Shown here: in pieces, positions 1-64,000 of the stretch
Layout of the letters: each line of letters opens with the position of its first letter
Numbering within the stretch: position 1 is the stretch's first letter
Source of the DNA: Pseudobutyrivibrio sp. MD2005
GTDB lineage: Bacteria > Bacillota > Clostridia > Lachnospirales > Lachnospiraceae
Assembly: GCF_000621865.1 (NCBI RefSeq)
Contig: NZ_KK211358.1
Span: 62,001 to 126,000 of the forward strand
Length of the DNA: 64,000 bases
Reading direction: 5' to 3'
Notes under the pieces: model-generated
What the model was told of the DNA's origin: nothing
Database searches by the model: none
Seen by the model: only the letters and a program-made list of their open reading frames with translations
Program-made: the position numbers and the translations under genes

Positions 1-1598
1 ATAATAATTATTTCTTCTATGGAGCTGATAATGGAAATCTGGATTTCTATTTCATGGGTGGCGAAAATATCGCAGATGTAGTTGAGCATTATACATATCT
101 TACTGGAAGAGCACCGCTTCCTCAGCTTTGGACCCTAGGATATCATCAGTGTCGTTGGGGCTATGAGAGTGCAGAGGATATTAGAAATGTCGCTAAGGAA
201 ATGAGAGGACATGGAATTCCTTGTGAATCTATTCAGTATGATATTGATTACATGGATGGATTTAGAGTATTCACTTGGGATGAAAAGGAATATGGCAAGC
301 CAGGGGAATTAATAGCTGAGCTTGAAGAGGATGGATTTAAGGCTGTTTGCATTATTGATCCTGGAGTAAAGGTTGATGATGCTTATTCAATTTACAGTGA
401 AGGAATCAAAAAGGATTACTTTGCCCATGACAAAGATGGCAATGTCTATACTAATGAAGTGTGGCCAGGAGAATCTGTTTATCCGGATTTCGGTAGAAAA
501 GAAGTTAGAAAATGGTGGGCAGGTAATCATAAAGCTTTAACTGATATTGGTATGCAGGGAATATGGAACGACATGAACGAGCCAGCCAGTTTCAATGGCC
601 CATTGCCACTTGATGTGAAGTTTTCTGTAAACGACAGGCTTACAAATCATGAGGAGGCTCATAATGTTTATGGTCATTTTATGAGTCAGGCTACATATGA
701 GGGAATGAAAGAGCTTACTGGCAAGCGGCCACTGGTCATAACCAGAGCTTGCTATGCTGGCACGCAAAAGTATTCTGCAGTATGGACTGGAGACAATCAG
801 AGTGTATGGTCACATTTGCAGATGTTGATTCCACAGCTATGTAATCTAGGAATGAGCGGATTTACAATAGCTGGCACTGATATTGGAGGCTTTGGCGGCG
901 ATACTAATCCAGAGTTGCTTATCAGGTGGATAGAGGCTTCAACTTTCTGCACATTTTATAGAAATCATTGCGCAAAAGGCCAGATGAATCAGGAGCCATG
1001 GCAGTTTGGTGAAACAGTTCTAGATATCTATAGAAAGTATGTAAAGCTTCACTATAGATTTTTACCTTATATTTACGATTTGTTATTTGAAAGCCAGATA
1101 ACAGGACTTCCTGTAATGCGACCACTTGTGCTTCATTACGAGGATGATGAAAACACTTTTAATCTAAACAACGAGTTCTTAGTTGGAGAAAATATGCTTG
1201 TTGCTCCAGTCTTAGAGCAGGGCGCAACAAAAAGAATGGTTTATCTTCCTGTTGGCACCTGGGTCAACTATTGGACGGGCCAGCGTTTTTCTGGTGGGGT
1301 GCACATAATTGTTGATGCCCCAATTGATATGATGCCAATTTTCATAAAAGAAGGTTCAATCATTCCAATGTATGAGGAAGTTCAGTATGTTGGGGAAGAA
1401 CCATACGATACACTAAAGCTTCTTATAGCAGGTGAAAGCGCCTGGGGCACCCATTATCAGGACAACGGAGAAGATTTCGAATACTTAGAGGGAGAGTATA
1501 ACCTTTACAGCTTTACGTACGAGGATGGCAAGCTGGATTGTGATATGCTGCATGAGGGATATGAAAAATACACGGACATTCAGTGGGAGAAAATCTAA
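1..1598 (+). CDS. Glycoside hydrolase family 31 alpha-glucosidase (C-terminal part)
   Basis: Hydrolyses terminal alpha-linked glucose or xylose residues in the cytoplasm. The reading frame is open to the left edge (from base 3), so the N-terminus lies outside the window. The visible part starts in the GH31 N-terminal beta domain (YGADNGNLDFYF) and runs through the TIM barrel. The nucleophile motif WNDMNEPASF has its Asp at bases 570-572, and the acid/base motif WTGDNQS lies near base 792. The C-terminal beta domains follow and the frame ends at TAA. The next gene, a lipoprotein, begins inside its 3' end. A retaining mechanism with two Asp residues is family knowledge. Substrate choice between maltose, isomaltose and xylosides cannot be read from the sequence. 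Confidence 0.95.
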   Translation, partial: NNYFFYGADNGNLDFYFMGGENIADVVEHYTYLTGRAPLPQLWTLGYHQCRWGYESAEDIRNVAKEMRGHGIPCESIQYDIDYMDGFRVFTWDEKEYGKPGELIAELEEDGFKAVCIIDPGVKVDDAYSIYSEGIKKDYFAHDKDGNVYTNEVWPGESVYPDFGRKEVRKWWAGNHKALTDIGMQGIWNDMNEPASFNGPLPLDVKFSVNDRLTNHEEAHNVYGHFMSQATYEGMKELTGKRPLVITRACYAGTQKYSAVWTGDNQSVWSHLQMLIPQLCNLGMSGFTIAGTDIGGFGGDTNPELLIRWIEASTFCTFYRNHCAKGQMNQEPWQFGETVLDIYRKYVKLHYRFLPYIYDLLFESQITGLPVMRPLVLHYEDDENTFNLNNEFLVGENMLVAPVLEQGATKRMVYLPVGTWVNYWTGQRFSGGVHIIVDAPIDMMPIFIKEGSIIPMYEEVQYVGEEPYDTLKLLIAGESAWGTHYQDNGEDFEYLEGEYNLYSFTYEDGKLDCDMLHEGYEKYTDIQWEKI

Positions 1599-2628
1599 GA
1601 TAAAATACAAAATTCTTGTTTTAGCAGAAGCGTTAGTGCTTCTGCTTTCTTCCTGTGGAAATAATGATAGAAATGCTCAGGTACAGGCATTTTCTGATAA
1701 ATATGCTGTGCCACAGGACAATCAGCTAATAGTTTACACATCTCATAAGAAAGAAGTATATCTTCCTATAATCAGAGAGTTTGAAAATCAGACAGGAATC
1801 TGGGTTGATATACATGCTGGCGGAACAGCTGAAATGATGCAGGCTGCTGAGGAGGCTGCGGAAAATGGTCAGTGTGACATTATGTTTGGTGGTGGAGTAG
1901 AATCATATGAAGCTAGTAAAGATTTATTTTTGCCATATGAGGCTGCTGATTTAGATAAACTGGATGCGGAATATATTGATGATGAGAACCTTTGGACACC
2001 TTTTACAGAATTGCCAATAGTGTTTGTGTACAATAAAAATCTTGTGGCGCCAAGTGCTGTGCCAAGGAGCTTTGAAGATATATATGATGAAAAATGGAAA
2101 GGCAAAATTGCATTTGCAGATATAGAAAGCTCGGGAACAAGCTACACCATTATTTCTACAATGGCTCAGCTTTTTAATGAAAAACCAGAGGATACTGTCG
2201 AAAAATTCTACAAGCAGCTGGATGGAAATATATTGGCATCTTCCGGTCAGGTTATATCAGAAGTCTCTAATGGTAACTATCTGGTAGGAATTACTTTGGA
2301 GGAGACAGCTCTAAAAGAAATAGACGCAGGTAGCAATATCGTTATGGTCATTCCAGACAAGACAAGTGCTGTACCAGATGGTGTGGCAATCATTAAAAAT
2401 GCACCTCATAGTTATAATGCAGGCCGATTCATAGATTTTGTTGTAAATTACGACACCCAAAGCTATGCTATGGATTCATTTTATAGAAGACCAGTTAGGA
2501 CGGATATATATTCAAGTAGAAACTTTGATTCTATTGAGCTTGTAGATTTTGATATTGCAAAATCAGCTGCAGAGGAAGATAAAACATTCTCCAAATGGCG
2601 AAGCTTGCGAGGTGCGGCAGATGAATAA
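1561..2628 (+). CDS. Substrate-binding lipoprotein of the AfuA/COG1840 type
   Basis: Extracellular lipoprotein of about 355 residues. A charged N-terminus and a hydrophobic stretch end in LLLSSC (Cys about residue 32), which fits lipoprotein processing. The mature part begins LIVYTSHKKEVY, typical of iron/polyamine-type binding proteins of COG1840. Start is uncertain: in-frame ATGs lie at 1525, 1552 and 1561. I chose 1561 because it leaves the simplest signal peptide; GAGGG just upstream is closely spaced. It overlaps the kinase gene by 8 nt. A binding protein fused in operon with a LytS-type kinase and AraC-type regulator, without its own permease, suggests a ligand sensor rather than a transport part (inference). 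Confidence 0.85.
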   Translation: MKNTRTFSGRKSKIKYKILVLAEALVLLLSSCGNNDRNAQVQAFSDKYAVPQDNQLIVYTSHKKEVYLPIIREFENQTGIWVDIHAGGTAEMMQAAEEAAENGQCDIMFGGGVESYEASKDLFLPYEAADLDKLDAEYIDDENLWTPFTELPIVFVYNKNLVAPSAVPRSFEDIYDEKWKGKIAFADIESSGTSYTIISTMAQLFNEKPEDTVEKFYKQLDGNILASSGQVISEVSNGNYLVGITLEETALKEIDAGSNIVMVIPDKTSAVPDGVAIIKNAPHSYNAGRFIDFVVNYDTQSYAMDSFYRRPVRTDIYSSRNFDSIELVDFDIAKSAAEEDKTFSKWRSLRGAADE

Positions 2629-4330
2629 GAAAATTAATTTTATTAATCAATCTTTTAAAAGACAGATTTTCTTTGTATTCTTGGCCATCACACTTGCTCT
2701 TGTCATAGGTGGAGGTGTTCTGACACTGCAGGGATTTCAGGCTAGAATAAAAAGTGACTATGAAAAGCAGGATCAGCAGCAGGATTTACTTATAAATGAA
2801 AAGTTGTTGAATGCTTTTAAGCTGGCTGAAACAACAATCGAGGCTATAGAAGAAAACGACACACTTGAAAATTCATTTTCAGATGTGCCAAGGGATAATC
2901 AGAAAATATATGAGCAGCTTTACTATGAGACAGCACTTGTACGAGAGTTTGCTACAGTAGAGCTTTATGCCAATGGAAGCTGTATATTTAACACAAGTCA
3001 AAACAGAGTATCGTCATCTCTTCCTTTGGAGTATTCTGTATTAAAGGAAGCTGGTGACAATCAGGGCAAGACAATTTACTCACTTGATCCTAACAATGCT
3101 AGTGATGAAGGCGCCAGCCTTCTAGTTGCCAGGCAGATAGCAAATGGAATAGTTAAGGGCACAGTGGTAGTTAGAATAAAGCAGGATGATATTAATAATA
3201 TCCTGGCGGGGAGCATTAATTCAAAGGATGGATTCATTCTTGCAAATAAGTATATGCGTCCGTATTGCCAGCTTGGTATGGCAAAAGATGGAACGCTATT
3301 ATCACAGGTAAGGTACAATTTCATAAACAACAGACTTTACACAGATGGAATAACATCAAATGTGTATATTGATGAACTTGGAGATACAGGATTAGTAAGC
3401 ATTTATGTGACACCCCAGCCGTTGGAGCAGGCTGCTATTAAGGCTGGATATCAAATTATATTGTTTTTGGCGCTGGTTAGTGTGGTGATTTGCTTTATGG
3501 TTGCAACAGGACTTAGCGAATATTTTTCAAGGCCGATATTAAGGCTGACAGCTGCTATGAAGCAATTTCGTAAAGGCGATTTTGATACAAAAATAGAGTT
3601 TAATCGCGTAGATGAGTTTGAACAGCTTGCTACAGGTTTTAACAAAATGACCACTCAACTAAAAGATACAATGGAAGAGCAGGTTGCAGCAGAGAGAAAA
3701 ATAAACGAAACAAGAATCGCCATGATGCAGGCACAGCTAAATCCTCACTTTTTATACAATACTTTAGACACAATCAAATGGGTAGCAAAAGCTAATCAGG
3801 TTCCAGAGGTAGCCACACTTTCTGCATCCCTTGCAGGAATCCTTAGAACCAGTATTTCTGAAAAACAGTTTTGTACATTAGAAAGAGAACTTAAGCTGGT
3901 AGAAAACTACTGCGATATTCAGAAAATCAGATTTGATGACAGATTTGAGCTGCAAATAAATGTACCAGAAAATCTTTTAAAGGCGGTTGTGCCAAAACTG
4001 ATATTGCAACCACTTGTTGAGAATGCCATCATTCACGGAATGGAAGAAATGGATGATGGAAAACTTATGGTTGAAGCATATTTGGTAGAGGATGACTTAA
4101 CAATTACCATTACGGATAATGGCAAAGGAATCAGTGATGAGATGATACAGGTGTTGGAATCAGACGATTTGGACTCCTTGGAAGGTCACTTAGGGCTTAA
4201 TAACGTAAATACGATAGTTAAGCTATATTATGGCAAGGATTATGGAATCAGTGCCAAACGGTTAGAAGAGGGGGGCACTAAGATTATGGTGGTGCTTCCA
4301 TTCAACAAAGAGGAAGAGAATAATGACTAA
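2621..4330 (+). CDS. Sensor histidine kinase, YesM/LytS type (HAMP plus His_kinase)
   Basis: Membrane kinase of 569 residues. An N-terminal membrane helix (about 15-40) precedes a roughly 250-residue extracellular sensor region and a second helix. A HAMP segment follows, then a coiled linker and the PF06580 phosphoacceptor motif NPHFLYNTL with His376. The C-terminal ATPase domain carries the N box (LILQPLVENAIIHG) and a glycine box (DNGKGIS). The start at 2621 has GAGGTG upstream. It overlaps the binding-protein gene by 8 nt and the regulator gene by 8 nt, so all three are translationally coupled. The likely partner is the AraC-type regulator downstream. The signal is probably delivered by the upstream lipoprotein (inference). 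Confidence 0.93.
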   Translation: MNKKINFINQSFKRQIFFVFLAITLALVIGGGVLTLQGFQARIKSDYEKQDQQQDLLINEKLLNAFKLAETTIEAIEENDTLENSFSDVPRDNQKIYEQLYYETALVREFATVELYANGSCIFNTSQNRVSSSLPLEYSVLKEAGDNQGKTIYSLDPNNASDEGASLLVARQIANGIVKGTVVVRIKQDDINNILAGSINSKDGFILANKYMRPYCQLGMAKDGTLLSQVRYNFINNRLYTDGITSNVYIDELGDTGLVSIYVTPQPLEQAAIKAGYQIILFLALVSVVICFMVATGLSEYFSRPILRLTAAMKQFRKGDFDTKIEFNRVDEFEQLATGFNKMTTQLKDTMEEQVAAERKINETRIAMMQAQLNPHFLYNTLDTIKWVAKANQVPEVATLSASLAGILRTSISEKQFCTLERELKLVENYCDIQKIRFDDRFELQINVPENLLKAVVPKLILQPLVENAIIHGMEEMDDGKLMVEAYLVEDDLTITITDNGKGISDEMIQVLESDDLDSLEGHLGLNNVNTIVKLYYGKDYGISAKRLEEGGTKIMVVLPFNKEEENND

Positions 4331-5084
4331 AGTAATGATAGTTGATGACGAAAAATATGTGCGCACTGGAGTCAAGAATGGCACAGACTGGTCTTTGATA
4401 AATTGTGAAGTTGTAGGTGAGGCTTCTAACGGAGTGGAAGGACTTGAGCTTGCCAAGGAATTGAAGCCGGACTTGGTTATTTCAGATATCAAAATGCCTA
4501 AAAAGACTGGTATCGAAATGGCTGAGGAGCTAATAGAAAAATATCCTGACACTAAGGTGATATTTCTTACAGCCTATGATGACTTCGAGTACGCTAGAGC
4601 TGCTATAAGAATAGGTGTGTCCGATTATTTATTAAAGCCATTTGAAGATGGTGAGCTTGAAGCAGCAGTGCAAAGATTGATGCATCTGCATCCGAATGAA
4701 GATGCTGCGAATATGGAGCTGGAGAATGAGCTGATTTCATTGGTGAATAAGGAAAATGTGGAGAATAAGTACGTATGTAATGTCCTAGAATATATAGAAA
4801 AGAACTTCAGTAATAACGATTTTAGTATCACTGGAATTGCAGAAAAGCTTAGTGTTAGTGAAGGGCATCTAAGTCGCTTATTTAAGTCTGAGACAGGGAT
4901 AAGTATAAACAACTATCTGACCAGATATAGAATACGTAAAGCCATGGACTATCTTAAAGATGTCTCAGCTAAAGTATATGAGGTTGCGGATAAAGTAGGC
5001 TATCAGGATATTGCCTATTTCTCTAACACTTTTAAGAAGCTAGTGGGAAAATCTCCCTCAGATTATCAGTCTAAAGGATTGTGA
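4323..5084 (+). CDS. Response regulator, YesN type (receiver plus AraC HTH)
   Basis: Cytoplasmic transcription factor of 253 residues. The receiver domain (1-120) has acidic pocket D8/D9, phosphoacceptor D55 in VISDIKMP and K105 in LLKPF. The C-terminal AraC-type domain (about 150-253) has two HTH units and the usual VGYQDIAYFSNTFKK motif. It is shorter than many YesN proteins because the linker is brief. It is coupled to the kinase gene by an 8-nt overlap and followed by a bidirectional terminator. The nearest candidate target is the ABC importer promoter at about 6.55-6.63 kb, where direct repeats resemble AraC-type sites (inference). Confidence 0.95.
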   Translation: MTKVMIVDDEKYVRTGVKNGTDWSLINCEVVGEASNGVEGLELAKELKPDLVISDIKMPKKTGIEMAEELIEKYPDTKVIFLTAYDDFEYARAAIRIGVSDYLLKPFEDGELEAAVQRLMHLHPNEDAANMELENELISLVNKENVENKYVCNVLEYIEKNFSNNDFSITGIAEKLSVSEGHLSRLFKSETGISINNYLTRYRIRKAMDYLKDVSAKVYEVADKVGYQDIAYFSNTFKKLVGKSPSDYQSKGL

Positions 5085-5110
5085 TAGCCTATAAACTGCT
5101 GTATGCATAA

Positions 5111-5146
5111 AATAATGGCGGGCACACAAACGTGTCCGCCATTATT
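5111..5146. terminator. Bidirectional intrinsic terminator
   Basis: A 15-bp inverted repeat (5111-5125 with 5132-5146, one G-T pair) encloses a 6-nt loop. The outer AATAATGG/CCATTATT gives T-rich tails on both strands. It lies between the convergent regulator gene and the lipoprotein gene on the - strand. Confidence 0.85.
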
Positions 5147-5151
5147 TAGGC

Positions 5152-6435
5152 TTACTCAGCCTCTGTTTCAGCTTCAGTTTCAGTTTCGGCTTCAACATCT
5201 TCTTCTGGGGTTGCTGTGGCATCTAAGCCGTCTCCAGAAATGATGCTTTCGATTTGATGTTTGATTGAAAGTGTGTGTGCTGCATCAGGGGCACCATCAA
5301 CACTAACATCTAGCAGAATAGTTCCGTTGGCAAATTTTGAAACAGAATTGTATGGTGAAGTTCTGTAATAAATTGTTTCGCCGCCGGCTGCTTCAGAGTC
5401 TAAAGTGTTCTTTTTTGCATATGTTTCCATATCATAGCAATATAGCTCGTCATCACCCTGCTCAAGTGTCACTTGTACATATTCACCGTCTGCATTGATT
5501 CCTTTTACAAAGAATTTGCTGGTGTAATCAGATTCTTCAAGGTAAGTTCTGGTCATTTCTTCAATAGTATCAAAGTATGATAAGTCAATTGTGTATTCAC
5601 CTATTGCCATTTTGAAGGTGTATGAATCAAGCGAAGTATCTAAATTCTCTGTCTTGTATTCTCGTGTGAAATTTCTCTTATATTCACTTAACTCATCGTC
5701 GTGTCCAACCAAAACATCGCGACAATCACTTTGAATTGGTGAACGCATGATATGACCTTCGTCAGCCATAAAATCAACTACGAAATCTTCAAAAGGATAG
5801 AGATGAGTATCATATTCGTTTGTGATTGGAGCAATATCAAAAACTGCCTCTAATTCTTCGAATTGAAGTGAATCATCACCATTTGTGTCCCATTCGTCGG
5901 CGCCTTCTATATCTCCAAGGCCTGCTATAATTCCGCTAACTTTGCATTCGCTAAAAGGAACTGCATATGGATATGGGTTGTAAAACCATACCTTCTGATC
6001 AAAGTGATTGGTAGAAAAGCTGTCGCCATCAACATCCCACACTCTAAGGCAATCGTATCCACTACCAGCGTTTTCACTATCGGTAAGTGGTGCCACTGAC
6101 ATTTCAGTTGCCGCATTCATAATTACATCGTGATCGTCAGAAAAATAATTTGGGCTTACAGCGCATCCTTGTTCAATGATTTCGTTGATTGTCATTCCAG
6201 CCCAAAATCTTTTGCCATTAGAATCAGTGAATACACCGTCCCATTTTGAATCAGGGCCTACAACTCTGCCCTTTGAATTGTCAAGCTTGCTACTTGAATC
6301 CTTGCTTGATTTTTCGTCTGCAGATGACTCCGATTTTTCGGTGCTATCCGCATCGTCTTTTGCCTTGCCACAGCCAGTGAACATAGATGTCACCATAGCC
6401 ATAGCTAAAAGGCCCGCTACTAATTTCTTTTTCAT
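5152..6435 (-). CDS. Lipoprotein of unknown function with acidic tail
   Basis: A 427-residue secreted lipoprotein. The signal peptide ends in SMFTGC with Cys22. A Ser/Asp/Lys-rich linker (about 25-60) is followed by a globular region of about 340 residues and a low-complexity C-terminus of alternating Glu, Thr and Ala. AAGGAG stands upstream of the ATG at 6435. I recognise no catalytic motif. It is transcribed divergently from the ABC importer and convergently with the regulator, as a single gene. Similar acidic-tailed lipoproteins are common in Lachnospiraceae, but I cannot assign a role. Confidence 0.85.
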   Translation of the reverse strand: MKKKLVAGLLAMAMVTSMFTGCGKAKDDADSTEKSESSADEKSSKDSSSKLDNSKGRVVGPDSKWDGVFTDSNGKRFWAGMTINEIIEQGCAVSPNYFSDDHDVIMNAATEMSVAPLTDSENAGSGYDCLRVWDVDGDSFSTNHFDQKVWFYNPYPYAVPFSECKVSGIIAGLGDIEGADEWDTNGDDSLQFEELEAVFDIAPITNEYDTHLYPFEDFVVDFMADEGHIMRSPIQSDCRDVLVGHDDELSEYKRNFTREYKTENLDTSLDSYTFKMAIGEYTIDLSYFDTIEEMTRTYLEESDYTSKFFVKGINADGEYVQVTLEQGDDELYCYDMETYAKKNTLDSEAAGGETIYYRTSPYNSVSKFANGTILLDVSVDGAPDAAHTLSIKHQIESIISGDGLDATATPEEDVEAETETEAETEAE

Positions 6436-6554
6436 ACATTTTCTCCTTAAATATATTATTGAAAAATCTTTAAGTATTATACAAAAAGTGTGGTGGCAAG
6501 TCTACAAAATACGGGCGGAATAAGCAATAGGTTAGGGGATTAGACGATGTATAA

Positions 6555-6628
6555 CAGTTTATATGTCAGTTTTTTACAAATAATATCAGTTTTGCCATCT
6601 GTATTAAGATATTTTGCACAACTATAAT
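6555..6628 (+). promoter_or_regulatory. Probable activated promoter of the ABC importer with AraC-type direct repeats
   Basis: TCAGTTTT occurs at 6566 and 6586, exactly 20 bp apart, with a weaker CAGTTT at 6555. A TATAAT -10 box is at 6623-6628, and its -35 region is poor. Repeats about two helical turns apart next to a weak -35 fit an AraC-type activator such as the upstream regulator. This link is inferred. Confidence 0.4.
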
Positions 6629-6672
6629 TAAGACATCAAGTGAAACATGCACGATGCAAAGGAGGGTAAAAC

Positions 6673-8046
6673 GTGAAAAAGAAGATATTATCACTATTAG
6701 TAGCATCATCAATGCTTTTAGCTGGACTAGTGGGTTGCGGTAGCTCTGGAGGTTCAGGTGGTGGTGCAAATTCAGCAGGAACAGGTACAGAACAGGCTGC
6801 TGAGGAGCTTACAGGGATTGATGCCATTATAGCTGAGGCAGAAACAATGACCTTGGAGGAATTGGCACAGAAAGCTATTGAGGAGTCTAACGGCAAGACA
6901 TTCTATGGGGTTGGAAATTCAAGCCGTGGTAAATCAGCACTTCCTCTATTTATCGAGTATCTACAGACAATCGATCCAAATTACAATATGGAATTTGAGT
7001 GGCAGCAGCCAAAGAATAATAAAATCTTTGAGCAGCTAACATCAGATTCATTAAAGAGCGAAGGCACATTTGCCATGACTCTTATTCAGGATGGTAACCA
7101 GATTCAGTCGAAGATGGTTGACACTGGAATCCTTAAGACATATGTACCAAAGGAGTGGGCAGAGGCAAATGGTACAACACCTGATGAGTACGAAGGTTTC
7201 CTTCCCCTTCAGACAATCAATAAGGTATTTATGTACAACAATACAGGCTCAGCTGAATATACAAATTGCTGGGATTTCGTATACGAAGGCTCGCATCCAT
7301 TATTCATGGGAGTTGATTCAGAAATCGTAGGAAAGAACTTCCTTATGATGCTTACAAAAGATGAGTATGCAGGTTGGCTCAAGGAAGCATATGATGCTCT
7401 TGATGCAGATAAGAAGGCATATTTCGAGCCAACAATTAAGGCAATGCAGTCTGACGCTAACGACTTAGGTCTTGGAGCAAATGGCGCTTATGCACTTGCA
7501 TGGATTAAGCTTTGGATTAACAACTATAACGAGCAGACAGATGATGGTCCTATCTGCAATACACTTGTGGATAAGTCAGCAAAAGATCAGTCTGGATTGT
7601 TAGTATATTCTAAGCTTCGTTCAGTAGAAGAGTCATCATCAGTTTCAGTAAGCAACATTAACGTAGCTGCATACCAGGATGGCTACACAGGAATCGGTGG
7701 ATATGGATATAGCCATTACTTATTCCTTACAAAGAACAGCCCACTTCCATGGACATCATGTGCATTTATCGCATTCATGACAACAACAGAGCAGGGCTTC
7801 GATGCTTGGGGCAAAGACATGGGCGGATATTCATCTAACCCAGAAGTAGCAAAGGCTATCGAGGAAACATATCACCACAGCGAAGGCGGCGGAGATGAGT
7901 TCCCAGCAAAGAACGATAGAGGTTACGATTGGTGGACAACAGATGGCAAGCTTGTATTAGAGGACCCTACATATTGCTCAGAAGTTTCATTCTCAGTTGG
8001 TAGCTGGATAGATGTTCAGGATCATTATTCTACAGGGGAAGAATAA
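6673..8046 (+). CDS. ABC importer substrate-binding lipoprotein
   Basis: Extracellular binding protein of 457 residues with a GTG start at 6673, set by AAAGGAGGG 6-8 nt upstream. The signal peptide ends in LLAGLVGC (Cys about 23), followed by a Gly/Ser-rich linker. The mature part resembles the type-2 periplasmic fold of iron, thiamine or polyamine binding proteins. It contains many aromatic residues (WQQPKNN, WTSCAFIAF, YDWWTTDG) that could contact a ligand. It is first in an operon with a fused permease and an ATPase. A hairpin between it and the permease gene probably makes this gene the most highly expressed of the three. The substrate cannot be named from the sequence. Confidence 0.88.
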   Translation: MKKKILSLLVASSMLLAGLVGCGSSGGSGGGANSAGTGTEQAAEELTGIDAIIAEAETMTLEELAQKAIEESNGKTFYGVGNSSRGKSALPLFIEYLQTIDPNYNMEFEWQQPKNNKIFEQLTSDSLKSEGTFAMTLIQDGNQIQSKMVDTGILKTYVPKEWAEANGTTPDEYEGFLPLQTINKVFMYNNTGSAEYTNCWDFVYEGSHPLFMGVDSEIVGKNFLMMLTKDEYAGWLKEAYDALDADKKAYFEPTIKAMQSDANDLGLGANGAYALAWIKLWINNYNEQTDDGPICNTLVDKSAKDQSGLLVYSKLRSVEESSSVSVSNINVAAYQDGYTGIGGYGYSHYLFLTKNSPLPWTSCAFIAFMTTTEQGFDAWGKDMGGYSSNPEVAKAIEETYHHSEGGGDEFPAKNDRGYDWWTTDGKLVLEDPTYCSEVSFSVGSWIDVQDHYSTGEE

Positions 8047-8056
8047 ATAATTTGTG

Positions 8057-8086
8057 GAGGTGCCACGAACCAGTGGCACCTCTTTT
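8057..8086 (+). terminator. Intra-operon hairpin (partial terminator)
   Basis: A perfect 10-bp stem (GAGGTGCCAC with GTGGCACCTC) with a 6-nt loop is followed by TTTT. It lies between the binding-protein and permease genes. Such hairpins usually lower expression of the downstream membrane and ATPase genes and protect the upstream mRNA. Confidence 0.8.
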
Positions 8087-8100
8087 AAAAAGGAGAGACT

Positions 8101-9906
8101 ATGAAAAGTGCAATATTTAAAAATAAAGTCAAAACATGGTTCTCGCAGCCGCAGAATATAATTCTTTTGTTGTTTGGAATAGTTTTGACATTTTCTACAG
8201 TGGCTCCCATTGTTGCGATAGTTCAGGATACATTAAAAATACATCCTGGAACAATCGACCAACATCTCACAGGACGAGTAGAGGGCTACACAATTGTAAA
8301 CTACATAGATTTGTTTACAAGCCGCCTGGCCAAGACAAATCTTTGGAATCCACTTTTAAATACAGTTATTTTATCTGTTTTAACATGCTTTATTTCTATT
8401 TTATTTGGTGGTTTGTTTGCGTTCTTGGTTACAAGAACAGATATGAAGTTTAAGAGATATTTAAGCTCAATTTTTATTTTTCCGTACATCATGCCACAGT
8501 GGACACTTGCCGTTGTGTGGCAGCACATGTTTTACAGTAACAAAGTTACTGGAACTTCAGATGGATTATTAGCAGCTATTTTTCATATATATTTACCAAG
8601 CTGGTGGTGTCAGGGAGTGTTCCCAAGTGCCATGGTACTTGGACTTCATTACGCACCATTTGCCTACATTTTGATTGGTGGCATCTTTAAAAATATGGAT
8701 GCAAACCTGGAAGAAGCAGCCACAATTTTGGATACTCCAAAGTGGAAGATAATGTTCAAGGTTACACTTCCTATGATAAAGCCTGCAATCCTATCAACCA
8801 TCCTGCTTGTGTTTGGTAGTGCTATGGGAAGTTACCCGGTTCCACATTATTTGAATCTAACAACTCTTTCTACAAAGTACATCTCAATGAACAGTACTTA
8901 CACTGGTGAGGCTTCAATTCTTGCAATTATCATGATGGTATTTGGTGTACTGATTCTTGGAATGAACCAGATGAGCCTTAAGAGTAGAAAGAATTATACG
9001 ACTGTAACTGGAAAATCTGGTCAGCTTACAAAACTTACAATTGGAAAAGCAGGAAAATATGTTGTGGGAATTGTATTTATGATAATTACATTCTTTACAA
9101 GTATTTGGCCTATTATTCTTTTTGCACTTGAAACCTTCCTTCCAAACCCAGGTGACTACAGTTTCCTATACTCAGGAAACTTAGCCCACCTGACAACAAA
9201 GTGGTGGGTTACAAATCAAAATATCACTGAAAGTGGTATGTATGGCCAGTCGGGTATTTTGTACAACAAAACAATCTGGCATGCGTTCTTTGGAACATTA
9301 TTACTTGCAGTGATATGTGCACTGATTGCCGGAACAATCGGAACACTTATCGGATATGCGGTAGCTAAAAAGAGGAGAAGTAAATGGGCGAACTACGTTA
9401 ACAATGTGGCATTCCTTCCATATTTGATGCCATCGATTGCAGTAGGAGCAGCATTCTTTATCCTGTTCTCTAACGAACATATTAATCTGTTCAACACATA
9501 TACACTTTTGATTATTGCAGGTGTAGTAAAATATATTCCATTTGCATCCAGAAGCTCCTTAAATTCAATGCTTCAAATTAGTAATGAGCTTGAGGAGGCT
9601 GCTATTATTCAGAATGCATCCTGGATAAAGAGAATGGTGAAAATCATCATTCCAATTCAAAAGTCATCTATCATTAGTGGATATTTACTTCCATTTATGA
9701 CCTGCCTTAGAGAATTGTCATTATTCCTGCTTCTTTGTACACAGGGATTTATCTTATCAACAACACTTGATTACTTTGACGAGATGGGACTATATGCATT
9801 CTCAAGTGCAATCAATCTCATATTGATTGTTACGATTTTGATTTTTAATACATTGGTAAACAAGCTGACTGGAGCTAGCCTCGACAGCGGAATTGGAGGA
9901 AAGTAA
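8101..9906 (+). CDS. ABC importer permease, two fused membrane domains
   Basis: Integral membrane protein of 601 residues, about 12 helices, in the FbpB/ThiP arrangement where two BPD_transp_1 domains are joined. Each half carries an EAA loop that docks onto the ATPase: EEAATILDTPKWK (about residues 203-215) and EEAAIIQNASWIK (about 499-511). AAGGAGAG precedes the ATG. The ATPase gene follows after one base. The fused form means one permease chain would serve the whole transporter. The substrate is unknown; family members move ferric iron, thiamine, polyamines or sugar phosphates. Confidence 0.92.
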   Translation: MKSAIFKNKVKTWFSQPQNIILLLFGIVLTFSTVAPIVAIVQDTLKIHPGTIDQHLTGRVEGYTIVNYIDLFTSRLAKTNLWNPLLNTVILSVLTCFISILFGGLFAFLVTRTDMKFKRYLSSIFIFPYIMPQWTLAVVWQHMFYSNKVTGTSDGLLAAIFHIYLPSWWCQGVFPSAMVLGLHYAPFAYILIGGIFKNMDANLEEAATILDTPKWKIMFKVTLPMIKPAILSTILLVFGSAMGSYPVPHYLNLTTLSTKYISMNSTYTGEASILAIIMMVFGVLILGMNQMSLKSRKNYTTVTGKSGQLTKLTIGKAGKYVVGIVFMIITFFTSIWPIILFALETFLPNPGDYSFLYSGNLAHLTTKWWVTNQNITESGMYGQSGILYNKTIWHAFFGTLLLAVICALIAGTIGTLIGYAVAKKRRSKWANYVNNVAFLPYLMPSIAVGAAFFILFSNEHINLFNTYTLLIIAGVVKYIPFASRSSLNSMLQISNELEEAAIIQNASWIKRMVKIIIPIQKSSIISGYLLPFMTCLRELSLFLLLCTQGFILSTTLDYFDEMGLYAFSSAINLILIVTILIFNTLVNKLTGASLDSGIGGK

Positions 9907-9907
9907 A

Positions 9908-11557
9908 ATGCCAGAAATCAAATTAGAAAATATTACAAAACGCTGGGGAAAGTTCTTTGGCGTAGATAATGTAAGTTTGGACATACCTGATAATTCGTTT
10001 ATTACATTACTTGGACCATCAGGCTGTGGAAAGACCACAATCCTTAGAATGATAGCCGGTCTTGAAACACCAACAGAGGGAAGAATAACAATTGGTAATA
10101 AAGTTGTCTTTGACTCAGAAGCAGGAATAAATGTTCCAGCTAACAAGAGAAAAGTAGGATTCCTTTTCCAGAATTATGCCCTTTGGCCAAACATGACAGT
10201 GTATGACAATATTGCATTTGGCCTAAAGAATATCCACGAAGAGCTTCCTGTTATTGATGTGGAAGCAAAGCAGATTAGCGGAATAATTAAGGCTCTTTCT
10301 AATGGAAATAAAATCAAAGAGACCATTGAAGAATGCCTCGACAAAAATGGTAAGCTTGATGAAAACAAAGCCTATGTAAAATTGATTGATAACTATAATC
10401 TATCGATTTATTCTGCAAAAGAACTTTATAGTTTAGGAATTCATACTGCAAATGACCCTTCAGCCCTTGCAAGCACAAAGCTCACAGAATACCAGGAGAA
10501 GCTTGCAGCTATAAACAGCAAGTACTCAGCTGAAGGCAAGTCTTTAAATGAAAAATTTGAAGTGACCAAAAACGGTGCAGTTATACTTGAAAAGAGAAAA
10601 CTCACAAAAGAAGAAATAGACTCAAGAGTGAGAGCCTGCTCTAGAATAGTAAAGATAGGAATGTTTATGGACAGATATCCAGCTGAGCTTTCTGGTGGAC
10701 AACAGCAGAGAGTTGCCATTGCAAGAACTCTTGCACCAGAGCCACAGGTGCTTTTCATGGATGAGCCACTATCAAACCTTGACGCAAAGCTTCGTCTTGA
10801 AATGAGATACGAGCTTCAAAGACTTCACGTAGAAACAGGCAGCACATTTGTATATGTAACCCATGACCAAATGGAAGCCATGACACTAGCTACAAAGATT
10901 TGCCTTGTAAACAATGGAGTATTGCAGCAGTATGCACCACCGCTCACTGTTTATAACCGCCCATCAAATCTATTTGTTGCCGATTTCGTAGGAAATCCTT
11001 CAATGAATTTTGTAGATGCCAAAGGATTACAGGAAGCTGATGGCTCGGTTTCTCTAAAAATATTAGGAGATATAAAGGCAAGGTTCCTACCAGAGTATGC
11101 ACTTGATATGAATGCCTGGCGACATGTACGTGACCAGAGCATCGCAGACAAAGCTGAAGCAGAGCGCCTACGCTTATCAAAGAAAGGTGCCGTAGAAAAA
11201 TCTAACAAGGACGAAGTATTCAGATATCATGTACAAAAGGTCGAAGAAGTAGACGAGAGCATCCTCGAAGACCCTGTTATCACTGACGAAGATTTTGTAC
11301 TTGGCATCAGACCAGAATTCATCGATATCGAAGATAATGGCACCATAAAATCAGAAATCTATGGCGCCATGCCTACTGGAATGGAGTCAACCCTAAAGCT
11401 TCGCGTAGGAGAGTACCTCCTCACAAGCGTAGTATTTGGCGGCGTACTCTACCAAATTGGCGAAAAAGCCAACCTGGCAATCAAAGGCTCAGACATCCTC
11501 CTCTTCGACAGAAAGTCTGGACGTCTCATCTGCGCTGGTAGCCTCGAAATTCAATAG
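9908..11557 (+). CDS. ABC importer ATPase with a long insertion in the helical domain
   Basis: Cytoplasmic ATPase of 549 residues, far longer than the usual 350 or so. It has Walker A GPSGCGKT (36-43), Q-loop Q88, signature LSGGQ (261-265), Walker B VLFMDE (281-286) and H-loop H319. About 125 extra residues (roughly 107-232) sit between the Q-loop and the conserved KEEIDSRVR helix, where relatives have only about ten. The C-terminal TOBE-like regulatory part (about 340-549) is also enlarged by a Lys/Glu-rich segment. I chose ATG 9908 because GGAGGA lies 6-7 nt upstream. All catalytic motifs are intact. The stop codon TAG abuts the first giant palindrome. Confidence 0.93.
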   Translation: MPEIKLENITKRWGKFFGVDNVSLDIPDNSFITLLGPSGCGKTTILRMIAGLETPTEGRITIGNKVVFDSEAGINVPANKRKVGFLFQNYALWPNMTVYDNIAFGLKNIHEELPVIDVEAKQISGIIKALSNGNKIKETIEECLDKNGKLDENKAYVKLIDNYNLSIYSAKELYSLGIHTANDPSALASTKLTEYQEKLAAINSKYSAEGKSLNEKFEVTKNGAVILEKRKLTKEEIDSRVRACSRIVKIGMFMDRYPAELSGGQQQRVAIARTLAPEPQVLFMDEPLSNLDAKLRLEMRYELQRLHVETGSTFVYVTHDQMEAMTLATKICLVNNGVLQQYAPPLTVYNRPSNLFVADFVGNPSMNFVDAKGLQEADGSVSLKILGDIKARFLPEYALDMNAWRHVRDQSIADKAEAERLRLSKKGAVEKSNKDEVFRYHVQKVEEVDESILEDPVITDEDFVLGIRPEFIDIEDNGTIKSEIYGAMPTGMESTLKLRVGEYLLTSVVFGGVLYQIGEKANLAIKGSDILLFDRKSGRLICAGSLEIQ

Positions 11558-12150
11558 CCCCCACAGCGACCGTGTGATTAAGCGGCTCACGCTGCCAGGC
11601 CAGGCTGTCCTTGAATGATTTTGCGAATATTTTTAGTTCTTCAATGGGCAAAATCTAGGCATCGCACATGTGTCTTGTTGCGGAATGAACCGTTTGAAAA
11701 AAATGTTTTTTGATTGGCGGACACTGAGGTTTTTATTGTACTTCTTAGGCTAAGGGGAACTTGGTTTCATATTACGCTTGCTAAGTAACATAACAAAGCA
11801 GGTTTTGCATATATAGGTACCGTGGCACATTCAACATCGTGTTTTAAGTGACCACTTGCGCTGCCGTCCGTGGCAGCGCATACCTACATATTGCAAAACC
11901 TGCTTTTATGTTACTAGGCTCGCTCCAAAATCAACCAAGTTCCCCTTAGTCTAAGAAGTACATTTTAGTTTAGAATGTGTGTCCGCCAATAAAAACATTT
12001 TTTCAAACTGTACAGGCCTGCAAAAGACACATGTAAATAGAGATGCCTAGATTGCCCATTAGAAGAACAAAATATTCTTGCAATATTCAAGGACAGCCTG
12101 GCCTGGCAGCGTGAGCCTGGTATATGCTGGTAGTCGCTGTGGGGGCTATT
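11553..12150 (+). repeat. Giant imperfect palindrome, copy A (about 600 bp)
   Basis: The left arm from 11553 and the right arm ending at 12150 are reverse complements along nearly their whole length, with scattered mismatches and small indels. The palindrome begins at the TAG stop codon of the ATPase gene. The apex holds AGCAGGTTTTGCA (11797-11809) paired with its complement (11892-11904), a stem TAGGTA/TACCTA, a variable hairpin, and a conserved hairpin GCGCTGCC/GGCAGCGC (11858-11879). The core (from GATTTTGCGAATATT, 11617) matches copies B and C. The outer 64 bp of each arm do not match the other copies but do match each other. TTTT after the apical stem could end transcription. No credible protein is encoded. 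It fills most of the gap before the next gene. Confidence 0.85.
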
Positions 12151-12246
12151 AGATTTCTTAAATGTTCGTTTAACTTGTAGTATGTAATTTAATTGATTAT
12201 AATTATCGTATATACCATATTAATGATGATTGGGAGGGGGTAAACT

Positions 12247-12591
12247 ATGATCATTAGTGAAAGAATTTTTAAGTTGATGGATGAAAAAGGGGTTTCACAG
12301 CTTCAGCTTTCAGCTGGCACGGGGATTGCACAGAGCACGATTAGTGATTGGAAGAGGAAGAAGACCAATCCATCAGCCGAGAAAATTATGGCTATTTGCG
12401 ATGTGTTAGATGTATCACCTTTTGAATTGTTGCAGGATTCTATCCCAGCAAAGGGTGCAGGAGAAGTGGATTTTCTGATTGCAAGCGAGGGGACTGCTGA
12501 ATATCAGGTTATTAAAAAGATGGAAAAGCTCAATAAAAAGACAAAGGATGAGCTTTGCACATATGTAAAAAATCTAAAGAATAAGAAGTAG
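12247..12591 (+). CDS. XRE-family transcriptional regulator
   Basis: Small DNA-binding protein of 114 residues. The HTH_3 domain covers about residues 5-62 (SQLQLSAGTGIAQSTISDWK, then AEKIMAICDVLDVS). The Lys-rich tail may be a short helix for dimerisation. The ATG follows GGGAGGGGG at a normal distance. The cation efflux gene starts 5 nt after its stop, so the two are probably one transcript and the regulator may control it. Its own leader (12151-12246) is AT-rich with no clear operator. Confidence 0.85.
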   Translation: MIISERIFKLMDEKGVSQLQLSAGTGIAQSTISDWKRKKTNPSAEKIMAICDVLDVSPFELLQDSIPAKGAGEVDFLIASEGTAEYQVIKKMEKLNKKTKDELCTYVKNLKNKK

Positions 12592-12596
12592 GAAAA

Positions 12597-13703
12597 ATGG
12601 AACGTAATAAGAGAATTATTAAAACAAGTGTATTAGGCATTTTTGCAAATTGCTTGTTGGCAGCATTCAAGGCGGTTGTTGGTACGGTAACGGGCTCAAT
12701 CGCCATTGTTCTTGATGCGGTTAACAACTTAAGTGATGCTTTGTCATCCGTAATTACGATAGTGGGAACAAAGCTTGCAGGGAAGGCTCCTGATAAAAAG
12801 CATCCGCTAGGACATGGAAGAGTAGAGTATATCAGTGCAGCGATGATTGCGATTATCGTATCCTATGCTGGTATCACATCACTTATAGAATCAGTGAAAA
12901 AAATTATTCATCCGGAGACACCAAACTACAATACTACTAGCCTTATTATTGTTGCTGTGGCTGTAGTGGTAAAGATTGTGCTTGGTACTTATGTTAAAAA
13001 AGTTGGAGAAGAGGTTAATTCTGATTCACTGGTGGCGTCAGGAGAAGATGCAAAGCTTGATTCCATCATCTCAGCATCTACGCTGCTTGCAGCTATCATA
13101 TTCATTTTTTCTCACATAAGTTTGGAGGCTTGGCTTGGTGCTATCATTTCTATTATTATCATCAAGTCTGGTTATGAGATGATAGCAGATACTATTTCTC
13201 ATATTTTGGGTGAACGTATCGAAATGCAGTTATCCCATGATGTTAAAAGATCTGTAGTTCAATTCGATAGAGTGCTTGGTGCTTATGATCTTAGCCTTCA
13301 CAATTATGGCCCAGAAAGATATGTTGGCTCTATTCATATCGAGGTGGATGAAGATATGACTATGGCGGAGCTTGATCAGCTTCAGCGAGAGATTACATAT
13401 AAGGTCCTTAATGAAACTGGTGTGGGGCTTGAAGGTATTGGAATCTATTGCAAGAACAAAAAGGATTCAAAGGCAGATAAGCTAAGAAAAGAGTTTTCAA
13501 GCTTTGTCAAAAAATATGATTATGTTAAACAGATTCATGGATTTTTCTATGATGAAGCAAAGGCAATTGTTAGCTTTGATTTGGTAATCAGCTTCGATGC
13601 GCCTAATAGAAAGGCATTATTCAATGAGATAATAGATGCCTTAAAAGAGCAGTATCCACAGTACAATTTCAATCTTAATCTGGATATTGATTTAAGTGAT
13701 TAA
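12597..13703 (+). CDS. Cation diffusion facilitator family transporter
   Basis: Membrane antiporter of 368 residues that exports divalent metal (zinc, iron or manganese by family) in exchange for protons. It has about six helices in residues 10-205. The metal-site helices show DAVNNLSDALSS (D41, N44, D48 region) and the second site SGEDAKLDS. The HPLGHGR loop typical of the family is present. The cytoplasmic ZT-dimer domain (210-285) is followed by an extra 80-residue Lys-rich domain longer than in minimal members. It sits directly behind the XRE regulator and ahead of phosphoglucomutase. Confidence 0.93.
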   Translation: MERNKRIIKTSVLGIFANCLLAAFKAVVGTVTGSIAIVLDAVNNLSDALSSVITIVGTKLAGKAPDKKHPLGHGRVEYISAAMIAIIVSYAGITSLIESVKKIIHPETPNYNTTSLIIVAVAVVVKIVLGTYVKKVGEEVNSDSLVASGEDAKLDSIISASTLLAAIIFIFSHISLEAWLGAIISIIIIKSGYEMIADTISHILGERIEMQLSHDVKRSVVQFDRVLGAYDLSLHNYGPERYVGSIHIEVDEDMTMAELDQLQREITYKVLNETGVGLEGIGIYCKNKKDSKADKLRKEFSSFVKKYDYVKQIHGFFYDEAKAIVSFDLVISFDAPNRKALFNEIIDALKEQYPQYNFNLNLDIDLSD

Positions 13704-13724
13704 TTTATTTTAGGAGGATAAATA

Positions 13725-15419
13725 ATGGATTATCAATCAAGATACGAGGAGTGGATTAATAAGTTAGATAGTAATGACCCACTTAAAGCAGAACTTGAGG
13801 CTATCGCATCTGATGAAAAAGAGAAAGAGGACAGATTCTATCAGGATCTTTCATTTGGTACAGCTGGTCTTCGTGGTAAGGTTGGCGCTGGTACTAATCG
13901 TATGAATTTCTTTACAGTAGGAAAAGCTACACAAGGTGTGGCTGATTTTATAGTTTCAAAGGGACAGGAAGCTATGGAGAAGGGCGTTGTTATTGCACAC
14001 GACCCACGTCATTTTTCTAAGGAGTTTTCTAAGCTTGCTGCAGGAATCTTTGCTGCGAACGGAATCAAGGTATATTGTTTCCCTGATTTACGTCCTACAC
14101 CAGAGCTTGCATTCATGATTAGAAGACTTGGCACTGTTTCTGGTATCAACATTACAGCCAGCCACAATCCAAAGGAGTACAACGGCTACAAGGCTTATTG
14201 GGATGATGGATGTCAGGTTTCATCTGAGATTGCAGATGGTATGACGGAGTGCATCAACGCTGTTGATATGTGGAACGGAGTTAAGAAGTCTGATTTTGAG
14301 CAGGGCGTTAAGGATGGTAAAATCATCGTTCTCGGCGAAGAATATGATAGAGAGTACTTAGACAAGATTGAGTCACTTGCTATTCATGAAGGTGACGAGC
14401 TTGATTTATCTATTCCACTTGTTTACACACCACTTAACGGCTGTGGATCTATTCCATTTAGACAGATGCTTAATGACAGAGGCTTCTCTAACTGGACAAT
14501 CGTACCAGAGCAGGAGAACCCAGATCCAGACTTTACTACAGTAGGTTATCCAAATCCAGAGGATCCAAAAGCATTCAAGCTTTCAGAGGAATATGGTCGC
14601 AAGTTTGGCGCTGAGCTTCTTATGGCTACAGATCCAGATGCAGACCGTTTCGCTATTGAGATTCGCGATAGCGAGGGCAACTATGTGCCACTTAATGGTA
14701 ACCAGACAGGATACCTTCTTGTAAATTATGTTCTTGAAGGACATAAGGATGCTGGCACACTTCCAGCAAAGGGTGCAATGGTTAAATCTATCGTTACATC
14801 AACACTTTCCACAATCATGGCTAAGGCTTATGGCGTGGAAATGTTTGAAACTCTTACTGGTTTCAAGAACATTTGTGGAAAAATCCCTTATCTTCACGAT
14901 AACGGATATACATACCTTTTCGGATATGAGGAGTCTGTTGGCTATGCTATCTGCGAGGATATCCGTGACAAGGACGGTATTTCAGCAGGTATGATGGTTG
15001 CAGAAGCAGCTGCTTACTATCGCAAGCAAGGCAAGACTCTTTGGGATGTTCTTCAGGAAATCTACGCTAAGTACGGTTTCTTCGCAGAGGACGAGCCAAA
15101 CATCATCCTAGAGGGAATTCCTGGAGCACAGCGTATTCAGCGAATGATGAAATGGTTCCGTGAGAAACTGCCAACAGAGGTCGCTGGTGCAAAGGTTGAA
15201 AAGGTAATCGACTACATTAATGGTTACGAGGATATTCCACCTCAGAATGCAATCAGATTATTCCTTGATAATGGTTCTTGGTTTGCAATCAGACCTTCAG
15301 GAACAGAGCCTAAGATTAAATTCTACTTCTACTCAAATCGTGATTCGAGAGAAAATGCTCTTAAGACAAATGCAGCTATAAAGGAAGAAATCTTCGCTCT
15401 TATCAACTCGGTAGAATAA
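13725..15419 (+). CDS. pgcA: Phosphoglucomutase / phosphomannomutase (alpha-D-phosphohexomutase)
   Basis: Interconverts glucose-1-phosphate and glucose-6-phosphate in the cytoplasm, feeding glycogen and nucleotide-sugar synthesis. The 564-residue length fits the PgcA/PGM2-like group. The catalytic phosphoserine is S146 in TASHNPKEYNGY, the Mg-binding loop is DPDADR (about 306-311), the sugar loop GYEESVGYA is in domain 3, and the phosphate loop RPSGTEPKIKFY is in domain 4. TAGGAGGATAAATA precedes the ATG. Strong codon bias suggests high expression. Its role agrees with the glycogen debranching gene nearby. Confidence 0.95.
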   Translation: MDYQSRYEEWINKLDSNDPLKAELEAIASDEKEKEDRFYQDLSFGTAGLRGKVGAGTNRMNFFTVGKATQGVADFIVSKGQEAMEKGVVIAHDPRHFSKEFSKLAAGIFAANGIKVYCFPDLRPTPELAFMIRRLGTVSGINITASHNPKEYNGYKAYWDDGCQVSSEIADGMTECINAVDMWNGVKKSDFEQGVKDGKIIVLGEEYDREYLDKIESLAIHEGDELDLSIPLVYTPLNGCGSIPFRQMLNDRGFSNWTIVPEQENPDPDFTTVGYPNPEDPKAFKLSEEYGRKFGAELLMATDPDADRFAIEIRDSEGNYVPLNGNQTGYLLVNYVLEGHKDAGTLPAKGAMVKSIVTSTLSTIMAKAYGVEMFETLTGFKNICGKIPYLHDNGYTYLFGYEESVGYAICEDIRDKDGISAGMMVAEAAAYYRKQGKTLWDVLQEIYAKYGFFAEDEPNIILEGIPGAQRIQRMMKWFREKLPTEVAGAKVEKVIDYINGYEDIPPQNAIRLFLDNGSWFAIRPSGTEPKIKFYFYSNRDSRENALKTNAAIKEEIFALINSVE

Positions 15420-15443
15420 AATTTTCTAATTTCGAAAAACATG

Positions 15444-15501
15444 TTGACAAACTAAATTAAATTGCGTACAATCAAAACATCAAATCGGTTGTACGCAATT
15501 T
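15444..15501 (+). promoter_or_regulatory. Glutathione peroxidase promoter with overlapping inverted-repeat operator
   Basis: TTGACA (15444-15449), a 17-bp spacer and TACAAT (15467-15472) form a good sigma-A promoter. A near-perfect inverted repeat, AAATTGCGTACAA (15459-15471) with TTGTACGCAATTT (15489-15501), covers the -10 box and the expected start site. A repressor bound here would block transcription. The same half-site TTGCGTACAAT recurs at 58581-58591 upstream of the DtxR-type gene. Confidence 0.65.
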
Positions 15502-15537
15502 ATTTATTTGGGATAACATATTAAGGAGGAAAAGAAA

Positions 15538-16080
15538 ATGGGATTTTATGATTTAACAGTTGAAAAGACAAATGGTGAGCAGCTTTCAATGAGTGACTTC
15601 CAGGGTAAGGTTGTTTTAGTTGTAAATACAGCTACAGGCTGTGGCTTCACACCTCAGTATGAGGATATCGAAAGAATCTACGAGAGCTTCCACGACAAAG
15701 GGCTTGAGGTTATTGATGTTCCTTGCAACCAGTTTGCAGGACAGACACCAGGTACAGATGAAGAGATTCATGAGTTCTGCTCACTTCATTACAATACACA
15801 GTTCCCTCAGATGAAAAAAGCTGATGTAAACGGTGAAAACGCAATAGAATTATTCAAGTTCCTTAAGTCACAGAAGACATTCGAAGGCTTTGGAAAGGGC
15901 CCTAAGGCTCTTGCTATGAGCACTATGCTTAAGAAAATCGATAAAGATTACAAGAATAATTCTGAAATCAAATGGAACTTCACAAAGTTCGTTGTTGACC
16001 GTCAGGGCAACGTAGTTGCACGTTTCGAGCCAACAGCAGACATGAAAGAAGTTGAAAAGTGCATTGCTTCATTGATTTAG
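15538..16080 (+). CDS. Glutathione peroxidase-family thiol peroxidase
   Basis: Reduces hydrogen peroxide and organic hydroperoxides. The 180-residue protein has the family signature NTATGCGFTPQY with peroxidatic Cys35 in place of selenocysteine. The second conserved block is VIDVPCNQFAGQTPG, and the catalytic Trp lies in IKWNFTKF. In bacteria lacking glutathione such enzymes usually work with thioredoxin (family knowledge). AAGGAGG precedes the ATG. It is a single-gene unit with its own promoter, palindromic operator and terminator, as expected for an oxidative-stress gene in an anaerobe. Confidence 0.95.
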   Translation: MGFYDLTVEKTNGEQLSMSDFQGKVVLVVNTATGCGFTPQYEDIERIYESFHDKGLEVIDVPCNQFAGQTPGTDEEIHEFCSLHYNTQFPQMKKADVNGENAIELFKFLKSQKTFEGFGKGPKALAMSTMLKKIDKDYKNNSEIKWNFTKFVVDRQGNVVARFEPTADMKEVEKCIASLI

Positions 16081-16103
16081 TTCAGAAGCCAAGAGAAGTA
16101 TGT

Positions 16104-16141
16104 ATAGGCGAATCTAGTTATTTAGATTCGTCTATTTTTTT
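16104..16141 (+). terminator. Intrinsic terminator after glutathione peroxidase
   Basis: ATAGGCGAATCTA (16104-16116) pairs with TAGATTCGTCTAT (16123-16135) with one G-T pair, followed by a run of Ts. Confidence 0.85.
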
Positions 16142-16252
16142 GATATAAAAGGTTGCTAATATCTAGCGATGGATATAAAAGGTTATAAAAGGTTGATAAT
16201 GACTTAATACGAGTATAAAAGGTTGCAAAAGGATATAAAAGGTTGCTATAAT
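16142..16252 (+). promoter_or_regulatory. Five helically phased TATAAAAGGTT repeats over the ATPase promoter
   Basis: TATAAAAGGTT begins at 16144, 16174, 16184, 16214 and 16234. The intervals of 30, 10, 30 and 20 bp are all whole helical turns, so all copies face one side of the DNA. A promoter (TTGCAA 16223-16228, TATAAT 16247-16252, 18-bp spacer) is embedded in the last two copies. This looks like a cooperative binding site controlling the ATPase gene, possibly by its own product (inference). Confidence 0.65.
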
Positions 16253-16289
16253 ATGTTAAGACGATATTACAATGGCAGGAGGCATCAGT

Positions 16290-17381
16290 ATGCAGAATCC
16301 TTTTACACATACATTTGGAATGGAACCAATACAATATATTTCTACGGTTCAGAAAGAAGAAATTGTAGAGAATTTCTCATATCCTAATCCTAGTGAGAAA
16401 TGCTATATGATTACCGGAGTTAGGGGCTGTGGCAAGACTGTTATGCTATCTAAGATAGTGGATGATTTGTCTGAGTCAAAAGATTGGTTGATTTATGATT
16501 TAAATGTTACCGGAGATATGTTGGTTCAACTAGCAGCTAAATTAGCCCAAAACAAGCTAGTTCAGAAATGTTTTGTTAAATCTAATATAGAAATTTCAAT
16601 TGCAGGAATCAGTGTTGGAGTGGAATTTAATAAAGAAACTATCTTTGATATCCATGTACTTATAGAGAAGATGATAAAAGTATTATCGGATGCAGGTTTA
16701 AAGGTTCTTATAACTCTTGATGATGTTTCTGCAACTTCCCAAATGAGAGAATTTGCCCATACATTTCAAGGCTTGCTTAGATCTAAATTGCCAGTGCATA
16801 TTATTATGACAGGTCTTTTGTCTAATTATCGTGAAGTTACAAACAAGGCGGAGTTCAAAGATTGCACATTTTTGACTAGAGCTTTTCAAGTTAATGTAGA
16901 GCCACTGGATTATAGTCAAATCGCAGTATCTTATCTGAATGTTTTTGATATTGATGAGAAGGAGGCAATAAGGCTCGCCAAAATGACTAAGGGATATGCC
17001 TTTGCATATCAGGTCTTAGGATGGTTATATTTCGAACAACATTTTAATCACAAAGTTAAAAACCTGGAGTTTGAGTACACGAGTGAGTTAATAAAGTATT
17101 GCTATTCGAAAATCTGGAGTGAGCTTTCCGATAGAGAGATTGAAATAACCATAGCATTAGTAGAACTGAATGCAGACAATGAAAAGGTTAAGAGAGAAGA
17201 TGTAATAAAAAAACTATCTAATGTCAAACCGATTTCATCTGCAAGCTTTAACATATACAGGGAACGCCTGATTGGAAAGGGAATTATAACAGCATCAATG
17301 AATAGGGATGGATATTACACAATTGAGCTACCTCAGTTTGGAGAATTTGTAAGGCAGTATCATATGGAAGATTTTGTCTAG
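16290..17381 (+). CDS. P-loop ATPase with C-terminal winged-helix-like region
   Basis: A 363-residue STAND/archaeal-ATPase-like protein. Walker A is GVRGCGKT (about residues 45-52) and Walker B is VLITLDDVS (about 138-146). A sensor-like segment IIMTGL follows, then a helical region and a C-terminal part (about 270-363) with the spacing of a winged helix. The start at 16290 is set by AGGAGG 7 nt upstream; the in-frame ATG at 16272 has no such site. It is monocistronic behind five phased repeats. Relatives are generally annotated only as ATP-binding proteins. A DNA-binding switch role is plausible but unproven. Confidence 0.8.
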   Translation: MQNPFTHTFGMEPIQYISTVQKEEIVENFSYPNPSEKCYMITGVRGCGKTVMLSKIVDDLSESKDWLIYDLNVTGDMLVQLAAKLAQNKLVQKCFVKSNIEISIAGISVGVEFNKETIFDIHVLIEKMIKVLSDAGLKVLITLDDVSATSQMREFAHTFQGLLRSKLPVHIIMTGLLSNYREVTNKAEFKDCTFLTRAFQVNVEPLDYSQIAVSYLNVFDIDEKEAIRLAKMTKGYAFAYQVLGWLYFEQHFNHKVKNLEFEYTSELIKYCYSKIWSELSDREIEITIALVELNADNEKVKREDVIKKLSNVKPISSASFNIYRERLIGKGIITASMNRDGYYTIELPQFGEFVRQYHMEDFV

Positions 17382-17475
17382 AAAAGAATTGAATTGCTTC
17401 ATTGCCCAGTCCTATTTTATTTCTGCCTACGTTTTGGTAAAATATACTCTAGATAATAATTAAACGTGGAGAATA

Positions 17476-19587
17476 ATGATGGATTTCGAATTCGTTTTTG
17501 ACAAACTTAATAATTATAAGACTAATATATATCGTGAGTGGCTGTTGACTAATGGCTTAGGGGGATATGCAAGCTCTAGTGTCATTGGCTCACACTCAAG
17601 AATTCAGCATGGATATTTAATAGCAAGTCTACATGCTCCATTGGAGCGATATCTCGTTTTTTCTAAAACTAACGAAAGATTAGTTTGCGGGTCTCGTATC
17701 TACGATCTTACTACTGCAACACATAAGGGTCCATATACCAGTGAATTTAATCAGGGCAATATGCATTTAAAGTCATTTAAGTATGATGGCAATATTACAT
17801 ATATTTACGAAGCAGGTGGAATGCGTCTTACCAAGACTATTTCATTGGTGCAGGGCAAGAATCAGTGCACTATCGCATATACGTTAGAAAATAATGGCCC
17901 AGCTGCAGGTATAGTTATCACACCTCTTATGAATTATCGTCCACATGGTAAGACCATGACAGTAGAGGATTTACGTTGGGAGCTTCCAGAGGAAATCTTT
18001 AAAGAGATAAGGGATGAAGCAAGTGGAAATGTAGGTTTCTACTATACTCCTGTTAGTAATTCAAAGGTTAGAGTTTCTTTGATTGCATCAGGCTGTGAGA
18101 TGGTTAAGCGTAATAACCTTTACGATGAAAATATGGAGCTTCAGCAGGAGCTTGATTATGGTGATCATGGGTTGGATTCACATATTAAGCCTTATGATTT
18201 TGTTATCGAAGTGGCTGCAGGTGGCGTTTCTAAGGCATCATTTGTGTGTACAGTGGATGTTAATGACACAAGTGCTAAGAAAAAAGAGGCATGGGGCAAT
18301 CTTGTTACAGTAGAAAGAGAGACAGCTTTTATAGAGCTTGAAAAGAATAAAAAGCGTATTCAGGAGCTGATGGAGAAGTCAAGTTTTGAAGAGGATGATG
18401 AATTCGCTCAGTTGCTTACCATAGCTGCCGACCAGTTTATCGTTGATAATAAGCAAAATGGCAAAAAGACAATCATTGCTGGATATCCTTGGCATACTGA
18501 GTGCGGAAGGGACACAATGCTTGCATTCACAGGATTATGTCTTGAGACAGGTAGATTCGACGATGCTAAATCAATTCTTTTAGCATATGCTTCATATATC
18601 AAAAATGGATTGCTTCCAAAGAAATTCCCAGAGGATGGTAAAGAGCCATCTCGTAATGCAGCGGATATTTCACTTTGGTATTTCTATGCTGTACACAATT
18701 ATCTTAAGTATGTTGATACCGATGAGGCATGGAAGTTTGTAGAGGATGAGATTTATCCAAGTCTTCAGGAGATAATGGGTGCATATAGAAAGGGAACATC
18801 TTATTCTATCGGTATGGATGATGATGCCCTTATGCGTGCAGGCGATGGCCGTGATAGAGTGACTTGGATGGATGTGAGAATCGGAGAGGAATCTGTCACA
18901 CCACGTCAAGGAAAAGCAGTAGAAATCAATGCTCTTTGGTATAACGCATTGATGACAATGGAAGAGATTTCAAGAGGTATTGCTAGACGTACTCATAATA
19001 AGCCAGAAAACTATCTTGCATATGCAGGTGGATGTAGTCAGCTTGCTATGTGGGTAAAAGAAGCCTTCAACACAGATTTCTGGTATGAAGAGGGCGGATA
19101 TCTATACGACGTGATAAATGATGAGGATAAGGATGCTACCTTACGTCCAAATCAAATCTTTGCGGTAAGCTTGCCATTTACAATGCTTGATGCAGAAAAA
19201 GAAAAATCTGTTGTAAAGGCAGTGAAAGAACATCTCTATGTGGGCTTAGGTCTTCGTACTTTAGATAAGGACGATGAGCAGTATCATGGCACTTTTACAG
19301 GCAGCGAAGAAGATAGAAATAGAGCTTATCATCAAGGAACAGCTTGGACATTTTTACTTGGTGCATTTATAGAAGCATATTTAAAGACTGGTGGCCACAG
19401 TGCACAGTCTATCGAAGAAGCTAAAGCTATGTTTGATCCAATCGAAAAGCATCTTGTACAGGGATGCATTGGGTCCATAGCTGAAATATTTGATGGTGAT
19501 GAGCCTCATAATGCTAGAGGATGCGTGGCTCAGGCCATTTCTGTAGGAGAGGTATTACGTGCATATGCACTTTTAGATAGGGCATAA
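17476..19587 (+). CDS. Amylo-alpha-1,6-glucosidase (glycogen debranching enzyme)
   Basis: Removes alpha-1,6 branch glucose from glycogen or limit dextrins in the cytoplasm. The 703-residue protein has the bacterial N-terminal domain (GDE_N, about 10-240; REWLLTNGLGGYASSS) and the (alpha/alpha)6 catalytic domain (about 300-700), including PWHTECGRDT (about 343-352), and further motifs DGRDRVTWMD and YHQGTAW. Two ATGs (17476, 17479) follow GTGGAG; 17479 has the better spacing. It heads a string of + strand genes with very short gaps reaching the kinase at 26004. Together with phosphoglucomutase it points to glycogen turnover. Confidence 0.95.
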   Translation: MMDFEFVFDKLNNYKTNIYREWLLTNGLGGYASSSVIGSHSRIQHGYLIASLHAPLERYLVFSKTNERLVCGSRIYDLTTATHKGPYTSEFNQGNMHLKSFKYDGNITYIYEAGGMRLTKTISLVQGKNQCTIAYTLENNGPAAGIVITPLMNYRPHGKTMTVEDLRWELPEEIFKEIRDEASGNVGFYYTPVSNSKVRVSLIASGCEMVKRNNLYDENMELQQELDYGDHGLDSHIKPYDFVIEVAAGGVSKASFVCTVDVNDTSAKKKEAWGNLVTVERETAFIELEKNKKRIQELMEKSSFEEDDEFAQLLTIAADQFIVDNKQNGKKTIIAGYPWHTECGRDTMLAFTGLCLETGRFDDAKSILLAYASYIKNGLLPKKFPEDGKEPSRNAADISLWYFYAVHNYLKYVDTDEAWKFVEDEIYPSLQEIMGAYRKGTSYSIGMDDDALMRAGDGRDRVTWMDVRIGEESVTPRQGKAVEINALWYNALMTMEEISRGIARRTHNKPENYLAYAGGCSQLAMWVKEAFNTDFWYEEGGYLYDVINDEDKDATLRPNQIFAVSLPFTMLDAEKEKSVVKAVKEHLYVGLGLRTLDKDDEQYHGTFTGSEEDRNRAYHQGTAWTFLLGAFIEAYLKTGGHSAQSIEEAKAMFDPIEKHLVQGCIGSIAEIFDGDEPHNARGCVAQAISVGEVLRAYALLDRA

Positions 19588-19589
19588 GT

Positions 19590-21326
19590 ATGACAAAGCT
19601 AAGATTACTTAGAATGTTAAAGGGCGATGTTAAATATGTTCTTCAGGAAGTAATTTGGCAGTTATTAGGGTTATTTGCACAGATTATTATAATCGGATGT
19701 GTCGCAAGAGTTATCTCGGAGACATATTTTAACAGGCTAGATACAAAGCAGCTGATTATATATGTGGCAGTTGCTTTGTTTTCTGTGCTTGCCAAAAATG
19801 TTTTTGATAGGCTTTATATGGACGCAGCATTTGCTGCCAGCAACGATGTTAAAAGAGTGTTAAGAAACAATATCTATAACAAGCTCCTTAGGCTAGGAGT
19901 TTGCTACAAGCAAATTGTTTCATCTGCTCAGCTTACTCAGATGATGGGCGAGGGGGTAGAGCAGTTAGAAATCTATTTTGGTAAATATATTAGTCAATTC
20001 GTATATGCGTTTTGTGCGCCTCTCACTTTGTTTTTAGTTCTCCAGCAATACAATCTGAAAGTGGCAGTTGTGCTGGTCGCTTCAGTTCCTCTTATTCCTA
20101 TTGTTATAGTCATTGTTATGAAGATAGCCAGAAAGGTTCTTGATAAGTATTTCCAGGTTTACTATGAGCTTGCAGATACATTTTTGGAAAAACTCCATGG
20201 CATGACCACATTAAAAATCTATGGCGCGGACGAGGACGCAGCAGAGGAAATGGCTGAGGAATCTGAGCACTTTAGAAAAGTGACAATGAAGGTGCTGTCA
20301 TTGCAGTTAAATAGCACCATTGTCATGGATTTAATAACTTATGTTGGCACGGCCCTGGGAATAGCAGTTACTTTAAATGAATTTTTGAATAACAACATGA
20401 GCCTTGATCAAGCCATAATGTTTTTGTTACTTGCAATAGAATTCTTTCGTCCTATGAGACAGCTTGGTTCATATTATCACATGGGGATGAACGGAATAAA
20501 ATCTGGAGATATGATTCTTGAGTTTACCAATTTATCCGAGCCTCAGGATGGAAAAATCATATTAAGGGAAGAGCCTAACAACATCACTATAGAAGATGTA
20601 TCTTTTGCTTACGAAGATGAAGCTGTGCTCAAAAATATAAGTATTAATATTAATGAGGGGCAGTTCATTTCCTTGGTGGGATTGTCTGGTGCTGGAAAAT
20701 CTACAATTGCAAAGCTGATTTGTAGAAGGCTAAGAGGATATAAAGGCACAATTAGAGTAAAAGGCAAGAATCTTAAATATATAAAAGAAGAATCCTTGAT
20801 GTCGCTTATGACATATGTTTCAAACAACAGTTATGTTTTCCCTGGAACGATAAGGGAAAACATGCTACTTGGGAATGAAAAAGCCAGTGATAAAAAGCTT
20901 ATTGGTGCGCTAAAGCTTATGAATCTTTATGATGAGCTAGAGGATAGAGGTGGCCTTGATTTCGAACTTGTTGAGGGAGGAACCAACCTATCAGGAGGAC
21001 AACGTCAAAGGCTTGTTCTTGCTAGAGCACTTCTTAAGAATTCTCCAGTTTACATTTTTGACGAAGCAACAAACAACATCGATATGGAATCAGAAGAAAT
21101 AATCATGAAGGTTATTCGAAAGCTTGCAAAGGATATGGGAAAGACCATCATCCTAATAACTCATAGGCTGGCAAACGTTAGAACTTCCAATGAAATCTTT
21201 ATGCTGCAGGAAGGTCAGATTATTGAACACGGAAGCCATAAAGCACTTCTAGCTATGGGAGGCGAATATGCTAAGCTGTACAAGGCTCAGCGAGAGTTGG
21301 AAAACTACGGTAAAGGAGAGGCTTAA
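19590..21326 (+). CDS. ABC exporter half-transporter, CydD-like
   Basis: Membrane ATPase of 578 residues with six helices in the first 320 and an ATPase domain after. Walker A is GLSGAGKST, the signature is LSGGQRQR and Walker B is VYIFDEA, with the H-loop in LITHRLA, so this subunit has canonical motifs. Its neighbour overlaps by one base (TAATG) and completes a heterodimer. The pair resembles CydDC thiol exporters, but no cytochrome bd genes are near, so the substrate is open. It starts 2 nt after the debranching gene stop. Confidence 0.88.
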   Translation: MTKLRLLRMLKGDVKYVLQEVIWQLLGLFAQIIIIGCVARVISETYFNRLDTKQLIIYVAVALFSVLAKNVFDRLYMDAAFAASNDVKRVLRNNIYNKLLRLGVCYKQIVSSAQLTQMMGEGVEQLEIYFGKYISQFVYAFCAPLTLFLVLQQYNLKVAVVLVASVPLIPIVIVIVMKIARKVLDKYFQVYYELADTFLEKLHGMTTLKIYGADEDAAEEMAEESEHFRKVTMKVLSLQLNSTIVMDLITYVGTALGIAVTLNEFLNNNMSLDQAIMFLLLAIEFFRPMRQLGSYYHMGMNGIKSGDMILEFTNLSEPQDGKIILREEPNNITIEDVSFAYEDEAVLKNISININEGQFISLVGLSGAGKSTIAKLICRRLRGYKGTIRVKGKNLKYIKEESLMSLMTYVSNNSYVFPGTIRENMLLGNEKASDKKLIGALKLMNLYDELEDRGGLDFELVEGGTNLSGGQRQRLVLARALLKNSPVYIFDEATNNIDMESEEIIMKVIRKLAKDMGKTIILITHRLANVRTSNEIFMLQEGQIIEHGSHKALLAMGGEYAKLYKAQRELENYGKGEA

Positions 21327-23017
21327 TGAGGGATAAGAACCCATCTGGTTTTCAAATCATGAAAAACTTAATAGGGTTAGTGAAGCCTCTTGTTTTTGTA
21401 ATGCTTCTTGGAATACTGCTTGGAACGGTGGGTAGTTTGTGCGCAATATTTGTTACTGTAATAGGCGCTGAAGGATTAGCTATTGCGTTGCTTAGCCCGA
21501 CTAATCCAATGCTTTTAAAATCAATGCCCAAAATCCTAAGCACCTTGCTTGCTGTTGCAGTGCTTAGGGGACTACTTCATTATGGCGAGCAATACTGCAA
21601 TCATTATATTGCATTTAGGATACTGGCAATTATAAGAAACAAGGTGTTTAACAAGCTGCGTGAACTGTGTCCAGCCAAATTAGAACGCAAGGAAAAGGGC
21701 AATCTTATAGCGTTAATCACCGCAGATATAGAGCTTTTGGAGGTGTTTTTCGCACATACGATTTCTCCAATAGCAATTGCAATAATGTCCTCATTGTTTA
21801 TGTCAATTTTTATTGGAGTGCATTATTTGCCTGCCGGAATTATTGCTGCTATTGCCTATGTAACTGTTGGTGGAATGATTCCAGCATCAAATGAAATCAA
21901 TACTGAAAAAGCAGGACTTAAGTACAGAAATATGTTTGGCAAAATGAATAGTTTCATACTTGGAGCTATTTATGGTGTGGATGATACTATCCAGTTCGGA
22001 AGGAAAGAAAAGACAGCTGCTGAACTAAATGATTTATCTGAGGATTTATCAGCTGTCAGAACTACATTAATCAAGCATGAGAAAAGCCAAAGGCTTCTTA
22101 CCAATTTTTCCATTCAGGCATTTTCTTTGATAATGCTTGGGGTTATGTTATTTGCCTACAGCAATGGAAGAGTTAATTTTGAGCAGGTTATGATTGTAAC
22201 TGCGGCTATGATGAGTTCTTTCGGACCGGTTGTGGCACTGGCATCTCTTTCAAACACTTTGAATCAGACTTTGGCCTGTGGTAATAGGATACTTTCGTTA
22301 CTTGACGAAGAGCCAGTTGTGGATGAGGTTACAGAAGGCGTCGAGTTTGAAATGGTTGAAAGTGTGAAGGGAAATATCGCTTCTGTTAACAACGTTTCCT
22401 TTTCATATGGCAATGTAGAAGCTTTAAAGCGAAAATCGCTATCTGTACCGGGAAATAAAATTCTGGGTATACATGGACCAAGCGGTAGTGGCAAGTCTAC
22501 ATTGCTGCATCTATTGATGAGATTTTGGGATACAGATGAAGGCCAGATTTATTATTATGATAAGGAAGAAGGTCCGGTTACTGTTGATTTTATCAACACC
22601 GATTCTTTAAGGGAGACACAATCACTTGTTTCTCAAGAAACATGGGTTAGCCATGATACAATAGCTAACAATATCGCTATAGCAAAGCCTGGGGCATCCA
22701 TGGAAGAAATCGAGGCCGCAGCAAAATGTGCCAGCATTCACGATTTCATCGCAGGACTGTCACATGGATATGATACAGTTATTGGCGAAGATGGGTGTAC
22801 TCTATCTGAAGGCGAAAAACAAAGGATAGGACTTGCCAGAGCTTTCTTGCGTGAAGGCAATCTAATGCTTTTGGATGAGCCAACAAGCGCTCTTGATGCA
22901 ATAAATGAAGGAATGATTTTAAAATCGATTAAAGAACAGGCAAATGAAAAGACGGTAGTTCTTGTTTCCCATAGAAAATCCACCATGGGAATTGCCGATT
23001 CTGTTGTAGAGTTTTAG
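21326..23017 (+). CDS. ABC exporter half-transporter, CydC-like, with altered signature
   Basis: Partner of the preceding half-transporter, 563 residues. Six helices precede the ATPase domain, which has Walker A GPSGSGKST, Walker B LMLLDEP and H-loop LVSHRKS. The signature reads LSEGEKQR instead of LSGGQ. Heterodimeric exporters often keep one consensus and one degenerate ATP site, and this asymmetry fits that pattern. It overlaps its partner by one base, so the two are coupled. It ends 7 nt before a lipoprotein gene. Confidence 0.88.
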   Translation: MRDKNPSGFQIMKNLIGLVKPLVFVMLLGILLGTVGSLCAIFVTVIGAEGLAIALLSPTNPMLLKSMPKILSTLLAVAVLRGLLHYGEQYCNHYIAFRILAIIRNKVFNKLRELCPAKLERKEKGNLIALITADIELLEVFFAHTISPIAIAIMSSLFMSIFIGVHYLPAGIIAAIAYVTVGGMIPASNEINTEKAGLKYRNMFGKMNSFILGAIYGVDDTIQFGRKEKTAAELNDLSEDLSAVRTTLIKHEKSQRLLTNFSIQAFSLIMLGVMLFAYSNGRVNFEQVMIVTAAMMSSFGPVVALASLSNTLNQTLACGNRILSLLDEEPVVDEVTEGVEFEMVESVKGNIASVNNVSFSYGNVEALKRKSLSVPGNKILGIHGPSGSGKSTLLHLLMRFWDTDEGQIYYYDKEEGPVTVDFINTDSLRETQSLVSQETWVSHDTIANNIAIAKPGASMEEIEAAAKCASIHDFIAGLSHGYDTVIGEDGCTLSEGEKQRIGLARAFLREGNLMLLDEPTSALDAINEGMILKSIKEQANEKTVVLVSHRKSTMGIADSVVEF

Positions 23018-23024
23018 TGTAATT

Positions 23025-23423
23025 ATGAAGAAGTTTACTTATTTTTTACTTGCTGTATGTACGATGATTACATTTACAGCATGTGGCGGAAGCAAAAAAG
23101 TTTCAGATGTAGATGTTGATCTGACAACAATGTCATCAACAATGGTTTATTCTTATGTTGCAGACATGTTAGAAAATCCATCTGATTATAAGGGTCAATT
23201 AGTTAGAATGGATGGCGACAGCAACACAACCCACGGCGGTACCCATTCATGCATTGTGTATGATGCGTTGGGATGCTGTACTGAGGGTATTGAGTACATT
23301 TTAGCGGATGAAGAGGCTGATTACCCAGATGATGGGGAAGGAATCACAGTCGTGGGAACATTTGCAACCTACACCAAGGGTGAGGGAAAATACTTTGTGT
23401 TAATAGATGCTGTTTTAGAATAA
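23025..23423 (+). CDS. Small lipoprotein with a possible OB-fold domain
   Basis: Secreted lipoprotein of 132 residues. The signal peptide ends in TFTAC (Cys20). The mature part has segments such as YKGQLVRMDG and GITVVGTFATY that resemble bacterial OB-fold (tRNA_anti-like) lipoproteins, plus a GCC motif in the middle. It is 7 nt behind the ABC exporter genes and 15 nt ahead of the alarmone synthetase, with a weak ribosome binding site, so it is probably part of the same transcript. The function is unknown. Confidence 0.8.
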   Translation: MKKFTYFLLAVCTMITFTACGGSKKVSDVDVDLTTMSSTMVYSYVADMLENPSDYKGQLVRMDGDSNTTHGGTHSCIVYDALGCCTEGIEYILADEEADYPDDGEGITVVGTFATYTKGEGKYFVLIDAVLE

Positions 23424-23438
23424 AAATGGAGAATAATT

Positions 23439-24026
23439 TTGGAAGAATCAATTTATGGGTCCCACAAAGGGGCAATGGAAGATGTAATGAATATAATACT
23501 TAGCTCAATAGAGGAGCTAAGAGAACGCATGACGAAGGAATTTGGCAGTGATCCTGTAGAGCATTGTCTGGCGCGAATCAAGTCAGAGGAAAGCATGCGA
23601 GAAAAGTGCAGGCGCCAGCAAATTCCAGAGACCACAGAATCTGCCTTGGAAACTATTCATGATGCAATAGGTATCAGAGTAGTATGTGCTTTTATAAGTG
23701 ATGTTTACTCTGTAAGAGACCACTTGAGAAGTATGGAAAAGGTGGAAGTAATCGAAGAAAAAGATTACATTAAGCAGGCTAAACCAAATGGATATCGCAG
23801 TCTTCACATGATACTTAGATACGATCATAAATACTATGTGGAAATACAGCTTCGTACCATATCAATGGATACTTGGGCGGCTTTAGAGCACCACATTCAC
23901 TATAAAAAGACTGCCAGTGATAATGACAAGTTGATTATTGCTGAATTAAAAAGATGTGCCGATGAATTGGCATCTACAGACATGTCGATGCAGACAATTC
24001 GCGACATGATTCGAAAGGATTTATAG
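23439..24026 (+). CDS. Small alarmone synthetase (RelA/SpoT domain)
   Basis: Makes (p)ppGpp by moving pyrophosphate from ATP to GDP or GTP. The 195-residue protein carries only the synthetase domain: substrate helices in ARIKSEESMREKC, the core DAIGIRVVCAF, and the catalytic YRSLHMILRY and VEIQLRTISMDTW segments. There is no hydrolase or TGS domain, so it belongs to the single-domain class (YjbM/YwaC-like). TTG start, chosen because GGAG lies 7 nt upstream. It is followed 3 nt later by an OmpR-type regulator, unusual company for an alarmone synthetase. Confidence 0.9.
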   Translation: MEESIYGSHKGAMEDVMNIILSSIEELRERMTKEFGSDPVEHCLARIKSEESMREKCRRQQIPETTESALETIHDAIGIRVVCAFISDVYSVRDHLRSMEKVEVIEEKDYIKQAKPNGYRSLHMILRYDHKYYVEIQLRTISMDTWAALEHHIHYKKTASDNDKLIIAELKRCADELASTDMSMQTIRDMIRKDL

Positions 24027-24029
24027 CTT

Positions 24030-24701
24030 ATGAAGATTTTACTTGCAGAAGACACCGCAGACCTTAACAAGGTAGTTACACAAATGCTTGAGATGCAGGG
24101 ATTTGATGTAGACAGTGCACTAGACGGACAAAAAGCTTTAGATTTAGCTCTTAGCAATGGATACGATGAAATAATACTAGATATCATGATGCCAAAGCTT
24201 TCAGGGTTGGAGGTCCTCAAAGAAATACGAGGAAGAAATATCGTAACTCCTGTACTTATGCTTACAGCAAAGGCAGAGGTGGATGACAGGGTAGAAGGAC
24301 TTGATGCAGGTGCAGACGATTATCTCACCAAGCCTTTTGCAATGAAAGAGCTACTTGCCCGAGTAAAAGCCCTTACAAGAAGAGGCAGCCAATACGCCGC
24401 AAAAGAAATATCCTTTGGTGATATCACTCTCAAATCAGACAGTTTGGAACTTATATCATCAAACACTGTCAGATTATCAATCAAAGAGTTTTCTTTAATG
24501 CAGGCTCTTCTTTTAAATCAAGAGCATCCAGTAGACAACAATTATCTTTTAGAGCATGTATGGAGCGACGAGGAAGATGTTGCTGAAGACACCATATGGC
24601 TTTACGTTAATTTCCTTCAGGGAAAGCTTGAATACATCAATTCCAATGTAACAATAGAAGGCGATAAGGGCGGACCATTTCAGGTGATAGTTAATGAGTG
24701 A
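24030..24701 (+). CDS. OmpR/PhoB-family response regulator
   Basis: Transcription factor of 223 residues. The receiver (1-120) has acidic pocket E7/D8, phosphoacceptor D51 in ILDIMMPKLSG and KPF at the end of beta 5. The C-terminal winged helix (about 130-223) has the usual LSIKEFSLMQALL and DTIWLYVNFLQGKL elements. It overlaps the kinase gene by 8 nt and follows the alarmone synthetase by 3 nt. The signal sensed is unknown. Confidence 0.95.
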   Translation: MKILLAEDTADLNKVVTQMLEMQGFDVDSALDGQKALDLALSNGYDEIILDIMMPKLSGLEVLKEIRGRNIVTPVLMLTAKAEVDDRVEGLDAGADDYLTKPFAMKELLARVKALTRRGSQYAAKEISFGDITLKSDSLELISSNTVRLSIKEFSLMQALLLNQEHPVDNNYLLEHVWSDEEDVAEDTIWLYVNFLQGKLEYINSNVTIEGDKGGPFQVIVNE

Positions 24702-26004
24702 GCAAGCAATTAAAAGACTTAAGAATAAATTCATAATGACTGCAATGGTGTCATTCTTTGTGGTTATGACATTTATTGCAGGCTTTATTTATGCAATAAA
24801 CGCCCTCATGACTCGAAGTCAAATCAGGGGAAACATACAGTACATTGTCGACAATGATGGCATCCTACCTATGCAGTACGAGAGCATCGAATCCGACAAA
24901 TCAGCCGACAATGGCCAAACTATAAAAGATAAAAATGATTTTATTTCTCAGCTGGAAAAGCTATTTGGTGTTGAAAGCGGATACATCTCGGATGAATTTT
25001 ATTATTCAACCAGATATTTTGCAGTAACATTTAATGAAGAAGGCGAAGTAGAAAAGGTAATTACCAGTCATACAGCAGCTGTAGAATCCAATCAAGCCGT
25101 CACCTACGCAAATACGGTAATGAAGCGTTGGTTCAAATTTGGTAGCTACGACGACTATTATTACATGGTATCAGACCGAGAAAATGGAGGAACGATAGTA
25201 GTAGTTCTAGATTGCAGCACACAAATCTCTATCAACAGAAGACTTGTTTCACTTGCCTGCATCCTAATTGGATTAGGAATGATTATCTCAGCATTTGTCA
25301 TCCGTGCATGGGCAGAAAAACTGATTCAGCCCGAAATCAAAAATGCTGAGCTTCAGAAATCATTTATCACAAACGCCAGCCACGAGCTCAAAACACCGCT
25401 TGCGGTAATCAAAGCCAACACAGAAATGCTTGAAATGATGGGCACAGAAAATGAGTGGACCCAGTCCACCATGCGCCAAGTAGATCGTCTTACAGGCCTC
25501 ATCCAGAATCTAGTATTAGTTACACGAGCAAGCGAGAAAGACAGTAAGGAAGATCGTGTCGAAACAGATTTTACATCAATCGTAAAAGACACCGCCAAAA
25601 CTTTTGAGCCTGTAGCAATATCTGATGGCAAGACTATGGAACTCTCAATCTCCGATGGTGTAAGCATGCTGGCCCACGAAGGCGACATCCGTCAAATTGT
25701 AACTTTACTCATAGACAATGCAATCAAATATTGCGACGACAATGGAAAAGTAGTCATCGGACTAGGCACCGACAAAAAGAAAAAGAACATTTACCTTCGC
25801 GTATCCAATACCTACAAAAACGGTGGCGACGTAGACTACGGCAAGTTCTTCGACCGTTTCTACCGCGGCGACCAGTCCCACAACATCGACAAAGAAGGCT
25901 ACGGCGTTGGCCTCTCTATCGCCCAAGGCCTCATGGAACGCTACCACGGCGACATCAAAGTCAGCTGGCGCGACGACATCATCACCTTCACTTGTAAGTT
26001 CTAG
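24694..26004 (+). CDS. Sensor histidine kinase (HisKA plus HATPase)
   Basis: Membrane kinase of 436 residues. A first helix (about 12-38) and a second (about 182-205) frame an extracellular sensor domain. HisKA has H230 in ITNASHELKTPLAVIKAN. The ATPase domain shows LLIDNAIKYC and the G box YGVGLSIAQGLMERY. It is partner of the OmpR-type regulator. The last two kilobases of this operon are richer in C-ending codons than the upstream genes. The gene ends TAG inside the first arm of giant palindrome C. Confidence 0.95.
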   Translation: MSEQAIKRLKNKFIMTAMVSFFVVMTFIAGFIYAINALMTRSQIRGNIQYIVDNDGILPMQYESIESDKSADNGQTIKDKNDFISQLEKLFGVESGYISDEFYYSTRYFAVTFNEEGEVEKVITSHTAAVESNQAVTYANTVMKRWFKFGSYDDYYYMVSDRENGGTIVVVLDCSTQISINRRLVSLACILIGLGMIISAFVIRAWAEKLIQPEIKNAELQKSFITNASHELKTPLAVIKANTEMLEMMGTENEWTQSTMRQVDRLTGLIQNLVLVTRASEKDSKEDRVETDFTSIVKDTAKTFEPVAISDGKTMELSISDGVSMLAHEGDIRQIVTLLIDNAIKYCDDNGKVVIGLGTDKKKKNIYLRVSNTYKNGGDVDYGKFFDRFYRGDQSHNIDKEGYGVGLSIAQGLMERYHGDIKVSWRDDIITFTCKF

Positions 26005-26642
26005 GCCCGCCAGATACACCTTGCCCCTTTTATATTGAGGGACCCGCACCCAGCCCATAGGGCAGCGCCACCACAGGCACTCGCGAATTTTGCGAAGATT
26101 ATAGATTTTCTTAATGCACAAAGGGAGCTTCATGTGGGTGTCCTTTTGTTGGTTTTGCAATTCTGAGCTAATGTATGATGAGGACAGACATATAGATATT
26201 AAAAAATGCATCCAATAAGATTTTGGATAATTGCATTCATATTACATTCACTAAGAAAAACATAAAAACAGGTTTTGTAGATTTAAGTACCGGCTTCAAG
26301 TTCAGTCCGTTTCACTATCAGCCTTGGGCTGCCATCCATGGCAGCCCATACTTAAATTCTTCAAAACCTGTTTTTTGTTTTTCTAAGTTCATTTCAAAAT
26401 CATGCAATTATGCTAAAACTTATTGGATGCACTTATTAAGCTTTGTTTGTGTCTGTCCTCAGCAGACTTTAGTGATAGAATTGCAAAGAATCAAAAGAAC
26501 ACCCACCAATAAAGAAGCGACACTGTGCATTTAGAAAATCATAATCTGAAGGCAATAGCGAGTGCCTGTGGTGGCGCTGTCCTATGGGCTGGGTGCGGGC
26601 CCTGTGCTAAGTGGTGGGGCAAGGTGTATCTGGCGGGCCTAG
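26001..26642 (+). repeat. Giant imperfect palindrome, copy C (about 640 bp)
   Basis: CTAGGCCCGC (26001-26010) is mirrored by GCGGGCCTAG (26633-26642), and the two arms align inward almost throughout. The arms contain the TAG stop codons of both convergent flanking genes (26002-26004 on +, 26639-26641 on -). The core from 26085 (GAATTTTGCGAAGATT) and the apex match copies A and B, but the sequence has drifted. The apical hairpin is GGGCTGCC/GGCAGCCC (26326-26347), with pair swaps relative to A. AACAGGTTTTG pairs with CAAAACCTGTT (26362-26372), followed by a T-rich tract. Orientation is as copy A. Open frames inside are incidental. Confidence 0.85.
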
Positions 26643-27502
26643 GCCTTGAGGTCGTGGCGCCAGCGGATGAGGGCGATGCCGATGATGATAGCGTAGCCTA
26701 TGATGCTGAGGGCTACTGGTATTTCGCCGAAGAACATGAGGCCAAGTAGGGCGGCGAAGATCACCTGGGTGTAGTCGAAGACGGAGATTTCCTTGGCAGG
26801 GGCGTATTTGTAGGCTGTTGTTATGGAAAACTGGCCAAGTGATGCAGAGATGCCTGCAAGTAAAAGGTATAGCCACTGCTGAGGTGTCATTGGAGTGTAG
26901 TTCATTATTAGGTAAGGTAGGGTTACTAGGCAGGAGAATAGTGAGAATACAAACACTATGATGGGGGTGCGTACTCCATTTTTGGTGAGTTTGCGAACCA
27001 TTACGTAGGCTGTTCCTGCACCAAATCCACCTAGTAGTCCGACGAGTGCTGGGAGAACTGCGGTGAAGCTGCCAGTTGGTCGGATTATGAATAGGGCACC
27101 AATAAATGCAATGATAGTTGTAATGATGTCAAATGCTGATGGTACTTCTTTTAAAATGAAGATAGAAAGTATTATGGCAAAAAATGGTGAAAGCTTGTTT
27201 AACATGTTTGCATCCGCGATTCCAAGTCTGTCTACAGCATAAAAATTAGAAATGAGTCCAATTGTGCCAAAGAGAGAGCGAAGGAATATGTCGAAACGGT
27301 TGCCTTTTCCAATGTGAAAGCCTTGATGTGATTTGATTATTGCATATGTTGCAACAGCTAGGGCTACGGTATTTCGGAAAAATGCTTTTTGCATTGTAGG
27401 CAAGTCGCCAGAGAGTCTTACGAAGAATGTCATAAGTGAAAAGCCTAAGGCGGCAAGTAGAATAAAGATAATGCCTTTTATTTTGTTGTTATTTATAGTC
27501 AT
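26639..27502 (-). CDS. DMT/EamA-family transporter
   Basis: Integral membrane protein of 287 residues with about ten helices arranged as two five-helix EamA repeats (about 8-135 and 150-285). Family members export amino acids, metabolites or drugs; the substrate here is not visible. AGAGG precedes the ATG at 27502. It is a single gene convergent with the kinase operon, and its TAG stop lies within palindrome C, which probably also ends both transcripts. Confidence 0.92.
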   Translation of the reverse strand: MTINNNKIKGIIFILLAALGFSLMTFFVRLSGDLPTMQKAFFRNTVALAVATYAIIKSHQGFHIGKGNRFDIFLRSLFGTIGLISNFYAVDRLGIADANMLNKLSPFFAIILSIFILKEVPSAFDIITTIIAFIGALFIIRPTGSFTAVLPALVGLLGGFGAGTAYVMVRKLTKNGVRTPIIVFVFSLFSCLVTLPYLIMNYTPMTPQQWLYLLLAGISASLGQFSITTAYKYAPAKEISVFDYTQVIFAALLGLMFFGEIPVALSIIGYAIIIGIALIRWRHDLKA

Positions 27503-27648
27503 GTTTTGCCTCTTTCTGTATTAGTCTGATTGAATATAAATATTATGTTGTTTCGGAGATAAAGTCAAATATTAGAAAATAACTTTTTTAACAATTAATA
27601 CTCATTTTAGTTGTATAATGGCTAAAATAGTTTTTTAAGGAGGGTATT

Positions 27649-28332
27649 ATGAATTATACAATTTCGGGAGAGAGTTTACCTGTACTTAAGTGCCAGTTAA
27701 ATCAGGGGGAAGCAATTCAATGTGAAGCAGGTGCCATGTCATGGATGGATGATGGCATCGAGATGCAGACAGAAGCAGGTGGCCTTGGTAAGATGTTTGG
27801 CAGATTGCTTACTGGAGAGAATATGTTTTTGAATACATATGTGGCAAATACTGCTGGTGAAATTGCATTTGCTTCTAAATTCCCAGGTTCAATAAGAGCA
27901 ATCGAGATTACACCAGGCAATGGGCTTATTGTTCAAAAGGGATCCTACCTTGCTACAGTTGGAAATGTACAGTCAGAGGTATTCATTCAAAAGAAGATTA
28001 GTGGAGGCTTGTTCGGTGGTGAAGGTTTTCTTATGAGAAAATTCACAGGAACTGGAATAGTATTCCTTGAAATTGATGGTTCAGCACATGATTACGAGCT
28101 TGCGCCAGGCCAAGTCAAGGTGGTTGATTCAGGAAATCTTGCTGCCATGTCAGAAAACTGTAATATGGAGATTCGTACCATCAAGGGAGTTAAGAATGTA
28201 CTCTTCGGTGGCGAAGGTCTATTCAACACTGTAGTTACTGGTCCAGGCAAGGTAGTACTTCAGAGTATGCCTATTTCTTCTACGGCATTAAAGCTTTACG
28301 ATTACATGCCACATTCAACATCATCAAACTAA
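27649..28332 (+). CDS. AIM24 / TIGR00266 family protein
   Basis: Protein of 227 residues with the beta-sandwich AIM24 fold: repeated short strands, Gly-rich turns (GGLGKMFGRLLTGEN, GGLFGGEGF) and a conserved AGAMSWMDDG start. Bacterial members are widespread and poorly understood. AAGGAGG precedes the ATG, and TATAAT at 27615-27620 is a likely -10 box. It is monocistronic with a strong terminator. It is the last ordinary gene before the accessory island. Confidence 0.9.
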   Translation: MNYTISGESLPVLKCQLNQGEAIQCEAGAMSWMDDGIEMQTEAGGLGKMFGRLLTGENMFLNTYVANTAGEIAFASKFPGSIRAIEITPGNGLIVQKGSYLATVGNVQSEVFIQKKISGGLFGGEGFLMRKFTGTGIVFLEIDGSAHDYELAPGQVKVVDSGNLAAMSENCNMEIRTIKGVKNVLFGGEGLFNTVVTGPGKVVLQSMPISSTALKLYDYMPHSTSSN

Positions 28333-28341
28333 GAATTGTCT

Positions 28342-28377
28342 AACTCCCCATGGATTTCATTTCCATGGGGAGTTTTT
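28342..28377 (+). terminator. Strong intrinsic terminator
   Basis: A perfect 12-bp stem (AACTCCCCATGG, 28342-28353, with 28363-28374) and 9-nt loop followed by TTTTT. Confidence 0.92.
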
Positions 28378-28490
28378 ACATGTGTAAATATGATATCCAT
28401 TCCGTGGCGTATTGCTTCATTTTTGTTATCTTGCATTATCATAAATCAAATCTGTAAGGAAGTTGTGTTGACGCTTGTGAGCAAAAATGG

Positions 28491-28743
28491 AGTATCACTT
28501 TTTAGGGATTTTTAAGAAGTGATACTAAGATTTGCTCCAAGCTGGCCCATTTTTTCAAAAATAAGTATCACTTTTGCTAATATTTTAAAAGTGATACTAG
28601 ATTATAGACAAAGGCATGCTGTTTTTTACATTTTTAAGTATCACTTTTAGAAATCGCTATAAAGTGATACTCATTTTTTATGAGAGGGACGGAATTTGGG
28701 CAAATTCTAGTATCACTTCGGAAAATACGATAAAAGTGATACT
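28491..28743. repeat. Four-hairpin array 1, period 72-73 bp
   Basis: Four inverted repeats with arms AGTATCACTT(TT) and (AA)AAGTGATACT lie at 28491-28526, 28564-28598, 28637-28671 and 28709-28743. Their starts are 73, 73 and 72 bp apart. Loops and the 37-38-nt stretches between hairpins differ from unit to unit. It occupies the 520-nt gap between the AIM24 terminator and the next gene; a possible promoter (TTGACA, 28794-28799) follows. The function is unknown. Confidence 0.85.
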
Positions 28744-28854
28744 ACATGTTTCTTTTTCATAAAATCTCTCCGTAGATAGAGAATTGACAATCAAAACATA
28801 TATGCCAAAATATAAATAATAATATAAGAGGAAGGTACAAGGAGAGTTATTATT

Positions 28855-29814
28855 ATGAAGCTAGGAATTGTTGGAAACGGGGTAATAGTACAGGAAGTAT
28901 TGTCATTTATAGATGAAATAGGATTTGAAGAAATCTACATTTGTGGAAGAGCTCAGAGTGAAGATAAGCTGAAGGCTTTGGCAGCAAAGTATAAGCTTAA
29001 CAAGGTGTTCTTAGATTATGATGAGCTGCTTGCATCAGATGTGGATGCAGTTTATATTGGCGTTTTAAATGATATGCATTTTGGGTATTCTAAGAAAGCG
29101 TTGAATGCTTCAAAGCATGTGTTTTGTGAAAAACCAATCACTATAACATTGTCTCAGCTAGAAGAGCTAGAGAAGTTAGCAAAATCTAAGAATAGATTTA
29201 TCATTGAAGCTATGAGCATCTATCATTTGCCAGCATATAAGCAGCTACAAAAGGATGTAGATTTAGTAGGTCCTTTGAAGCTTTGTAATTTTAATTATAG
29301 CCAAATGTCTAGAAGATATCCTGCATTCAGCGAAGGAAAAACATTGCCTGCAGTATTTGATAAAGCTCATAATGGCGGAGCACTTCGTGACTTAAATGTT
29401 TATAATATTGCTGCTATGGTAGGTCTTTTTGGCAAGCCTTTATCAGTTCATTATGATGCAAATGTTGAAAGAGATATAGATACTAGCGGTGTCTTAACTT
29501 GCGACTATGGCAAATTTATATGTATCTGCATGGCAGCGAAAGATTGTGTTGCACCTGGCCCAGCTACAATTCAGGGCGTAGATGCTACAATATGCATCTA
29601 CCCACATGTAAATGGTATGACAGAATATGATGTGCTGTTTAACGATGCAGAAACCGAAACCAAGGAAGTGGATATTAACGATGGCAGCCATAGACTTTAC
29701 TTTGAGTTTGTGGAGTTCAAACGCATAATCGAAGAAAATGATGCTGCGGCTGCAAACAAGCTCCTTGAATATAGCAAGATAAGTGCGGGCATAATTGATA
29801 GTTGCGCTTGTTAG
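28855..29814 (+). CDS. Gfo/Idh/MocA-family NAD(P)-dependent oxidoreductase
   Basis: Sugar or inositol dehydrogenase-like protein of 319 residues. The Rossmann start LGIVGNGVIVQEV departs slightly from GxGxxG. The EKPI motif (FCEKPITITL, about 96-105) carries the catalytic Lys. The C-terminal alpha/beta domain includes DLNVYNIAAMVGLFG. AAGGAGAG is upstream. It is monocistronic, preceded by hairpin array 1 and followed by a terminator. The substrate cannot be inferred. Confidence 0.9.
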   Translation: MKLGIVGNGVIVQEVLSFIDEIGFEEIYICGRAQSEDKLKALAAKYKLNKVFLDYDELLASDVDAVYIGVLNDMHFGYSKKALNASKHVFCEKPITITLSQLEELEKLAKSKNRFIIEAMSIYHLPAYKQLQKDVDLVGPLKLCNFNYSQMSRRYPAFSEGKTLPAVFDKAHNGGALRDLNVYNIAAMVGLFGKPLSVHYDANVERDIDTSGVLTCDYGKFICICMAAKDCVAPGPATIQGVDATICIYPHVNGMTEYDVLFNDAETETKEVDINDGSHRLYFEFVEFKRIIEENDAAAANKLLEYSKISAGIIDSCAC

Positions 29815-29887
29815 ATATTTAAATGGCACATGAATGGTAAAATAATGGCACATATTAATCAAATTGGAAACGTTTCATGCCAAATAG

Positions 29888-29920
29888 AATAGGTAAACCT
29901 AGGAGGGGGAGTCACACCAA
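29888..29920 (+). repeat. Shared intergenic module 1, first copy
   Basis: AATAGGTAAACCTAGGAGGG followed by GGAGTCACACCAA. A near-identical 32-nt block lies at 40906-40937. AAACCT in the module can pair with AGGTTT just after it. Both copies stand shortly upstream of a terminator, after unrelated genes. Confidence 0.7.
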
Positions 29921-29933
29921 GGTTTTTTACATA

Positions 29934-29969
29934 GGACAGTTATTCCGAAAGAGATAGCTGTTCTTTTTT
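29934..29969 (+). terminator. Intrinsic terminator after the oxidoreductase
   Basis: GGACAGTTAT (29934-29943) pairs with ATAGCTGTTC (29954-29963), with G-T pairs, followed by TTTTTT. Confidence 0.8.
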
Positions 29970-30064
29970 GTTATTGTTTTGAATTGTATATTCCTTACTG
30001 GAGGAGGATTCTGTATAATTGAAGGCAGTTAAATTAACAAATCCGCAGTTATAGGAGAGACATC

Positions 30065-31015
30065 ATGAGAGTGGCAATATTAGGACTGGGAGTTATTGGA
30101 ACGACCTATGCATACGCCTTTCAAAAGGCAGGACACGAAGTATTTCATATTTTAAGAGATGGAAAGAAGGACATACCATCTGAAGTGTCTGTTCATCTAT
30201 TAGATGGACGATATGATAGTAAAGGTGAAGAAAAAGAAGGCATTTATAGAGTGACGGCAGCACATGAAAATGAGGAGTTTGATTTCATATTTGTTAGTGT
30301 TGCAAGTGGTAATCTTAATAGTGCTCTAGATACTATTAACAAAAGAAATATCAAAGGTACGATTGTACTATTTTGTAATTTTTGGAACGAAAGAAAAGAA
30401 GTCGAGCAGCTCGTAGGAAGTTTGCCTTATATTTTAGCTTTTCCAACAGCAGGCGGACATATGGATAAGAATTGGAACCTTAACTGTGTACTCTTTGATC
30501 ATATTATGCTTGAAGCTGAAGAAAAAGCTCGAATAGATAATTACTCAGATTTAATAACCCTCCTGACATCTGCAGATATTAAACAAGAGATTCCTTATGA
30601 TATGCTTGAGTGGATTTGGATTCATATGGCTATTAATGCTGGCGTCACATCAACTGCTGGTAGAAATGGCGTGATAGATAATCCAAATCAATTAGCGAAA
30701 GATTTAATGGGCGATGCTAAAGCATTAAAACTAGCAGTGAAATCGATACGGGAAACATTGAAAGTTGTTGAAGGCAGAGGGGTTAATTTGGGCTTATATA
30801 AAAATGAGCTTCTTCCCTATAAGATACCAGCAGGATTGGCTGGAATTCTAATGAAAAAGCTTTTTTCTTCTAACGAGCTTACATACAGAATTATGACATT
30901 ACACAGTGATGTTAATGATATTTTATATGGCTGTAGATGTGTGTATGATGAGGGAAAAAAACTGGGACTAGAATTACCTCTGTTTTACAATAGTTTAGAA
31001 AGAATAATTGTTTAG
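30065..31015 (+). CDS. Ketopantoate reductase (ApbA/PanE)-like oxidoreductase
   Basis: NADPH-dependent reductase-like protein of 316 residues. The Rossmann motif is ILGLGVIGTTYA (4-15). The C-terminal helical domain has IWIHMAINAGVTSTAGRNG, which corresponds to the substrate-binding region of ApbA proteins. ATAGGAGAG precedes the ATG. The promoter region (TATAAT at 30014-30019) shares over 20 bp with that of the membrane-protein gene at 43.6 kb. There are no pantothenate genes nearby, so the true substrate may differ. Confidence 0.85.
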   Translation: MRVAILGLGVIGTTYAYAFQKAGHEVFHILRDGKKDIPSEVSVHLLDGRYDSKGEEKEGIYRVTAAHENEEFDFIFVSVASGNLNSALDTINKRNIKGTIVLFCNFWNERKEVEQLVGSLPYILAFPTAGGHMDKNWNLNCVLFDHIMLEAEEKARIDNYSDLITLLTSADIKQEIPYDMLEWIWIHMAINAGVTSTAGRNGVIDNPNQLAKDLMGDAKALKLAVKSIRETLKVVEGRGVNLGLYKNELLPYKIPAGLAGILMKKLFSSNELTYRIMTLHSDVNDILYGCRCVYDEGKKLGLELPLFYNSLERIIV

Positions 31016-31040
31016 AAATAGAATCGGAATTTTAGAGGCA

Positions 31041-31079
31041 AATCATATTTCAGGATAACTGACGAGATGTATTTGAATT
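31041..31079 (+). repeat. Shared intergenic module 2, first copy
   Basis: ATATTTCAGGATAACTGACG and following bases match the block at 41836-41872 (ATATTTCAGCATAATTGATG). Each copy lies directly before a truncated gene start. Confidence 0.6.
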
Positions 31080-31196
31080 ATGATTGTTATTATTACTGGG
31101 GCGTCACATACCGGCAAGACTGTTCTTGATCAGCGGATGCTTGAAAAATACAAATTTAAAATGTCTAACAGGGTGGAGTATGAAGACTATCATTAA
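31080..31196 (+). pseudogene. 5' stub of a P-loop kinase-like gene
   Basis: A 38-codon frame starts IVIITGASHTGKT, a typical N-terminal Walker A of small ATP-binding proteins in Clostridia, but stops after about 38 residues. Its end overlaps the start of the AAC(3) gene. The rest of the gene is missing, so this is a remnant left by a deletion or replacement. It could still be translated as a coupling leader. Confidence 0.65.
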
Positions 31197-31962
31197 ATCA
31201 GATATAGTAAGTGCATTAAAAAGTGTTGGGCTCCAGAATGGTGATTCAGTAATGGTACATACATCACTTGGACAGATTGGATATGTATGTGGTGGTGCAC
31301 AGACTATTATTGAAGCTTTGATTGATGTTGTGGGGCAGAATGGAACTATTATGATGCCTACACAGTCATGGAAAAACCTTGATCCGGAAACAGGAGTTCA
31401 TTGGGATGCAGATGAGGCTGACTGGGATACAATTCGCAAAAACTGGCCGGCATATGATAAGGCGATTACTCCGACAAACACTATGGGTGCGGTTGCCGAA
31501 ATGTTCCGTTCATGGCCTGGAACATTAAGGAGTGACCATCCAGCTAGATCTGTTGCGGCTTGGGGAAAGAATGCTAAGTATTTAACTGAGAACCATGATC
31601 TTTCGAATATATTTGGAGACTCATCACCAATTGGGAGGCTTTATAAACTCGATGGGAAAGTTTTACTGATTGGGGTTGATTATGATAAGAATACTTCCAT
31701 TCATTTAGCGGATGCTCGTGCAGAATACTCAAGCAAACATACCTGCATTGAACACAGTGCAGTCATGGAGAATGGTGTTCGTGTCTGGAAAGCTTATGAA
31801 ACATTGTATGTTGATGGAGAGGACTTCAAAGATATAGGAAGGGCATTTGAAGTAGCCCATACTACATGTAAGGTAAAAGTGGGCAATGCTGACATAAAGC
31901 TGATGAACCAACGTGAATTAGTGGATTTTGCTGTATCGTGGATAGAATGTAACAGAAAATAA
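31180..31962 (+). CDS. AAC(3)-family aminoglycoside N-acetyltransferase
   Basis: Acetyl-CoA dependent enzyme of 260 residues in the Antibiotic_NAT family (PF02522). The family pattern SVMVHTSLGQIGYVCGG opens the fold, followed by IMMPTQSW, the SDHPARSVAAWG segment and the late LLIGVDYDKNTSIHLAD block. Start 31180 is chosen because homology begins there and GGGTGGAG stands just before it; frames opening at 31084 read through the kinase stub. Many chromosomal members in anaerobes have no proven resistance role, and some act on other amines. It is the intact gene behind a stub, suggesting recent exchange. Confidence 0.9.
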   Translation: MKTIIKSDIVSALKSVGLQNGDSVMVHTSLGQIGYVCGGAQTIIEALIDVVGQNGTIMMPTQSWKNLDPETGVHWDADEADWDTIRKNWPAYDKAITPTNTMGAVAEMFRSWPGTLRSDHPARSVAAWGKNAKYLTENHDLSNIFGDSSPIGRLYKLDGKVLLIGVDYDKNTSIHLADARAEYSSKHTCIEHSAVMENGVRVWKAYETLYVDGEDFKDIGRAFEVAHTTCKVKVGNADIKLMNQRELVDFAVSWIECNRK

Positions 31963-32016
31963 CTTTCAGTTTTATAGACGATGACAAAATCGGGATTTAT
32001 AAGGGGGGATTATTGT

Positions 32017-32733
32017 TTGACTTTGTGGATAGTTGCCACGCTATGTGCTTTTTTTATAAAGGGACTTTGTGGTTTTGCAAATACACTAGTCTTTACATCT
32101 ATTTTAGGATTTGGAGTGGTAAACGTTAATATATCTCCAGTGGAATTATTACTTGGATACCCGACAAATCTAATATTGACTTGGAATAATCGTAAAAAAC
32201 TTGATAAAAAAGTCTATATTCCTTTAGCATTGTTGGTTCTAGGTGGTAGTATCCCTGGGGCAATACTTTTAAAGAGTGTTGATGTTAAATATTTAAAAGT
32301 GTTCTTTGGAATCGTTGTTATTCTTATTGCTGTTGAAATATTTTTTAGAGAATATCAATGTACAAATGCAAAGGATTCAAATATTATATTGTGCATCATT
32401 GGCGTACTATCTGGCATCTTATGTGGATTGTTTGGGATAGGAGCGTTGCTTGCTGCCTATGTTGGGCGAGTGACTACTACAACGGATGAATTTAAAGCCA
32501 ATATAAGCGCGGTTTTTATTGTTGAAACTACAGTAAGAATTTTTACATATTATTTGCTTGGAGTATTTACGCTTGATTCATTGAAACAAGCAGCAACCCT
32601 TATTCCGTTCATGATTATTGGATTGTTTGCTGGAATGGAGAGCTCAAAAGTCTTGGATGAAAGAATTGTAAAAAAGATTGTTATAGTTCTTTTGGTAATA
32701 TCAGGTTTATTTTTAGTTGGAATGAATTTGTAG
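32017..32733 (+). CDS. TauE/SafE-family sulfite exporter-like membrane protein
   Basis: Membrane protein of about 238 residues with eight helices and the family feature GLFGIGALLAAYVG in the middle. I chose TTG 32017 because AAGGGGGG lies 8 nt upstream; the in-frame ATG at 31981 has no ribosome binding site. It is 54 nt behind the AAC(3) gene and followed by a strong terminator. Members move sulfite, organosulfonates or related anions; the substrate here is unknown. Confidence 0.85.
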   Translation: MTLWIVATLCAFFIKGLCGFANTLVFTSILGFGVVNVNISPVELLLGYPTNLILTWNNRKKLDKKVYIPLALLVLGGSIPGAILLKSVDVKYLKVFFGIVVILIAVEIFFREYQCTNAKDSNIILCIIGVLSGILCGLFGIGALLAAYVGRVTTTTDEFKANISAVFIVETTVRIFTYYLLGVFTLDSLKQAATLIPFMIIGLFAGMESSKVLDERIVKKIVIVLLVISGLFLVGMNL

Positions 32734-32764
32734 TGTTGTTTGCTTGCACAATGTATTTATAAAG

Positions 32765-32792
32765 AACAGGAGGCACTTCGGTGCCTCCTGTT
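32765..32792 (+). terminator. Intrinsic terminator, UUCG loop
   Basis: A perfect 12-bp stem (AACAGGAGGCAC with GTGCCTCCTGTT) capped by TTCG and followed by TTTGATT. Confidence 0.92.
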
Positions 32793-32897
32793 TGATTAAA
32801 AATGAGGTCGCAATTTTTTTGGCAAAGGTGTATCTGACGAAGCCAGATTATTGTGGGAGTTTTCTCTGTTTGTCCCGTAATAAGTAATTGCCACTGA

Positions 32898-32915
32898 ACT
32901 ACAAGTTCAATGACA
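32898..32915 (+). promoter_or_regulatory. ACTACAAGTTCAATGACA motif, copy 1
   Basis: An 18-bp motif, identical at 34797-34814 and 37272-37289. It lies 79 nt before the DUF7695-like gene start. The rest of this 260-nt gap shows nothing else recognisable. Confidence 0.6.
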
Positions 32916-32994
32916 AGAGAGAGAGGATGGTTAATAATAGAACATAAAAGATTCCCTTTTGCGGTAATAATTTGGGATTGACTGGAAAGGAAAA

Positions 32995-33189
32995 ATGATG
33001 GTAATAATTAAAAATTGTATAAAATGCCTTAAATGTGGAGATATTATTGAATCTGTATCCAGACATGATTTTAAATCATGTTCTTGCGGTGCAGTATGTG
33101 TTGATGGAGGGAAAGATTATCTGCGACGTTGCGGTTATCTAGAGGACTACGAAGATTTGAGTGTAGTGGAGGAAGATAATTCAAAGTAG
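32995..33189 (+). CDS. Small zinc-ribbon-like protein (DUF7695-like)
   Basis: A 64-residue protein with paired cysteines (NCIKCLKCGD, then CSCGAVCVDGG and a later RRCGY), typical of a small family found in many Firmicutes mobile regions. Metal binding is likely from the CxxC spacing. AAAGGAAA precedes two adjacent ATGs (32995, 32998). The function is unknown. It is flanked upstream by the 18-bp motif and downstream by the RhuM-like gene. Confidence 0.75.
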   Translation: MMVIIKNCIKCLKCGDIIESVSRHDFKSCSCGAVCVDGGKDYLRRCGYLEDYEDLSVVEEDNSK

Positions 33190-33244
33190 AGTTTATAAGC
33201 GTAAAACGATAGAATAAAAGATAGATATAAGAGGAGCCGATGTT

Positions 33245-34174
33245 ATGAAAACTGAAATTGTTTTATTTACAGATGGTGAAAAGAATATTGAAGTTCAAGT
33301 AAGTCCAGATAAGGAAACAGTGTGGCTTACACAGAAGCAAATGGAAGAATTGTTTGATGTAAAGCATGCAACAATAAGTGAACATATTAACAATATTCTT
33401 TCTTCTGGAGAGCTTGATGAGACTTCTGTCGGTTTTTCCGACAAAAGTTCTGGAGGTAGAAAACCGAAGATTTACAATTTGGACATGATACTATCTGTTG
33501 GATATAGAGTTAATTCAAAGAGAGGTATTGCTTTTAGACGATGGGCAAACAATGTTCTAAAGCAATATATCATGAAGGGCTATGCAGTCAATGAAAAGAG
33601 ACTGTTAGCCTTAAATAAGACAGTTGAGATTCAATCAAAGATTATTGCAAACACTTTGGAGATTGAAGAAGCAGAGGTCCTTCGAGCAGTAAAACTTTAT
33701 ACAGACGCGCTTGTTCTCTTGGATCAGTATGATCATCAGTCATTGAGTAAACCAAAAGGCAAAAAGCCTGTTTATCGAATTACATATGAAGATTGTAGAA
33801 ATATGATAAATCATATGGAAGACAGTTTTAGCTCAGATGTATTTGGTGTCGAAAAAGAAACTGGAAAAGTAGAGGGAATTCTTGCAGCAGTATATCAAGA
33901 TGTTTTTGGTGGTGAGGTATATCCATCGCTAGAAGAAAAGGCTGCAAATCTTTTGTACTTTATGATAAAGGATCATCCATTTGCTGATGGTTGTAAAAGA
34001 ATAGCTGCATCTCTTTTTTTAGAGTTCTTAGATAAAAACGATGCATTGATACGAGATGGTCAAAAGGTTATTAGCGATGGAGCGCTCGTTGCTATTACGC
34101 TTATGATTGCAGAATCAAAACCAGAAGAAAAAGATATCATGACAACATTGGTTATGAATTTATTGAAGCTGTAG
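33245..34174 (+). CDS. RhuM-family protein with C-terminal Fic/DOC domain
   Basis: A 309-residue two-part protein. Residues about 1-130 match the RhuM virulence-protein family (VWLTQKQMEELFDV, ISEHINNIL, DMILSVGYRVNSKRGIAFRRWA). Residues about 190-309 form a Fic-like fold with the motif HPFADGCKR (H244 to R252). The consensus is HPFxxGNxR; here the Asn is replaced by C250. The catalytic His is kept. Such proteins are common in defence and mobile regions, but their targets are unknown. AAGAGGAG precedes the ATG. It lies directly before a truncated HigB gene. Confidence 0.9.
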   Translation: MKTEIVLFTDGEKNIEVQVSPDKETVWLTQKQMEELFDVKHATISEHINNILSSGELDETSVGFSDKSSGGRKPKIYNLDMILSVGYRVNSKRGIAFRRWANNVLKQYIMKGYAVNEKRLLALNKTVEIQSKIIANTLEIEEAEVLRAVKLYTDALVLLDQYDHQSLSKPKGKKPVYRITYEDCRNMINHMEDSFSSDVFGVEKETGKVEGILAAVYQDVFGGEVYPSLEEKAANLLYFMIKDHPFADGCKRIAASLFLEFLDKNDALIRDGQKVISDGALVAITLMIAESKPEEKDIMTTLVMNLLKL

Positions 34175-34196
34175 ATTACTCCTGATAGGATAAACA

Positions 34197-34412
34197 TTGC
34201 AGGCAGATCATGCACCTAAATTGTCAAGAATGCTTGATAGGTTGGATGCAAGCGCTAATCCACAGGATATGGATTTACCTGGGTATCGTTTGCATCCACT
34301 CAAAGGGGATAAAAAAGATATGTGGGCAGTTACAGTAAATGGCAACTGGCGTATGACCTTTTATTTTGAAGGACTAGATGCATATCTTGTTGATTATACG
34401 GATTATCATTAA
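34197..34412 (+). pseudogene. higB: HigB-type toxin, N-terminally truncated
   Basis: A 71-residue remnant of a RelE/ParE-superfamily mRNA-cleaving toxin. The C-terminal family blocks are clear (MDLPGYRLHPLKG, VNGNWRMTFYF, DYTDYH), but about 20 N-terminal residues are absent and a stop codon lies just upstream in frame. The only start is a TTG lacking a good ribosome binding site. The full-length family is about 92 residues. The intact antitoxin gene follows by 18 nt. The break sits 22 nt after the RhuM-Fic gene, so insertion of that gene may have cut it. Confidence 0.75.
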
Positions 34413-34430
34413 TTAATAGGAGGTAGAATA

Positions 34431-34727
34431 ATGACACGAAAACCAACACATCCCGGAAGGGTTTTTTTAGAAGATGTAATGAAGCCTCTTAACTTAACAG
34501 TTACTGAAGCTGCATTTATGTTAGGAGTTAGTAGGAAGACCTTGTCAGAATTTATTAATGAAAAATCATCACTTAGCCCTGATATGGCTTTACGTATTGC
34601 TAAAGCAACGAATACTTCAGCTGAAAGCTGGCTTAATATGCAATTAAAATTGACATTGTGGACTGCTAGTCAGAATGAACCTAAAAATGTAATTCCATTT
34701 CCACTACCAGATATTATGGAGGGGTAA
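34431..34727 (+). CDS. higA: HigA-type antitoxin (XRE family)
   Basis: DNA-binding antitoxin of 98 residues with the HigA start KPTHPGRVFLEDVMKPL and an HTH (about 22-75; TEAAFMLGVSRKTLSEFINE). It normally neutralises HigB and represses the pair. ATAGGAGG precedes the ATG. The toxin in front looks broken, so the antitoxin may now be an orphan regulator. A terminator follows. Confidence 0.92.
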   Translation: MTRKPTHPGRVFLEDVMKPLNLTVTEAAFMLGVSRKTLSEFINEKSSLSPDMALRIAKATNTSAESWLNMQLKLTLWTASQNEPKNVIPFPLPDIMEG

Positions 34728-34755
34728 TAAATCCCAAATAATGTTTGTAGATGTA

Positions 34756-34791
34756 GAAAGCTCAGGCTCGAGTTATAGAGTCTGGGCTTTC
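34756..34791 (+). terminator. Intrinsic terminator after higA
   Basis: GAAAGCTCAGGCTC (34756-34769) pairs with GAGTCTGGGCTTTC (34778-34791), with two T-G pairs, followed by TTT. Confidence 0.85.
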
Positions 34792-34796
34792 TTTAT

Positions 34797-34814
34797 ACTA
34801 CAAGTTCAATGACA
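34797..34814 (+). promoter_or_regulatory. ACTACAAGTTCAATGACA motif, copy 2
   Basis: Identical 18-bp motif, here within a 22-nt match to copy 3 that begins TTATACTACAAG. It lies 64 nt before the RNA ligase start. Confidence 0.6.
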
Positions 34815-34878
34815 ATAAGGAATTCACATGTGAAAATAATATCATCATAATAACTGAGACAGTGAGGAGAATGACATA

Positions 34879-35919
34879 ATGAGAAAACTAGCAAGTATAC
34901 AAAGAATATGGAAGATTGAGCCTATAGAAGGTGCTGACAAAATAGAATTAGCCTTTGTTTTGGGATGGCAATGTGTTGTTAATAAGGGACAGTTTAAGCC
35001 AATGGATTTGGCTGTATATTTTGAAATAGATAGTTTCTTACCAATTCGTGATGAGTTTGAATTCCTTAGAATTAGCAGCTATCGTAAAAACGATATCTTA
35101 GGCGAAGGGTTTAGACTAAAGACTATGAGGTTTAGGGGGCAGATTTCTCAAGGCCTGCTGTTGCCATTAGGACAATTTAATGAATTAGATGCTTGCGATG
35201 AGATAGGAACAGATGTGTCTGAAGCACTAGGCGTAAGAAAGTGGGAAGTAGAGGAAAAGATTACCACAGGTGGAACCATAATAGGAGAGTTGCCAATTGA
35301 TGTACCACACACAGACGAGACACGTGTTCAAGCAGAACCTGAGCTTATAAATGATTTTAAAGGGCTAGATTATTACATTTCGACCAAGATGGATGGTTCA
35401 TCACATTCTATTTCTATAGATGATGATGGCTTCCATGTAACAGGACACAATTATGAATACAAGAATGATGGGAAAAGTTCTTTTTATGAATTTGTAAATA
35501 GTCTGGGAATTGAAGCAAAACTAATGGACTATTATAAGGCTAATAATCTAAACATAATTACGATTCAGGGAGAGCTATGTGCTCCGGGCATTCAAAAGAA
35601 CAGATTAAAACTAACTAAACCTGAGTGGTACGTATTTACGATACGGGTAAATGGAAATAGAGTAGGACTTAAGCAAATGCAAGAAATATGTAAAACATTG
35701 CATTTATCGACTGTCCCTATTGAAGAAGTGGGTAATGACTTACCTTCAAAGTATCCTACTGTTGAAGCCTTATTGGAAAGAGCTGATGGGGAATATCCTA
35801 AAGGTGGAAAGAAGGAAGGCATTGTAATACGTCCGGTGGAGCCTGTTTATTGTGAACGAATAAGCGCTTCACTTTCAATGAAGGTGGTTAGTAATAAATA
35901 TTTGATTAAGAACGAATAA
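34879..35919 (+). CDS. RNA ligase of the DRB0094/Rnl5 type
   Basis: ATP-dependent RNA end-joining enzyme of 346 residues. An N-terminal OB-fold-like region (about 1-120) is the hallmark of the Deinococcus RNA ligase group. The nucleotidyltransferase core follows: motif I TKMDGSS with the AMP-accepting Lys170, motif III TIQGELCAPGIQ, motif IV EGIVIRP and motif V SMKVVSNKYL. GAGGAG precedes the ATG. The next gene, a metallophosphoesterase, starts 20 nt later, so end-processing and ligation are likely coupled. Members of this group seal nicks with a 3'-OH/5'-phosphate (family knowledge). Confidence 0.93.
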   Translation: MRKLASIQRIWKIEPIEGADKIELAFVLGWQCVVNKGQFKPMDLAVYFEIDSFLPIRDEFEFLRISSYRKNDILGEGFRLKTMRFRGQISQGLLLPLGQFNELDACDEIGTDVSEALGVRKWEVEEKITTGGTIIGELPIDVPHTDETRVQAEPELINDFKGLDYYISTKMDGSSHSISIDDDGFHVTGHNYEYKNDGKSSFYEFVNSLGIEAKLMDYYKANNLNIITIQGELCAPGIQKNRLKLTKPEWYVFTIRVNGNRVGLKQMQEICKTLHLSTVPIEEVGNDLPSKYPTVEALLERADGEYPKGGKKEGIVIRPVEPVYCERISASLSMKVVSNKYLIKNE

Positions 35920-35938
35920 TTAGGCAGAGAGGTGTAGA

Positions 35939-37249
35939 ATGATACCAAGTTTATATGAACCTTTTAAAAAGTGGGCAGAAACAGGCTCAATATATATACT
36001 TTCAGATTTACATCTTGATGATGCTGACTGCAAATTGATGGATGAAAACTGGATTAGTCCTAATGAACAAATTGATATAATCAATTCCATTATTATGAAG
36101 AATGACACATTTATATGTCTAGGCGACGTAGGGCAGTCCAACTATATTAAGAGAATAAAGGCGAGTAGAAAAATTTTGTTGTTAGGTAACCATGATAAGA
36201 AGAAGGATTATGTTGATTGCTTTGATGAGATTTATGAGGGACCTCTTTTTATTTCGGACAAGATTCTTCTTTCACATGAACCAGTCTATGGATTATCATG
36301 GTGTTTAAATATTCATGGTCATGACCATAATAATATTGAAAATTATGCAGCCGATTGTGAACATTTAAACCTGGCTGCTAATGTTTGTGGGTACAAGCCA
36401 GTAAATCTTGGAAGATTAATCAAGGAGGGAATTCTCTCTGGCGTTAAAAGTATACATAGGCAAACAATCGATAGAGCTACTGCTAAAAGTCAATTTAAAT
36501 GCAAATCCTATAAAGAAATAAATGTTGAGAATATATCAAAACAATTGAGTAATATACAAGATGTTATAAGGAAATTTGATATTAATTCAATTGAAAGTGC
36601 TTATTTTTATGAGCATCCAATTACAATACATGAATTGAACAAACTGGATGATATTACTATAGGCGAATTTAAAAGAAAGATGTCTAAAAAATTCCGAGCT
36701 TTTGTTGAAAGACTTCGAAATATGAAAATCAAAAATGATTCAGGCAAACAAGGTGTATTATTTGTCTATAAGTCTCAAGTAGAAAGCTTATTTTTAGAGA
36801 CAGATGTTGGTTTAATACATGTTGATGAATTGATGGCAGCAGAAGATTTATCTGAAGTAAATTCATATGCATATGAGTTTACGGAACAGGCAGAGGCTTT
36901 ATCATTTCTAGTTTCAGATTCTAAACTTACACAGGATAATTTGCTGGATGTAGTTGTTTCTTTTCTGCATGAAGTTTCATTTTTCGGATATGAGCAGGAG
37001 GACTTAGGCGAGAACCTAGAGTCCTTGCACAAATCAATAAAAGAAATTGAAGAACACCCAGAAAACCTAGTAAGTTATTCCAGTGACGAACTTAGGGCAA
37101 AATGGGGACTGCCAAAAGAAGAAATCTATCCTGACGAAGAGAGCAAAAAGGATGCATTTTATAAAGCAGGAATTGAGTACACTCAGTATTGCAAGAAGAT
37201 GGAACTGAAGAAAATGAAAAATAGATTCATTGATTTGTGTGGCCTATAA
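35939..37249 (+). CDS. Metallophosphoesterase fused to a DUF6557-like domain
   Basis: A 436-residue protein. Residues about 15-165 form a calcineurin-like phosphoesterase with DLHLDD, GDVGQ, GNHDKK, SHEPV and IHGHDHN, i.e. all metal-binding motifs. Residues about 280-436 match a conserved domain usually found alone (LFVYKSQVESLFLETD, ELRAKWGLPKEEIYPDE). The two parts are joined by a Lys-rich helical linker. GAGAGGTG precedes the ATG. Sitting 20 nt behind an RNA ligase, it could trim RNA ends such as cyclic phosphates before sealing (inference). Confidence 0.85.
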   Translation: MIPSLYEPFKKWAETGSIYILSDLHLDDADCKLMDENWISPNEQIDIINSIIMKNDTFICLGDVGQSNYIKRIKASRKILLLGNHDKKKDYVDCFDEIYEGPLFISDKILLSHEPVYGLSWCLNIHGHDHNNIENYAADCEHLNLAANVCGYKPVNLGRLIKEGILSGVKSIHRQTIDRATAKSQFKCKSYKEINVENISKQLSNIQDVIRKFDINSIESAYFYEHPITIHELNKLDDITIGEFKRKMSKKFRAFVERLRNMKIKNDSGKQGVLFVYKSQVESLFLETDVGLIHVDELMAAEDLSEVNSYAYEFTEQAEALSFLVSDSKLTQDNLLDVVVSFLHEVSFFGYEQEDLGENLESLHKSIKEIEEHPENLVSYSSDELRAKWGLPKEEIYPDEESKKDAFYKAGIEYTQYCKKMELKKMKNRFIDLCGL

Positions 37250-37271
37250 AAAGATACTGATAATGTTTTAT

Positions 37272-37289
37272 ACTACAAGTTCAATGACA
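37272..37289 (+). promoter_or_regulatory. ACTACAAGTTCAATGACA motif, copy 3
   Basis: Identical 18-bp motif 60 nt before the coiled-coil protein start. A TATATT -10-like box lies about 20 nt further on. Confidence 0.6.
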
Positions 37290-37349
37290 TATCTAACATT
37301 CCGTGAGACTATATTATAGGTAAGAAAAATGGTTCTAGGAGGGAAGATT

Positions 37350-38009
37350 ATGTCAGAAAAAATGTTAGTTACACAGGCTCTTGATGAGAGAGATTTACTT
37401 GTAAAAAAGATTTCAGACAAGATTGCTAAAGCAAGCTTTGTCGATAGTATTAAACATAATGAAGAAAAGGTTTTTGATGGAAGAATACTAAAGGATGAAT
37501 TTGCAAAGAATGCACATAGTGCATATCAGCAGATTGAGGACTTAATTATTCGTTATCAGAAAATTGATTCTGCCATCGTTGCTTCTAATGCAGCGACAGT
37601 AATTAAAACATCTTATGGTGAATATACTGTAGCAGGTGCTATATCTCTTAGAAGCAGATTGAGAAAGAGTGATATATATGATTCAAGCCTTGATTTTGAA
37701 TATAATTTACAAGAAAAAATGGAAGAAGAATTAAATAATTGTTTAACCCAAATTGAGTTGAAAAATAGACAGCTTCAAAGTACTGCTGAAAGTATGAGAA
37801 TGTCAATCCTAGGAAAAGATACGAAAGTAAAGGATGATAAGCCTCTTGAGGTTGTAGATACATATGTTAAGGAAAATACAACTGAGCTTGTTGATCCTTT
37901 AAATATTAAGGAAAAGATTTCTTTACTCAAGGAGAAAAGAGATACACTACTATCTGAGCTTGATACTCAGATAAAGGTTTCTAACGCGACAACTTTTATT
38001 GAAATATAA
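37350..38009 (+). CDS. Uncharacterised coiled-coil protein
   Basis: A 219-residue soluble protein, mostly helical, with heptad-like Leu/Ile/Lys/Glu patterns at about 1-40, 55-80, 110-160 and 185-210. No catalytic motif is seen. The start at 37350 is fixed by CTAGGAGGGAAG 6-8 nt upstream; the in-frame ATG at 37329 lies before this site. It carries its own copy of the 18-bp motif upstream and may belong with the RNA ligase/phosphoesterase pair. Distant similarity to the DIP1984/DUF6847 group is possible but not certain. Confidence 0.7.
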   Translation: MSEKMLVTQALDERDLLVKKISDKIAKASFVDSIKHNEEKVFDGRILKDEFAKNAHSAYQQIEDLIIRYQKIDSAIVASNAATVIKTSYGEYTVAGAISLRSRLRKSDIYDSSLDFEYNLQEKMEEELNNCLTQIELKNRQLQSTAESMRMSILGKDTKVKDDKPLEVVDTYVKENTTELVDPLNIKEKISLLKEKRDTLLSELDTQIKVSNATTFIEI

Positions 38010-38109
38010 TGCTTTTGCCTGCAATACGTAAACTATAAACCCAGCTTCCCTGTAACAGGGTTAAGTTACAATCAAGTTATTCTTTATTGCAAATTAAAGA
38101 GTAAGGACT

Positions 38110-38181
38110 TCCAGAATGGCGCAATGGTAGCGCAAAGGTAGTAAATACCTTATGTTGTAGGTTCGAATCCTACTTCCGGAT
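38110..38181 (+). tRNA. tRNA-like gene with aberrant anticodon loop (nominal UAA)
   Basis: The sequence folds as a full cloverleaf. The 7-bp acceptor stem (38110-38116 with 38174-38180) has one A-C mismatch. The D stem is GCGC/GCGC, the anticodon stem AAGGT/ACCTT, the variable loop 5 nt, and the T arm GTAGG-TTCGAAT-CCTAC. The 7-nt anticodon loop is AGTAAAT: position 33 is G where U is nearly universal, and positions 34-36 read UAA. A UAA anticodon would imply Leu, but Leu tRNAs have a long variable arm. It may be a degenerate, phage-type or decoy tRNA. No CCA follows. A short hairpin is at 38194-38210; the rest of the gap to 38419 shows nothing clear. Confidence 0.6.
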
Positions 38182-38419
38182 CCCATAACAGGAGATGGTC
38201 ATAATGACCATGCATATTTAACTGTTTTCTATTATTTGTATTTGATTAATCTTGAATTGTTAACCTTTTTCATATAAATTACTAACTGATAATTGATAAC
38301 TTTTATTTAGGCATAGAGATGTGCTGAAATCCATGACACAGGTTTTAGACGTTAAGCTGGTTGGTCTTTAGTTATCCTCATGGCTGTATTGTAGGCTATT
38401 TTCGAAAGGAGGCATTTAA

Positions 38420-38719
38420 ATGTATCCCATTATAGATAAAATGAAAACGGGTGAAAAAATTCGAATGCTCATGGAAGCAAATGGATATTCAGTCAATGAT
38501 ATTCAAGAATATTTAGGCCTTGCATGTGTACAGAGTATATATCACTGGCTTAACGGAAGCTGCCTTCCTTCTATTGACAATTTATATGCTCTGAGCGATT
38601 TATTAAACGTATCAATTGATGATATGATATGTGGTAATAAGCTAGAAAAAATTGATCAGAATACACCTGAGAGAGTATTGCATTATTATGATATATTAAA
38701 GGATATTATAGCCGCTTAG
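38420..38719 (+). CDS. XRE-family regulator
   Basis: A 99-residue DNA-binding protein. The HTH lies at about residues 10-65 (IRMLMEANGYSVNDIQEYLG, then SIYHWLNGSCLPSIDNLYAL). AAAGGAGG precedes the ATG. It stands alone, convergent with the LysR gene. Genes of this kind are frequent in mobile elements. The target is unknown. The stretch to 38853 holds no clear gene, only short frames that may be gene remnants. Confidence 0.85.
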   Translation: MYPIIDKMKTGEKIRMLMEANGYSVNDIQEYLGLACVQSIYHWLNGSCLPSIDNLYALSDLLNVSIDDMICGNKLEKIDQNTPERVLHYYDILKDIIAA

Positions 38720-38853
38720 GCTATATGCATTTGGATTTGCAGAATTTATAGTGGAAGAGGCACTTTGCTATTTGCAGCAATGTAGATAAATGGCGGGAAA
38801 AGAAAGCAAGCGAAGCTGCCAATGCCAAATATAATGAAATGAAAAGCAGTGCC

Positions 38854-39741
38854 TTATAACGGAAAGGCAACTGCTTCGTTATATAACTTTTGTAACACTT
38901 TAATAAAAGTATCAAGACTCTGACGATGATCTGCTTTGTGAGTGCAGAGGACACATGAAAATGTATCATCACAGTCATAAGGAATCCATGCAAACTGTCC
39001 GCTGTGGTCATTAAGAAAACCGGGAGCCAGACAGATTCCTTTGCCTGAAGCAACGTTAGTAAGTGTGGTGTCATGATCTGGGCTATTAAAATATTTAATC
39101 TTACCTGATGAAATAAGCTTTTGCTGAACTGATCGAAGTAGAGCAGGTGAACCGCCACCTACCATAAGAGTATGTCCGTATATATCTTCATCAGTAATAA
39201 GGTTCTTGGTTGCAAGAGGATCATTTTTAGCACAAATTAAATAAATATGACTTTGAAACAGCTTGTGGACGATGGTGCCTGCAAGCTGTTTTGTTTGATC
39301 TTCAAGGGCAAATACGATATCTGATTCATTTTTTAAAAAGCTATCGATGCTGTTTTCATATTGGAATAGGGGAGTTATTTGAACACCAGGATTACTCTTC
39401 TCAAAGTCCTTAATAGCTTCTGGGAGAAAGTAAATAGCCTGTCTAACCATTAGGCTGATAGTAATATTGTCTTGGTATTTGTCACTGAAGTTCTGCCCCT
39501 GTTCAATGGCGCGCTTCATTTCCTCACGCATGTTTGTCAGAAAGGTTACAAACTGTTCTCCAGCAGGAGTAAGAGTAGCCCCTTTTCCATTTCTAACAAA
39601 AATCTCAAATCCAACTTCCTCTTCGAGTAGCTTTATCTGATAGGAAAATGTAGGCTGGCTTACAAACATGTTCTCAGCACCTCTGGAAAAGCTCTCTGTA
39701 CGAGCCAGTTCTATACAATAATCTATCTGCTTTGTTGTCAC
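38854..39741 (-). CDS. LysR-family transcriptional regulator
   Basis: A 295-residue regulator with a winged HTH at residues 1-60 (IELARTESFSRGAENMFVSQ) and a type-2 periplasmic-like effector domain (about 90-290). The GTG start at 39741 is supported by CAGGAG 7 nt upstream. It is divergent from a flavodoxin gene, with an inverted repeat between them, so it most likely controls that gene and itself. The effector is not known. Confidence 0.93.
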   Translation of the reverse strand: MTTKQIDYCIELARTESFSRGAENMFVSQPTFSYQIKLLEEEVGFEIFVRNGKGATLTPAGEQFVTFLTNMREEMKRAIEQGQNFSDKYQDNITISLMVRQAIYFLPEAIKDFEKSNPGVQITPLFQYENSIDSFLKNESDIVFALEDQTKQLAGTIVHKLFQSHIYLICAKNDPLATKNLITDEDIYGHTLMVGGGSPALLRSVQQKLISSGKIKYFNSPDHDTTLTNVASGKGICLAPGFLNDHSGQFAWIPYDCDDTFSCVLCTHKADHRQSLDTFIKVLQKLYNEAVAFPL

Positions 39742-39775
39742 AGCACACTCCTGATATTTAAAAATTAAATCAACT

Positions 39776-39795
39776 ATCTAATGTTTCTATTGGAT
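39776..39795. promoter_or_regulatory. Probable LysR-type operator
   Basis: ATCTAA-N8-TTGGAT is an imperfect dyad in the 103-bp divergent region between the LysR and flavodoxin genes. Its size fits the T-N11-A sites of this family. Confidence 0.5.
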
Positions 39796-39844
39796 ATTAT
39801 AAAACAGGCGTGAGATAATGTAAACAACAAAGGAGGTAGTAACC

Positions 39845-40366
39845 ATGGCAAAGACTTTAATCGCTTTCTTTTCTAGAGCAGATGAAAATTATTTTGGTGG
39901 AGCAATGAGATATGTAAAGGTGGGAAATACTGAAATCGTTGTTAACCAGATGAAAGAACTGATAGATGCAGATACATTCAAGATTGAGATGTTAAATCCT
40001 TATTCTCCGGTGTACATGACCTGCATTGATGAAGCAAAGAAAGATTTAAGAGAAAATGCTCGCCCAGAGCTTACAAATTACTTTGACGGTGTTGATGAGT
40101 ATGACACCATTGTGCTTGCTTATCCAAATTACTGGGGAACATTTCCTATGGCAGTAGCAACATTTTTGGAAAGATATGATTTTACAGGAAAGACCGTACT
40201 TCCGCTTTGTACCAATGAAGGAAGTGGAATGGGTTCTAGTGAACGTGATGTTAAAAAATATGCTAAGGGTGCAGAGGTGAAAAAAGGACTTGCAATTACC
40301 GGAAGTCAGGCTGCAAATGCGAAGGCTGCAGTTGAAAAGTGGTTTTCCGCTAACGGTTTGATGTAA
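39845..40366 (+). CDS. Flavodoxin-family protein
   Basis: A 173-residue FMN-binding electron carrier or small reductase of the Flavodoxin_4 type. The N-terminus [12 protein letters not shown] takes the place of the usual phosphate loop. The aromatic loop [17 protein letters not shown] packs on the flavin in relatives. AAAGGAGG precedes the ATG. The divergent LysR gene probably regulates it. A fragment of an acetyltransferase gene follows 10 nt downstream. Confidence 0.92.
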
Positions 40367-40376
40367 AGGAATAGAA

Positions 40377-40520
40377 ATGGAGGATGGTGTAACAATTGGT
40401 GAATATGCAGTTGTTGGAGCTGGTGCTGTAGTTACAAAAGATGTACCTGCATATGCAGTTGTAGGTGGTGTGCCTGCTAAGGTAATCAAGATGCTTGATC
40501 CAGCAGAGCAGAAGGAATAA
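40377..40520 (+). pseudogene. C-terminal fragment of a hexapeptide-repeat O-acetyltransferase
   Basis: A 47-codon frame encodes only the end of a left-handed beta-helix acetyltransferase: [20 protein letters not shown] followed by a [11 protein letters not shown] block, typical of maltose/galactoside O-acetyltransferases. The N-terminal two thirds are missing. It sits between the flavodoxin and NTF2-like genes, which suggests a deletion scar. Confidence 0.75.
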
Positions 40521-40524
40521 GGAT

Positions 40525-40893
40525 ATGGGTGAAGAAGCAAAGATTTCAGAACTATATAAAGACTACTGGGACTATATGATAGAGAAAAACATAGAAGGTC
40601 TTAGAAGTCTTATGTCTTCAGACTATTGTCTCTATCATATGACCGGTGTAAAGCAGTCAGCTGATGAGTTTTTAAACGGATTAAAAAATGGCACCTTTAA
40701 TTATTATTCAGCTGAGCATGATGATATTGAAGTAAGTGTTTATGGTGATGAGGCATCCATGACAGGTAAAAGTAGAGTAGTTGCTGCTGTCTACGGTGGA
40801 AGTAAAGGAAACTGGAGATTGCAGGGAGACTTTACTCTTAGAAAAGAAAATGGAAGCTGGAAGTTTACAAGTTCCAGAGCATCAACATATTAA
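40525..40893 (+). CDS. SnoaL/NTF2-like protein
   Basis: A 122-residue protein with the cone-shaped NTF2-like pattern: an N-terminal helix (ISELYKDYWDYMIEKN), then a curved sheet with VAAVYGGSKGNWRLQGDF and a Trp-rich end (GSWKFTSS). Members are ligand-binding or small enzymes of the DUF4440 sort. The ATG at 40525 follows ATAAGGAT; a longer frame opening at 40495 lies in the fragment gene. No catalytic role can be assigned. Confidence 0.8.
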   Translation: MGEEAKISELYKDYWDYMIEKNIEGLRSLMSSDYCLYHMTGVKQSADEFLNGLKNGTFNYYSAEHDDIEVSVYGDEASMTGKSRVVAAVYGGSKGNWRLQGDFTLRKENGSWKFTSSRASTY

Positions 40894-40905
40894 GGAGGAT
40901 TTTAC

Positions 40906-40937
40906 AATAGGTAAACCTAGGAGGGTAGTCACACCAA
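40906..40937 (+). repeat. Shared intergenic module 1, second copy
   Basis: AATAGGTAAACCTAGGAGGG followed by TAGTCACACCAA, nearly identical to 29888-29920. Here its GAGGGT and CCAA parts become the left arm of the following terminator. Confidence 0.7.
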
Positions 40938-40982
40938 TGTCATCTTAACTTAATGACATTGGTCTTCGGACCCTCATTTTTT
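40921..40982 (+). terminator. Two-stem terminator with internal loop
   Basis: The inner stem CCAATGTCAT/ATGACATTGG (40934-40943 with 40953-40962) is perfect. The outer stem GAGGGT/ACCCTC (40921-40926 with 40970-40975) is also perfect, with a 7x7 internal loop between them. A run of Ts follows at 40977-40982. Confidence 0.85.
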
Positions 40983-40987
40983 CTTTG

Positions 40988-41256
40988 AAGGTATAATCAT
41001 GGGCTGATATGGGAGATGGTTATACCTTTTGGTGAGCTATAGGACACTATGTTGAAGTCAAAAAGGTATAACCAGAGTAGGATTTTATGTCAGGTTATAC
41101 CTTTTAGCGGGCAATGAGACATTATATTGAAGTCAAAAAGGTATAACCAGAGTGGGATTTTATGTCAGGTTATACCTTTTGGCGAGCGATGAGACATTAT
41201 ATTGAAGCGAACAAGGTATAACTAAGAGCAAAAATAGTAGATGGTTATACCTTTTT
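40988..41256. repeat. Four-hairpin array 2, period exactly 75 bp
   Basis: Four hairpins with arms AAAAGGTATAACC and GGTTATACCTTTT start at AAGG positions 40988, 41063, 41138 and 41213, i.e. 75 bp apart each time. The second and third units are nearly identical, including the stretch GAGACATTATATTGAAG between hairpins. The outer units have diverged. It has the same design as array 1 at 28.5 kb but a different arm sequence. The remaining gap to 41431 is AT-rich with a HindIII-like AAGCTT dyad and no gene. Confidence 0.85.
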
Positions 41257-41431
41257 GTCTAGCAGGTAAGCTTCAATGGTTTTATTAATAATATCTTCAG
41301 TAAGCGGTGAATTTTAACCTATAAGCTTATAACCTTAATTTTTTTAAAAATATTTTCTTTTTTAAATATGAGATGTGATAAGCTTATAAGGTGAATTAAC
41401 AAATCGAAGTTTGAAAAGGTGTTATAGGGAA

Positions 41432-41815
41432 ATGAAAGAGATGTTCAAAGAATTTGATTTCAATGAAAAGCCTAAAAAGGTGATTTCAGTAATAAACGGG
41501 CTGAATCTTCCGGATGACTATCTTGCATTCATAAGTAAGCATAACGGAGGAGAGGGCCCATTGGGAGAGAACAATTACGGTCGTTTTTACAAGATAGAAG
41601 AATTGGAAGCAATCAACGAAGAATATGATGTTCAGAACAGTTGGCCGGGGTATGTGGTCATAGGCGGTATAGATGATGTACTTTGGGCATACAATCCGGA
41701 AAAGAAAGTCTATTGTCAGATAGATAGCTGTAATACAGATGAAGATACATATTATACGATTTCTAACAACTTTGAAGAATTCTTGATTAAGATGGATGGG
41801 GAACTTGCAGACTGA
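41432..41815 (+). CDS. SMI1/KNR4 (SUKH) family protein
   Basis: A 127-residue SUKH-superfamily protein. The typical LPDDYLAFISKHNGGEGP (about 28-45) is followed by the IEELEAINEEY and GYVVIGGIDDVLWAY blocks. Bacterial members are often immunity proteins of polymorphic toxin systems, and no toxin gene is near, so it may be an orphan immunity gene (inference). ATG 41432 is preferred because homology starts there, with AAAGGTG about 11 nt upstream. Confidence 0.85.
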   Translation: MKEMFKEFDFNEKPKKVISVINGLNLPDDYLAFISKHNGGEGPLGENNYGRFYKIEELEAINEEYDVQNSWPGYVVIGGIDDVLWAYNPEKKVYCQIDSCNTDEDTYYTISNNFEEFLIKMDGELAD

Positions 41816-41835
41816 CAACTTCGAATTTGTAGAGC

Positions 41836-41872
41836 GATTATATTTCAGCATAATTGATGAGGTGTATCTAAA
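41836..41872 (+). repeat. Shared intergenic module 2, second copy
   Basis: Matches 31041-31079 (ATATTTCAGCATAATTGATG and following GAGGTGTAT). Again it stands directly before a gene stub. Confidence 0.6.
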
Positions 41873-41947
41873 ATGATAATACGAAAATATGAGGAAAAAG
41901 ACCGCCAGCAGATGATTGACATCTGGAATGAGGGATTATCGTTGTAG
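41873..41947 (+). pseudogene. 5' stub of a GNAT acetyltransferase gene
   Basis: A 24-codon frame begins MIIRKYEEKDRQQMIDIWNE, the usual N-terminus of a GNAT acetyltransferase, then stops. The remainder of the enzyme is absent. It is followed 38 nt later by a different, complete GNAT gene. Confidence 0.65.
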
Positions 41948-41985
41948 TGAGTTCAAGAGAAAAACATCCATTGAAAGGAGCGGTC

Positions 41986-42732
41986 ATGGAATATGTTTAT
42001 GTAACAAAAGAAAACCTCGAAGAGGAGCATATTTGCTGTGCGATATCAAATAATAAGGATGTTCAGGTTTCTTCTAAGAAGGCATGGCTTTCGGAGAGGT
42101 TTGATGAAGGACTTGTTTTCCTAAAGAGCGTAGAGCGCGGAAAGTGCTTTATCGAATATATCCCGGCGGAAAACGCATGGATTCCGATAGAGGCAGATGG
42201 ATATATGTACATTGACTGTCTCTGGGTGTCCGGGGCTTTCAAAGGACATGGATATTCTACTGATCTACTTACTGCCTGCATCGAGGATAGTAAGGAAAAG
42301 GGGAAAAAAGGGCTTTGTATTCTTTGCGCTTCAAAGAAGAAACCGTTTCTGGCTGATCCGAAGTTTCTGAAGTACAAAGGATTTGTCGTGAGCGATGAAG
42401 CTGATAATGGTATTCAGCTTTGGTATATGCCGTTCGATAAAAATGCAAAAGCTCCGGAGTTTAAGGAATGTGCAAAACATCCGCATATAGAAGAGCAGGG
42501 ATATGTTCTGTACTATACGAATCAGTGCCCGTTCAATGCAAAATATGTCCCGGTTTTGGAGCAGACGGCAAAAGAAAATGGTATTGCATTCAAGGCAATA
42601 CATCTTGAAAGCAAAGAAGAAGCACAGAACGCACCGACACCGATTACGAATTATGCGTTATTCCATGATGGGGAGTATGTTACAAACGAGCAAATGAACG
42701 ATAAGAAATTCTTAAAACTTGCAGGAAAGTGA
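41986..42732 (+). CDS. yoaP: GNAT acetyltransferase with YoaP domain
   Basis: A 248-residue protein. The N-terminal GNAT domain (about 1-150) has the acetyl-CoA segment WVSGAFKGHGYSTDLLTAC. The C-terminal YoaP domain (about 165-248) is thioredoxin-like, with YYTNQCPFNAKYVPVLEQ. Substrates are unknown. The start at 41986 is fixed by AAAGGAG. Codon use (more CCG, CGG and ATC) differs from the surrounding genes and is shared with the following methyltransferase, which suggests joint transfer. Confidence 0.88.
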   Translation: MEYVYVTKENLEEEHICCAISNNKDVQVSSKKAWLSERFDEGLVFLKSVERGKCFIEYIPAENAWIPIEADGYMYIDCLWVSGAFKGHGYSTDLLTACIEDSKEKGKKGLCILCASKKKPFLADPKFLKYKGFVVSDEADNGIQLWYMPFDKNAKAPEFKECAKHPHIEEQGYVLYYTNQCPFNAKYVPVLEQTAKENGIAFKAIHLESKEEAQNAPTPITNYALFHDGEYVTNEQMNDKKFLKLAGK

Positions 42733-42785
42733 TAGTCGTTTATATTGGAAGATAATTTGCTACTAGTTGTTAGGAGATTAAAGAC

Positions 42786-43385
42786 ATGTTTTGGGACAGG
42801 ATTTCACCTTTATATGACATATTTGAAAATATTTATAACGACAAGGTATATACCGGTACCGGGAAAAAGGTTGCAGAACTTATAGATTCGTCGGATGAAG
42901 TATTGGAATGCGCATGTGGAACAGGTGCTATCAGTATATATATTGCGCAGAAGTGTAAAAAGTTGATCGCAACAGACTTTGCAACCGGGATGCTTCGGCG
43001 AGCAGCAAAGAAATGCCGAAATTACCCGAATGCTGTGTTCAAGAAAGCTGATATTACAAATATCAAATACAAAGATGCCCGCTTTGATAAAGTGGTTGCA
43101 GGTAACGTGATCCATTTGTTGCCTGACCCGGAGAAGGCACTTCATGAATTGGAAAGGGTAGTTAAGCCGGGAGGTGAGATCATCATTCCGACTTATATCA
43201 ATATGTCAAAGGGAACGGGAACAGCAGCGGTTAAGTTCATTACTCTTCTCGGAGCAGATTTCAAAAGGCAGTTTGATCTTGATTCATATAAGGCATTTTT
43301 TGAAGACAAGGGATATACCGGAGTAGAGTATCATGTGGTCGACGGGCGCATGCCATGCGCTATTGCTGTAATAACCAAAGCTTAG
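42786..43385 (+). CDS. Class I SAM-dependent methyltransferase
   Basis: A 199-residue enzyme with motif I VLECACGTGAIS (about 38-49), an acidic SAM-ribose residue in ATDFATGML, motif II FDKVVAGNVIHLLPD and the post-II block LHELERVVKPGGEIIIPTY. It resembles the UbiE/Methyltransf_11 group. The substrate is unknown. TTAGGAG precedes the ATG. It has the same atypical codon use as the YoaP gene. The following 220 nt contain a 47-codon frame (43422-43565) without a ribosome binding site, and a promoter-like module. Confidence 0.88.
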   Translation: MFWDRISPLYDIFENIYNDKVYTGTGKKVAELIDSSDEVLECACGTGAISIYIAQKCKKLIATDFATGMLRRAAKKCRNYPNAVFKKADITNIKYKDARFDKVVAGNVIHLLPDPEKALHELERVVKPGGEIIIPTYINMSKGTGTAAVKFITLLGADFKRQFDLDSYKAFFEDKGYTGVEYHVVDGRMPCAIAVITKA

Positions 43386-43552
43386 CGTTTTATACCGGAG
43401 TATAATGATTTAAGATCCGGAATGCAGAAACTGTTGCCAAAAGAATTGTCCTCTGAAGTATATGTATTGATGGTGATATTGCAACCATATTACAAGAGTC
43501 TTGACCGGAATTGTTTCGTTTCGACTGACATTATGTATTCTAAGATGGAGAC

Positions 43553-43575
43553 GGATTCTGTATAATTAAAGGTAG
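43553..43575 (+). promoter_or_regulatory. Shared promoter module GGATTCTGTATAATT, second copy
   Basis: GGATTCTGTATAATTAAAGG matches 30006-30028 upstream of the ApbA-like gene, with a further shared CGCAGT downstream. TATAAT (43561-43566) is a probable -10 box for the membrane-protein gene. Confidence 0.55.
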
Positions 43576-43608
43576 CGAAATTCGCAGTGGGAATTGGAGG
43601 AAACTTAG

Positions 43609-43935
43609 ATGACTGACAAAATGCTCTTAAATATATGTTCGTCCGGATATGTTATTATCCCTATCATCTGCATTATTCTTTTGATAAAAATGCAAAAATG
43701 GTGGAAATATGCGCTTTGTACAGCTGCAATAACTTTTGCATATGGTTATGCGATAACCCGGTACATAATGTATAGAGCCGCTAAAATGGACCCTCTCGAT
43801 CCTGGCGCTGCCGGGCTAGCTCTTCTCTTTTTCCCAGGGATATACCTTTTGATTGGGCTAGTTTTTCTTGTCATAGGAGCGATAGTTCTTACAAAAAAGA
43901 AACAGAAACGGGATAGAGCAGTTATCGCAAGATAG
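43609..43935 (+). CDS. Small three-helix membrane protein
   Basis: A 108-residue hydrophobic protein with helices at about 10-27, 32-52 and 68-94 and a basic cytoplasmic tail (KKKQKRDRAV). No family is recognised. TTGGAGGAAAC precedes the ATG. A terminator overlaps its last codons, so it is a single-gene cassette. Its promoter region is shared with a gene 13.5 kb upstream. Confidence 0.7.
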   Translation: MTDKMLLNICSSGYVIIPIICIILLIKMQKWWKYALCTAAITFAYGYAITRYIMYRAAKMDPLDPGAAGLALLFFPGIYLLIGLVFLVIGAIVLTKKKQKRDRAVIAR

Positions 43936-43947
43936 CTGCTTTTTTTT
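43917..43947 (+). terminator. Intrinsic terminator overlapping a gene end
   Basis: AGCAGTTATC pairs with GATAGCTGCT (one T-G pair) around GCAA, followed by seven Ts. Confidence 0.88.
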
Positions 43948-44296
43948 GAAGAGTTTTGTGGGGGCAGGCAGTATTAGAGAAAAAAATGCTTGCAAAAACC
44001 TAGATGGAATAGATAGCATTAAAACTGATATTGAGCAGATTGACGTTTCATTAATGAGCCCCAAATTGGCAATTGCTAAACCTGCGTTATTGGATGATTA
44101 TTCCGAAATATCTAGGATTTTTGGGGGAATAATTGATAATGGTATGTCAGTTGCTGAGATAAAGAGTTGGCCTTTACTTATCCAATATCGTGAAAGTGAA
44201 GAATATAAAGAATTTATTAATAAGCATGCGGATGATTTTGAAATAAAAACATGTTGCACAGATGAGATTCAATGTCTTTCGGAACAGAATGCGTAA
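43946..44296 (+). pseudogene. Possible gene fragment of unknown origin
   Basis: A 116-codon frame opens with a TTG inside the preceding terminator and has no ribosome binding site. The later part (ISRIFGGIIDNGMSVAEIK, YRESEEYKEFINKHAD) has normal protein-like composition, so it may be the 3' end of a lost gene. I recognise no family. The 290 nt after it are AT-rich and hold only a 40-codon frame (44368-44490) of doubtful value. Confidence 0.35.
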
Positions 44297-44597
44297 GCAA
44301 GTTTTTTATTAGAGTTTTATTATTCGAATGAACGATTTATGGACGATAATAAGAGCAATTTTGAGCAATGGAGACAATATATGTTTTTGAATTATTAGAG
44401 AAAGTGACTCGAAAATATGGAAAAGGTTGTGATAGGACGCATTATTTTATCGTTACGTATTTTTGTGATCAGGTGAGATATTATTTGTGAAATTGGAATG
44501 AATTTATAGTAATTACATTTAATAAAATAATATTTATTTTGCTAGTGCCTAGTGTTATATTATTTCTGTAATGCTTGTTTTTGATAATGATTATGGC

Positions 44598-44626
44598 TTG
44601 ACAGATAAAGGCAATCTATCTATAAT
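44598..44626 (+). promoter_or_regulatory. Consensus sigma-A promoter of the abiF-like ncRNA
   Basis: TTGACA (44598-44603), a 17-bp spacer and TATAAT (44621-44626), a perfect consensus. It is the strongest promoter seen in the island and points at the short hairpin RNA. Confidence 0.9.
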
Positions 44627-44631
44627 ATAAG

Positions 44632-44677
44632 CATAAGATTAGGTCAGGAAGCGTACGACGCCCTGGCCATTTTTTTT
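44632..44677 (+). ncRNA. abiF-type small hairpin RNA
   Basis: The predicted transcript of about 45 nt starts 6-8 nt after the -10 box. GGTCAGG (44642-44648) pairs with CCTGGCC (44662-44668), then an AA bulge, then GCGT/ACGC closes an ACG loop. Eight Ts follow (44670-44677). It stands directly before an Abi_2 gene whose ribosome binding site begins one base after the T-run. The abiF RNA motif is known upstream of such genes, and placement and form agree; I could not align it to the published consensus. It may act as an RNA partner and as an attenuator of the toxin mRNA. Confidence 0.7.
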
Positions 44678-44687
44678 GGAGAAAAAT

Positions 44688-45641
44688 ATGAAAGAATATA
44701 AAACTTTTAATCAGCAATTAACTATATTAAGGCAAAGAGGAATGATTGTTCCAACTGATGGAACGCCAAAGCGTTTTCTTGAACAGGAAAATTACTATAA
44801 TGTAATAAATGGATATAAAGATTTATTTCTTAAAAAGGATACTAATGGAGTTCCGTTGGATCCGGAGGAATATCAGACAAATACACATTTTAAAGAATTA
44901 AAAGCAATATTTCTGTTTGATAGGGAACTAAGATTTTTGTTCTTAAAATATATTCTTATTTTTGAAAACTCATTTAAAACTGTATTTTCGCATGAATTTT
45001 CAAGGAAGTACCCTAAGGCAAATTCTTATTTGGAATTACAGAATTATGTTGATAATAATCCTAAGAATGTTTTAAAGCAAGTGTCTATTCTAACTAAGAC
45101 TATTCATGATCAGGTTGATAAAGAAGGCGCAATCAAACATTATATTGAAACATATGGTTCAGTACCATTGTGGGTATTGGTTAATTATCTAACAATCGGG
45201 AATATGTCTCATTTGTATAATGTTTTGAAGAATATGGAAAAGAATACTATTGCTAAGTATTATTCTGATAAGAATGCTAAACAATATGGGGCAGCTAGCT
45301 CACTTAGAATTAGTATTGAAGATATGCAATCTGCTCTCAAGATATTTAACTTGGTTAGAAATAAGTGCGCTCATGAGGAACGATTGTATAATTCAGATTT
45401 TGGCAATGTTAGAGTGGCGAGTATAGCCAATCATTTTGGATTGACTAATTATAATAATAGAGCGATTGTTGTGGCGATTATCTATTTAAAGGTAATGCTT
45501 AATAAGAATTACTTCAAAAAGTTTTATTCTGAATTGATGGATATTATAAAAAGATATAGAGGCGAGTTTGTTACGGTTTCTTTTGATAGTATTCTTGATA
45601 TTATGGGAATAGATTTGACTGATATTCAGAAATTGAATTAA
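44688..45641 (+). CDS. abiF: AbiF/AbiD-type abortive infection protein (Abi_2, HEPN)
   Basis: A 317-residue Abi_2-family (PF07751) protein. The N-terminus KTFNQQLTILRQRGM and the block FLEQENYYNVINGYKDLF are typical. The HEPN ribonuclease motif RxxxxH is present as R224 to H229 (RNKCAHEERLYN). Such proteins are phage-triggered toxins, probably RNases, usually paired with a small RNA. The start at 44688 is set by GGAG 6 nt upstream, just after the ncRNA T-run, so translation requires read-through of that terminator. Low GC and an isolated position suit a transferred defence gene. Confidence 0.92.
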   Translation: MKEYKTFNQQLTILRQRGMIVPTDGTPKRFLEQENYYNVINGYKDLFLKKDTNGVPLDPEEYQTNTHFKELKAIFLFDRELRFLFLKYILIFENSFKTVFSHEFSRKYPKANSYLELQNYVDNNPKNVLKQVSILTKTIHDQVDKEGAIKHYIETYGSVPLWVLVNYLTIGNMSHLYNVLKNMEKNTIAKYYSDKNAKQYGAASSLRISIEDMQSALKIFNLVRNKCAHEERLYNSDFGNVRVASIANHFGLTNYNNRAIVVAIIYLKVMLNKNYFKKFYSELMDIIKRYRGEFVTVSFDSILDIMGIDLTDIQKLN

Positions 45642-45762
45642 AAGATATGATTTTTAATAAATCGTTGTCTTGGATGCTCAGTTGGGACTGGTCTATTTAT
45701 TGCTTTATGCAGGGTGGAGATATTCCGCAAATTATGTTAATATATCTTAGATTTTGAATGGT

Positions 45763-45870
45763 TTACGCCAGCAATACGCCAATTTGCGCCAGTTGAAAAA
45801 TGGTTCGAAAGCCTTGAAAATCAGGCTTTTTTGATAGGGAGATATTTCCTATTGGCGTAAAATTGGCGTA
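45763..45870. repeat. TTGGCGTA repeats around a terminator, possible element end
   Basis: TACGCCA-type copies on one side (45764-45770, 45775-45782, TTGCGCCA 45784-45791) face TTGGCGTA at 45852-45859 and 45863-45870. Such clustered inverted copies are often left near recombination ends of integrative elements. Between them lies a terminator. The location is the boundary between the island and conserved genes. Confidence 0.45.
45808..45832 (+). terminator. Intrinsic terminator
   Basis: AAAGCCT pairs with AGGCTTT around an 8-nt loop, followed by further Ts. Confidence 0.8.
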
Positions 45871-45925
45871 AAAATAGATAATAAATTGCAGAAAACCCTT
45901 ATTTTAAGGGAAAGAAGGAGAAAAA

Positions 45926-47026
45926 ATGAAACTAGGAATCGTAGGTTTACCAAACGTAGGCAAATCAACACTTTTTAATTCACTTACAAAGGCGGGAGCT
46001 CTTGCAGCAAACTATCCATTTGCTACAATCGACCCTAATGTGGGAGTTGTTTCTGTACCAGATAAGCGTCTTGATGCACTTACAAAGATGTACAACTCTA
46101 AAAAGACAGTACCAGCTACTATTGAGTTCGTAGATATTGCTGGTCTTGTAAAGGGCGCATCAAAGGGTGAGGGACTTGGAAACCAGTTCCTTGCAAACAT
46201 TCGTGAGGTAGATGCAATCGTTCATGTTGTTCGTTGCTTTGAGGATGCAAACGTTGTTCACGTTGATGGCAGCATCGATTCTTTAAGAGATATCGAGACA
46301 ATCAATCTTGAGCTTCTTTTCTCAGATATGGAAGTTATGGAGCGTCGTTACTCTAAGACAGAGCGTAGTGCTCGTATGGATAAGACACTTCAGAAGGAAG
46401 CTGCTATGCAAAAGCGTCTTTTAGATCACATGGAAGCTGGTAACATGGCTAAGACTTTTGAGCTTAACGATGAGGATGAGGAAGCATACTTTAAGGAGTA
46501 CAATCTTCTTACAGCAAAGCCAGTTATCTATGCTGCAAACGTAGAAGATGAAGACCTTGCAGATGATGGTGCTAATAACAAAAACGTACAGGCTGTTCGT
46601 GAGTACGCAGCAAAGGAAGGTTCTGAGGTATTCGTTATCTCAGCTCAGATTGAGCAGGAGATTTCAGAGCTTGAGTCAGAGGAAGAAAAGCAGGAATTCT
46701 TAGAGGCTATGGGGCTTGAGGAGTCAGGTCTTGATAAGCTTATCACTGCATCATACAGATTACTTGGACTTATTTCTTATCTTACATCAGGAGAGGATGA
46801 GACACGTGCTTGGACTATTAAAAAGGGCACAAAGGCACCACAGGCTGCAGGAAAGATTCACACAGATTTCGAGCGTGGATTCATCAAGGCAGAAGTTGTA
46901 AGCTACGACGACCTTATGGCAAACGGCTCTATGACAGCTGCAAAGGAAAAGGGCCTTGTTAGAATGGAAGGCAAGGAATATGTTGTAGCTGATGGTGATG
47001 TTATCACATTCAGATTTAACGTATAA
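45926..47026 (+). CDS. ychF: Redox-regulated Obg-like ATPase YchF
   Basis: Conserved ribosome-associated P-loop protein of 366 residues that hydrolyses ATP rather than GTP. G1 is GLPNVGKST (6-14), followed by the G3 region DIAGLVKGASKGEGLGNQFL and a coiled-coil insertion (about 140-200). The TGS domain is at the C-terminus (DFERGFIKAEVVSYDDL). It usually acts in stress adaptation and protein quality control. GAAGGAG precedes the ATG. Codon bias is strong. It marks the return to conserved chromosome. Confidence 0.96.
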   Translation: MKLGIVGLPNVGKSTLFNSLTKAGALAANYPFATIDPNVGVVSVPDKRLDALTKMYNSKKTVPATIEFVDIAGLVKGASKGEGLGNQFLANIREVDAIVHVVRCFEDANVVHVDGSIDSLRDIETINLELLFSDMEVMERRYSKTERSARMDKTLQKEAAMQKRLLDHMEAGNMAKTFELNDEDEEAYFKEYNLLTAKPVIYAANVEDEDLADDGANNKNVQAVREYAAKEGSEVFVISAQIEQEISELESEEEKQEFLEAMGLEESGLDKLITASYRLLGLISYLTSGEDETRAWTIKKGTKAPQAAGKIHTDFERGFIKAEVVSYDDLMANGSMTAAKEKGLVRMEGKEYVVADGDVITFRFNV

Positions 47027-47127
47027 TATAAAGATTTCACAGAATCTTAATTAGACACATTACATAATATGTACTATTATTAGTTTAGAGTTGGATTATT
47101 GTTTGAGCTTCATTTAAGGAGGAAACT

Positions 47128-47364
47128 ATGAAAATCACAAATATCAAAGATACTGAGGCATTTTTTAAGGTAGTAGATAGCTGCGCAGGAAGAGTTGAAC
47201 TTGTTACAGGTGAAGGCGATAGACTTAACCTTAAGTCAAAGCTTTCTCAGTTTGTTTCACTTGCTAATATTTTCCAGACAAACGATACTATTCCAGAGCT
47301 TGAGCTTATTGCTTATGAGCCAGATGATGCTAAGAAGCTTTTAGAGTTCATGATTTCTCAGTAG
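47128..47364 (+). CDS. Small conserved protein of unknown function
   Basis: A 78-residue soluble protein (ITNIKDTEAFFKVVDSCAGR, then LNLKSKLSQFVSLANIF). Close relatives occur across Lachnospiraceae and have sometimes been labelled polya polymerase without support. The alternating strand/helix pattern suggests a compact alpha/beta fold. AAGGAGG precedes the ATG. It is monocistronic with its own terminator. Confidence 0.8.
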   Translation: MKITNIKDTEAFFKVVDSCAGRVELVTGEGDRLNLKSKLSQFVSLANIFQTNDTIPELELIAYEPDDAKKLLEFMISQ

Positions 47365-47386
47365 TTTTGTTGAATTAGATATTAAG

Positions 47387-47420
47387 CACGGGGTCTAGTT
47401 TTATGCTGGACCCCTGTTTT
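47387..47420 (+). terminator. Intrinsic terminator
   Basis: GGGGTC (47390-47395) pairs with GACCCC (47409-47414), extended by CA/TG outside a bulge, then TTTT. Confidence 0.75.
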
Positions 47421-47445
47421 ATGTAAGATAATAGGAATACTTGAA

Positions 47446-48381
47446 ATGGAGAATCTTGTTTTTTGCTTAAATGCTACAGTACCAGTTTTTCTTTTGATGG
47501 TACTAGGCTACTTTTTTAAGTACACAAATATTTTTTATGACAATCTAACCAGAGGATTGAATAATTTTGTATTTAAGGTTGCGTTGCCACTATTAGTATA
47601 TAAGGAACTAGCCACATCAGATGTGGAAGAAATGTGGGACACAGGATTTGTTGTCTTTTGCTTTTTGGCGACAGTAGTATCGATTATAGTTGGTTATTTA
47701 TGTTCCTTATTGTTTAAGGAAAAGAAAATCAGACCAGAATTTATTCAGGGAACCTATAGAAGTAGTGCGGCTTTACTGGGAGTAGGAATTGCAACTAATC
47801 TTTATGGAAATGCTGGAATGACCCCTCTTATGATAATAGGTGCAGTACCTCTTTATAATATATTTGCGGTAATTGTGCTAACTGTTGGGCAGGCCGACGG
47901 AACGCTAAGTCTAAAGCTTATTAAAAAGACTTTGTGGGGCGTGATTACAAATCCTATTATTATTGGAATTATTTTAGGACTTATCAGAACGCTGATCCCA
48001 TTACCAATCCTTCTTCCTAAAACTTTGAATTATCTTACAGGATTGGCAACACCGCTAGGTCTTATGGCACTTGGGGCTAGCTTTAAATTTAAATCAGCAA
48101 TAACACAAATTTCGCCAACATTATTGGCAACATTTTTAAAACTAGTAGGACTTGGAGCAATCATTCTTCCTGCGGCCATATCAATGGGCTACACACATGA
48201 TAAGCTGATTGCAATTCTAATTATGACTAGTTCGCCAACAACGGTTTCTACATTTGTCATGGCAAAATCTATGGGTTATAATGGAACCGTTTCAGCAAGT
48301 ATAGTTATGCTGACAACAATTATTTCAGCGTTCACTTTGACGCTATGGCTATACATCCTCAGATGTATGGGCCTAATATAA
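47446..48381 (+). CDS. AEC-family transporter
   Basis: Auxin-efflux-carrier-type membrane protein of 311 residues, about ten helices in two five-helix halves. The family features are the early PVFLLMVLGYFF, the central NPIIIGIILGLI and the late ASIVMLTTIISAFTL. Bacterial members move malate, other organic acids or amino acids. It is followed 12 nt later by peptidase T, so export or import of peptide breakdown products is possible (inference). Confidence 0.92.
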   Translation: MENLVFCLNATVPVFLLMVLGYFFKYTNIFYDNLTRGLNNFVFKVALPLLVYKELATSDVEEMWDTGFVVFCFLATVVSIIVGYLCSLLFKEKKIRPEFIQGTYRSSAALLGVGIATNLYGNAGMTPLMIIGAVPLYNIFAVIVLTVGQADGTLSLKLIKKTLWGVITNPIIIGIILGLIRTLIPLPILLPKTLNYLTGLATPLGLMALGASFKFKSAITQISPTLLATFLKLVGLGAIILPAAISMGYTHDKLIAILIMTSSPTTVSTFVMAKSMGYNGTVSASIVMLTTIISAFTLTLWLYILRCMGLI

Positions 48382-48393
48382 AAGGAGAGAAAA

Positions 48394-49614
48394 ATGAGAG
48401 CATACGAGAGATTACTAAAATATGTAAAAATACACACAACAAGTGATGATGGAAGCACAACAGTGCCATCCACTAAAAGACAGTTTGATTTAGCAAAGAT
48501 ACTTGTAGAAGAGCTACATGAAATTGGAGTTGAAAATGCTGAGGTTGATGATAAATGCTATGTATATGCATCTATCCCAGCAACTGCTGGCTATGAAAAT
48601 AAAAAGACAATTGGCTTTATAGCACATATGGATACAGCACCTGACTTCAATGGTGAAAATGTAAATCCTGTTGTAGTTGAAAACTATGATGGCGAGGATG
48701 TTGTCCTTGGTACATCAGGACGTGTGATAAAGGTTGCAGATTTCCCACATCTTAAGACATTAAAGGGACGTACACTTATTCACACAGATGGCACTACACT
48801 TCTCGGTGCAGATGATAAATCAGGTATTGCAGAAATTATGACATTTGCTGAGGAGATAATTAACAGCAATGAGCCTCACGGCAAGATTTGCATCGGATTT
48901 ACTCCAGATGAAGAGATTGGTGCAGGTCCAGATAATTTTGATGTTGCACGTTTTGGAGCAGATTTTGCTTATACAATAGACGGAGGAGAGGAAAGTGCTG
49001 TAGAGTACGAAAACTTTAATGCAGCAGCTGCTGATGTAAAGTTTAATGGTGTAAATATTCACCCAGGTGATGCTAAAAATATCATGGTTAACGCTGCTCT
49101 TGTAGCAATGGAATTTAACAGTTTACTTCCACCTACTCAGACACCTAGCCAGACAGAAGGCTACGAAGGTTTCTTCCATCTTCTTAATATGAAGGGGGAG
49201 GTTGCCTCAGCAGAGCTTTCATATATTATCAGAGATCATGATGCTGATAAGTTTGCAGAAAAGAAAAAGGTTATGGAGCATGCAGCCAACATCATCAATC
49301 AGAAATATGGTGACGGCACATGCGAGCTTACAATAAAGGATCAATATCAGAACATGCTTGAAATGATTAAGCCACACATGTTCCTTATCGATTATGCATT
49401 TGATGCTCTTAAGGAAGTTGGAGAGAATCCAAAGGCAGTAGCAATTCGTGGCGGCACTGATGGTGCAAGACTTTCATTTATGGGACTTCCATGTCCAAAC
49501 CTTGGAACAGGTGGATACAATTTCCACGGACCAATGGAGCATATTACAGCTGAAGGAATGGATACTGTAGTTCGTGTAATTCACGGCATCGTTAAGAAGT
49601 TCGCGGAGGAATAA
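48394..49614 (+). CDS. pepT: Peptidase T (tripeptide aminopeptidase)
   Basis: Removes the N-terminal residue from tripeptides using two zinc ions. The 406-residue protein has the M20 metal site: H and D in AHMDTAPD, the bridging D in LGADDKSG, the catalytic Glu pair in TPDEEIG, and late ligands in the IDGGE and HGPMEH blocks. The PepT-specific stretch VKFNGVNIHPGDAKN is present. AAAGGAGAG precedes the ATG. The next gene (YitT) starts 2 nt after it. Confidence 0.96.
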   Translation: MRAYERLLKYVKIHTTSDDGSTTVPSTKRQFDLAKILVEELHEIGVENAEVDDKCYVYASIPATAGYENKKTIGFIAHMDTAPDFNGENVNPVVVENYDGEDVVLGTSGRVIKVADFPHLKTLKGRTLIHTDGTTLLGADDKSGIAEIMTFAEEIINSNEPHGKICIGFTPDEEIGAGPDNFDVARFGADFAYTIDGGEESAVEYENFNAAAADVKFNGVNIHPGDAKNIMVNAALVAMEFNSLLPPTQTPSQTEGYEGFFHLLNMKGEVASAELSYIIRDHDADKFAEKKKVMEHAANIINQKYGDGTCELTIKDQYQNMLEMIKPHMFLIDYAFDALKEVGENPKAVAIRGGTDGARLSFMGLPCPNLGTGGYNFHGPMEHITAEGMDTVVRVIHGIVKKFAEE

Positions 49615-49616
49615 AA

Positions 49617-50486
49617 ATGTCTTCAGAAAAATGGAAAGATCTTATTATCGACATAATAATGGATGCCCTTTCAGGTCTTTGCATCGGTATTGCCCTATAT
49701 AATTTTGCAGCAGATGCAAAGTTCCCGCTTACTGGTTTATCTGGTATTGCCATGATATTCTACCAGTATTGGGGATGGAAGATTGGTATAGTTACCATTA
49801 TTATGAATATTCCGCTTATCTTTGCCGCATACAAAGTGCTAGGAAAGAAGTTTTTGTTTAAGACTTTTAAGACAATGGCCATCGGCATGGTAATGATGGA
49901 TTTTGTGGCACCTTTAATTCCACGAATAGAGCTTTCTAATATTTTACTGAATTCTTTAGTGGTTGGTGTTCTTACAGGCATTGGATACGCTTTAGTTTAT
50001 ATGCGAAATTCATCTACGGGTGGAGCTGATTTCATCTTGATGATGGTAAAGGCAAAACACCCACACATGTCACTTGGAAGAATATTTTTAATTGTTGATA
50101 TAGTCATTATTGTTATTGATACAATTGCTTACGCCCATTCTTTCGAGGCGTTATGCTATGGTTTGATAATCAGCTACGTTGGAGCTATTGTTGTTGATCA
50201 TGTTATGATTAATGCAGACGCTGGTATGATGTGCATGATTGTCACCAACAATGCAGAGGAAATAGCGGAAGCTATCAATACAGCAGTTAGTCGAGGTACA
50301 ACAATATTTACCGCAAAAGGCGGTTATAGAGGAGATGAGCGACAGGTACTCATGTGTGCCTGCTCAAATAAACAAATGTATCAGGTCAATCGCGTTGCAA
50401 AAAAGATTGACGTTGACGCATTTATTGTCATAATGGAAGCAAAGGCAGTGTATGGTATAGGGTTTAAACGTTTTAAAATGCAATAA
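49617..50486 (+). CDS. YitT-family membrane protein
   Basis: A 289-residue protein with five to six helices (about 10-175), including the family block GLCIGIALYNFAADAKFPLT and the Gly-rich NSSTGGADFI. A C-terminal cytoplasmic DUF2179 domain (about 215-289) follows. Members may transport a small solute, but no substrate is established. GCGGAGGAAT lies upstream, inside the pepT end. Confidence 0.93.
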   Translation: MSSEKWKDLIIDIIMDALSGLCIGIALYNFAADAKFPLTGLSGIAMIFYQYWGWKIGIVTIIMNIPLIFAAYKVLGKKFLFKTFKTMAIGMVMMDFVAPLIPRIELSNILLNSLVVGVLTGIGYALVYMRNSSTGGADFILMMVKAKHPHMSLGRIFLIVDIVIIVIDTIAYAHSFEALCYGLIISYVGAIVVDHVMINADAGMMCMIVTNNAEEIAEAINTAVSRGTTIFTAKGGYRGDERQVLMCACSNKQMYQVNRVAKKIDVDAFIVIMEAKAVYGIGFKRFKMQ

Positions 50487-50495
50487 GGAGTATTT

Positions 50496-51122
50496 ATGTC
50501 AGAGAAAATTTGCGTTCTTGGCGTTGCAGGTGGCTCTGCTTCAGGCAAGACTACTATCATCAAGAAGCTACAGGATTATTTTGGAAAGGACATTGCTGTT
50601 ATCAGCCATGATGCTTATTATAAAGCACATCCTGATATGTCATTTGAGGAGCGTAGTCAGCTCAATTACGATCATCCAGATTCATTTGAATCAGATATGA
50701 TGGCAGAAGATGTTCGAAAGCTTATTAAAGGATATGCCATTGATATGCCAGTATACGATTATGTTAATCACAATCGTTCTTCAGAGACAATTAGAATCGA
50801 GCCAAAGACAGTTATTGTCATGGAAGGAATTCTTATCCTTGAAAATAAAGAATTAAGAGATTTGATGGATATCAAAATCTTTGTAGATACTGATGCTGAC
50901 GAAAGACTTATGCGTCGTATTCAGCGTGATATGATTGAACGAGGCAGAAGCATCGAGTCTATCATTGAACAGTATTCAAAGACTGTTAAGCCTATGCACG
51001 AGGAATTTGTTGAACCTTCAAAGAAGCATGCTGATATCATTATCCCACGTGGTGGTGAAAATGCTGCTGGTCTTGATATGCTTATTACATACATGACTAA
51101 GAAGCTGCATGGTGAAGCCTAA
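50496..51122 (+). CDS. udk: Uridine kinase
   Basis: Phosphorylates uridine and cytidine for pyrimidine salvage. The 208-residue protein has Walker A GGSASGKTT (11-19), the catalytic and nucleoside segments SHDAYYK and NYDHPDSFE, the lid RDMIERGRS and the conserved VIVMEGILIL. AAGGAG precedes the ATG. It lies in a tight + strand series after YitT. Confidence 0.95.
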   Translation: MSEKICVLGVAGGSASGKTTIIKKLQDYFGKDIAVISHDAYYKAHPDMSFEERSQLNYDHPDSFESDMMAEDVRKLIKGYAIDMPVYDYVNHNRSSETIRIEPKTVIVMEGILILENKELRDLMDIKIFVDTDADERLMRRIQRDMIERGRSIESIIEQYSKTVKPMHEEFVEPSKKHADIIIPRGGENAAGLDMLITYMTKKLHGEA

Positions 51123-51145
51123 GATATATTAACGGAGAATAACTT

Positions 51146-51910
51146 ATGGAAAAGAAGCCTATAGTGTTGGCCGTTGCTGGAAAAGGGGGAGTCGGTAAGA
51201 CTTCCTTGGCTGCAGTAATGGTCAAATTGTTAGTTGAAGCCTATCCAGATAAAAAGATACTTGCAATCGATGCAGACCCAGCTGTTGGGTTATCTACGGC
51301 ACTTGGTGTAGAACCAACACTTACTCTTGATGACATCAGAAAAGAGGCGGTTGAGGCTGCAGAAAATGGAGATGCCAGAGCTACTGTAGAGGTGCTTGGC
51401 GAAGCCAGATATCGTATATTCGATTGCATGGTTGAAATGGATGGCTTTTCTTTTATTGCAATAGGAAGGCCAGAGGCTGCCGGATGCTATTGCAAAATCA
51501 ATACCTATCTTAAAGAAGTGATTTCTACAATTGCAGATAATTTTGACTACATTGTCATTGATGGCGAGGCCGGTATTGAGCAGATTAATAGAAGAGTAAT
51601 GGAAAAGGTCACACATCTGCTTCTTGTCACAGACTCAAGTAAAAAAGGCTGCGATGTAGTTAAGACAATTAAGGGAGTTGCTGATAATCTTGTTATGTAT
51701 GACAAGGTTGGTGTTGTAGTAAATCGCGTCCCATCAGAGGATGTTTTGAAGTTTATGGATTTAGGAGATATTCCACTTTTAGGATGGATTACAGCTGATG
51801 CAAATCTTACTGAGCGTGACCTAAAGGGCGAGTCCGTTTTCTACATACCAACCACCGCACCAATTGTGGGAGGTATGCACGCCGTATTACGTAAACTAGA
51901 TATTATTTAA
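51146..51910 (+). CDS. CooC/MinD-type ATPase, metallocentre insertion factor
   Basis: A 254-residue deviant Walker A ATPase: GKGGVGKTS (12-20) with the signature first Lys, switch-like DADPAVGLS and VIDGEAGIEQINRR. It resembles CooC proteins that load nickel into CO dehydrogenase or acetyl-CoA synthase. Two Cys in CYCKIN could bind metal. A CoA-dehydratase-type activase and an ACS-like protein follow. No CO dehydrogenase gene is in the window. Together the genes suggest maturation of a metal centre (inference). Confidence 0.87.
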   Translation: MEKKPIVLAVAGKGGVGKTSLAAVMVKLLVEAYPDKKILAIDADPAVGLSTALGVEPTLTLDDIRKEAVEAAENGDARATVEVLGEARYRIFDCMVEMDGFSFIAIGRPEAAGCYCKINTYLKEVISTIADNFDYIVIDGEAGIEQINRRVMEKVTHLLLVTDSSKKGCDVVKTIKGVADNLVMYDKVGVVVNRVPSEDVLKFMDLGDIPLLGWITADANLTERDLKGESVFYIPTTAPIVGGMHAVLRKLDII

Positions 51911-52018
51911 TGAGCATGTAGGTATCAAGCTCTGGCCGATACTTTAGCGAGACGTGTTGTCGAGCGGAGTATGGACAGGCTTGAGACCGTAACATGCGGA
52001 CTAGGATTAGGAGATTAG

Positions 52019-52804
52019 ATGAGATATTTTGGAGGATGTGACTCAGGTAGTACATATACTAAGTGTGTCATAATCGATGAGAATGGAAAGATGGTGGCTG
52101 ATGTCACACTTAAGAGCCGCATTAATGCGGTTTTATCCTGTCAGGATGCCCTTGATCAGGCTGTGGCTCAGGTACCAGAATTAAATAGTGCTAAGGATTT
52201 GGCATATCTTGTAGGTACAGGCTACGGACGTAATAAGGTCCCTTTTGCAGATGAAAATATCTCTGAGATAAGCTGTCATGCCATGGGAGTACATGTTGCT
52301 GACCCATCGGTAAAGGCTGTGATTGATATTGGCGGACAGGATGTTAAGGGAATAGCAATCGATACAGATGGAACTGTTTTGAATTTTGCCATGAATGATA
52401 AATGTGCAGCAGGCACAGGACGTTTCTTTGAGGCAATGGCTAGAGCCTTTGAAATGGATTTGGATGAGTTTTCCAATCTTTCCCTTTCTGCAAAAAATGT
52501 CATTCCTATTACAGCACAGTGTACCGTATTTGCGGAATCAGAAGTCATTTCATTGGTTGGAGACGGAAAGCCAATGGAGGAGATTGCTGCAGGCATTGAG
52601 CTTTCAGTGGCTAAGCGCTGCTTTGTAATGTCAAAAAAGGCTGGCGCTGTAGATAAGATTACACTTACTGGAGGCTGTGCAAAAAACGCAGGGCTTAAGG
52701 CTGCAATAGAACAGGTGCTTAAACTAAAGGTTATAGATTTACCAATTGATCCACAGTTGATAGGAGCTCTTGGTGCTGCTGAGTTTGCAAGATTAAGGAG
52801 TTAG
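52019..52804 (+). CDS. BadF/HgdC-type activase ATPase (ASKHA fold)
   Basis: A 261-residue ATP-dependent electron-transfer activator. The ASKHA phosphate loops are GGCDSGSTYTK and VIDIGGQDVKG. The two Cys that hold a bridging [4Fe-4S] cluster in the HgdC dimer are present as C129 (KCAAGTGRF) and C168 (QCTVFAES). HgdC-type proteins activate 2-hydroxyacyl-CoA dehydratases; no dehydratase gene is adjacent here. ATTAGGAG precedes the ATG. The neighbours point rather to a corrinoid or nickel enzyme. Confidence 0.92.
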   Translation: MRYFGGCDSGSTYTKCVIIDENGKMVADVTLKSRINAVLSCQDALDQAVAQVPELNSAKDLAYLVGTGYGRNKVPFADENISEISCHAMGVHVADPSVKAVIDIGGQDVKGIAIDTDGTVLNFAMNDKCAAGTGRFFEAMARAFEMDLDEFSNLSLSAKNVIPITAQCTVFAESEVISLVGDGKPMEEIAAGIELSVAKRCFVMSKKAGAVDKITLTGGCAKNAGLKAAIEQVLKLKVIDLPIDPQLIGALGAAEFARLRS

Positions 52805-52806
52805 TT

Positions 52807-52965
52807 ATGTTAAAAGTATTATTGATTATTGCAATTGTATTCGTGGCATTATTTGTTTTGTCTCTTATCGTGTATTTTTTCAATTTGGATATGAAGCTTG
52901 CCAGCGCAATTCAGCCGCTTTTGCAGAAGCACTACGATAAGATTAAGAGAGATAGAAAAATCTAA
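52807..52965 (+). CDS. 52-residue single-helix membrane protein
   Basis: A short gene between the activase and the ACS-like gene. It starts 2 nt after one stop, and its own TAA overlaps the next ATG by one base. The protein is one long hydrophobic helix (about 3-25: LLIIAIVFVALFVLSLIVYF) followed by a basic amphipathic tail. AAGGAG precedes the ATG. The tight coupling argues that it is real and may anchor or couple the neighbours at the membrane. Confidence 0.8.
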   Translation: MLKVLLIIAIVFVALFVLSLIVYFFNLDMKLASAIQPLLQKHYDKIKRDRKI

Positions 52966-53681
52966 TGAAGCTATATGACGAAGCCATAAGAGGGCTGTTT
53001 GGAAGCTTTGACTTGGGAAAAGCTAGACAACTAAATATCGTAGATACGGATTGGCAGGATGTAGGGGACCACAATTTGATTCTTAGAGCTGATATGGCTT
53101 ATGAGCTAGGAGGCGGAGAAGAATTTGCTGTTAGCGCAACAGCTGTTACTTGTGATGATAACCTAGTGCCAAATGACCAGATTTATTTGCTTGGTCCAGA
53201 TTTAGCAGACATTACAGAAGATATTTCTTATGCGAGAATTGCAATAGTCAGAGTAAAGGAAGATAGCCTAGGCGATGGCAACACACTATACAATTCAATT
53301 AGAAAGATTGAGTATGTTAAATACCACATCAATCCAGAAGGGTATATGACTCGCATTTCTGCTTCCAGTGGACGAGAGCCAGTGCGTGTTGGGAAAGCTT
53401 CTCTTAAGGCCGGACTGGATTTTGCGAAAGTAGGCAAAATGTTTATCGATGCATATCATCAAAATGAAAATGTCCAGGCAGTTAAGCTGATTTTCATTAC
53501 TGCAAAAGATGTTGATTATAAAGCATTAGCTGAGCAATCGAAGCATATGGAAGACATCACAGGAACCATAGATCATATCTTAAAAAATGTTGTTATGGAT
53601 TGTGGCACTTGCTCTTTACAGAAGATATGCGATGAAGTAGAAGGTTTAAGAGAGCTTCATTTTTCGACCCTTAATAAATAA
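52965..53681 (+). CDS. Acetyl-CoA synthase beta-subunit-like protein (CdhC/COG1614 fragment type)
   Basis: A 238-residue protein. The segment RVGKASLKAGLDFAKVGKMF (141-160) followed by a V-rich strand resembles the CdhC/AcsB domain just before the nickel site. The end has C213, C216 and C222 (DCGTCSLQKIC) and then DEVEGLRELHF, suggesting an iron-sulfur or metal site. The protein is much shorter than a real acetyl-CoA synthase and lacks its A-cluster domain. It overlaps the small membrane-protein gene by one base. It may be the target or scaffold served by the CooC-like ATPase and activase. Confidence 0.72.
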   Translation: MKLYDEAIRGLFGSFDLGKARQLNIVDTDWQDVGDHNLILRADMAYELGGGEEFAVSATAVTCDDNLVPNDQIYLLGPDLADITEDISYARIAIVRVKEDSLGDGNTLYNSIRKIEYVKYHINPEGYMTRISASSGREPVRVGKASLKAGLDFAKVGKMFIDAYHQNENVQAVKLIFITAKDVDYKALAEQSKHMEDITGTIDHILKNVVMDCGTCSLQKICDEVEGLRELHFSTLNK

Positions 53682-53698
53682 TAGTAGAGGATATTTCT

Positions 53699-54679
53699 TT
53701 GAAAAGAAAAACAGAATTTGATATTGTTAGAATTCTTGCAATTCTAATGATTTTCAATTATCACTTTTGTAATGAATTAGTTTTGAAAGAATCTATTTTA
53801 TATGGATATAAAAATGGTGGCTGGGGCAGTGTTGGTACCTGCATTTTCTTTGTTTTGTCAGGTTATTTAATACATATGACCAGTAAGAATGTAGATATAA
53901 AGACTTATTTCAAAAAGAGGTTTTTATCTATTTATCCAGCTTTGTGGATTAGCTTTATACTGGCGTATATTTTCCTAAGCATACAAAAACAAAGCATGCT
54001 CTGGGGTGGTCATGGGCTAAAGCTGTTATTATCGTTTTTAGGAATCGACACTTATGTGTCTTTGTACGGTGTGCTTACGTATGCATGTGTAGGAGAGTGG
54101 TTCACAGGAATGATTCTCTTTATATATTGCCTGTATCCACTGTTTAGAGTGCTAATGAAAAAGCTGCCTTTGCTTTCCACTATAATAATTGCAGGGCTAT
54201 ATTTTGCGGAATCGTTCTATGGAATACAGCCTGTAGTCCCACCAGATTCCAGTGTGTTTACTGCAATGTTTTTGTTTTGGATTGGGATGCTGTTTCAGGA
54301 GCATGGCACATGGCTTAAGCCAGGAGCACTTAAAATCCTGCTTGCTCTTGTCAGCTGTTATCTAGTCATTTTTGTAAAGCTTCCAGTATATGGCAATGTA
54401 TTGCCTTGGAAGAATCTTTTAGGCCTAGCGCTGTTTTATCTTATGTTGAATATATTCTCGCTGATACCATATGGCGACAGCGCATCAAAAGCACTTAAAT
54501 ATTTCAGTGGAATATCATTTGCAATTTATTTAGTTCATCATTTTGTGATTTTTAGAGTTATAGAGCTTATGCCAAATGCAGAAACTATAATGTGCTATCT
54601 TATATCGCTTGTAATCACAATTATTTGCGCTATATTAATTAATCATTTATCTCATAAGCTTATTACATGGAGGTCTTAA
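53699..54679 (+). CDS. Acyltransferase 3 family membrane protein
   Basis: A 326-residue Acyl_transf_3 protein with about ten helices. The catalytic-type His is in the first helix (MIFNYHF), and the family features FFVLSGYLI and KRFLSIYPALW follow. Such enzymes O-acylate surface sugars. TTG start with AGAGGA about 9 nt upstream. The next gene encodes a related enzyme, and its start overlaps this stop region, so the two are coupled. Confidence 0.88.
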   Translation: MKRKTEFDIVRILAILMIFNYHFCNELVLKESILYGYKNGGWGSVGTCIFFVLSGYLIHMTSKNVDIKTYFKKRFLSIYPALWISFILAYIFLSIQKQSMLWGGHGLKLLLSFLGIDTYVSLYGVLTYACVGEWFTGMILFIYCLYPLFRVLMKKLPLLSTIIIAGLYFAESFYGIQPVVPPDSSVFTAMFLFWIGMLFQEHGTWLKPGALKILLALVSCYLVIFVKLPVYGNVLPWKNLLGLALFYLMLNIFSLIPYGDSASKALKYFSGISFAIYLVHHFVIFRVIELMPNAETIMCYLISLVITIICAILINHLSHKLITWRS

Positions 54680-54684
54680 TACCT

Positions 54685-55740
54685 ATGGAACGTCAGCCGA
54701 TGGAGAATAAAACTAAATACCTGGCAATGAATTACCTTAGGGTTTTAGCTTTTGCTTTTATTATTGTGTACCACTTTATGGTAGAGCTGGAACAAAAAGG
54801 AAACTACAATTTCCTGGAAAAGGGTACAGTATATTACTCAAATTCAAATCTTCATATTGCGATTATAGGTGTCAGCCTTTTCTTTATGATTTCAGGTGCC
54901 GGATTGATGCTGTCTAGCAAAAAGCATTGGGATATTAAGGATTTCTACAAGAGAAGATTTATTAAGCTTTTGATTCCATTTTACGTGGTGGAGTTGTTTA
55001 CACTTGTAGCTTCTTATGTGCTTAAGCCAGAGTGGCTCGGATATTTTCCATTAATAGCAAAGCCAAAAGCTATTTTTAATTTACTTGGAATGGATGGTTA
55101 CTTCGAGCAGTTTTTTCCTACATTTAGTCTGCATGTAGGAGAGTGGTTCTTAGGAGCACTCATTATGCTATATGCACTTTTCCCTGTTTTTAGATACTGT
55201 ATGGAAAAGAATCGATATATCACTATTTTAGTTGCCACAATCTATTACGTTGTATTGATCTTTGGAAACGTAATTACAACATCACCTTGGACCAATGTAT
55301 TTGTAAAGGCATATGATTTTATCTTGGGAATGTTTTTGATTTTAGAGATTCCAAGGCTTATGGACAAAAAGGCATTTAAAGTGACGAGCCTGGTAGTCTC
55401 AGCGGTAGTTATTCTTACAGGAATCGTCTTAAAAACACAATTACCTACAACAATAACAGTTAATAACCTTGTATATGCCCTAATGCTATTCTTATGTTTC
55501 TTTGCCTTAGAGCCTACACAAGCAAGCAAAAATTTTTTTGATGATTTAAGCCAACAGATTTGCAAGATTTCCTACGAAGTCTTCCTAGTGCATCATATTA
55601 TTATTTACTACATCGGTGATAATCTTGAAGGAAGAGCAATGGGATTAAAGCAGATAAGCGCATTGTTTGCCACAGAAGTGTTCATAATGATTGCAATGGC
55701 GCTTCTCGTCAAAAACATAGTCGCTTTAATAAAAAAATAG
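54685..55740 (+). CDS. Acyltransferase 3 family membrane protein
   Basis: A 351-residue relative of the preceding gene product, with the same layout: NYLRVLAFAFIIVYHF, FFMISGAGLML and YKRRFIKLLIPFY. About ten helices. ATG 54685 is preferred because GGAGG lies about 11 nt upstream; an in-frame ATG at 54667 overlaps the previous gene. Tandem pairs of this family usually decorate polysaccharide, but no glycosyltransferase is near. The TAG stop is followed at once by giant palindrome B. Confidence 0.87.
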   Translation: MERQPMENKTKYLAMNYLRVLAFAFIIVYHFMVELEQKGNYNFLEKGTVYYSNSNLHIAIIGVSLFFMISGAGLMLSSKKHWDIKDFYKRRFIKLLIPFYVVELFTLVASYVLKPEWLGYFPLIAKPKAIFNLLGMDGYFEQFFPTFSLHVGEWFLGALIMLYALFPVFRYCMEKNRYITILVATIYYVVLIFGNVITTSPWTNVFVKAYDFILGMFLILEIPRLMDKKAFKVTSLVVSAVVILTGIVLKTQLPTTITVNNLVYALMLFLCFFALEPTQASKNFFDDLSQQICKISYEVFLVHHIIIYYIGDNLEGRAMGLKQISALFATEVFIMIAMALLVKNIVALIKK

Positions 55741-55741
55741 T

Positions 55742-56350
55742 AGTTATCATTCACATCCATGACAATGTGTAACCATCCTCAACCATGCTGGGGCCCGCAC
55801 TACACACCGGCGTATTGCATGAATATTGCGTTTTTCTAATGTTCCATTTATGCATCTTTATTTACATGTGTCTTTTGCAGGCCTGTACAGTTTGGGAAAA
55901 TGTTTTATTTGGCGGACACACATACAAAACTAAAATGTACTTCTTAGACTAAGAGGGAACTTGGTTGATTTTGGAGTGAGCTTAGTAACATAAAAGCAGG
56001 TTTTGCAATATATAGGTATGCGCTGCCACGGATGGCAGCGCAAGTGCGTAAGCGACAGGACGTCGCATGGAGCACGGTACCTAGATATGCAAAACCTGCT
56101 TTGTTATGTTACTTAGCAAACGTAATATGAAACCAAGTCTCCTTAGCCTAAGAAGTACACTAAAAACTGCAGTGTCCGCCAAAATATAAAAACATTTTCT
56201 CAAACGGTTCATTCCGCAACAAGACACATGTGCGATGCATATATTTGGAACATAAGGAAAACAGCAATATTCGCAAAATCACGCCGGTGTGTAGTGCGGG
56301 CCCAGCATAGTTGAGCATGGTTATACAAAAAACGAGTGTGAATGATAACT
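55742..56350 (-). repeat. Giant imperfect palindrome, copy B (about 610 bp)
   Basis: AGTTATCATTCACA (55742-55755) is mirrored by TGTGAATGATAACT (56337-56350), and the arms align inward. It begins one base after the TAG stop of the acyltransferase. The core matches copy A in reverse orientation, up to AATATTCGCAAAATC at 56266-56280. The outer 70 bp are unrelated to A or C but mirrored within B (GGGCCCGCACTACACACCGG). The apex has GCGCTGCC/GGCAGCGC (56020-56041) and a second hairpin GCGAC/GTCGC (56052-56066). AGCAGGTTTTGCA pairs with 56088-56100. It sits between convergent genes. Confidence 0.85.
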
Positions 56351-56365
56351 GAATATGGACATTGA

Positions 56366-56399
56366 GAAACCTCGGGCGGCTGATCCCGAGGTTTCTTTT
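56366..56399. terminator. Intrinsic terminator next to palindrome B
   Basis: A perfect 11-bp stem (GAAACCTCGGG with CCCGAGGTTTC) and 8-nt loop followed by TTTT. It works well on the + strand and could also serve the convergent operon. Confidence 0.85.
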
Positions 56400-56449
56400 G
56401 AAGGGAGAAAATATATGAACGGTCCGAATGACCTAGTTATTAACTGAAT

Positions 56450-57088
56450 TTATATTCCAAAGCAACAGCACATATTACAAAGGAGATTGAGTAGTGCCAT
56501 GCTGATGCACCATCTGGCGACTCCTGCAAATGGCCGTGTGTAGCCGTAGCTGGCGCCGGTAGTTTCGTACCAACCAGAGGTGAAATTGATGCTTTGCTCG
56601 AATTGTCTATATCTAAAATTGCTTGGCTCAAGTGCAATGGCGCGTGATATGAATTGCCTTGCATCCATAATGTTGCCTAATCCCTGAGAAGCAACTGCGG
56701 CGAAGAAATACCATCTGCCATCCCTATTAGCATCAGGAATAGAGTAAAGCACATTCATTGCAGCTGCAAATTGTCTTGCGTTGATATAGTTGGCAGCAGC
56801 CTGCATTTCAATAGATGAAGAATTATCGTTGTAATTGTTGTAGCTGTAGGAATTGGAATAGCTGTTGCTGTATCCGTATCCACTGGAATAGCTTCCATTT
56901 TGCCTTTCATCCATGATTTGATTATAGGCAGCTTGGATTTCTTTGAATCGCTCTTCAGCCTGTGCCTTGTTAGGATTATTTATATTGGCATCTGGATGAT
57001 ATTTTCTACTTAATGATCTGTATGCTTTTTTTATTTCATCGTCTGAAGCATTTCTTGTAACTCCAAGAACGCTATAGGGATCAAACAT
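56450..57088 (-). CDS. J-domain protein
   Basis: A 212-residue DnaJ-type cochaperone. The J domain (2-66) has [20 protein letters not shown] and the HPD motif in YHPDAN. A Tyr/Ser/Asn-rich linker follows (about 70-95), then a TPR-like helical part (about 100-165). The C-terminus is hydrophobic with CNMCCCFG, possibly a membrane or lipid anchor. It is the last gene of a three-gene - strand operon and follows the DUF5685 gene directly. Such sets recur in Lachnospiraceae; the client is unknown. Confidence 0.92.
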
Positions 57089-57940
57089 CTATTGCTTTAC
57101 CTCTTTAGTATTTTTGTTTTCTTTAATTTGAAGATATTCGTATTTAGTCCATACTCCCGAGTAGATAATGTTTCTAAGAATATCTGCATTCTCCACGATT
57201 GGTAATCGTTCAAAGGATTTGGCACATTCTGCCATAAGAGATGTAAGATTTATTCTTACAAAAGTCTCGTATTCCTTTGGAGATTCGTTTTTCATATATG
57301 ATAATGGGTTGTAACGCCCGCGTTTTTCATCTTTTTTTAAATCTTCATATGCATCTAAAATGTATATGAACTTGCCCATGTGAAAGCCCATGCAATGAAG
57401 GGTCTTACCCCAGGAGTCCTCTTTCCAGTTTAGAAGAGTGCCGAGCATTTCGCCAGTGTAGCTGGATACTTTATCTATGTTTGTTTCACCATCTAGCTCA
57501 GAAGCGGTAAGGGAAGAAATATAGTTTTCAACCGCAGCAGCCTGTCTAGGATACTGAAGCTTTATCGCTTCGTATTTGCTCTTGATGGAATTGGCAGCAA
57601 GTTTTGCAATCTTTGAATTGTCATCCAAATAGTGGTCCATAAGACTGTGATAGGACAGCAATATATCCATATCTGCAGCATATTTTATGGCCTCACTGCG
57701 ATAAAAATCTCTTTGTCTAAAAGGATGAATGATACATCTATGTTTGTTACTGGTGATTTCAGGCTCATAAAGGCTCTGCAAGAGTATTGCCAAGAAACAT
57801 AAATCATAGTTCAAAAGTATCTGTCCTTTTAAACCTGCGACTTCACCTAGTGCATGACAAAGACCACAATAAAACTGTTGGTATTTAGTTTTGTCTGTTT
57901 CTGATAGCTGTCTTAAATCAGCGTTTATATATCCAAACAA
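57089..57940 (-). CDS. DUF5685 family protein
   Basis: A 283-residue, largely helical protein with conserved pieces FYCGLCHALG, DLCFLAILLQSLYEP and a later FHMGKFIYILDAYEDLKKD. The Cys and Asp pattern suggests metal or isoprenoid-like chemistry, but nothing is proven. TTG start at 57940, with AAAGGTGTAAG upstream lying in the end of the preceding gene. It is coupled to the J-domain gene, which starts right after its stop. Confidence 0.85.
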   Translation of the reverse strand: MFGYINADLRQLSETDKTKYQQFYCGLCHALGEVAGLKGQILLNYDLCFLAILLQSLYEPEITSNKHRCIIHPFRQRDFYRSEAIKYAADMDILLSYHSLMDHYLDDNSKIAKLAANSIKSKYEAIKLQYPRQAAAVENYISSLTASELDGETNIDKVSSYTGEMLGTLLNWKEDSWGKTLHCMGFHMGKFIYILDAYEDLKKDEKRGRYNPLSYMKNESPKEYETFVRINLTSLMAECAKSFERLPIVENADILRNIIYSGVWTKYEYLQIKENKNTKEVKQ

Positions 57941-57943
57941 GTC

Positions 57944-58381
57944 TTACACCTTTTTAATAAAAACTGTGTGACATTTACTACAGGTTACTTCGATTTTGCC
58001 GCGGCCTCTAGGGGCTCTAAGCTTTTGCTTACAGCTAGGACATTTGAAAATCTTGTAAATCTTCTGCTGCCTAAATTTATACTTAGTATCTGTAATAAAA
58101 TTTCTAAAATTGTATGTAAATCCGGAAAGCTTACTTCTGATACCGGCTGTCCTTTCCATGTATTTCTGGTTTTCGTAATAACGCTTTTGATAATTCTTCG
58201 AAAGCATTCTCCAAACAGAGTAGCCGACACATCCCATAGCAAGCAGATATATAATTAATGAATGAGTAATCATGGTGAGAATCATCAGTAGAAGGCCTGC
58301 TCTTGCAAAAGCTCTACCTAAATTATCTACTCCTGCACGGCCACTGAAAAATTTTGCCATACGATATCTGAAATCGTTCAT
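57944..58381 (-). CDS. Membrane protein with C-terminal zinc ribbon
   Basis: A 145-residue protein with two close hydrophobic helices (about 28-58), a basic segment, and a C-terminal zinc ribbon CPSCKQKLRAPRGRGKIEVT ending in CSKC. The ATG at 58381 has AGGAGG 5 nt upstream; a GTG at 58387 would be too close. It is the first gene of the operon with DUF5685 and the J-domain protein, consistent with a membrane-linked folding or assembly role (inference). Confidence 0.8.
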   Translation of the reverse strand: MNDFRYRMAKFFSGRAGVDNLGRAFARAGLLLMILTMITHSLIIYLLAMGCVGYSVWRMLSKNYQKRYYENQKYMERTAGIRSKLSGFTYNFRNFITDTKYKFRQQKIYKIFKCPSCKQKLRAPRGRGKIEVTCSKCHTVFIKKV

Positions 58382-58508
58382 AGGCACCTCCTAGAGTGTT
58401 TCGGAAAATCTATTTGCACTTTAACTTTAAAATATACATGCGTCAACAGTTTGAGGAGTTATTTAATAAATGTTTTAGATTTGATTAATAATACTTGAAA
58501 AAAGATGG

Positions 58509-58594
58509 TAGTTAGGGTAAACTAACTATAGTTTAAGTGGTTGCACTATAGTCAGAAGTGTGATAGTCTAGTTAGGTGAGTTGCGTACAATTGA
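58509..58594 (+). promoter_or_regulatory. DtxR-type box and promoter region
   Basis: TAGTTAG-GGTAAA-CTAACTA (58509-58528) is a perfect dyad close to DtxR/MntR boxes, and the half-site TAGTTAGG recurs at 58569-58576, 60 bp on. TACAAT at 58586-58591 could be the -10 box, lying in TTGCGTACAAT, the same string as the glutathione peroxidase operator half. Autoregulation by the following gene is likely. Confidence 0.6.
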
Positions 58595-58627
58595 TTAATT
58601 TCAACTCATCATTAGGAGGAGTACAAT

Positions 58628-59011
58628 TTGAGAACATTTGTTAATGAATCTGCAGAAAACTATTTAGAGACAATACTTATTCTTAGTAAGAAGCTACCAG
58701 TTGTTCGTTCTGTAGATGTTGCCAACGAATTAAATTTTAAAAAATCTTCAGTTAGTATTGCAATGAAGAATCTTCGTGAGAAGAATCAAATTACAGTTAC
58801 TGATGCTGGATATATATATCTTACTGATGAGGGCAAGGAAATCGCAGAGATGATTCTTGAACGTCATGAGTTCTTCACTGAAGTTCTTGTGAAGCTTGGT
58901 GTTGATGAGGAGATTGCTTCAGAGGATGCATGCAGAATTGAGCATGTCATCAGCAAGGAAAGCTTTAAGGCTATCAAAGAATATGCTGATAGCAAAATTC
59001 TAAACAAATAG
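58628..59011 (+). CDS. DtxR/MntR-family metal-dependent repressor
   Basis: A 127-residue regulator with N-terminal winged HTH (SVDVANELNFKKSSVSIAMK) and metal-binding dimerisation helices (about 70-127; LERHEFFTEVLVKLGV, DACRIEHVIS). It lacks the SH3-like third domain, as in MntR-type members. It senses iron or manganese (family knowledge). TTG start after TTAGGAGG. A dyad resembling its own box lies upstream, and a Fur-like gene follows. Confidence 0.92.
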   Translation: MRTFVNESAENYLETILILSKKLPVVRSVDVANELNFKKSSVSIAMKNLREKNQITVTDAGYIYLTDEGKEIAEMILERHEFFTEVLVKLGVDEEIASEDACRIEHVISKESFKAIKEYADSKILNK

Positions 59012-59025
59012 TTAGGCCTACAACT

Positions 59026-59052
59026 CCAGCCCATTTATAGGGCTGGGTTTTT
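59026..59052 (+). terminator. Intrinsic terminator
   Basis: A perfect 7-bp stem CCAGCCC/GGGCTGG with a 7-nt loop, followed by GTTTTT. Confidence 0.88.
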
Positions 59053-59079
59053 CATTAATGAAAGAGGATAGATATAGCA

Positions 59080-59544
59080 ATGGATGTAATGGGAAGTGAA
59101 CAAAGGGAAATAATCATACAGCAGCTCAGAGATTCAGGCTGTAGGATTACCAAACAGCGCCTCACCATTTTGGATATCATTCTTAACGGTGATCCATCAT
59201 GTGTTAAGGAAATATATCGAGAGGCTGTTAAAATAGATAAAAATATAGGTAGCGCCACGGTATATAGAATGGTTAACACTTTGGAGGAAATAGGTGTTAT
59301 TAATCGCAAGAACATGTATCAGGTGGATTGCAGCAACTGTGCTAAATTATGTGCTGATGCTGATTGCGAGGAGGGATGCCCGGGAGGAAGCTGCGTTGCT
59401 TGCGAAACAAATGTTGTCGTTACTCTGGATGATGATACGAAGCTTGTCATCGGAAGAGCAGAGCTTCAAAAGCTCTTGGAGGCTGGCTTGCACGCTACAG
59501 GAAAAGTGGACAAGTCGCACAAGATATCTAGACTTGCATATTAA
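59080..59544 (+). CDS. Fur-family regulator with a Cys-rich replacement domain
   Basis: A 154-residue protein. The winged HTH (about 10-80) is clearly Fur-like (CRITKQRLTILDIIL, GSATVYRMVNTLEEIGV). The usual His-rich metal site and long dimer domain are missing. Instead residues 84-108 hold seven Cys (C84, C87, C91, C96, C100, C105, C108), and a short helical tail follows. This could bind an iron-sulfur cluster or zinc. GAGGATAG precedes the ATG. The position next to a DtxR-type repressor suggests a metal-control pair. Confidence 0.85.
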   Translation: MDVMGSEQREIIIQQLRDSGCRITKQRLTILDIILNGDPSCVKEIYREAVKIDKNIGSATVYRMVNTLEEIGVINRKNMYQVDCSNCAKLCADADCEEGCPGGSCVACETNVVVTLDDDTKLVIGRAELQKLLEAGLHATGKVDKSHKISRLAY

Positions 59545-59560
59545 AAAGGTGTATTATTAA

Positions 59561-59596
59561 AGGGCTGTCGGTGGGTACTGGCAGCCCTATGTTTTA
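59561..59596 (+). terminator. Intrinsic terminator
   Basis: AGGGCTGTC (59561-59569) pairs with GGCAGCCCT (59580-59588), followed by ATGTTTT. Confidence 0.8.
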
Positions 59597-59617
59597 TATT
59601 AGAAGAGGAGATATACA

Positions 59618-61381
59618 ATGACTCAGTCACGTACACACAACTGTAATGAGCTTCGTCTTTCAGATGCTGGCAAGCAGGTTACTTTAGTTGGTTGGTTCGA
59701 AAACATTAGAAAGGTGTCTAAGAATCTTGGATTCGTCATCCTTCGTGATTTCTATGGCACTACACAGATAGTTATTGAGACAGAGGAGATGATGTCTGTT
59801 ATCGATTCTGTTAATAAGGAGTCTACAATCTCTGTCACTGGTGAGGTTCGTGAACGTTCTTCTAAGAACGCAGAGCTTCCAACTGGTGAGATTGAAGTTG
59901 TTCCTACATCAATTGAGGTTCTTGGAAAGTGTACTCACAACGAGCTTCCATTCGAGATTAATCGTTCAAAGGAAGCAGATGAGAACACTCGTCTTAAATA
60001 TCGTTATCTTGATCTTCGTAATCCAGACGTTAAGAGCAAGATTATCCTTCGTAGCAAAATCGTAGCAGAGCTTCGTGCTTCTATGATTGCTCACGATTTC
60101 ATGGAGATTACAACTCCAATCCTTACATGCTCATCACCTGAGGGCGCACGTGATTACCTTGTACCAGCACGTAATCACCCTGGTAAGTTCTATGCACTTC
60201 CACAGGCTCCACAGCAGTTTAAGCAGATTCTTATGGCATCTGGTTTCGATAGATATTTCCAGATTGCTCCATGTTTCCGTGATGAGGATGCCAGAGCAGA
60301 CCGTTCTCCAGGGGAGTTTTATCAGCTTGATATGGAGATGGCATTTGCTTCTCAGGAAGATATCTTCGCAGTAGTCGAGGATGTACTTCCACCAATCTTT
60401 GCAAAATACGGTGTTTACAATACAGCTTCTACAGCTCCATTCGTACGCATCCCATACCTTGAGTCTATGGATAAGTACGGAAGTGATAAGCCAGATCTTC
60501 GTATCGACCTTGTTCTTCAGGATGCTACAGATGTTATGGCTGATTGCGGTTTTGGTCCATTCGAGGGCAATGTTGTTAAGGCTATCGTTGTTGATAATCT
60601 TACAGCTACACGTAAGCAGATCGATGCTATGATCGCTGAGGTAGAAGTTGCCACAGCACAGAAGACATACTGGTTCAAGCTCGATGAGAACGGCGAAATC
60701 GTTGGTGGTATCGCTAAGTTCCTTCAGGAGAGAAAGCAGGCAGTTATCGATGCACTTTCACTTAAGCCAGGTGATTTCGTTGGTCTTGCAGCAGGTCCAC
60801 TTCTTGTTGCTCAGAAGACTGCTGGCGTATTTAGAAAGCTTCTTGGTGCAGCTGCAGAAGGCCACATGAAGAAGGATACATACGAGTTCTGCTGGATCGT
60901 TGATTTCCCAATGTACGAAATCGGCGAAGAGTCAGGCGAGCTTGAGTTCTGCCACAACCCATTCTCTATGCCACAGGGCGGTATGGATGCACTTAAGAAT
61001 CAGGAGCCACTTGATATCCTTGCATACCAGTACGACTTAGTATGTAACGGTGTTGAGCTTTCATCTGGTGCTATCAGAAACCACGATCCTGAAATCATGA
61101 TTGAGGCATTTAAGCTTGTCGGTCTTGGTGAGGATGATGTTAAGGCTAAGTTCCCAGCTATGTACAATGCATTCACATATGGTGCACCACCACACGGTGG
61201 TATCGCTCCTGGTGTAGACCGTATGATTATGCTTATCGCTGGTGAGGAATCAATCCGCGAGATTATTCCATTCCCAATGAATAAGAACGCACAGGATATT
61301 ATGATGGATGCTCCTGCTACTGTAGATCAGAAGCAGCTTGACGATGTTCACATCGCTATCGTAATGCCAAAAGAAGATTAA
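59618..61381 (+). CDS. aspS: Aspartyl-tRNA synthetase
   Basis: Charges tRNA-Asp (587 residues, bacterial type). The N-terminal OB-fold anticodon domain (about 1-105) has LVGWFENIRKVSKNLGFVIL. The class II catalytic core has motif 2 FRDEDARADRSPGEFYQLD and motif 3 GIAPGVDRMIMLIAG. The bacterial GAD insertion lies at about 290-410. AGAAGAGGAG precedes the ATG. Highly biased codons are as expected for this gene. Confidence 0.97.
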   Translation: MTQSRTHNCNELRLSDAGKQVTLVGWFENIRKVSKNLGFVILRDFYGTTQIVIETEEMMSVIDSVNKESTISVTGEVRERSSKNAELPTGEIEVVPTSIEVLGKCTHNELPFEINRSKEADENTRLKYRYLDLRNPDVKSKIILRSKIVAELRASMIAHDFMEITTPILTCSSPEGARDYLVPARNHPGKFYALPQAPQQFKQILMASGFDRYFQIAPCFRDEDARADRSPGEFYQLDMEMAFASQEDIFAVVEDVLPPIFAKYGVYNTASTAPFVRIPYLESMDKYGSDKPDLRIDLVLQDATDVMADCGFGPFEGNVVKAIVVDNLTATRKQIDAMIAEVEVATAQKTYWFKLDENGEIVGGIAKFLQERKQAVIDALSLKPGDFVGLAAGPLLVAQKTAGVFRKLLGAAAEGHMKKDTYEFCWIVDFPMYEIGEESGELEFCHNPFSMPQGGMDALKNQEPLDILAYQYDLVCNGVELSSGAIRNHDPEIMIEAFKLVGLGEDDVKAKFPAMYNAFTYGAPPHGGIAPGVDRMIMLIAGEESIREIIPFPMNKNAQDIMMDAPATVDQKQLDDVHIAIVMPKED

Positions 61382-61398
61382 TAGGGATTTTTAATGTT

Positions 61399-62445
61399 AT
61401 GGGAGTATTAGGGGGAAATAAAAAGTTTAAAAGCAACAGTGCGCTTGCCATTGCGGCAGGTTGCGCTGTTGCTTTTATGTTTATTGCTACAATTATCAGC
61501 ATTGTTTTGTACAAGCAACGTATGGAAGAAGCCGTAGGTCTTATGGCTGAGGCAAAGTACAATCAATACGATTCTTATGTTGTCATGATATCTTCAGATG
61601 ACAATTCTGATTTTTGGCAGCAGGTGTATAGTTCTGCAAAAGAAGCTTTTGCTGACAAAAATATCTATTTAGATATGATTTCCAATAGCGTGGATGAAAG
61701 CTTTGAGAAATCAGATCTTATCGAAATGGCTATCGAGGCAGAATGCGATGCTATTTTGGTGGAAGGCGATGATAGTCCTGAAACTGAAGCAGCCCTTTCG
61801 GATGCGAGAAAAAAAGGCATTGATGTATTTGCAATAGGCAATGATGTGGTTAGTGAATATAGAGTTAGTTACATAGGTACTAATAGCTATTCCATAGCTA
61901 GTTTATATGCCAATTCACTTGTAAATAGTATGAGTAGACAAAAAAAGGTAATGGTGCTGGGCGGTACATCTGGAAGCGAGGCTTCAGCCTATGGATTTGT
62001 CAATAATTTGCAGACATCTTTAGGCGATGTAGAGCTTCCAAATGGCCCATTAACTTTCGATGTAAGAACAGTGGATAGCACTAATCCATATGCTACAGAA
62101 GAATATGTTCAAAAGCTGTTTAAGGAAAATGATTTGGCGCCAGTTGTCATTTGCCTTGATGAAGATTCAACTGCATCCTTCTATCAAGCTATGATTGATT
62201 ACAATAAAGTTGGTTCAATTTTGCTTTTTGGAAGTAACAAATCATCTACCATTTTAACAGGGATTAAGCAAGGAGTTATTGCGAGCACTGTCTTTGTTGA
62301 TGCTGCTAGCATTGGTGAAGCTGCAGCAAATGCCTATATTGAATATCGCGATACTGGATATGTATCAGATTACATCAGCGTTGATGCAAAGATAATAGAT
62401 GGCGAGAATATAGGTGATGAGCTTCAGGAGGTGGAGAATGAGTAG
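61399..62445 (+). CDS. Membrane-anchored sugar-binding protein (type 1 periplasmic fold)
   Basis: A 348-residue protein with one N-terminal membrane helix (about 17-42) and no lipobox. An RbsB-like domain follows (about 58-335; YVVMISSDDNSDFWQQV, AECDAILVEG, VMVLGGTSGSEASAYG). The anchored form, and its place before a YesM-type kinase and regulator without a permease, indicate a ligand sensor rather than a transport component. It overlaps the kinase gene by 8 nt. The likely ligand is a sugar. Confidence 0.9.
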   Translation: MGVLGGNKKFKSNSALAIAAGCAVAFMFIATIISIVLYKQRMEEAVGLMAEAKYNQYDSYVVMISSDDNSDFWQQVYSSAKEAFADKNIYLDMISNSVDESFEKSDLIEMAIEAECDAILVEGDDSPETEAALSDARKKGIDVFAIGNDVVSEYRVSYIGTNSYSIASLYANSLVNSMSRQKKVMVLGGTSGSEASAYGFVNNLQTSLGDVELPNGPLTFDVRTVDSTNPYATEEYVQKLFKENDLAPVVICLDEDSTASFYQAMIDYNKVGSILLFGSNKSSTILTGIKQGVIASTVFVDAASIGEAAANAYIEYRDTGYVSDYISVDAKIIDGENIGDELQEVENE

Positions 62446-63916
62446 AGAGAGACTTAGATCCATTCCTCTGAGAAAAAAGATGATTATGGCATTTTGTTTG
62501 CCAACAATTCTTTTGTTTTTGGTTAATATGATGCTTTATTTCGGAACAGCTCAGGTACTAGAATCATTAAACGCAGTTTATGCAAGTAACAATTCACTTA
62601 ATCAGCTTAGCGGTGGACTCGATAGTTTGCAGAGCGCTACAGAGGGCTATCTTAATACCAAAACCAGTGATGCGTTAGAGCAATACTACATTTGTGCTCA
62701 GAACTATAGCGATTTGTTGGCATCAATAGAAGATAACAAAGATGACAACGAGAATCGTGTAATGGAACGCAATATAAAGCGTATGTCAGAAAACTATCTA
62801 GAGCTTACCAATCAGGCAGTGGAGAGTAAGCGTGGTGGTAATGTTGAAAAGTATAAGAGCATTTATGAGGAGGTTGCTAGAACCTATCGTTATATAGACG
62901 CTACTATTACAAGCCTAAACAACAAGCAATTTATAAGCAATTCCAGGTCATACGGATCTATGATGTCGGCTTTGCAGACAATAGAGCAATTAAATATAGT
63001 TACTCTCATTATTATCGGTCTTGCCAACTTGTCCTTCGTTGTACTTATTGCATCAACAATCGCTAAGCCTTTGGTAGAGCTTGCTTCTACAGCTAACAGT
63101 GTTTCAAAGGGAGACTTTGATGTTACATTGCCTCAAGTTAGAAGTAACGACGAGGTAGGTGTAGTTACGATGGCATTCAATAAGATGGTGTTATCAATCA
63201 AGGACTATATCAAACGTCTTACCGAATCCATGGAGGCTACCAGAAAGCTCAGAGAAAATGAGCTTATAATGGAAAATCATATTAAGGATGCTGAGCTTAG
63301 ATATCTTCAATCTCAGATTAATCCCCATTTCCTATTCAACACCTTAAACGCAGGTGCCCAGCTTGCGATGATGGAGGGGGCAGACCGTACCAGCAATTAT
63401 ATTCAAAAGGTGGCAGATTTCTTTAGGTACAACATAAAAAAGAACAAGGATGTTGTTACTTTGAAAGAAGAAATTGAATTAGTAGATATTTACATTTATA
63501 TTTTAAATGTAAGGTTTGCCGGAGAAATACAGTTTACAAAAGAGATAGATACAGAACTTTTATCAGTGCAGATACCTAGCATGATTTTGCAGCCAATTGT
63601 AGAAAACAGTATTAATTATGGTCTTAGAAATATAGATTGGACCAAGAAAATTAAGCTATCTGTATATGAGCTGGGAGATTATATCTGTGTTAGCATAAAG
63701 GATAACGGCGTGGGAATGAGCCAAGATAAGATAGAAAAGCTTCTTAGCGGAGAGTATCAAAGTGATCCGAAAAAAGCTTCATCTAATGGAGTTGGCTTGA
63801 ATAACTGTATTGAGAGATTGAATATTTTCTATGAGCGAGATGAAGTGTTAGATATCATTTCTGACGGAGAAAATAAAGGTACGGAGACAATTCTGTATCT
63901 GCCAAAAGGGGTATAA
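62438..63916 (+). CDS. Sensor histidine kinase, YesM/LytS type
   Basis: A 492-residue membrane kinase: helix (about 15-40), extracellular helical sensor (about 45-185), second helix (about 188-212) and HAMP. The phosphoacceptor is H297 in NPHFLFNTLNAGAQ. The ATPase domain has ILQPIVENSINYG, DNGVGMS and SNGVGLNN. The start at 62438 is set by AGGAGGTGG. Same architecture as the kinase at 2.6 kb. Coupled to the binding protein upstream; the regulator follows after 2 nt. Confidence 0.94.
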   Translation: MSRERLRSIPLRKKMIMAFCLPTILLFLVNMMLYFGTAQVLESLNAVYASNNSLNQLSGGLDSLQSATEGYLNTKTSDALEQYYICAQNYSDLLASIEDNKDDNENRVMERNIKRMSENYLELTNQAVESKRGGNVEKYKSIYEEVARTYRYIDATITSLNNKQFISNSRSYGSMMSALQTIEQLNIVTLIIIGLANLSFVVLIASTIAKPLVELASTANSVSKGDFDVTLPQVRSNDEVGVVTMAFNKMVLSIKDYIKRLTESMEATRKLRENELIMENHIKDAELRYLQSQINPHFLFNTLNAGAQLAMMEGADRTSNYIQKVADFFRYNIKKNKDVVTLKEEIELVDIYIYILNVRFAGEIQFTKEIDTELLSVQIPSMILQPIVENSINYGLRNIDWTKKIKLSVYELGDYICVSIKDNGVGMSQDKIEKLLSGEYQSDPKKASSNGVGLNNCIERLNIFYERDEVLDIISDGENKGTETILYLPKGV

Positions 63917-63918
63917 TA

Positions 63919-64000
63919 ATGTACAAGATAATGCTAGCTGATGACGAGGGAATCGTTATCGACTCACTTAAATTTATAATAGAAAAAGAATTTGGAAGCC
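63919..64000 (+). CDS. Response regulator, start only (cut by window end)
   Basis: The first 27 codons (YKIMLADDEGIVIDSLKFII) match the start of a CheY-like receiver with its acidic pair D8/D9. Placed 2 nt after the kinase stop, it is presumably the YesN-type partner, but the DNA-binding domain lies outside the window. Confidence 0.85.
   Translation, partial: MYKIMLADDEGIVIDSLKFIIEKEFGS

Follow-up and report, generated by a model that had tools for sequence, protein, structure and literature searches.

Mobile giant palindromes with IS4-type ends in Pseudobutyrivibrio and the probable homogenisation of their arms by DNA copying

The window, i.e. the whole stretch of 64,000 nucleotides that was analysed, harbours three giant palindromes. 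From sequence comparisons within the genome and among its relatives, we interpret them, with a probability of about three in four, as copies of a non-autonomous giant MITE with IS4-type ends, the arms of which would be homogenised by DNA copying. The preliminary description of this DNA had reported three palindromes of about 600 bp composed of reverse-complementary arms, and gapped palindrome extension recovered them at nearly the same coordinates. Their features are as follows (strand given where one was assigned).

11546..12157, minus strand: copy A (L015), whole palindrome, 612 bp (gapped palindrome extension, inverted-repeat tool)
11546..11616: copy A, left outer arm, which matches none of the other copies compared
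11769..11930, minus strand: copy A, tip, TwoAYGGAY (RF01731), 80 bits (Rfam covariance model)
12085..12157: copy A, right outer arm, complementary to 11546-11616
26001..26642, minus strand: copy B (L029), whole palindrome, 642 bp (gapped palindrome extension, inverted-repeat tool)
26040..26084: copy B, outer arm, 96% complementary to 26558-26602
26240..26398, minus strand: copy B, tip, TwoAYGGAY (RF01731), 73.2 bits (Rfam covariance model)
26558..26602: copy B, partner outer arm, pairing with 26040-26084
55737..56356, plus strand: copy C (L001), whole palindrome, 620 bp (gapped palindrome extension)
55743..55757, plus strand: copy C, left terminal inverted repeat GTTATCATTCACATC (terminal-repeat search)
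55969..56128, plus strand: copy C, tip, TwoAYGGAY (RF01731), 88.5 bits (Rfam covariance model)
56335..56349, minus strand: copy C, right terminal inverted repeat, AGTGTGAATGATAAC on the plus strand (terminal-repeat search)

In a gapped alignment the arms of the three window copies are 75-78% complementary, and the palindrome-extension scores of 87, 93 and 78 lie far above the maximum of 4.1 reached with shuffled flanks (20 copies). An independent tool detected near-perfect outer arms in copy A (11584-11616/12085-12117, 33 nt, 100%) and copy B (26040-26084/26558-26602, 45 nt, 96%). No open reading frame of at least 150 amino acids is present inside any of the three. The core that had been noticed as common to all three loci corresponds to the TwoAYGGAY motif, which occupies every tip with a score above the gathering cut-off of 43 bits. 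With the motif on the minus strand in the first two copies (11769 and 26240) and on the plus strand in the third (55969), the copy inverted relative to the others is the third, and not copy B as first thought. TwoAYGGAY covers about 160 nt of each palindrome, and about three quarters of the palindrome lie outside the described family. A clear Rfam match, which the preliminary description had named as a refutation, thus exists for the inner 160 nt (RF01731) but not for the 450 nt of arms.

All three copies abut genes. In copy A the outermost 12 nt belong to a gene that terminates at 11557, being its final codons including the stop; the opposite end of the palindrome mirrors the final 12 coding bases, apart from two mismatches. 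Copy B is flanked by two convergent genes, the TAG stop codons of which both lie inside the palindrome ends, and copy C begins at a stop codon, that of the gene with its end at 55740.

As the preliminary description had anticipated, there are many copies in the genome (3.09 Mb, 26 contigs), namely 49 TwoAYGGAY tips above the Rfam cut-off. A palindrome-extension score above 50 was obtained for 43 of these 49, with lengths of 549-801 bp; the remaining tips are either short (L005, L007, L033 and L039) or cut by N or a contig end (L027 and L028). Two further copies, L059 and L060, are interrupted by N runs and were detected via their ends. A cluster of 17 alike copies, nine of them with a mean best identity of 0.92-0.94, exists alongside older copies. 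Within the genus, 27 of 29 Pseudobutyrivibrio genomes, including the one studied here, have at least one TwoAYGGAY match. We compared 117 copies, i.e. the 49 of this genome and 68 of the 203 from relatives. Homologous palindromes, which the preliminary description had suggested looking for in related genomes, are present there: 52 of the 68 relatives' copies form a giant palindrome, with a median of 695.5 bp (L056, cut by a contig end, was omitted from this survey). In genome G028, the main contig of which spans 3.4 Mb, the three copies examined form palindromes of 736-784 bp, so the giant form is not merely a short-read artefact. Across the class, TwoAYGGAY is found in 28 of 291 genomes at E 0.001, and 20 of the 291, in 20 of 181 genera, pass the cut-off. 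Outside the genus the motif sits in hairpins of 200-332 bp at 23 of 25 loci, several of which score no better than the shuffled control; in the underlying hairpin survey 5 of 38 loci were omitted as irregular (L056, L082, L094, L102 and L105). The tip pattern is present in Roseburia porci, too.

Young copies are about 610 bp long and are bounded by a 15-bp terminal inverted repeat, GTTACYATTCACAGT. The younger copies have precise ends in common (GTTACCATTCACAGT...ACTGTGAATGGTAAC), outside of which the sequences diverge. Both terminal repeats, with at most three substitutions, are kept in 17 of 18 younger versus 3 of 25 older copies of this genome. Among the 36 of 117 copies in which both ends could be located, five show perfect 8-bp flanking duplications (four in this genome, one in G025), and three more, two of which are orthologues, match at seven of eight positions. 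When left and right flanks of different copies were combined as a control, 0 of 1260 pairs matched at 8/8 and 0.6% at 7/8. An empty site was found for L031: L327 (G026) and L330 (G010) each have its target AATAAATT just once and collinear with the flank, and the site is continuous and lacks TwoAYGGAY in all five relatives examined (L326-L330). No empty site was found for L038 at fmt, where the upstream region differs in the relatives (by eye), nor within the genus for L019, where matches end at or beyond the junction. At L040, alignments with three relatives cross the junction with only a few left-side bases in common, and an empty site is not claimed. The ends themselves are widespread: 23 of the 29 genus genomes contain them when one mismatch is allowed, and an exact search of 250 genomes of the family Lachnospiraceae detected them in 24, a single genome having as many as 70 end matches. 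The same ends also bound elements of about 192 bp (L066 and L076), a 419-bp palindrome without Rfam match (L070) and a 35-bp hairpin (L069). We regard it as well supported, and as highly probable, that the palindromes are mobile.

Matching ends are likewise found on insertion sequences. L268, from another genus, is a complete IS of 1748 bp with flanks that agree at 7/8 by eye, and it encodes a 461-aa protein that matches DDE_Tnp_1 (E 1.3e-23) and exceeds the NCBIfam cut-off for IS4 transposases. Within the genus, G028 contains a likewise complete 1710-bp IS with matching ends (L299), the protein of which is 39% identical to that of L268 and the flanks of which agree at only 4/8. Matches to the L268 transposase occur in 11 of the 29 genus genomes at E 0.001, some of them weak or partial. 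The same search gave no match in the genome studied here, so that the copies there may no longer be mobile. Judging from the common ends, an IS4-type transposase would move the palindromes in trans. In a further genus, the 744-bp element L269 combines matching ends with a perfect 8-bp duplication and is palindromic throughout (-472 kcal/mol). As it has no TwoAYGGAY match, the giant palindromic form is not tied to this motif.

Two zones can be distinguished in the arms when the 33 of the 43 palindromes of this genome that have both conserved anchors are compared. Inner arms of different copies are 0.83 identical, and the two inner arms of one copy are 0.75 complementary. The outer arms, with an identity of 0.49-0.51 between copies (shuffled 0.50), are not recognisably related, and yet they are 0.81 complementary to their own partner. 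The other arm of the same copy is a better match than the same arm of any other copy in 28 of 33 copies for the outer arms versus 1 of 33 for the inner arms. The G+C content is 56% in the outer arms, 37.5% in the inner arms and 40% in the flanks. Paired changes in the outer block of the young cluster comprise 49 W-to-S changes from 18 W pairs and 36 S-to-W changes from 26 S pairs; the corresponding W-to-S versus S-to-W counts are 12 versus 3 in the end repeats, 4 versus 13 in the inner arms and 9 versus 11 in the tip. Because the paired changes lean towards G+C in the outer block and ends and towards A+T in the inner arms, GC-biased conversion is conceivable only in the outer zone, where it is possible.

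Fourteen orthologous pairs were compared. L187 (G010) and L196 (G006) have flanks that are about 95-96% identical and a locus-specific outer block of about 57 bp in common, inside of which everything is reversed; their tips are 0.99 identical, and only in the flipped orientation. Tip identities are 0.99 flipped versus 0.58 unflipped for L053/L054, and 0.88 versus 0.57 for L183/L197; the genomes with clear flips, G006, G010 and G013, are metagenome bins, in which orientation could be mixed or mis-assembled. Weaker flips in L008/L209, L023/L194 and L171/L183 may represent separate insertions. Six pairs have the same orientation: L183/L202, L184/L190, L185/L191, L187/L204, L201/L219 and L213/L223, the last with tip matches of only 0.56 and 0.47. 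In L184/L190, the flanks of which are about 97% identical, a block of about 30 bp has been replaced on both arms and is complementary in each species. Allowing up to three mismatches, each version of this block occurs only twice in the 29 genomes, as the two arms of its own palindrome; a donor may sit in unsampled strains. Over the 1346 columns of the six same-orientation pairs we counted 63 compensated doubles, 122 singles and 31 uncompensated doubles. From the rate of singles, only about one compensated double would be expected (an estimate).

Ectopic recombination between dispersed copies, swapping outer arms and tips, would account for the 14 of 33 outer blocks that match other copies, mostly within the young cluster, and for the mosaic look of some young outer blocks, e.g. 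in L040, the arms of which resemble different copies (by eye). It would not account for the other 19 of 33, which match none of the other 116 copies, for rewritten blocks without a donor in 29 genomes, or for a flip in L187/L196 that leaves the locus-specific outer arms in place, and we consider it the most improbable of the alternatives. Only marginally better placed, and still very improbable, is the idea that the elements inserted into the loops of terminator hairpins and that the unique outer arms are the old terminator stems. In young copies the terminal repeats enclose the GC-rich unique block, which hence belongs to the element, the L184/L190 block changed on both arms after insertion, T-runs are missing, and the empty site of L031 has no such stem by eye. 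Individual loci do speak for this idea: the duplicated target of L019, TAGGGATT, forms the 5' arm of a hairpin that resembles a terminator, L035 has an inverted repeat outside its ends (by eye), and some hairpins of other genera, such as L090, have terminator-like outer stems.

The position of the copies relative to genes raises a further alternative, namely that a selected functional RNA or mRNA 3'-end structure, an RNA hairpin of 300 bp behind the stop codon, accounts for the palindromes (as terminator, mRNA protection, Rho shield or CsrA sponge), the arms covarying because they must pair in the RNA. In this genome, a position within the palindrome or no more than 15 nt from its end was recorded for 34 of 51 adjoining stop codons versus 1 of 38 start codons, and 31 of the 51 stop codons lie within 15 nt either way; for L005, L007, L027, L028, L033 and L039 this count uses assumed palindrome limits. 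The gene-adjacency survey of other genera covered 25 of the 29 loci L079-L107. Stop-codon adjacency is not significantly higher in older copies (17 of 24) than in younger ones (9 of 15; p 0.51), and we discarded the notion that palindromes grow to the stop codon with age. The predicted RNA folding energies of the 612-, 642- and 620-bp window copies, -356, -375 and -325 kcal/mol, also favour an RNA hairpin, as does the CsrA-sponge role that part of the literature proposes for TwoAYGGAY (PMC4333381). Against such a role, the motif strand is sense to a single adjoining gene in 17 copies and antisense in 14, and it is flipped between orthologues. Furthermore, the outer sequence is unconstrained, and no T-run follows the palindrome, with TTTT within 20 nt in 5 of 25 cases and the control AAAA in 5 of 25, so that the whole palindrome was rejected as an intrinsic terminator. 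C-richness of the outer arms as Rho sites was likewise rejected, as the 60 nt outside the ends show an equal C-over-G skew.

Pairing that is selected in an RNA should leave G.U and avoid A.C on the RNA strand. We therefore counted GT and AC mismatches in the arms with symmetric scoring. On the motif strand of 43 copies there are 269 GT versus 287 AC (isolated ones 80 versus 61), i.e. no wobble preference. Single changes in the young cluster amount to 58 GT versus 65 AC on this strand, with 34/19 in the outer zone, 13/32 in the inner zone, 8/7 in the ends and 3/7 in the tip; the overall balance is thus the sum of opposite zone leanings. The orthologue comparison gave 33 GT versus 27 AC on the motif strand. 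When arms were oriented by the adjoining gene, a weak GT excess appeared (211 versus 164, p 0.017, 29 copies), which, together with the leaning of the outer block and the GT excess in the tip, is on the side of RNA selection. In the tip, GT versus AC counts over all copies are 52/11 in this genome and 71/21 in relatives, numbers that repeat ancestral pairs held in common; 24 tips of other genera (from the 29 loci L079-L107) gave 18 versus 19. On balance, an RNA-selected hairpin as the explanation for the palindromes appears unlikely. The near-equal numbers of G.T and A.C in the arms, the concerted arms and the flips are better explained by template switching or arm-to-arm conversion. It is therefore fairly well supported that the arms are mainly maintained at the DNA level, by DNA copying, and the tip may still be a functional RNA. 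The long RNA hairpin envisaged in the preliminary description probably falls as the maintainer of the arms, where there is little sign of RNA-strand selection.

A related pattern was encountered at groEL. At groEL of this genome (L138), the 3' flank of the gene recurs beyond the element as a diverged copy in inverted orientation, which by eye includes its terminator (score 18.8 versus 11.5 for the best of 30 shuffles). Of 27 groEL loci 26 were read (L164 is cut off); among the 25 others, L144, L146, L148 and L152 are clearly above the shuffles and L143 and L155 barely so. Since inverted groEL 3'-flank copies also exist in species without TwoAYGGAY there, inverted repeats abutting stop codons are a wider habit of the genus and not specific to the element.

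Taken together, the replacement of outer sequence with complementarity kept, the two-sided pair changes, the in-place flip and the groEL flank copy fit a mechanism of arm copying. According to this model, a palindromic element would insert via its 15-bp ends and generate 8-bp target duplications. After insertion, the arms do not drift apart, and one arm would be copied onto the other, either through intrastrand template switching in replication or through mismatch correction in an extruded hairpin. The TwoAYGGAY tip would be cargo or a structural loop. SbcD is part of a palindrome-cutting nuclease, and most of the genus lacks a typical SbcD, which would let the palindromes persist. An SbcD above the cut-off was found in 3 of the 29 genus genomes; G003 has it in two pieces, and the genome studied here gave only a weak partial match. 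Loss of SbcD as the cause of copy number was rejected, because the two are uncorrelated (the SbcD-bearing G002, G007 and G028 have 10, 10 and 8 copies). The scarcity of typical SbcD may thus permit long palindromes, but it does not predict their number. Most copies sit directly behind stop codons, a position in which they do least harm, and a role at gene boundaries is conceivable.

A broader reading, to which we give slightly less than an even chance, is that a class of Lachnospiraceae transposons has turned into giant palindromes that rewrite themselves, which would undergo both-arm rewrites, core inversion and capture of gene 3' ends through DNA foldback copying, mostly in the absence of typical SbcD. 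As a part of this tentative reading, compensatory changes would arise partly without RNA selection, and TwoAYGGAY would partly be a record of such palindromes. One caution is that covariation, on which the case for structured RNAs mainly rests, can also originate in the DNA. Moreover, with as many as dozens of natural copies in one genome, the elements allow template switching, arm conversion and in-place inversion of long palindromes to be read from sequence and tested.

Among the titles and abstracts of the top-ranked literature matches we found no description of these palindromic elements, most subscription journals being outside the scope of the search. The closest known system at the tip is the TwoAYGGAY RNA (RF01731), which appears as a table entry in Weinberg et al. 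2010 (PMC2864571) and is mentioned in the Rfam 15 paper (PMC11701678). All 49 tips of this genome exceed its cut-off, and the orphan RNA family of 2010 thereby gains a genomic home. Its Rfam model of 168 nt is typed cis-regulatory, whereas here it forms the tip of a 600-bp mobile palindrome, is located at the 3' ends of genes in either strand orientation and undergoes flips; this position argues against a role as 5' leader in this genus. With bacterial MITEs as outlined in PMC10969869, the palindromes have in common the lack of a transposase ORF, terminal inverted repeats, target duplications, an IS with the same ends and an intergenic location; they differ in their size of about 610 bp, their fully palindromic form, their concerted arms and an interior that inverts in place. 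IS4-family insertion sequences have the same terminal repeat and, in L268, an IS4-type DDE transposase, but the palindromes themselves encode none. At about 610 bp, the unit is far from the 20-40 bp given for a REP/BIME unit (PMC3733652). Template switching in quasipalindromes is reported to make the arms of inverted repeats alike and to invert the spacer (PMC8604942), and also to yield multi-base compensatory changes (PMC8794818). These signatures recur here, although the accounts concern yeast genes and RNA genes and not 600-bp bacterial elements. Finally, the human Y palindrome P6 is reported to undergo arm-to-arm conversion with GC bias and rare inversions (PMC3723533). Conversion, GC bias and in-place inversion would be common to both systems, while P6 is far larger and of unrelated origin.

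The 15-bp terminal inverted repeat GTTACTATTCACAGT, which the giant palindromes (MITE-like elements, about 610 bp long when young) have in common with IS4-type elements, also bounds other elements:

L066, 1144-1335: element of 192-193 bp, GTTACTATTCACAGT ends, different interior
L076, 645-837: element of 192-193 bp, GTTACTATTCACAGT ends, different interior
L069, 4070-4104: 35-bp hairpin consisting of nothing but two GTTACTATTCACAGT end repeats
L070, 30-448: 419-bp palindrome with GTTACTATTCACAGT ends

End pairs spaced 192-193 bp apart were repeatedly found in several Pseudobutyrivibrio genomes. The 35-bp hairpin lies 11 bases 3' of the stop codon of an ORF and is followed by TTTTTT; it is a terminator-like structure formed from transposon ends alone. 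The arms of the 419-bp palindrome are, by eye, similar to copy B, the giant palindrome at window positions 26001-26642, and a search for an Rfam match to its tip returned none.

The giant palindromes next to a gene weakly resembling sbcD, which encodes part of a palindrome-cutting nuclease, are orthologous copies in four genomes:

G006:C60:8421-8714: weak SbcD-like gene, directly adjoining palindrome L197
G009:C11:18009-18302: the same, adjoining L171
G010:C81:5880-6173: the same, adjoining L183
G013:C239:2344-2637: the same, adjoining L202

Since assembly gaps and one contig end interrupt the interiors of L027, L028, L059 and L060, palindrome copy numbers from draft genomes are lower bounds. 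The sequence pattern of the TwoAYGGAY (RF01731) tip is also present on a contig labelled uncultured Erwinia (L266), possibly through a binning error or by chance.

Downstream of groEL in other species (L144, L146, L148, L152), different stop-abutting inverted repeats surround the groEL terminator, and some of these loci contain an additional, unrelated hairpin element.

Tandem hairpin units occur in the window as well. At 40988-41258, a 75-bp unit with the arms GGTTATACCTTTT and AAAAGGTATAACC is repeated four times head-to-tail, and units of about 73 bp with the arms AGTATCACTTTT and AAAAGTGATACT occupy 28483-28751. Because AGTATCACTTTT recurs in the right flank of another palindrome copy (L037), the latter units may represent a further dispersed hairpin family.
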